Made by a program: the position numbers and the translations under genes
Part shown: positions 1 through 11,441 of the stretch, piece by piece
Layout of the letters: each line of letters begins with the position of its first letter
How positions within the stretch are numbered: position 1 is the first letter of the stretch
The notes under the pieces: model-generated
What the model saw: only the letters and a program-made list of their open reading frames with translations
What the model was told of the DNA's origin: nothing
Databases searched by the model: none
Origin: an uncultured Lachnospiraceae bacterium
Lineage (GTDB): Bacteria > Bacillota > Clostridia > Lachnospirales > Lachnospiraceae
DNA length: 11,441 nucleotides
Reading direction: 5' to 3'
NCBI GenBank assembly: GCA_944376975.1
Contig: CALWEE010000034.1
Coordinates: forward strand, 1-11,441

Positions 1-746
1 TGATCTTATATAAATTCCCGGTGGATACCCTTCTGATGCCTGACGAGGGCAAAGATACCCGGACATATGAAGACGTGGTCCAGGTGGTGGAAGATAAGGC
101 GATCCACCGCGTGGATCCGGATCAGGGCGACGTGTATCCGCTGGGGAGCGCGTCCTTTACCGTGGTCTCAGCCAATGAGACGTACGATGACGTGAATGAC
201 GCGTCCATCGGGATACGCCTGTCCTTCGGGGAAACCGATTTCCTTTTCTGCGGCGATGCCGGCAGGGACGCGGAAGACGATATGCTGGCTTCCGGCGAGG
301 AGCTGGAGGCGGAAGTCTATAAGGTGAGCCATCATGGCAGCAGCACGTCTTCCCAGGCGGAGTTCCTGGACGCCATGGACCCGGAGTACGCGGTGATCTC
401 CTGCGGCGAAGACAACGATTACGGGCATCCCCATAAAGAAGTGATGGCCCGCCTCGAAGAACGGCACGTGAAGGTTTTCCGGACCGACGAGCAGGGCAGT
501 ATCGTGGCGGTGACCGACGGGGAGCATATCACCTGGAGCAGCGGCCCTGCCTCCGGGGACGAGGACGCGGAGGTCGGGACAGAAAAAGAAGCGTCCTATG
601 TGCTGAATACGAACACGAAAAAGTTCCACCGGCCGGACTGCGGCGGCGCGGCGGACATCAGTGAAAAGAACCGGCAGGTGAGCCATAAGGACAGGGAAGA
701 ACTGATACAGGAGGGCTACAGCCCGTGCGGCAGATGCGATCCGTGA
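1..746 (+). CDS. ComEC-like MBL-fold hydrolase, 3' part (5' truncated by window)
   Basis: The reading frame is open from position 3 and stops with TGA at 744-746, so the true start lies upstream; the in-frame GTG at 21 is not a credible start because the N-terminal half of the fold is missing. What remains is the C-terminal half of a metallo-beta-lactamase-fold hydrolase of the ComEC/Rec2-related type. Visible hallmarks are the FCGDAG motif, the VSHHGSSTSS metal-binding segment, and the GHPHKEV stretch followed by the FRTDEQGSI strand. The catalytic HxHxDH motif would be outside the window. After an acidic linker comes a tail with the pattern FHRPDCG ... SPCGRCDP, a short cysteine-containing C-terminal domain often attached to secreted MBL or nuclease proteins of Firmicutes. 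These proteins are usually exported. The physiological substrate is unknown; an extracellular phosphodiesterase or nuclease role is an inference from the family. Confidence 0.85.
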   Translation, partial: ILYKFPVDTLLMPDEGKDTRTYEDVVQVVEDKAIHRVDPDQGDVYPLGSASFTVVSANETYDDVNDASIGIRLSFGETDFLFCGDAGRDAEDDMLASGEELEAEVYKVSHHGSSTSSQAEFLDAMDPEYAVISCGEDNDYGHPHKEVMARLEERHVKVFRTDEQGSIVAVTDGEHITWSSGPASGDEDAEVGTEKEASYVLNTNTKKFHRPDCGGAADISEKNRQVSHKDREELIQEGYSPCGRCDP

Positions 747-772
747 CCGGCGCGGCTGTCTGGTTTCGCCTC

Positions 773-801
773 TTGAAATCCGCGGACAGATGTGATACTA
801 T
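773..801 (+). promoter_or_regulatory. sigma-70-type promoter of the TPP-controlled operon
   Basis: TTGAAA at 773-778 and TACTAT at 796-801 are separated by 17 bp. They lie between the end of the MBL gene and the TPP aptamer, which places transcription start near 808. This is the expected position for the promoter of the riboswitch-controlled leader. It is a pattern match only. Confidence 0.65.
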
Positions 802-825
802 AGATTTTGTAAAAATTGCACAACA

Positions 826-920
826 AGTAACGGGGTGCTGGCGGTAAGCCGGCTGAGATTTGGACTGTTCCGTCCATGACCCATTGAACCTGTTGGATAA
901 TGCCATCGGAGGGAAAACTT
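826..920 (+). promoter_or_regulatory. TPP riboswitch (THI element)
   Basis: The aptamer core is recognisable at sequence level: GGGGTGCTGG at 832-841, CTGAGA at 853-858, GACCC at 878-882, TTGAACCTG at 884-892, TGGATAATGCCA at 894-905 and CGGAGGGAA at 907-915. These are the conserved P2-P5 and junction segments of the thiamin pyrophosphate riboswitch. An intrinsic terminator follows at 941-970, so control is probably transcriptional: TPP binding would favour the terminator and shut off the downstream transporter operon. The aptamer predicts that the downstream genes import thiamine or a thiamine precursor. Confidence 0.97.
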
Positions 921-940
921 GTATCAGGCGATATCTTGGA

Positions 941-970
941 CCGCTCCGCGCGCAGAGGAGCGGTTTTTTT
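941..970 (+). terminator. riboswitch expression-platform terminator
   Basis: CCGCTCC at 941-947 pairs perfectly with GGAGCGG at 957-963 across a 9-nt loop, followed directly by seven T residues (964-970). It sits 20 nt after the TPP aptamer and 116 nt before the first transporter gene. That is the usual place for the regulated terminator of a transcriptional TPP riboswitch. No other gene or clear site is visible between 971 and the ribosome binding site at about 1070. Confidence 0.92.
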
Positions 971-1086
971 AGTGCCCCGGGCCCGGGATAAAAGGACCGC
1001 TACGGCTCGCGCCGCGCCGGCCGGACGCCGCCTGCCTTACTCCTGGTATTCGCAAGAACAAAAACCAATAAGGAGGAATCTGAAAC

Positions 1087-1701
1087 ATGAAAACAAAAGC
1101 ATGGGAATTGAAGGACATTATCATGATGGCCATTTTAGGGGTGGTCTTTTCCGCCGTGTATCTGGCCGTATTCGATGGAGGCGTGATGCTTTCCACACTT
1201 CTGACGCCCACGGGTCTGTCCAACTTTTCTTTTGAGATCATTTACGGCGTATGGTTCATGGCGGCGACCCTGGCCGCTTACATCATCCGCAAGCCGGGCG
1301 TGGCGCTGGTGACCGAGATGCTGGCGTCGGCCATCGAACTTCTGATGGGCAATTCCGGCGGGCTGACGGTGGTATTGACCGGCGCGATCCAGGGAGCCGG
1401 GGCTGAGCTGGTCTTTGCCCTGTTCCGCTATAAAAAATGGGACCTGGCGTCCATGTCCCTGGCCGGTATGCTGTCGGCTGTCTTTATCTTTATTTACGAG
1501 CTGTTTTATCTGAACTATATCGAACTGGCGCCCACCATGCTCATGGCCCAGCTGGCTGTCCGTTTTGTCAGCGCCATCGTCTTCTCCGGCGTGATCTGCA
1601 AGCTTGCCGGGGATGGTCTGGCAAAGACCGGCGTTGTGAAAAGCTATGCCATTGGAGCCAAGGCGGACACCGGAAAGATCTATGATGAGGAGGATGAATG
1701 A
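1087..1701 (+). CDS. ykoE: ECF transporter S component, YkoE family (HMP/thiamine precursor)
   Basis: This 204-residue hydrophobic membrane protein is the substrate-binding S component of an energy-coupling-factor transporter. It resembles B. subtilis YkoE: an N-terminal WELKDIIMMAILGVVFSAVYL segment, then YGVWFMAATLAAYIIRKPG, the EMLASAIELLMGNSGG loop and the QGAGAELVFALFRYKKW region, which together make about five to six membrane segments. YkoE proteins are assigned to uptake of hydroxymethylpyrimidine or thiamine from their TPP-riboswitch control and neighbours. The start is supported by AAGGAGG at 1070-1076. The gene is first in an operon behind a TPP riboswitch and overlaps the next gene at ATGATG (1698-1703). 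Its ATPase and EcfT partners are encoded two and three genes downstream, so this is a dedicated (group I) ECF system. Confidence 0.93.
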   Translation: MKTKAWELKDIIMMAILGVVFSAVYLAVFDGGVMLSTLLTPTGLSNFSFEIIYGVWFMAATLAAYIIRKPGVALVTEMLASAIELLMGNSGGLTVVLTGAIQGAGAELVFALFRYKKWDLASMSLAGMLSAVFIFIYELFYLNYIELAPTMLMAQLAVRFVSAIVFSGVICKLAGDGLAKTGVVKSYAIGAKADTGKIYDEEDE

Positions 1702-2582
1702 TGGATACGTTAAAAGTTGTTCTGGACTGGTTCCCCAATACGAACCACACCGGTTTTCTGCTGGCGCAGAAACGGGGCTGGTATAAAGAAGCCGGACTTG
1801 AAGTGGAGATATCCGGTGAAGTCCACGGCGATATGGATCTGCACGGCGCCGATTTTGTATGCGGCCCTGAGATCGCCATGCTGGAATGTATGGAGAGAGG
1901 CATCGGCATGACGGCGGTGGCTGTCATGACCCAGAAATGCGATTCCGGTATCGTATCGCTGAAAGAAGCCGGCATCACCCGGCCGAAGGAACTGGAAGGC
2001 AAGCGGCTGACCCACTGGACGCCGGCATGGTTCCATGCCGCCATCGGCCGTGTCGTAGCCGCCGACGGCGGAGATTATTCCAAAGTCAACCTGGTCAATA
2101 TGGACGTGGGCGATATCGTGGCGACACTGGGCCATGTGGCGGACGCCACATGGGTATATGAGAACTGGGAAAACCAGGTGCTCATCGAAGCCGGAAAAGA
2201 GATCAATTATTTCAATCTGGGCGACGTGGATCCCATCTTTGATTTCTGCGCGCCGGCCATGGCCGCGTCCCACAAAGTACTCAAGGAGAAGCCGGACGCC
2301 GTCCGCCGTTTCCTCAACGTTCTGGACCGGGCTTACCAGGAAGTGGCGAAAGATCCGGAGCATACCGTCCTTGAAGTCCGGGATATGCTCCCCGCGGACG
2401 CGACAGACGCGCTGCTGATCCGCAGTCAGAAACATCTGGCGCCCATCTTTTTGGATAAAGACGGACACTGGGGACGGATCGAAGCGAAGCGTTGGGACCG
2501 CATGGCGGATTTCCTCGTGGAGAACGGCGTGATCTCCAGACGCCGGGAGAATGAATATACAAACGAGTATTTTAATTTATGA
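1701..2582 (+). CDS. THI5/NMT1-like thiamine-precursor binding protein without signal peptide
   Basis: A protein of about 293 residues of the NMT1/THI5-like (ThiY) family. The N terminus DTLKVVLDWFPNTNHTG and the GWYKEAGLEVEI segment match the start of the mature periplasmic-binding fold, and the C-terminal YTNEYF motif is also typical. It probably binds a pyrimidine precursor of thiamine (formylaminopyrimidine or HMP). There is no signal peptide or lipobox: the fold begins at residue 2, and a TGA at 1695-1697 blocks any upstream extension, so the protein should be cytoplasmic. In a by-eye comparison with yeast Thi5, the PLP lysine and histidine-donor positions appear to be Gly and Ala (in GADFVCGPEIAML), so HMP synthesis is unlikely. 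GAGGAGG at 1687-1693 favours ATG 1701 over ATG 1698. The gene overlaps ykoE upstream and the ATPase gene downstream (ATGA). Confidence 0.88.
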   Translation: MDTLKVVLDWFPNTNHTGFLLAQKRGWYKEAGLEVEISGEVHGDMDLHGADFVCGPEIAMLECMERGIGMTAVAVMTQKCDSGIVSLKEAGITRPKELEGKRLTHWTPAWFHAAIGRVVAADGGDYSKVNLVNMDVGDIVATLGHVADATWVYENWENQVLIEAGKEINYFNLGDVDPIFDFCAPAMAASHKVLKEKPDAVRRFLNVLDRAYQEVAKDPEHTVLEVRDMLPADATDALLIRSQKHLAPIFLDKDGHWGRIEAKRWDRMADFLVENGVISRRRENEYTNEYFNL

Positions 2583-4006
2583 GCATTCAGTTAGATCATA
2601 TCCATTTTACGTATTTTGAAGACCGGAAGGATCTGCTGCCCGGGTTCAGCGCGTCCTTTTCATCTTCCGAGATCACGGTGCTCACCGGGGCTTCCGGCTG
2701 CGGGAAATCCACGCTGCTCTATCTGGCGGCGGGGATCTATCCCCACGGCGCCGGGATCCTCAGGGAAGGCACGGTGCGGGTGGAAGGCGAAGATCCGGCG
2801 AAGCTTACGCCGCCCAGGCGATGCGCCCTTGTGGGCATGATGTTCCAGAACCCGGAGCTCCAGTTCTGCATGGATACGGTAAAGAATGAGCTGGTCTTCT
2901 GCCTGGAAAATATCTGCATGGATCCGTCCGATATGGATGGCGTGATCGACGAAGCGCTGGAATTTTCCGGCGTCCTTCATCTGAAAGAGCGGACGCTGAT
3001 CAGCCTTTCCGGCGGCGAACGGCAGAAAGTCATGCTGGCCTGCCTCATGGCCTTGCGGCCGAAATGGCTTTTGCTGGACGAACCTTTCGCCAATATCGAC
3101 GATCGGTCCGCGCGGACGATCGCGGCCAAATTAAAAGAGATGAACCGGGTGTACGGGACAGGCATACTGGCGGTGGACCATCGGCTGGACAACTGGCTGG
3201 AAGCGGCCGATACGATAAGGGTCATGGAGGACGGACAGCTGCGTCCGGAGGTCATGACGCCCGACAGCCTGGATCCGGACGTGCTGGAGAGCCTCGGCGT
3301 GATCGTCCCGGGCCATTCCTACAGGCCGGATATCCCGCCGGTAAAAGAAGGAAAGACCGTCCTTACCCTGGAACACCTTTCTGTACATCATAAAAACGAA
3401 CCGGTCCTGACCGATGTGACCGCCGCGTTTAAAGCCGGCCATATCTATGCCATCGTGGGACCGTCCGGCTGCGGGAAAAGCACGTTGTTCGGCGCCCTTT
3501 CCGGCATATTCCCTTATAAGGGGAAAGCGTTCCTGGAAGGAAAAGACTTGAAAAAACTGAAAAAAACCGATCTGGGAAAGATTGGGTTCGTTACCCAGAA
3601 TCCGCAGGATCAGTTTGTGGCGGACACGGTACGGGACGAGATCATGGTGGGGCTTAAAGATAAAGATACGGCGCCCCAGGTAAGCGAACAGGTCCTGCGG
3701 GGCATACGTCTGTGGCGTTACCGGGACATTTCCCCCTATATGCTCAGCCAGGGGCAGCAAAGACGGCTGGGCGTGGCCGCCCTTATGGCTTACGACTGCC
3801 ATATGCTTGTCTGCGATGAACCGACTTACGCCCAGGACCGGCGCAATACCAAAGCGATCATGGACGGCCTGTGTTCCCAGGCCCGGGAGCGGGGCGTGGC
3901 GCTTTTGTTTTCCACCCACGACCGCCAGCTTGCCGCGGATTACGCCGACGAAATATGGGAATTAAAGGAGGGATCTTTGCATGCGTTCCATCAATCCGGC
4001 CATTAA
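2579..4006 (+). CDS. ykoD: ECF transporter ATPase, two fused ABC domains (YkoD family)
   Basis: A 475-residue protein with two complete ABC ATPase domains that powers the ECF transporter as a fused EcfA-EcfA' pair. Domain 1 has Walker A GASGCGKST (residues 37-45), a Q-loop in MMFQNPELQF, signature LSGGERQ (from 143) and Walker B WLLLDEP (D167/E168). Domain 2 has Walker A GPSGCGKST (294-302), Q-loop VTQNPQDQF, a variant signature LSQGQQRR (from 389), and Walker B MLVCDEP (D413/E414). The fused layout is that of B. subtilis YkoD. The start codon overlaps the previous stop (ATGA, 2579-2582), indicating translational coupling, and the end overlaps the EcfT gene by 26 nt. The second signature has Gln for the first Gly of LSGGQ, which is tolerated in several ECF ATPases. 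Confidence 0.95.
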   Translation: MSIQLDHIHFTYFEDRKDLLPGFSASFSSSEITVLTGASGCGKSTLLYLAAGIYPHGAGILREGTVRVEGEDPAKLTPPRRCALVGMMFQNPELQFCMDTVKNELVFCLENICMDPSDMDGVIDEALEFSGVLHLKERTLISLSGGERQKVMLACLMALRPKWLLLDEPFANIDDRSARTIAAKLKEMNRVYGTGILAVDHRLDNWLEAADTIRVMEDGQLRPEVMTPDSLDPDVLESLGVIVPGHSYRPDIPPVKEGKTVLTLEHLSVHHKNEPVLTDVTAAFKAGHIYAIVGPSGCGKSTLFGALSGIFPYKGKAFLEGKDLKKLKKTDLGKIGFVTQNPQDQFVADTVRDEIMVGLKDKDTAPQVSEQVLRGIRLWRYRDISPYMLSQGQQRRLGVAALMAYDCHMLVCDEPTYAQDRRNTKAIMDGLCSQARERGVALLFSTHDRQLAADYADEIWELKEGSLHAFHQSGH

Positions 4007-4682
4007 GTTCGTCAGCCTTCTGGCCATGACGTTTTTTCTGGCCTACCGCTTCGATCCCGTTTTGAATTTTGCCGTATTCTTTTTGTCGCTGGTCATCCTG
4101 ATCGCTTCCGGCGTGGGGATAAAACGGCTGTGCCTGTTCATGATCCCCGTGCTGATCGTGGCGGCGGGCATGTTTTTTACCGGCTACCGGTTTTCCGCCG
4201 GCCATTCCATGCCGGTCACCGCGGACGCTTTCCTCGTCTCCGATTCCCGGTGGTGGAACGGACTGGCCCAGGCCGGCCGGGTACTGGCCTACGGCGGACT
4301 GGGATTCGTGTTTGCCCTGACCACGGATCGCCTGTTTTTGATCCGGTCATTTAAAGACCAGTTCCATCTGCCCCAGATCTTTGTGTACGGCCTTCTGGCG
4401 GCATGGGGCATCGTTCCTCATATGATGCAGGAGTATAAGCGGACGCGGGCCGCTTTCCGGGCAAGGGGGCTTTCGGTCTTGCCTGTGTCGCCGGCGCTTT
4501 TAAAACCGCTGTTGATCAAATCGGTGCGCTGGTCGGAGGAACTGGCTATCGCCATGGAATCCAAAGGGTTTTCCGGCCACGAGAAGCGGACTGATTACGC
4601 GCCGGTGAAAGTCCGGATAAGGGACTTTTTCTTCCTTGCCGCCTGCGTGGCATTGATGGTAGCCGCGGCGTTTTTAAGATAA
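3981..4682 (+). CDS. ykoC: ECF transporter transmembrane protein EcfT (YkoC family)
   Basis: A 233-residue integral membrane protein that links the S component to the ATPase. The N terminus starts RSINPAIKFVSLLAMTFFLAYRF, typical of EcfT/CbiQ proteins, and is followed by several hydrophobic segments and a C-terminal helix (FFFLAACVALMVAAAF). Two cytoplasmic coupling motifs are visible: A161-R162-G163 in AAFRARGLS and S194-K195-G196 in MESKGF, the X-R-G motifs that dock onto the ATPase dimer. ATG at 3981 is preceded by AAAGGAGG at 3964-3971 with good spacing and overlaps the end of the ATPase gene by 26 nt. It is the last gene of the TPP-regulated operon; a strong hairpin follows 43 nt after the stop. 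Confidence 0.93.
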   Translation: MRSINPAIKFVSLLAMTFFLAYRFDPVLNFAVFFLSLVILIASGVGIKRLCLFMIPVLIVAAGMFFTGYRFSAGHSMPVTADAFLVSDSRWWNGLAQAGRVLAYGGLGFVFALTTDRLFLIRSFKDQFHLPQIFVYGLLAAWGIVPHMMQEYKRTRAAFRARGLSVLPVSPALLKPLLIKSVRWSEELAIAMESKGFSGHEKRTDYAPVKVRIRDFFFLAACVALMVAAAFLR

Positions 4683-4725
4683 GACGCGCCAACGGAAAAT
4701 GGATATACGATCTGACCATACAGGA

Positions 4726-4766
4726 GCTGCCGCGAAAGCAGATGGGCGATCTGCTTTCGCGGCAGC
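4726..4766. terminator. perfect 18-bp hairpin after the ECF operon
   Basis: The arms at 4726-4743 and 4749-4766 are exact reverse complements (starting GCTGCCGCGAAAGCAGAT) around a 5-nt loop GGGCG. It lies 43 nt after the EcfT stop, where a 3'-end structure for the operon would be expected. Neither side has a proper U tract (TTCACGTTATTTTG follows), so it is either a poor intrinsic terminator or an RNA-stabilising 3' hairpin. The small ORFs that cross it are not believable genes. Confidence 0.6.
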
Positions 4767-4858
4767 TTCACGTTATTTTGAGCGGCGGGCAGCGCTTCGG
4801 ATGGGAACCAGCGCCGGAATGAAGGCATTTCAGGCTTTTTTTGTGTTTTTTGTCTTGG

Positions 4859-4999
4859 CGACCGTATTTTTTCAGTCGCTTGACGGTTGCCAGAACAAAA
4901 TGCCATTTATCAACCGTCTTTTTTTCATGAGGTCACGGTTCCTCAGGAAAATTCAGTGATATAACCGTCTGATCCGGCGTGATTACACGGTTATATCAC
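4859..4999. repeat. three tandem ACCGT...ACGGT dyads, about 52-bp period
   Basis: The motif ACCGT occurs at 4861, 4913 and 4964, and its complement ACGGT at 4883, 4935 and 4987. This gives three dyads spaced 51-52 bp apart, each with 22-23 bp between arm starts. Arm length grows from about 7 bp with one G-U pair (4859-4889), through 6 bp (4912-4940), to a perfect 13 bp (4956-4968 with 4987-4999). Units one and two also share the following T tract and CAG/AAAAT context, so they look like diverged copies of one unit. The stretch 4683-5132 has no credible gene. Function unknown; operators, an attenuator or a small RNA are all possible. Confidence 0.55.
4882..4925 (+). terminator. terminator-like hairpin
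   Basis: GACGGTTG at 4882-4889 pairs with CAACCGTC at 4911-4918 over a 21-nt loop, followed by seven T residues (4919-4925). It would end transcripts that pass the 18-bp hairpin behind the ECF operon. The left arm could instead pair with ACCGT at 4861-4865, so alternative folds are possible. Confidence 0.5.
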
Positions 5000-5084
5000 C
5001 TGAAACATGTTCCTGATCCGTATAGCTCCTAAAAAAGTACCGTTATAATTCAAAAAAATCAATCTTCATCCGTATAGGCGGATC

Positions 5085-5110
5085 AAAAAACGGCTTTTAT
5101 ACCGTTTTTT
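5085..5110. terminator. A/T-flanked hairpin upstream of the pgsA-like promoter
   Basis: AAAAAACGG (5085-5093) and CCGTTTTTT (5102-5110) are exact reverse complements around an 8-nt loop. Because the stem ends in A and T runs, it could act weakly in both directions. It lies just before the next promoter and may insulate the two transcription units. Confidence 0.45.
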
Positions 5111-5132
5111 CGATTTCTTTACAGTCAAGCCA

Positions 5133-5161
5133 TTGATAAATAACCGATATCGGACTATAAT
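5133..5161 (+). promoter_or_regulatory. near-consensus promoter of the pgsA-like operon
   Basis: TTGATA (5133-5138), a 17-bp spacer and a perfect TATAAT (5156-5161) form a strong sigma-70/sigma-A-type promoter. Transcription should start near 5168, giving a leader of about 22 nt that contains the ribosome binding site AAGAGGAGG (about 5176-5184). The spacer contains the 10-bp palindrome CCGATATCGG (5144-5153), which could be an operator. Confidence 0.8.
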
Positions 5162-5189
5162 GCAACCAATACGACAAGAGGAGGATGTT

Positions 5190-5771
5190 ATGAAAACAGG
5201 ATCAAATGACAGAAAGAATACGCAGCGCAGGATATTGACCATACCCAATCTCATGTCTTTTTTCAGATTGTGCCTGATCCCGGTTTTTATATGGCTGTAT
5301 TGCGTGGAGAAAAACGCGCTGGCGACCGGGATCGTCCTGATCGTGTCCGGGCTGACCGATATGATGGACGGCTATGTGGCCAGACATTTTAATATGGTCA
5401 GCGACCTGGGCAAGATGCTCGATCCGGTGGCGGACAAGCTGACGCAGGTATCCATGCTGTTTTGCCTGTTTACCCGGTTCCCGCTGATGGGTGTACCGAT
5501 CGTGCTGATGTTTTTGAAAGAGATCTTCATGGGGATCACCGGCATACTTGTCATCCGCAAGACCGGCAGCGTATTCGGCGCCGACTGGCATGGGAAAGTG
5601 TCCACGTGCCTGCTTTACGCCATGATGATCCTGCATATATTCTGGACGGACATCCCGGGAAAGGTTTCAGACGTGTTGATCGGCCTGTGCACGGCCATGA
5701 TGTGCGTATCGCTGTTCCTGTACGGAAGCCACCACATACGCGTCCTGACGGGAAAGGACAAAGACCGGTAA
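5190..5771 (+). CDS. CDP-alcohol phosphatidyltransferase (PgsA/cardiolipin synthase-like)
   Basis: A membrane enzyme of 193 residues from the CDP-alcohol phosphatidyltransferase family. It transfers a phosphatidyl group from CDP-diacylglycerol to an alcohol, most likely glycerol-3-phosphate (phosphatidylglycerophosphate synthase) or phosphatidylglycerol. The family signature DG-x2-AR-x8-G-x3-D-x3-D is complete in DGYVARHFNMVSDLGKMLDP followed by VAD. The N terminus TIPNLMSFFRL and several hydrophobic helices fit a six-helix membrane enzyme. ATG 5190 is chosen because AGAGGAGG lies just upstream; an earlier in-frame ATG at 5133 falls inside the promoter and is rejected. The essential pgsA copy is usually near other housekeeping genes, so this may be a second paralogue; the exact acceptor cannot be decided from sequence alone. 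The next gene follows after 33 bp. Confidence 0.88.
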   Translation: MKTGSNDRKNTQRRILTIPNLMSFFRLCLIPVFIWLYCVEKNALATGIVLIVSGLTDMMDGYVARHFNMVSDLGKMLDPVADKLTQVSMLFCLFTRFPLMGVPIVLMFLKEIFMGITGILVIRKTGSVFGADWHGKVSTCLLYAMMILHIFWTDIPGKVSDVLIGLCTAMMCVSLFLYGSHHIRVLTGKDKDR

Positions 5772-5804
5772 GACCGGACGATATGAAAAAGGAGAAGAAC
5801 GGAT

Positions 5805-7508
5805 ATGCGGACATCTGAGGAATTGAGACAACTGCTCGCGCGGATCGACCGGAGAAGTTATCCGGCGTATAAAGAGGTAAAAGGACAGTACCGGTTTCCG
5901 GGGTATATGCTGTCTGTCGATCATGTCCAGGGGGATCCTTTCGCGGCGCCCTCCCGGCTGAGCGTTCACGTAAAAGGGACGGACGCCGCGTTCCCCCGGA
6001 ATCTGTACGAAAAGGACTGCTGCCGCGTTGCCCTTCAGGACGAATTGACCCGCCGGTTCGCGGACCAGGCGAAACGCTGCTCATTCATAGCCAAAGGCTC
6101 GGGGCACAGCGGCCTTATAAGCGTCAGCGCCTGCGGACAGGAAGTGCTGGAACGGTCGGCCTGCCACATCGATCCGGCGGACGGCCGGCTGGTCATGCGG
6201 TTTGAGGCCGGATTCCCGGCCAATGGACGGACCGTCAATTCCCGGGAACTTGAAAAGATGCTGTTCGATCTTTTGCCGAAGGCCATCGGCGCGTCTTTAT
6301 TTTACAGGAATCTGGACGCCGCGCGGCTTTGCCGCGTCGCCGATCTGGCGGAAGACCAGAAATACATACGGGATAAACTGCCGGAGCTGGGCCTTTGCGC
6401 CTTCGTGGCCAATGGAAGCGTCCTGCCCCGGGAATCCGGCGTGTCCGCGCGTCCCATGAAAGACGCCGTGGCGTTTGCCGCGCCAAAGTCCCTTTCCGTG
6501 ACCCTTGATCTGCCCCATAAAGGACCTTTAACAGGTATGGGCATCCCCAAAGGCGTCACGCTGATCGTGGGCGGCGGCTATCATGGAAAATCCACGCTGC
6601 TGCGGGCCCTGGAGATGGGCGTGTACGATCATATCGCCGGGGACGGCAGGGAATATGTGATCACGGACGCGACGGCGGTAAAGATCCGGGCGGAAGATGG
6701 AAGGAGCATCCAAAAGACGGACATTTCCATGTTCATCAACGATCTGCCCAATGGCAAAGATACGGTCCGCTTTTTTACGGAGGACGCCAGCGGGAGCACT
6801 TCCCAGGCGGCCAACGTGGTGGAAAGCATGGAGGCGGGCGCTTCCCTTCTTCTGATCGACGAAGACACGAGCGCGACCAATTTCATGATACGGGACGAGC
6901 TGATGCAGCGGGTCATTCACCGGGACATGGAGCCGATCACGCCGTTTATCGACCGGATCCGGGAATTGTACGAACGGTTCGGCATGTCCACGGTCATCGT
7001 GGCGGGAAGTTCCGGAGCCTATTTCCATGTGGCCGACCGCGTTATACAGATGGATCGTTATGAACCGAAGGACATCACCGATCTGGCGAAAAAAGAAGCC
7101 GAAGCCTTCCCGCCGCTTAGGGAAATATCCGAGTCGGCGATGTCCCCCGCGTTTGACCGGCGTCCGACGCCCTCGCCCCGGTTTTTGGGGCAGGAGCGGA
7201 TCAAGATGAAGACGCTTGGAAAAGAAGGCGTGCAGATCAACAGGGAGACCATCGACCTTCGGTATGTGGAACAGATCGCCGACAGCGAACAGGCGGCGGC
7301 GCTGGGCTGCTGCGTGAAATACGCGCAGCAGCATATCATGGACGGGAAAAAGACATTAAAGCAGGTGGTGGATGAACTGGAGGCGGCCATGGAAAAGGGG
7401 ACGTTGACGGCCATCGGCGACAGCCGGAACGGCGCGGCCGGACTGGCTCGCCCAAGAAGGCAGGAGATATTCGCCTGCTTTGACCGATACCGAAGCATGA
7501 AGTTTTAA
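5805..7508 (+). CDS. predicted ABC-class ATPase (COG3044 / ABC_ATPase family)
   Basis: A 567-residue soluble protein of the ABC_ATPase family (predicted ATPase of the ABC class). The N-terminal half (LRQLLARIDRRSYPAYKEV, then FPGYMLSVDHVQGDPFAAPS) is the conserved family region. It is followed by a P-loop in VGGGYHGKSTLL (K262, S263, T264) and Walker B SLLLIDEDTSATNF (D352, E353). A region rich in TLGKEGVQINRETIDLRYVEQ near the C terminus is also typical. It has no membrane segments and no transporter partner next to it. The biochemical role of this family is not established; nucleic-acid or RNA-related functions have been suggested. The start is supported by AAAGGAGAA at 5788-5796. It is 33 bp from the pgsA-like gene and 12 bp from the PHP gene, so the three genes are probably co-transcribed. 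Length and motifs look intact. Confidence 0.92.
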   Translation: MRTSEELRQLLARIDRRSYPAYKEVKGQYRFPGYMLSVDHVQGDPFAAPSRLSVHVKGTDAAFPRNLYEKDCCRVALQDELTRRFADQAKRCSFIAKGSGHSGLISVSACGQEVLERSACHIDPADGRLVMRFEAGFPANGRTVNSRELEKMLFDLLPKAIGASLFYRNLDAARLCRVADLAEDQKYIRDKLPELGLCAFVANGSVLPRESGVSARPMKDAVAFAAPKSLSVTLDLPHKGPLTGMGIPKGVTLIVGGGYHGKSTLLRALEMGVYDHIAGDGREYVITDATAVKIRAEDGRSIQKTDISMFINDLPNGKDTVRFFTEDASGSTSQAANVVESMEAGASLLLIDEDTSATNFMIRDELMQRVIHRDMEPITPFIDRIRELYERFGMSTVIVAGSSGAYFHVADRVIQMDRYEPKDITDLAKKEAEAFPPLREISESAMSPAFDRRPTPSPRFLGQERIKMKTLGKEGVQINRETIDLRYVEQIADSEQAAALGCCVKYAQQHIMDGKKTLKQVVDELEAAMEKGTLTAIGDSRNGAAGLARPRRQEIFACFDRYRSMKF

Positions 7509-7520
7509 GGAGGAAGACGG

Positions 7521-8351
7521 ATGCGGGTAGATTATCATGTACATTCCGAGTTCAGCGACGACTCGGTATACCCGATGGAGGCGGTCGCGCGGGACGCGAT
7601 CCGCATGGGGCTGGATGAGATCTGTTTTACGGACCACGTGGATTACGGGATAAAAGTGGACTGGGATCAGGGCGAAACGATCCGTTACCGCAACGGCAAT
7701 CCGTTTGCCAATGTGGATTATCCCAGATATATGGAAAAGATCGGACAGTTAAAAAAGGCGTATGGCGACCGGATCGTCATACGTACAGGCATGGAATTCG
7801 GCGTCCAGACCCATACGATCCCCCAGTTTCGCCGACTGTACGACCGATACGCCTTTGATTTCATCATCCTGTCCATCCATCAGGTGGAAGATAAGGAATT
7901 CTGGACGCAGGATTTTCAGAAAGGACGCACCCAGAAGGAATATAATGAACGATATTACGAGGAAATGCTGGCCGTTGTGAAATCGTTTAAAGATTACAGC
8001 GTGCTGGGGCATATGGACCTGATCACCCGGTACGATCTGGCGGGCGTTTACCCGTTTGAGAAAGTCCGGCCGATGATCGAGGCGATACTCAAGGTGGCGA
8101 TCGGCGACGGCAAAGGGATCGAGATCAATACGTCCTATCACCGGTACGGTCTTAAAGACACCACGCCTTCGGTGGATATACTGAAGCTTTACCGGCAGAT
8201 GGGCGGAGAGATCGTCACCATCGGCAGCGACAGTCATAAACCGGATCAGCTGGGCACCTATATCCAGGAGGCGAAAGACGTTCTGAAATCTCTCGGGTAT
8301 AAATATTTCTGCACTTACGAGGGCATGAAGCCCATTTATCACGATCTGTGA
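7521..8351 (+). CDS. PHP-family phosphatase, histidinol-phosphatase type
   Basis: A 276-residue protein of the PHP phosphoesterase superfamily, closest in layout to HisK/HisJ histidinol-phosphatase, which removes phosphate from histidinol phosphate in histidine synthesis. All expected metal ligands are visible: H6 and H8 (DYHVHSE), D38-H39 (CFTDHVD), E92 (GMEFG), H120 (LSIHQ), H164 (LGHMD), and D237 with H239 (GSDSHKP). The start ATG 7521 follows AAGGAGG at 7507-7513 and lies 12 bp after the ATPase gene. No other histidine gene is nearby, so it could serve another phosphoester; PHP proteins of this size are routinely annotated HisK without proof. It ends the operon and faces the minus-strand HxlR gene, with no clear terminator in the 52-bp gap. 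Confidence 0.88.
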   Translation: MRVDYHVHSEFSDDSVYPMEAVARDAIRMGLDEICFTDHVDYGIKVDWDQGETIRYRNGNPFANVDYPRYMEKIGQLKKAYGDRIVIRTGMEFGVQTHTIPQFRRLYDRYAFDFIILSIHQVEDKEFWTQDFQKGRTQKEYNERYYEEMLAVVKSFKDYSVLGHMDLITRYDLAGVYPFEKVRPMIEAILKVAIGDGKGIEINTSYHRYGLKDTTPSVDILKLYRQMGGEIVTIGSDSHKPDQLGTYIQEAKDVLKSLGYKYFCTYEGMKPIYHDL

Positions 8352-8403
8352 TACAAATGATAAATGACGCTTTTGGAAAGGGGCGCGGGAAGCGGAAAAG
8401 CTT

Positions 8404-8604
8404 TCATCTCAAGGACGCCTTGTATTCCTCGCCCCAATTCCACAGAGCGTCGAGAATAGGCTTCAGGCTCTTGCCCAGGTCCGTCAGAGAATATTCGACC
8501 CGCGGAGGCACTTCCGCATATACTTTCCATTTATCTCCGATCAAGGTCAAGGTCGTCTCCACAGGGCAATCCGGCAATTCCTTGATATATTTATTCTCAC
8601 TCAT
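8404..8604 (-). CDS. HxlR-family regulator with internal in-frame deletion (probable pseudogene)
   Basis: A minus-strand ORF of 66 residues (67 if read from 8607). The first part, [16 protein letters not shown], is the N-terminal helix of HxlR transcription factors; the second part, [19 protein letters not shown] followed by [15 protein letters not shown], is their C-terminal wing and dimerisation helix. Normal HxlR proteins have 100-125 residues. Here about 40-45 residues between the Lys-Trp-Lys-Val and Tyr-Ala-Glu-Val segments are missing, including the recognition helix, and the frame is kept. The join lies at about 8520-8527. CTCCT at 8613-8617 (AGGAG on the coding strand) favours the second ATG at 8604. 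It is divergent from PPOX-type remnants and an HxlR-like operator, the usual target arrangement. It cannot bind DNA in the normal way; it is most likely decayed. Confidence 0.85.
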
Positions 8605-8709
8605 CATATCATCTCCTGTTGATCGTTTTTATCAGAAACTTTGCCTGAGTTCACAGGTGTTTCCCTTTGACAGCGGTCCAATAGTATCTTTTTGGTAACT
8701 ACAGCACAA

Positions 8710-8725
8710 TAAAGTGCTTACTTTA
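8710..8725. promoter_or_regulatory. HxlR-like operator dyad and divergent promoter region
   Basis: TAAAGT-GCTT-ACTTTA is a perfect 6+6 dyad of the kind bound by HxlR/YodB regulators. It lies between the divergent HxlR remnant and the PPOX-type remnants. On the plus strand TATTAT (8745-8750) with TTTACG (8722-8727) at 17 bp could serve as a promoter overlapping it, and TATAAT occurs on both strands around 8746-8753. This fits an old autoregulated divergent promoter now left without a functional repressor. Confidence 0.5.
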
Positions 8726-8811
8726 CGATCGGTGGTTACGGATTTATTATAATCTTGCAAGATGAAGATCGCAATCCTAAAAACCATATTCAAGATCAGG
8801 ATGTATTTATC

Positions 8812-8865
8812 ATGAATGAAGTCGTAAAGTTTTTGCAGGAAAATCCCGCAAGTGTCAAGTCTTGA
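8812..8865 (+). pseudogene. N-terminal remnant of a PPOX-family (pyridoxamine 5'-phosphate oxidase-like) gene
   Basis: ATG at 8812 opens the short peptide MNEVVKFLQENPASVKS. Its first twelve residues are the typical start of small pyridoxamine-5'-phosphate-oxidase-like flavin-binding proteins (normally continuing with a YLATVG-type strand and about 130 residues). Homology stops after ENP, exactly where the sequence AGTGTCAAGT begins, and the frame closes five codons later. Such proteins are frequent neighbours and targets of HxlR regulators, which fits the divergent HxlR remnant. The identification rests on a short match, so it is moderately sure. Confidence 0.55.
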
Positions 8866-8892
8866 AGGGAAGGCAAAAACAGGAGGTTCCTT

Positions 8893-9015
8893 GTGCAGAC
8901 GAAAGATTATTTGCAATATATCGTTGAGAAGATCCACTCCGCTGTATTTGCTACAGTGGACAGCAAGCATTCAAAAAGGCTTCTGAATGAAAGGAGGGAC
9001 AAAAATGACACATAA
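8893..9015 (+). pseudogene. N-terminal remnant of a second PPOX/flavin-binding gene
   Basis: A GTG at 8893 with a perfect AGGAGG at 8881-8886 opens a frame beginning (M)QTKDYLQYIVEKIHSAVFATVDS. This is the start of Clostridial PPOX-class proteins, some of which carry a 4Fe-4S tail and exceed 150 residues. After FATVDS the expected strand is lost: the frame reads KHSKRLLNERRDKNDT and stops at 9013-9015, overlapping the start of the macrodomain gene. The intact ribosome binding site and N terminus followed by abrupt loss indicate deletion rather than chance. The join probably lies near 8964. Confidence 0.6.
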
Positions 9016-9784
9016 TGAAAAAAGAGAATATCTGATAAAAGCATTGCTGTCAGAACTCCCGCAATACAGCGATATGGAAATACCAGACAATGAGGATGAG
9101 CAGAAAAGGCTTCTCAGAAGTCTAATGAATATTCGCCCGCCACGCCCGATCAGTAATGAATTTCTTAAAGTTCAGGATGAATATTTAAGTGAAGAAGTTG
9201 AAATAAAAGGAGTTACAGACAGCGCATCATTACCTGAGTCATCCCTTGATAGCCGTCTGGTATTATGGCGTGGGGATATTACAACGCTAAAAATTGATGC
9301 TATTGTAAATGCGGCAAACAGTGCTTTAAGGGGATGTTTTGTACCTTGCCATTCTTGCGTGGATAACATTATCCACAGCGTAAGTGGCATACAGCTCCGT
9401 TTGGCTTGTGATAAGATTATGAATGAGCAGGGATATGGCGAACCGACGGGGAGAGCGAAAATTACACCTGCGTATAATTTACCTTCTAAATATGTGCTTC
9501 ACACTGTCGGACCGATCGTATCAGGACACTTGACAGATAAACATTGTAGACAGCTTGCAGACTGCTATAAATCCTGCTTGGTGCTTGCGGCAGATAGCGG
9601 TCTGAAAAGTATTGCGTTCTGCTGTATTTCCACCGGAGAATTTCATTTCCCACAGAAAAAGGCAGCGGAAATTGCGGTACAAACAGTTAAGGATTATCTG
9701 AACACAGATACGCGCATAGAGAAGGTGGTATTTAATGTTTTCAAACAAGAGGATTATGACATCTACCGAGAACTCATCGGATAA
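9005..9784 (+). CDS. zinc-containing macrodomain protein (ADP-ribosyl hydrolase of SirTM pair)
   Basis: A 259-residue protein: an N-terminal helical region (about residues 1-80) followed by a macrodomain. GDITTLKIDAIVNAANSAL (90-108) is the ADP-ribose-binding start of the fold. GCFVPCHSCVDNIIH (110-124) is the cysteine/histidine-rich zinc site specific to Zn-macro proteins, and CISTGEFHFP is the phosphate-binding loop. In the described bacterial systems this type of macrodomain removes ADP-ribose added by its partner class M sirtuin. ATG 9005 is preceded by AAGGAGGGA (8990-8998); the upstream in-frame ATG 8987 has no such site. The gene overlaps the sirtuin by 50 nt, so they are translationally coupled. 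It is clearly richer in A/T than the genes left of 8400, suggesting transfer. Confidence 0.93.
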   Translation: MTHNEKREYLIKALLSELPQYSDMEIPDNEDEQKRLLRSLMNIRPPRPISNEFLKVQDEYLSEEVEIKGVTDSASLPESSLDSRLVLWRGDITTLKIDAIVNAANSALRGCFVPCHSCVDNIIHSVSGIQLRLACDKIMNEQGYGEPTGRAKITPAYNLPSKYVLHTVGPIVSGHLTDKHCRQLADCYKSCLVLAADSGLKSIAFCCISTGEFHFPQKKAAEIAVQTVKDYLNTDTRIEKVVFNVFKQEDYDIYRELIG

Positions 9785-10604
9785 CACAAAGTGTTTCCAT
9801 GAACTTTTGCAAAAGATAGATACTGTTATTATTGGCGCAGGCGCAGGTCTGTCTACTTCTGCAGGTTTCACATATACGGGAAAGCGATTTGAAGATAATT
9901 TTGCTGATTTTATTCATAAGTATGGATTTAGAGATATGTATTCAGGCGGCTTTTTCCCTTTTGCCAGTCAGGAAGAATATTGGGCATATTGGTCAAGATA
10001 TGTTTTTATAAACCGATATGCGGACATAGATAACGGAACATACAAAAGACTTTTTGAGCTTGTGAAAGATAAGGATTATTTTGTCTTAACCACAAATGTT
10101 GACCATCAATTTCAAAAAGCGGGTTTTGATAAACAGAGATTATTTTATACACAGGGCGATTATGGTCTTTTTCAATGTAGTGTCCCCTGCCATAATAGCA
10201 CTTATGATAATGAAGCAGTTATTCGTGCAATGGTTGAACAGCAGGCAGATATGCGAATACCGACAGAACTCATTCCACATTGTCCTGTTTGCGGCAAAAC
10301 GACGACAATGAATTTAAGAACTGACGACACTTTTGTCCAAGATGAAGGTTGGTATCGGGCGAATGAACGGTACGCAGATTTTGTTCGCAGGCACAAAGGA
10401 CAGCAGATCCTTTTTTTAGAACTTGGAGTCGGAATGAACACCCCCGGTATAGTGAAATTTTCCTTCTGGAGAATGACAGCGGAGAATCCCTGGGCGGTTT
10501 ATGCCTGCGTCAACCTGGGGGAAGCCGGAGCCCCAAGAGAAATTGCAAATCGTTCTATCTGCATTGACGGGGATATTGGCGAAGTATTAAAAAAATTAAA
10601 ATGA
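9735..10604 (+). CDS. class M sirtuin (SirTM), protein ADP-ribosyltransferase
   Basis: A 289-residue Sir2-family protein of the SirTM class, which transfers ADP-ribose from NAD+ to proteins instead of deacetylating. NAD-binding motifs are GAGAGLSTSAG (34-44) and TTNVDHQ (119-125). At the place of the sirtuin catalytic histidine there is Q147 (GDYGLFQC), as in SirTM proteins. Four cysteines, C148, C152, C183 and C186 (CSVPC ... CPVC), form the zinc site. The end, SICIDGDIGEVL, is the usual sirtuin C terminus. AAGGTGG at 9722-9728 supports ATG 9735, inside the macrodomain gene. In described SirTM operons the substrate is a GcvH-like protein lipoylated by LplA2; neither is seen here, so the target is open. 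Codons around 10440-10540 are more GC-rich than the rest of the gene. Confidence 0.93.
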   Translation: MFSNKRIMTSTENSSDNTKCFHELLQKIDTVIIGAGAGLSTSAGFTYTGKRFEDNFADFIHKYGFRDMYSGGFFPFASQEEYWAYWSRYVFINRYADIDNGTYKRLFELVKDKDYFVLTTNVDHQFQKAGFDKQRLFYTQGDYGLFQCSVPCHNSTYDNEAVIRAMVEQQADMRIPTELIPHCPVCGKTTTMNLRTDDTFVQDEGWYRANERYADFVRRHKGQQILFLELGVGMNTPGIVKFSFWRMTAENPWAVYACVNLGEAGAPREIANRSICIDGDIGEVLKKLK

Positions 10605-10712
10605 AAAGCAGCAGATTCAGTATCTATTCGTTACCGGGGCACATTTTGAGCCAGTTGCTAAGGTATCAGGAGGTTTTTTCCTGGGAATCCTTTAGGGAAA
10701 GGGACAGGTATA

Positions 10713-10754
10713 TTGCTTTTTTGTCCCGAATAATATATAATAAACGGGACAAAA
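10713..10754 (+). promoter_or_regulatory. promoter with 10-bp inverted-repeat operator, DUF6088 gene
   Basis: TTGCTT (10713-10718), 17 bp, then TATAAT (10736-10741) form a promoter. TTTTGTCCCG (10719-10728), directly after the -35, and CGGGACAAAA (10745-10754), directly after the -10 and running into the ribosome binding site AAAGGAGG (10752-10759), are perfect reverse complements. They bracket the -10 element. This is the layout expected for autorepression by an AbiEi-type antitoxin. The rest of the gap, 10605-10712, shows no convincing gene. Confidence 0.75.
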
Positions 10755-10767
10755 GGAGGCGATACGC

Positions 10768-11379
10768 ATGGCATACGGTTATGCGAAAGAGATTCAAAAA
10801 CGCATTGGTGCGGCTCCTGACGGTACGATTTTTATTGTTTCCGATTTTGCGGATGTGGCGGACAGCGAGACCATACGCAGGAACCTGAACCGGCTTGTAC
10901 AGGCTGGGACGCTCAGGCGTATTTTGAAAGGAGTCTTTGAAAAGCCGAAATTCAGCAAGCTCCTTGGGGAATTTGTGGCAGCGGACCCGGATGCGGTTGC
11001 CAAAGCATTGGCGAGATGCTATCATTGGACCATCGCTCCCTGTGGAGATACCGCATTAAATATGCTGGGGCTGTCTACTCAGGTAACGGCAGTATGGTCC
11101 TATATCAGCGACGGACCATATAAAACCTATGAATGGGATAAGACAAAGATTGAATTTAAGCACCGGACCAACAAGGAGGTTACGGGCCTGTCGCCTATGA
11201 CGATCCTGGTGATCCAGGCGTTAAAGACCCTGGGAAAAGAACATGTGGACGAAAAAACCATACGGGTGCTTTCCCGCAGGCTGAATGAAGATGAAAAGGC
11301 GGCGCTCCTTGCAGAAGGGGCCGAAGCGACGGATTGGATTTACACTGTGATTAAAGAAATCTGCGGTAGTGTCAAGTAA
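10768..11379 (+). CDS. DUF6088 / AbiEi-like winged-helix protein (putative type IV antitoxin)
   Basis: A 203-residue protein recognised as DUF6088-type, related to the AbiEi antitoxins of type IV toxin-antitoxin and abortive-infection systems. The N-terminal part (IFIVSDFADVADSETIRRNL, then NRLVQAGTLRRILKGVF, about residues 20-58) is a winged-helix DNA-binding domain. The rest (CYHWTIAPCGDTALNMLGLS and the FKHRTNKEVTGLSPMTILVI segment) matches the AbiEi C-terminal region that contacts the toxin. AAAGGAGG at 10752-10759 sets the start at ATG 10768. The promoter holds a perfect inverted repeat, consistent with autoregulation. The expected partner, an AbiEii-type nucleotidyltransferase toxin, would follow downstream but is not seen in the 62 nt left. 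The short end EICGSVK may be cut: its last codons form the sequence AGTGTCAAGT, also found at the PPOX stump. Confidence 0.82.
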   Translation: MAYGYAKEIQKRIGAAPDGTIFIVSDFADVADSETIRRNLNRLVQAGTLRRILKGVFEKPKFSKLLGEFVAADPDAVAKALARCYHWTIAPCGDTALNMLGLSTQVTAVWSYISDGPYKTYEWDKTKIEFKHRTNKEVTGLSPMTILVIQALKTLGKEHVDEKTIRVLSRRLNEDEKAALLAEGAEATDWIYTVIKEICGSVK

Positions 11380-11441
11380 TCTATGAAAAACGAGCCATGA
11401 AAAAATAGGCTCAAAAGAACCTTGAAAACTGTAGATATTGA

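Follow-up and report, generated by a model that had tools for sequence, protein, structure and literature searches.

The window, an 11,441-nucleotide stretch of a Lachnospiraceae contig, carries a minimal Zn-macrodomain/SirTM pair, i.e. a predicted ADP-ribosylation writer and its eraser encoded next to each other and on their own. We consider it likely that this locus is the remainder of a redox-stress operon and that its target is no lipoyl carrier. New in this work are the lipoyl genes not being found in the assembly, the regulator and redox gene neighbors together with an operator-like element, the co-occurrence with an ACGX radical SAM peptide system in relatives and a recombination hotspot at the SirTM 3' end.

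The gene of the Zn-macrodomain protein (Zn-Macro), the predicted ADP-ribosyl hydrolase and thus eraser, was located at positions 9005–9784 of the plus strand, followed on the same strand by the class M sirtuin SirTM, the predicted ADP-ribosyltransferase and writer, at 9735–10604. Both frames are intact and genetically linked by 50 nt in common (9735–9784). This overlap arrangement is inherited, as exactly 50 nt are shared in 42 and 56 nt in 33 of the 93 measurable related loci. The Zn-Macro frame scored 353.7 bits against the NCBIfam protein-ADP-ribose hydrolase model (cut-off 272) and 120.7 bits against Pfam Macro, and the SirTM frame matched PDB 5a3a (SIR2 family protein) with 236 bits and Pfam SIR2 with 17.4 bits, which lies under the cut-off of 24. 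N121, Q140 and R195 of SirTM are the counterparts of SpySirTM N118, Q137 and R192 (in the 5a3a chain these residues are offset by a constant 10 from the published numbers), and GVGMNTP at 231–237 fits the SpySirTM motif GVGx[NT]TP. Q140-G141, the QG replacing the catalytic HG, is invariant across 11 aligned sequences, and QG at this place is described for class M sirtuins (PMC4518038).

Zn-Macro is 55 % identical to its closest solved structure, MorMacro 8rsi. C111, H116, C118, N105 and D120 are kept and invariant with MorMacro and SauMacro, and the alignment contains the zinc-site Cys/His residues of the catalytic loop as well as the ADP-ribose contact residues. We take C111 and C118 to be zinc ligands. 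The counterpart of H116 in SpyMacro is the His that we equate with H117, and the H117Y exchange is reported to yield an inactive protein (PMC11490716, the data section of which assigns 8RSI to MorMacro). Profile scores, residues and coordinates thus agree with the original prediction of an intact, overlapping writer/eraser pair, and we infer from sequence that SirTM is an NAD+-dependent protein ADP-ribosyltransferase and Zn-Macro a zinc-dependent hydrolase. Class M sirtuins are defined as ADP-ribosyltransferases devoid of deacylase activity. Zn-Macro is not universal next to SirTM, as tblastn was negative in 14 of 80 loci (the best 80 of 578); at two of these 14, SirTM sits at a contig end. 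Near-identical full-length SirTM proteins, P0002 and P0003, are found on other contigs.

Minimal Zn-Macro/SirTM operons were already described in 2015 (Rack 2015, PMC4518038). The earlier statement that described SirTM operons include a GcvH-like carrier and LplA2 therefore holds for the extended operons (GcvH-L, LplA2, Zn-Macro, SirTM, OYE, LLM), to which both genes are confined and which are described for Lactobacillales and Staphylococcaceae, but not for the lone pairs in the same paper. With minimal pairs being a published class (PMC4518038, PMC11490716), missing lipoyl genes are in themselves nothing unusual. Like the minimal operons in those sources, including that of MorMacro from Methanobrevibacter oralis, the window combines adjacent Zn-Macro and SirTM genes with the absence of GcvH-L and LplA2, and it differs in displaying an operator-like element and remnants of a redox operon. 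It shares with the extended operon the writer-eraser pair with its class M residues, and oxidoreductases accompany both the extended operon (PMC4518038) and the window's relatives. It departs from the extended operon in lacking GcvH-L and LplA2 as well as the named basic GcvH-L-contact residues. Its SirTM is 40 % identical to SpySirTM and its Zn-Macro 47 % to SauMacro, the nearest relative of Zn-Macro being MorMacro. In the alignment, S173/G174 stand in place of SauMacro R175/R176, which we equate with the RR of the loop. SpyMacro K175 and R183 are replaced by S173 and H180, and R172 falls on a gap, with the SpyMacro residue numbers assumed to be the chain index less 4. Basic loop charge was rejected as a marker of GcvH-L binding, since the groups overlap in net charge (+1 for the window and MorMacro, +2 for SauMacro and SpyMacro, −4 to +4 over the 94 loops of the set) and only the named residues differ. 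The window's Zn-Macro has K179 beside H180.

The original prediction of a pair without its lipoyl substrate module was borne out by searching the host assembly, which is 91.4 % complete. Neither GcvH nor LplA (TIGR00545) was found at E 0.001, nor LipA (TIGR00510) at E 1e-20, in these 274 contigs, from which roughly 9 % of the genome and hence single genes can be missing, and the window's contig holds no GcvH-L or LplA2. The sole BPL_LplA_LipB (PF03099) match, the profile that in the host genome alone also covered LipB and ligases unlike TIGR00545, is BirA (160.8 bits), and the sole Biotin_lipoyl domain belongs to the biotin carrier AccB (125.6 bits). A lipoyl carrier acting in trans, which the original prediction had offered as an alternative, was accordingly dropped, as the GCV_H, BPL_LplA_LipB, TIGR00545, TIGR00510 and Biotin_lipoyl searches leave BirA and AccB only. 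Because no gene to make a lipoyl carrier was found, the target of the window's pair is probably a different one, as had been proposed. Apart from GcvH-L no SirTM target is known according to Ariza 2024 (PMC11490716), where those of other SirTM/Zn-Macro systems are called elusive.

We extended this search to an even sample of 391 genomes of the class, 66 with and 325 without SirTM. None of GcvH, LplA and LipA was detected in 52 of the 66 SirTM genomes, so that the lipoyl model fails to explain most SirTM in the class. GcvH (E 1e-12) is rarer in genomes with SirTM (5/66) than in those without (108/325), and LipA occurs in none of the 66. A lipoylated carrier from another place in the genome, serving the pair in the manner of the extended operon, is compatible with the lipoate ligase present in 14 and the GcvH present in five of the 66 genomes, and with full GcvH matches in 5 of a set of 50 genomes. 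In one SirTM genome, G434, GcvH is fused to DGC in a gene that precedes SirTM by about 1 kb. We nevertheless regard such a carrier as very unlikely, given the genes not found in the host, the rarity of GcvH alongside SirTM and the finding that MorMacro of a minimal pair does not demodify GcvH-L (PMC11490716). Close homologues do not always come with lipoyl genes either, GcvH being close to SirTM in 1 of the 66 genomes.

Upstream of the pair, comparison with intact homologues corroborated the predicted PPOX stumps and broken HxlR regulator; intact divergent HxlR and redox genes are absent from the window. The HxlR/DUF24-family remnant at 8404–8607 of the minus strand matches PF01638 with 45.2 bits over residues 28–63 only. 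Against the intact homologues of L009, L078, L079 and others it keeps both ends, its N-terminal Cys and the reading frame, but misses an internal stretch of 45 residues. Stump 1 (8812–8865, plus strand) is the start of a PPOX-like gene, MNEVVKFLQENP, cut after 12 N-terminal residues; L049, L078 and L154 have this start in the equivalent position, and the intact counterpart in L154 is a PNPOx_N protein (47.5 bits). Stump 2 (8893–9015, plus strand) encodes the N-terminal portion, QTKDYLQYIVEKIHSAVFATVD, of a PPOX-ferredoxin flavoprotein and is likewise cut. It shares 65 % of 34 aligned residues with L049, where the intact counterpart carries PNPOx_N and Fer4 domains. L049, the relative with the best-matching stumps, has the order divergent HxlR, PPOX gene, ECF transporter component, PPOX-ferredoxin gene, Zn-Macro and SirTM. 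A PPOX-Macro fusion in L018 was discarded as Rosetta-stone evidence, as its 471-residue frame is devoid of the first macrodomain part and by eye appears to be a deletion chimera.

The interval that separates the pair from the HxlR remnant contains an intact palindromic operator-like element of 33 nt, GGTAACTACAGCACAATAAAGTGCTTACTTTAC (8694–8726, plus strand), which scored 49.6 bits with a matrix trained on other loci. The element was detected upstream of SirTM in 32 of 60 held-out loci, three of these matches being weak (14–20 bits), versus 0 of 60 shuffled upstream stretches at one shuffle per locus; six of the 60 loci also matched elsewhere and 28 had no match. Just downstream, a likely −10 box, TATAAT (8748–8753, plus strand), was read from the sequence. 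Several homologous promoters have this hexamer or a close variant in the corresponding position; for these promoters, matches were kept up to E 0.5 irrespective of their place relative to SirTM. The conserved palindrome may be the operator of an HxlR-controlled redox operon.

The truncated HxlR and PPOX genes, together with four genomes of the same genus in which nothing matched the upstream region, could also mean that the locus is decaying, its partners lost and the pair a passenger on its way out. We judge this improbable, because neither enzyme is truncated or lacks any of the catalytic residues tested, SirTM is matched by near-identical full-length proteins on other contigs and the operator-like element is undamaged, as is the −10 box. 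The serial internal deletions could also be misassembly in a fragmented assembly.

The suspected link of the pair to redox stress is supported by the neighbors in many, yet not all, relatives. Among 53 SirTM loci with at least 4.5 kb upstream sequence, 37 carry an HxlR or Rrf2 regulator and 16 neither, while 25 carry one of five tested redox families and 28 none. Over 140 loci, HxlR gave 67 and PPOX 50 matches within 5.5 kb upstream of SirTM (697 kb), compared to two each elsewhere (1228 kb); the reference proteins were drawn from the 80 loci near the window (best 80 of 578) and favor linked subfamilies. The two locus sets are not independent, the SirTM of L063 being identical to that of L137, and the locus tree was computed by FastTree only. 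The partner oxidoreductase varies by locus between PPOX, nitroreductase, zinc-type dehydrogenase and NAD(P)-binding protein.

These neighborhoods resemble the thiol-stress regulons YodB-YodC, HypR-HypO and CatR, whose DUF24 regulators sense HOCl, quinones and diamide via an N-terminal Cys (PMC6943732). The window likewise displays a DUF24 regulator with N-terminal Cys and a palindromic element, and nitroreductase or flavin oxidoreductase genes are common to these regulons and the window's relatives, but the local regulator is broken in the window. To our knowledge, the Bacillus YodB, HypR and CatR regulons contain no ADP-ribosylation pair. In the likely mode of operation, thiol-reactive stress would release an HxlR/DUF24 repressor acting in trans, and with the window's own HxlR broken, such regulation would need another HxlR copy. 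The pair would then be made. With NAD+ as donor, SirTM would attach a single ADP-ribose to a redox protein, on an acidic (or thiol) side chain, and Zn-Macro would take it off again.

A candidate target emerged from the ACGX radical SAM peptide system (NCBIfam TIGR04340 and TIGR04341), which in many relatives immediately precedes Zn-Macro/SirTM; L004 of the window's small clade is one of them. The radical SAM enzyme exceeded the TIGR04340 cut-off of 400 bits in 15 of the 391 sampled genomes, all 15 of which have SirTM, in 12 of them directly downstream. The ACGX-repeat peptide comprises about 46–90 residues with 3–8 ACG units and several Asp/Glu. Tentatively, we propose that in Clostridia-type genomes this peptide stands in for GcvH-L, and the radical SAM/SPASM enzyme that matures it for LplA2, the matured peptide being reversibly ADP-ribosylated by SirTM and Zn-Macro to switch a thiol-stress redox function. 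The system is absent from the window and, at cut-off, from its assembly, where the best TIGR04340 match reached 43.1 bits. It was therefore rejected for the window's own genome, and the hypothesis concerns relatives; the window's pair may be the remainder of an operon with the ACGX system. We know of no radical-SAM-matured peptide under reversible ADP-ribosylation, and the ACGX peptide would be the first if it is the substrate. If the proposal is true, class M sirtuins would have in common that they modify small matured thiol carriers, lipoylation as such not being the shared principle, and the window's pair would represent a lineage that lost the ACGX module or uses a relative in trans.

PPOX is linked to SirTM more often than the ACGX enzyme, with 23 versus 12 of 60 loci (71 loci, minus L190–L194, which have no SirTM and were included as rSAM regions, the window's contig and loci below 250 bits). 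The true target of the family could thus be an operon enzyme, i.e. the PPOX-ferredoxin flavoprotein or a nitroreductase, instead of a peptide, to which the oxidoreductases of the extended operon lend support as well. We consider this doubtful, since the window's PPOX genes are cut while the pair persists, the varying partner looks more like a shared pathway than a single target and, among the extended-operon proteins tested, GcvH-L alone was labelled (PMC4518038). Together with the redox partners and the ACGX peptide and its maturase, the conserved operator-like element narrows the possible inducers and substrates to a few that can be tested.

Related loci hold duplicate SirTM 3' copies downstream, starting near the point equivalent to 10437. 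Judged by these copies and by mosaic identity, the exchangeable 3' end of SirTM (10437–10604, plus strand) is a recombination hotspot taking up cassettes. The predicted downstream DUF6088 gene was confirmed as an AbiEi-type antitoxin-like gene at 10768–11379 of the plus strand (PF19570, 122.6 bits; PADLOC AbiEi, 213.6 bits; NCBIfam TAA_AbiEi, only 21.3 bits at a cut-off of 150). DNA of its cassette also occurs in L041, L051, L052 and L059, and the gene belongs to a cassette that was inserted at this hotspot, not to the ADP-ribosylation pair. Several loci have AbiEi/AbiEii, RhuM-Fic, AlbA_2-type and AAA_14-DUF4143 genes where SirTM ends, which might suggest that the pair itself is an anti-phage or toxin-antitoxin module whose loci attract defense-type cassettes. 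This is highly improbable, as the defense-type genes vary between loci and resemble insertions, the genes that recur upstream have redox or regulatory functions, and no PADLOC model matches SirTM or Zn-Macro at E 0.01, on which grounds a defense role of the pair was rejected. The ACGX radical SAM protein of L057 gave a weak PADLOC viperin match (pVip, 51.5 bits), which would also speak for defense but is possible for other radical SAM proteins.

Both members of the predicted ADP-ribosylation pair were found as complete frames on the forward strand. The eraser, a Zn-macrodomain protein, is encoded at 9005-9784 (353.7 bits to the NCBIfam protein-ADP-ribose hydrolase model with a cut-off of 272, and 120.7 bits to Macro), while the writer, a class M sirtuin (SirTM), follows at 9735-10604 with 236 bits to PDB 5a3a. 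Alignment showed that C111, H116, C118, N105 and D120 are retained in the macrodomain and that N121, Q140, R195 and the GVGMNTP motif of the sirtuin are the counterparts of residues required by SpySirTM. Both starts are preceded by a purine-rich, ribosome-binding-like sequence, as read from the window DNA. The frames overlap by 50 nt, so that the original prediction of an intact pair with this overlap was confirmed; the same 50 nt recurred in 42 of 93 measurable related loci and 56 nt in 33, with 24 further loci unalignable at residue 1 and six in which the macrodomain is placed downstream or on the opposite strand. The nearest solved relative of the macrodomain is MorMacro (8rsi; 290.9 bits, 55% identity), followed by SauMacro with 234 bits and SpyMacro with 200.3 bits. 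The data section of PMC11490716 assigns 8RSI to MorMacro, and passages of the same article describe this enzyme as stemming from a minimal pair and as not demodifying the carrier GcvH-L.

The absence of the lipoyl module, GcvH-L and the ligase LplA2, had been hinted to be remarkable, a view that does not hold as independent SirTM operons are already described: passages of PMC4518038 place bacterial SirTM and macrodomain genes either in independent operons or in parts of extended ones, and list Clostridiaceae and Lachnospiraceae among the SirTM-bearing families. A pair without the lipoyl module is a class already in print and not unusual; PMC11490716 names GcvH-L as the sole known SirTM target and calls those of other SirTM/Zn-macrodomain systems elusive. 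In the genome-wide check proposed with the original prediction, neither GcvH, LplA (TIGR00545) nor LipA was found in the 91.4% complete assembly (1.83 Mb in 274 contigs, the window being all of contig CALWEE010000034.1). Its sole PF03099 match is BirA (160.8 bits) and its sole Biotin_lipoyl domain belongs to AccB (125.6 bits). In an even sample of 391 genomes of the class, 66 contained SirTM at E 1e-40, the window's own included, and GcvH (E 1e-12) was rarer with SirTM, being detected in 5/66 versus 108/325 of the others (Fisher p about 1e-5). LplA was detected in 14 and LipA in none of the 66 SirTM genomes, and because all five GcvH genomes fall within the 14 LplA genomes, none of the three was found in 52. 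A second set of 50 genomes, consisting of the window's own and those of 49 of the 80 named-genome loci described below, yielded complete GcvH matches of more than 130 bits in five and weak partial-model matches of 20-29 bits in eight. Close homologues are not bound to lipoyl genes, as GcvH was encoded close to SirTM in only one of the 66 genomes (G434), as a DGC-GcvH fusion. At this locus (L162, 6111-7752), SirTM lacks a Zn-macrodomain and lies downstream of the fusion and of DGC-like frames recognized by eye; the fusion is possibly another type of carrier.

SirTM neighbourhoods were compared in two sets, the best 80 of 578 confirmed loci from named genomes and 60 class-sample loci in which SirTM scored more than 250 bits. 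The first contained Zn-macrodomain genes in 66/80, HxlR regulators in 36/80, the PNPOx-type family PPOX in 27/80 and a radical SAM enzyme in 16/80. Corresponding counts in the second were 57, 32, 23 and 12 of 60, in addition to nitroreductase (11), NAD(P)-binding protein (8), Rrf2 (8), DUF1848 (4), an unnamed MBL-like family (4) and zinc-type dehydrogenase (1). Considering only loci with sufficient upstream sequence, HxlR or Rrf2 occurred in 39 of 61 loci of the first set and in 37 of 53 of the second (at least 4.5 kb), and at least one of PPOX, radical SAM enzyme, nitroreductase, NAD(P)-binding protein and dehydrogenase in 31 and 25, respectively. Across all 140 loci, the 697 kb within 5.5 kb upstream held 67 HxlR, 50 PPOX and 28 radical SAM hits, versus 2, 2 and 0 in 1228 kb elsewhere. 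The PPOX proteins concerned combine a PNPOx-type domain with 4Fe-4S motifs.

The window agrees with this redox neighbourhood through its HxlR remnant (8404-8607, reverse strand) and PPOX stumps (8812-8865 and 8893-9015, forward strand), best with the order in L049: HxlR, PNPOx-type gene, ECF transporter component, PNPOx-ferredoxin gene, Zn-macrodomain, SirTM. The transporter substrate component within that operon lies at 8014-8715 (PF12822, 125.1 bits). Between 8404 and 8970 the window has lost sequence from three adjoining genes, with the operator-like element, the -10 box and the pair left intact; either true deletions or misassembly may account for these losses. An in-frame chimera of PPOX and a truncated macrodomain in L018 (8641-10056) recalls these internal deletions.

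The palindromic operator-like element (8694-8726, forward strand) ends at the expected -35 position and is followed by TATAAT, the likely -10 box, at 8748-8753 as read from the sequence. Of 150 other loci, 63 contained a segment matching this promoter by blastn (E up to 0.5). A matrix built from the sites of 46 of the 80 named-genome loci scored the element with 49.6 bits; in 60 held-out loci it matched within 6 kb upstream in 32 and elsewhere in six despite 2.7 times more sequence, and in none of the 60 shuffled upstream stretches. Passages of PMC6943732 describe the DUF24 regulators HypR, YodB and CatR as sensing HOCl, quinones and diamide via an N-terminal Cys, and YodC as a nitroreductase for quinones and diamide; the N-terminal Cys context is retained in the HxlR stump. 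The best supported reading is that thiol stress would induce the pair, which would then reversibly ADP-ribosylate a redox target that is not lipoyl. The target of the window's pair would lie outside the window contig.

A recurrent upstream gene encodes the ACGX radical SAM/SPASM enzyme TIGR04340 (607.5 bits in L057, cut-off 400). It exceeded the cut-off in 15 of the 391 class-sample genomes, from nine genera, all 15 carrying SirTM (Fisher p 6e-13 when genomes and 3e-7 when genera are counted, kinship above genus level still being included). A sixteenth genome without SirTM, G229, has a match below the cut-off (308 bits, one internal stop). Twelve of the 15 genomes have a SirTM no more than 5 kb downstream of the enzyme gene, on its contig and strand; in one of the twelve, G390, the radical SAM frame is interrupted by a stop codon. 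G365 and G345 have the operon without an adjoining SirTM, which is on another contig, and in G381 the contig ends 1.7 kb from the gene. A second copy of the gene in G314 sits on a contig of 4.15 kb that has no SirTM. In the set of 50 genomes the enzyme exceeded the cut-off in 20, of which 15 were picked for having it and five stem from the 34 not so picked. Upstream of the enzyme, 31 of 33 loci have a frame containing two or more ACG units (three to eight), the others being L072, cut by a contig end, and L193, which is distant; of two peptides scanned with TIGR04341 (cut-off 28), one passed (31.1) and one failed (24.4). Fourteen of the 15 genomes above the TIGR04340 cut-off, all except G345, yielded neither GcvH nor LplA nor LipA.

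On the SirTM tree this linkage requires at least 20 changes, at least ten of them forced by well-supported branches, versus a mean of 25.8 for shuffled labels (1/500 shuffles equally low); the two modules therefore meet repeatedly and cluster only moderately. The window groups with L003, L004, L010 and L061 (96 local support), among which L004, unlike the other three, has a complete ACGX operon, and the enzyme was not found in the window's genome at the cut-off of 400. On a bolder reading, ACGX peptide and maturase may stand in for GcvH-L and LplA2: each module would comprise a small carrier and a maturing enzyme, accompanied by oxidoreductases and the same writer-eraser pair. Our literature search, which took in only a minority of subscription papers, found no paper on the ACGX radical SAM system (titles and abstract starts) or on TIGR04340/TIGR04341, and none joining SirTM with radical SAM, macrodomains with HxlR, or any three of ADP-ribosylation, radical SAM, SirTM and peptide maturase.

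No Zn-macrodomain was found in the fetched stretch of 12 of the 80 named-genome loci (L020, L034, L038, L039, L041, L042, L043, L051, L054, L069, L071, L072), where L041, L042 and L051 have less than 1 kb downstream; two more, L047 and L068, have SirTM at a contig end. Four of the 12 (L038, L039, L069, L072) adjoin the ACGX radical SAM gene. Such loci could encode writers lacking a neighbouring eraser. L195 contains SirTM-like matches in series (32-45% identity) and no macrodomain match.

Close relatives have mosaic SirTM proteins, the break lying near residue 237. Over residues 1-236 and 237-289, the window's protein shares 89-95% and 48-62% identity with P0005-P0008, P0010 and P0011, 92% and 75% with P0009, and 99% and 77% with P0004; five remoter proteins show little contrast (81-82% versus 69-75%). 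Among the 129 loci that offer 500 b or more of downstream sequence, six (L034, L049, L050, L073, L130, L169) repeat the terminal part of SirTM 1.1-3.5 kb downstream, beginning 164-167 nt before the gene end in five. Genes between the copies encode RhuM-Fic (L034), AbiEii (L049), AlbA_2-type (L050, and L073 by cluster) and AAA_14-DUF4143 (L130) proteins. The SirTM 3' end (exchangeable part 10437-10604 in the window, the affected stretch reaching to 11379) is a recombination hotspot, with defence-type or AAA cassettes between the copies at the loci inspected. The DUF6088 gene at 10768-11379 (forward strand) is AbiEi by PADLOC (213.6 bits), and its DNA also follows SirTM in L041 (89%), L051 (79%), L052 (93%) and L059 (98%). 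Given this recurrence and the cassettes between 3'-end copies, the gene is most likely an inserted cassette and not a partner of the pair. At the other end of the window, frames at 1087-4682 resemble, by eye, an ECF-type transporter and a THI5/NMT1-like substrate protein for thiamine precursor uptake.
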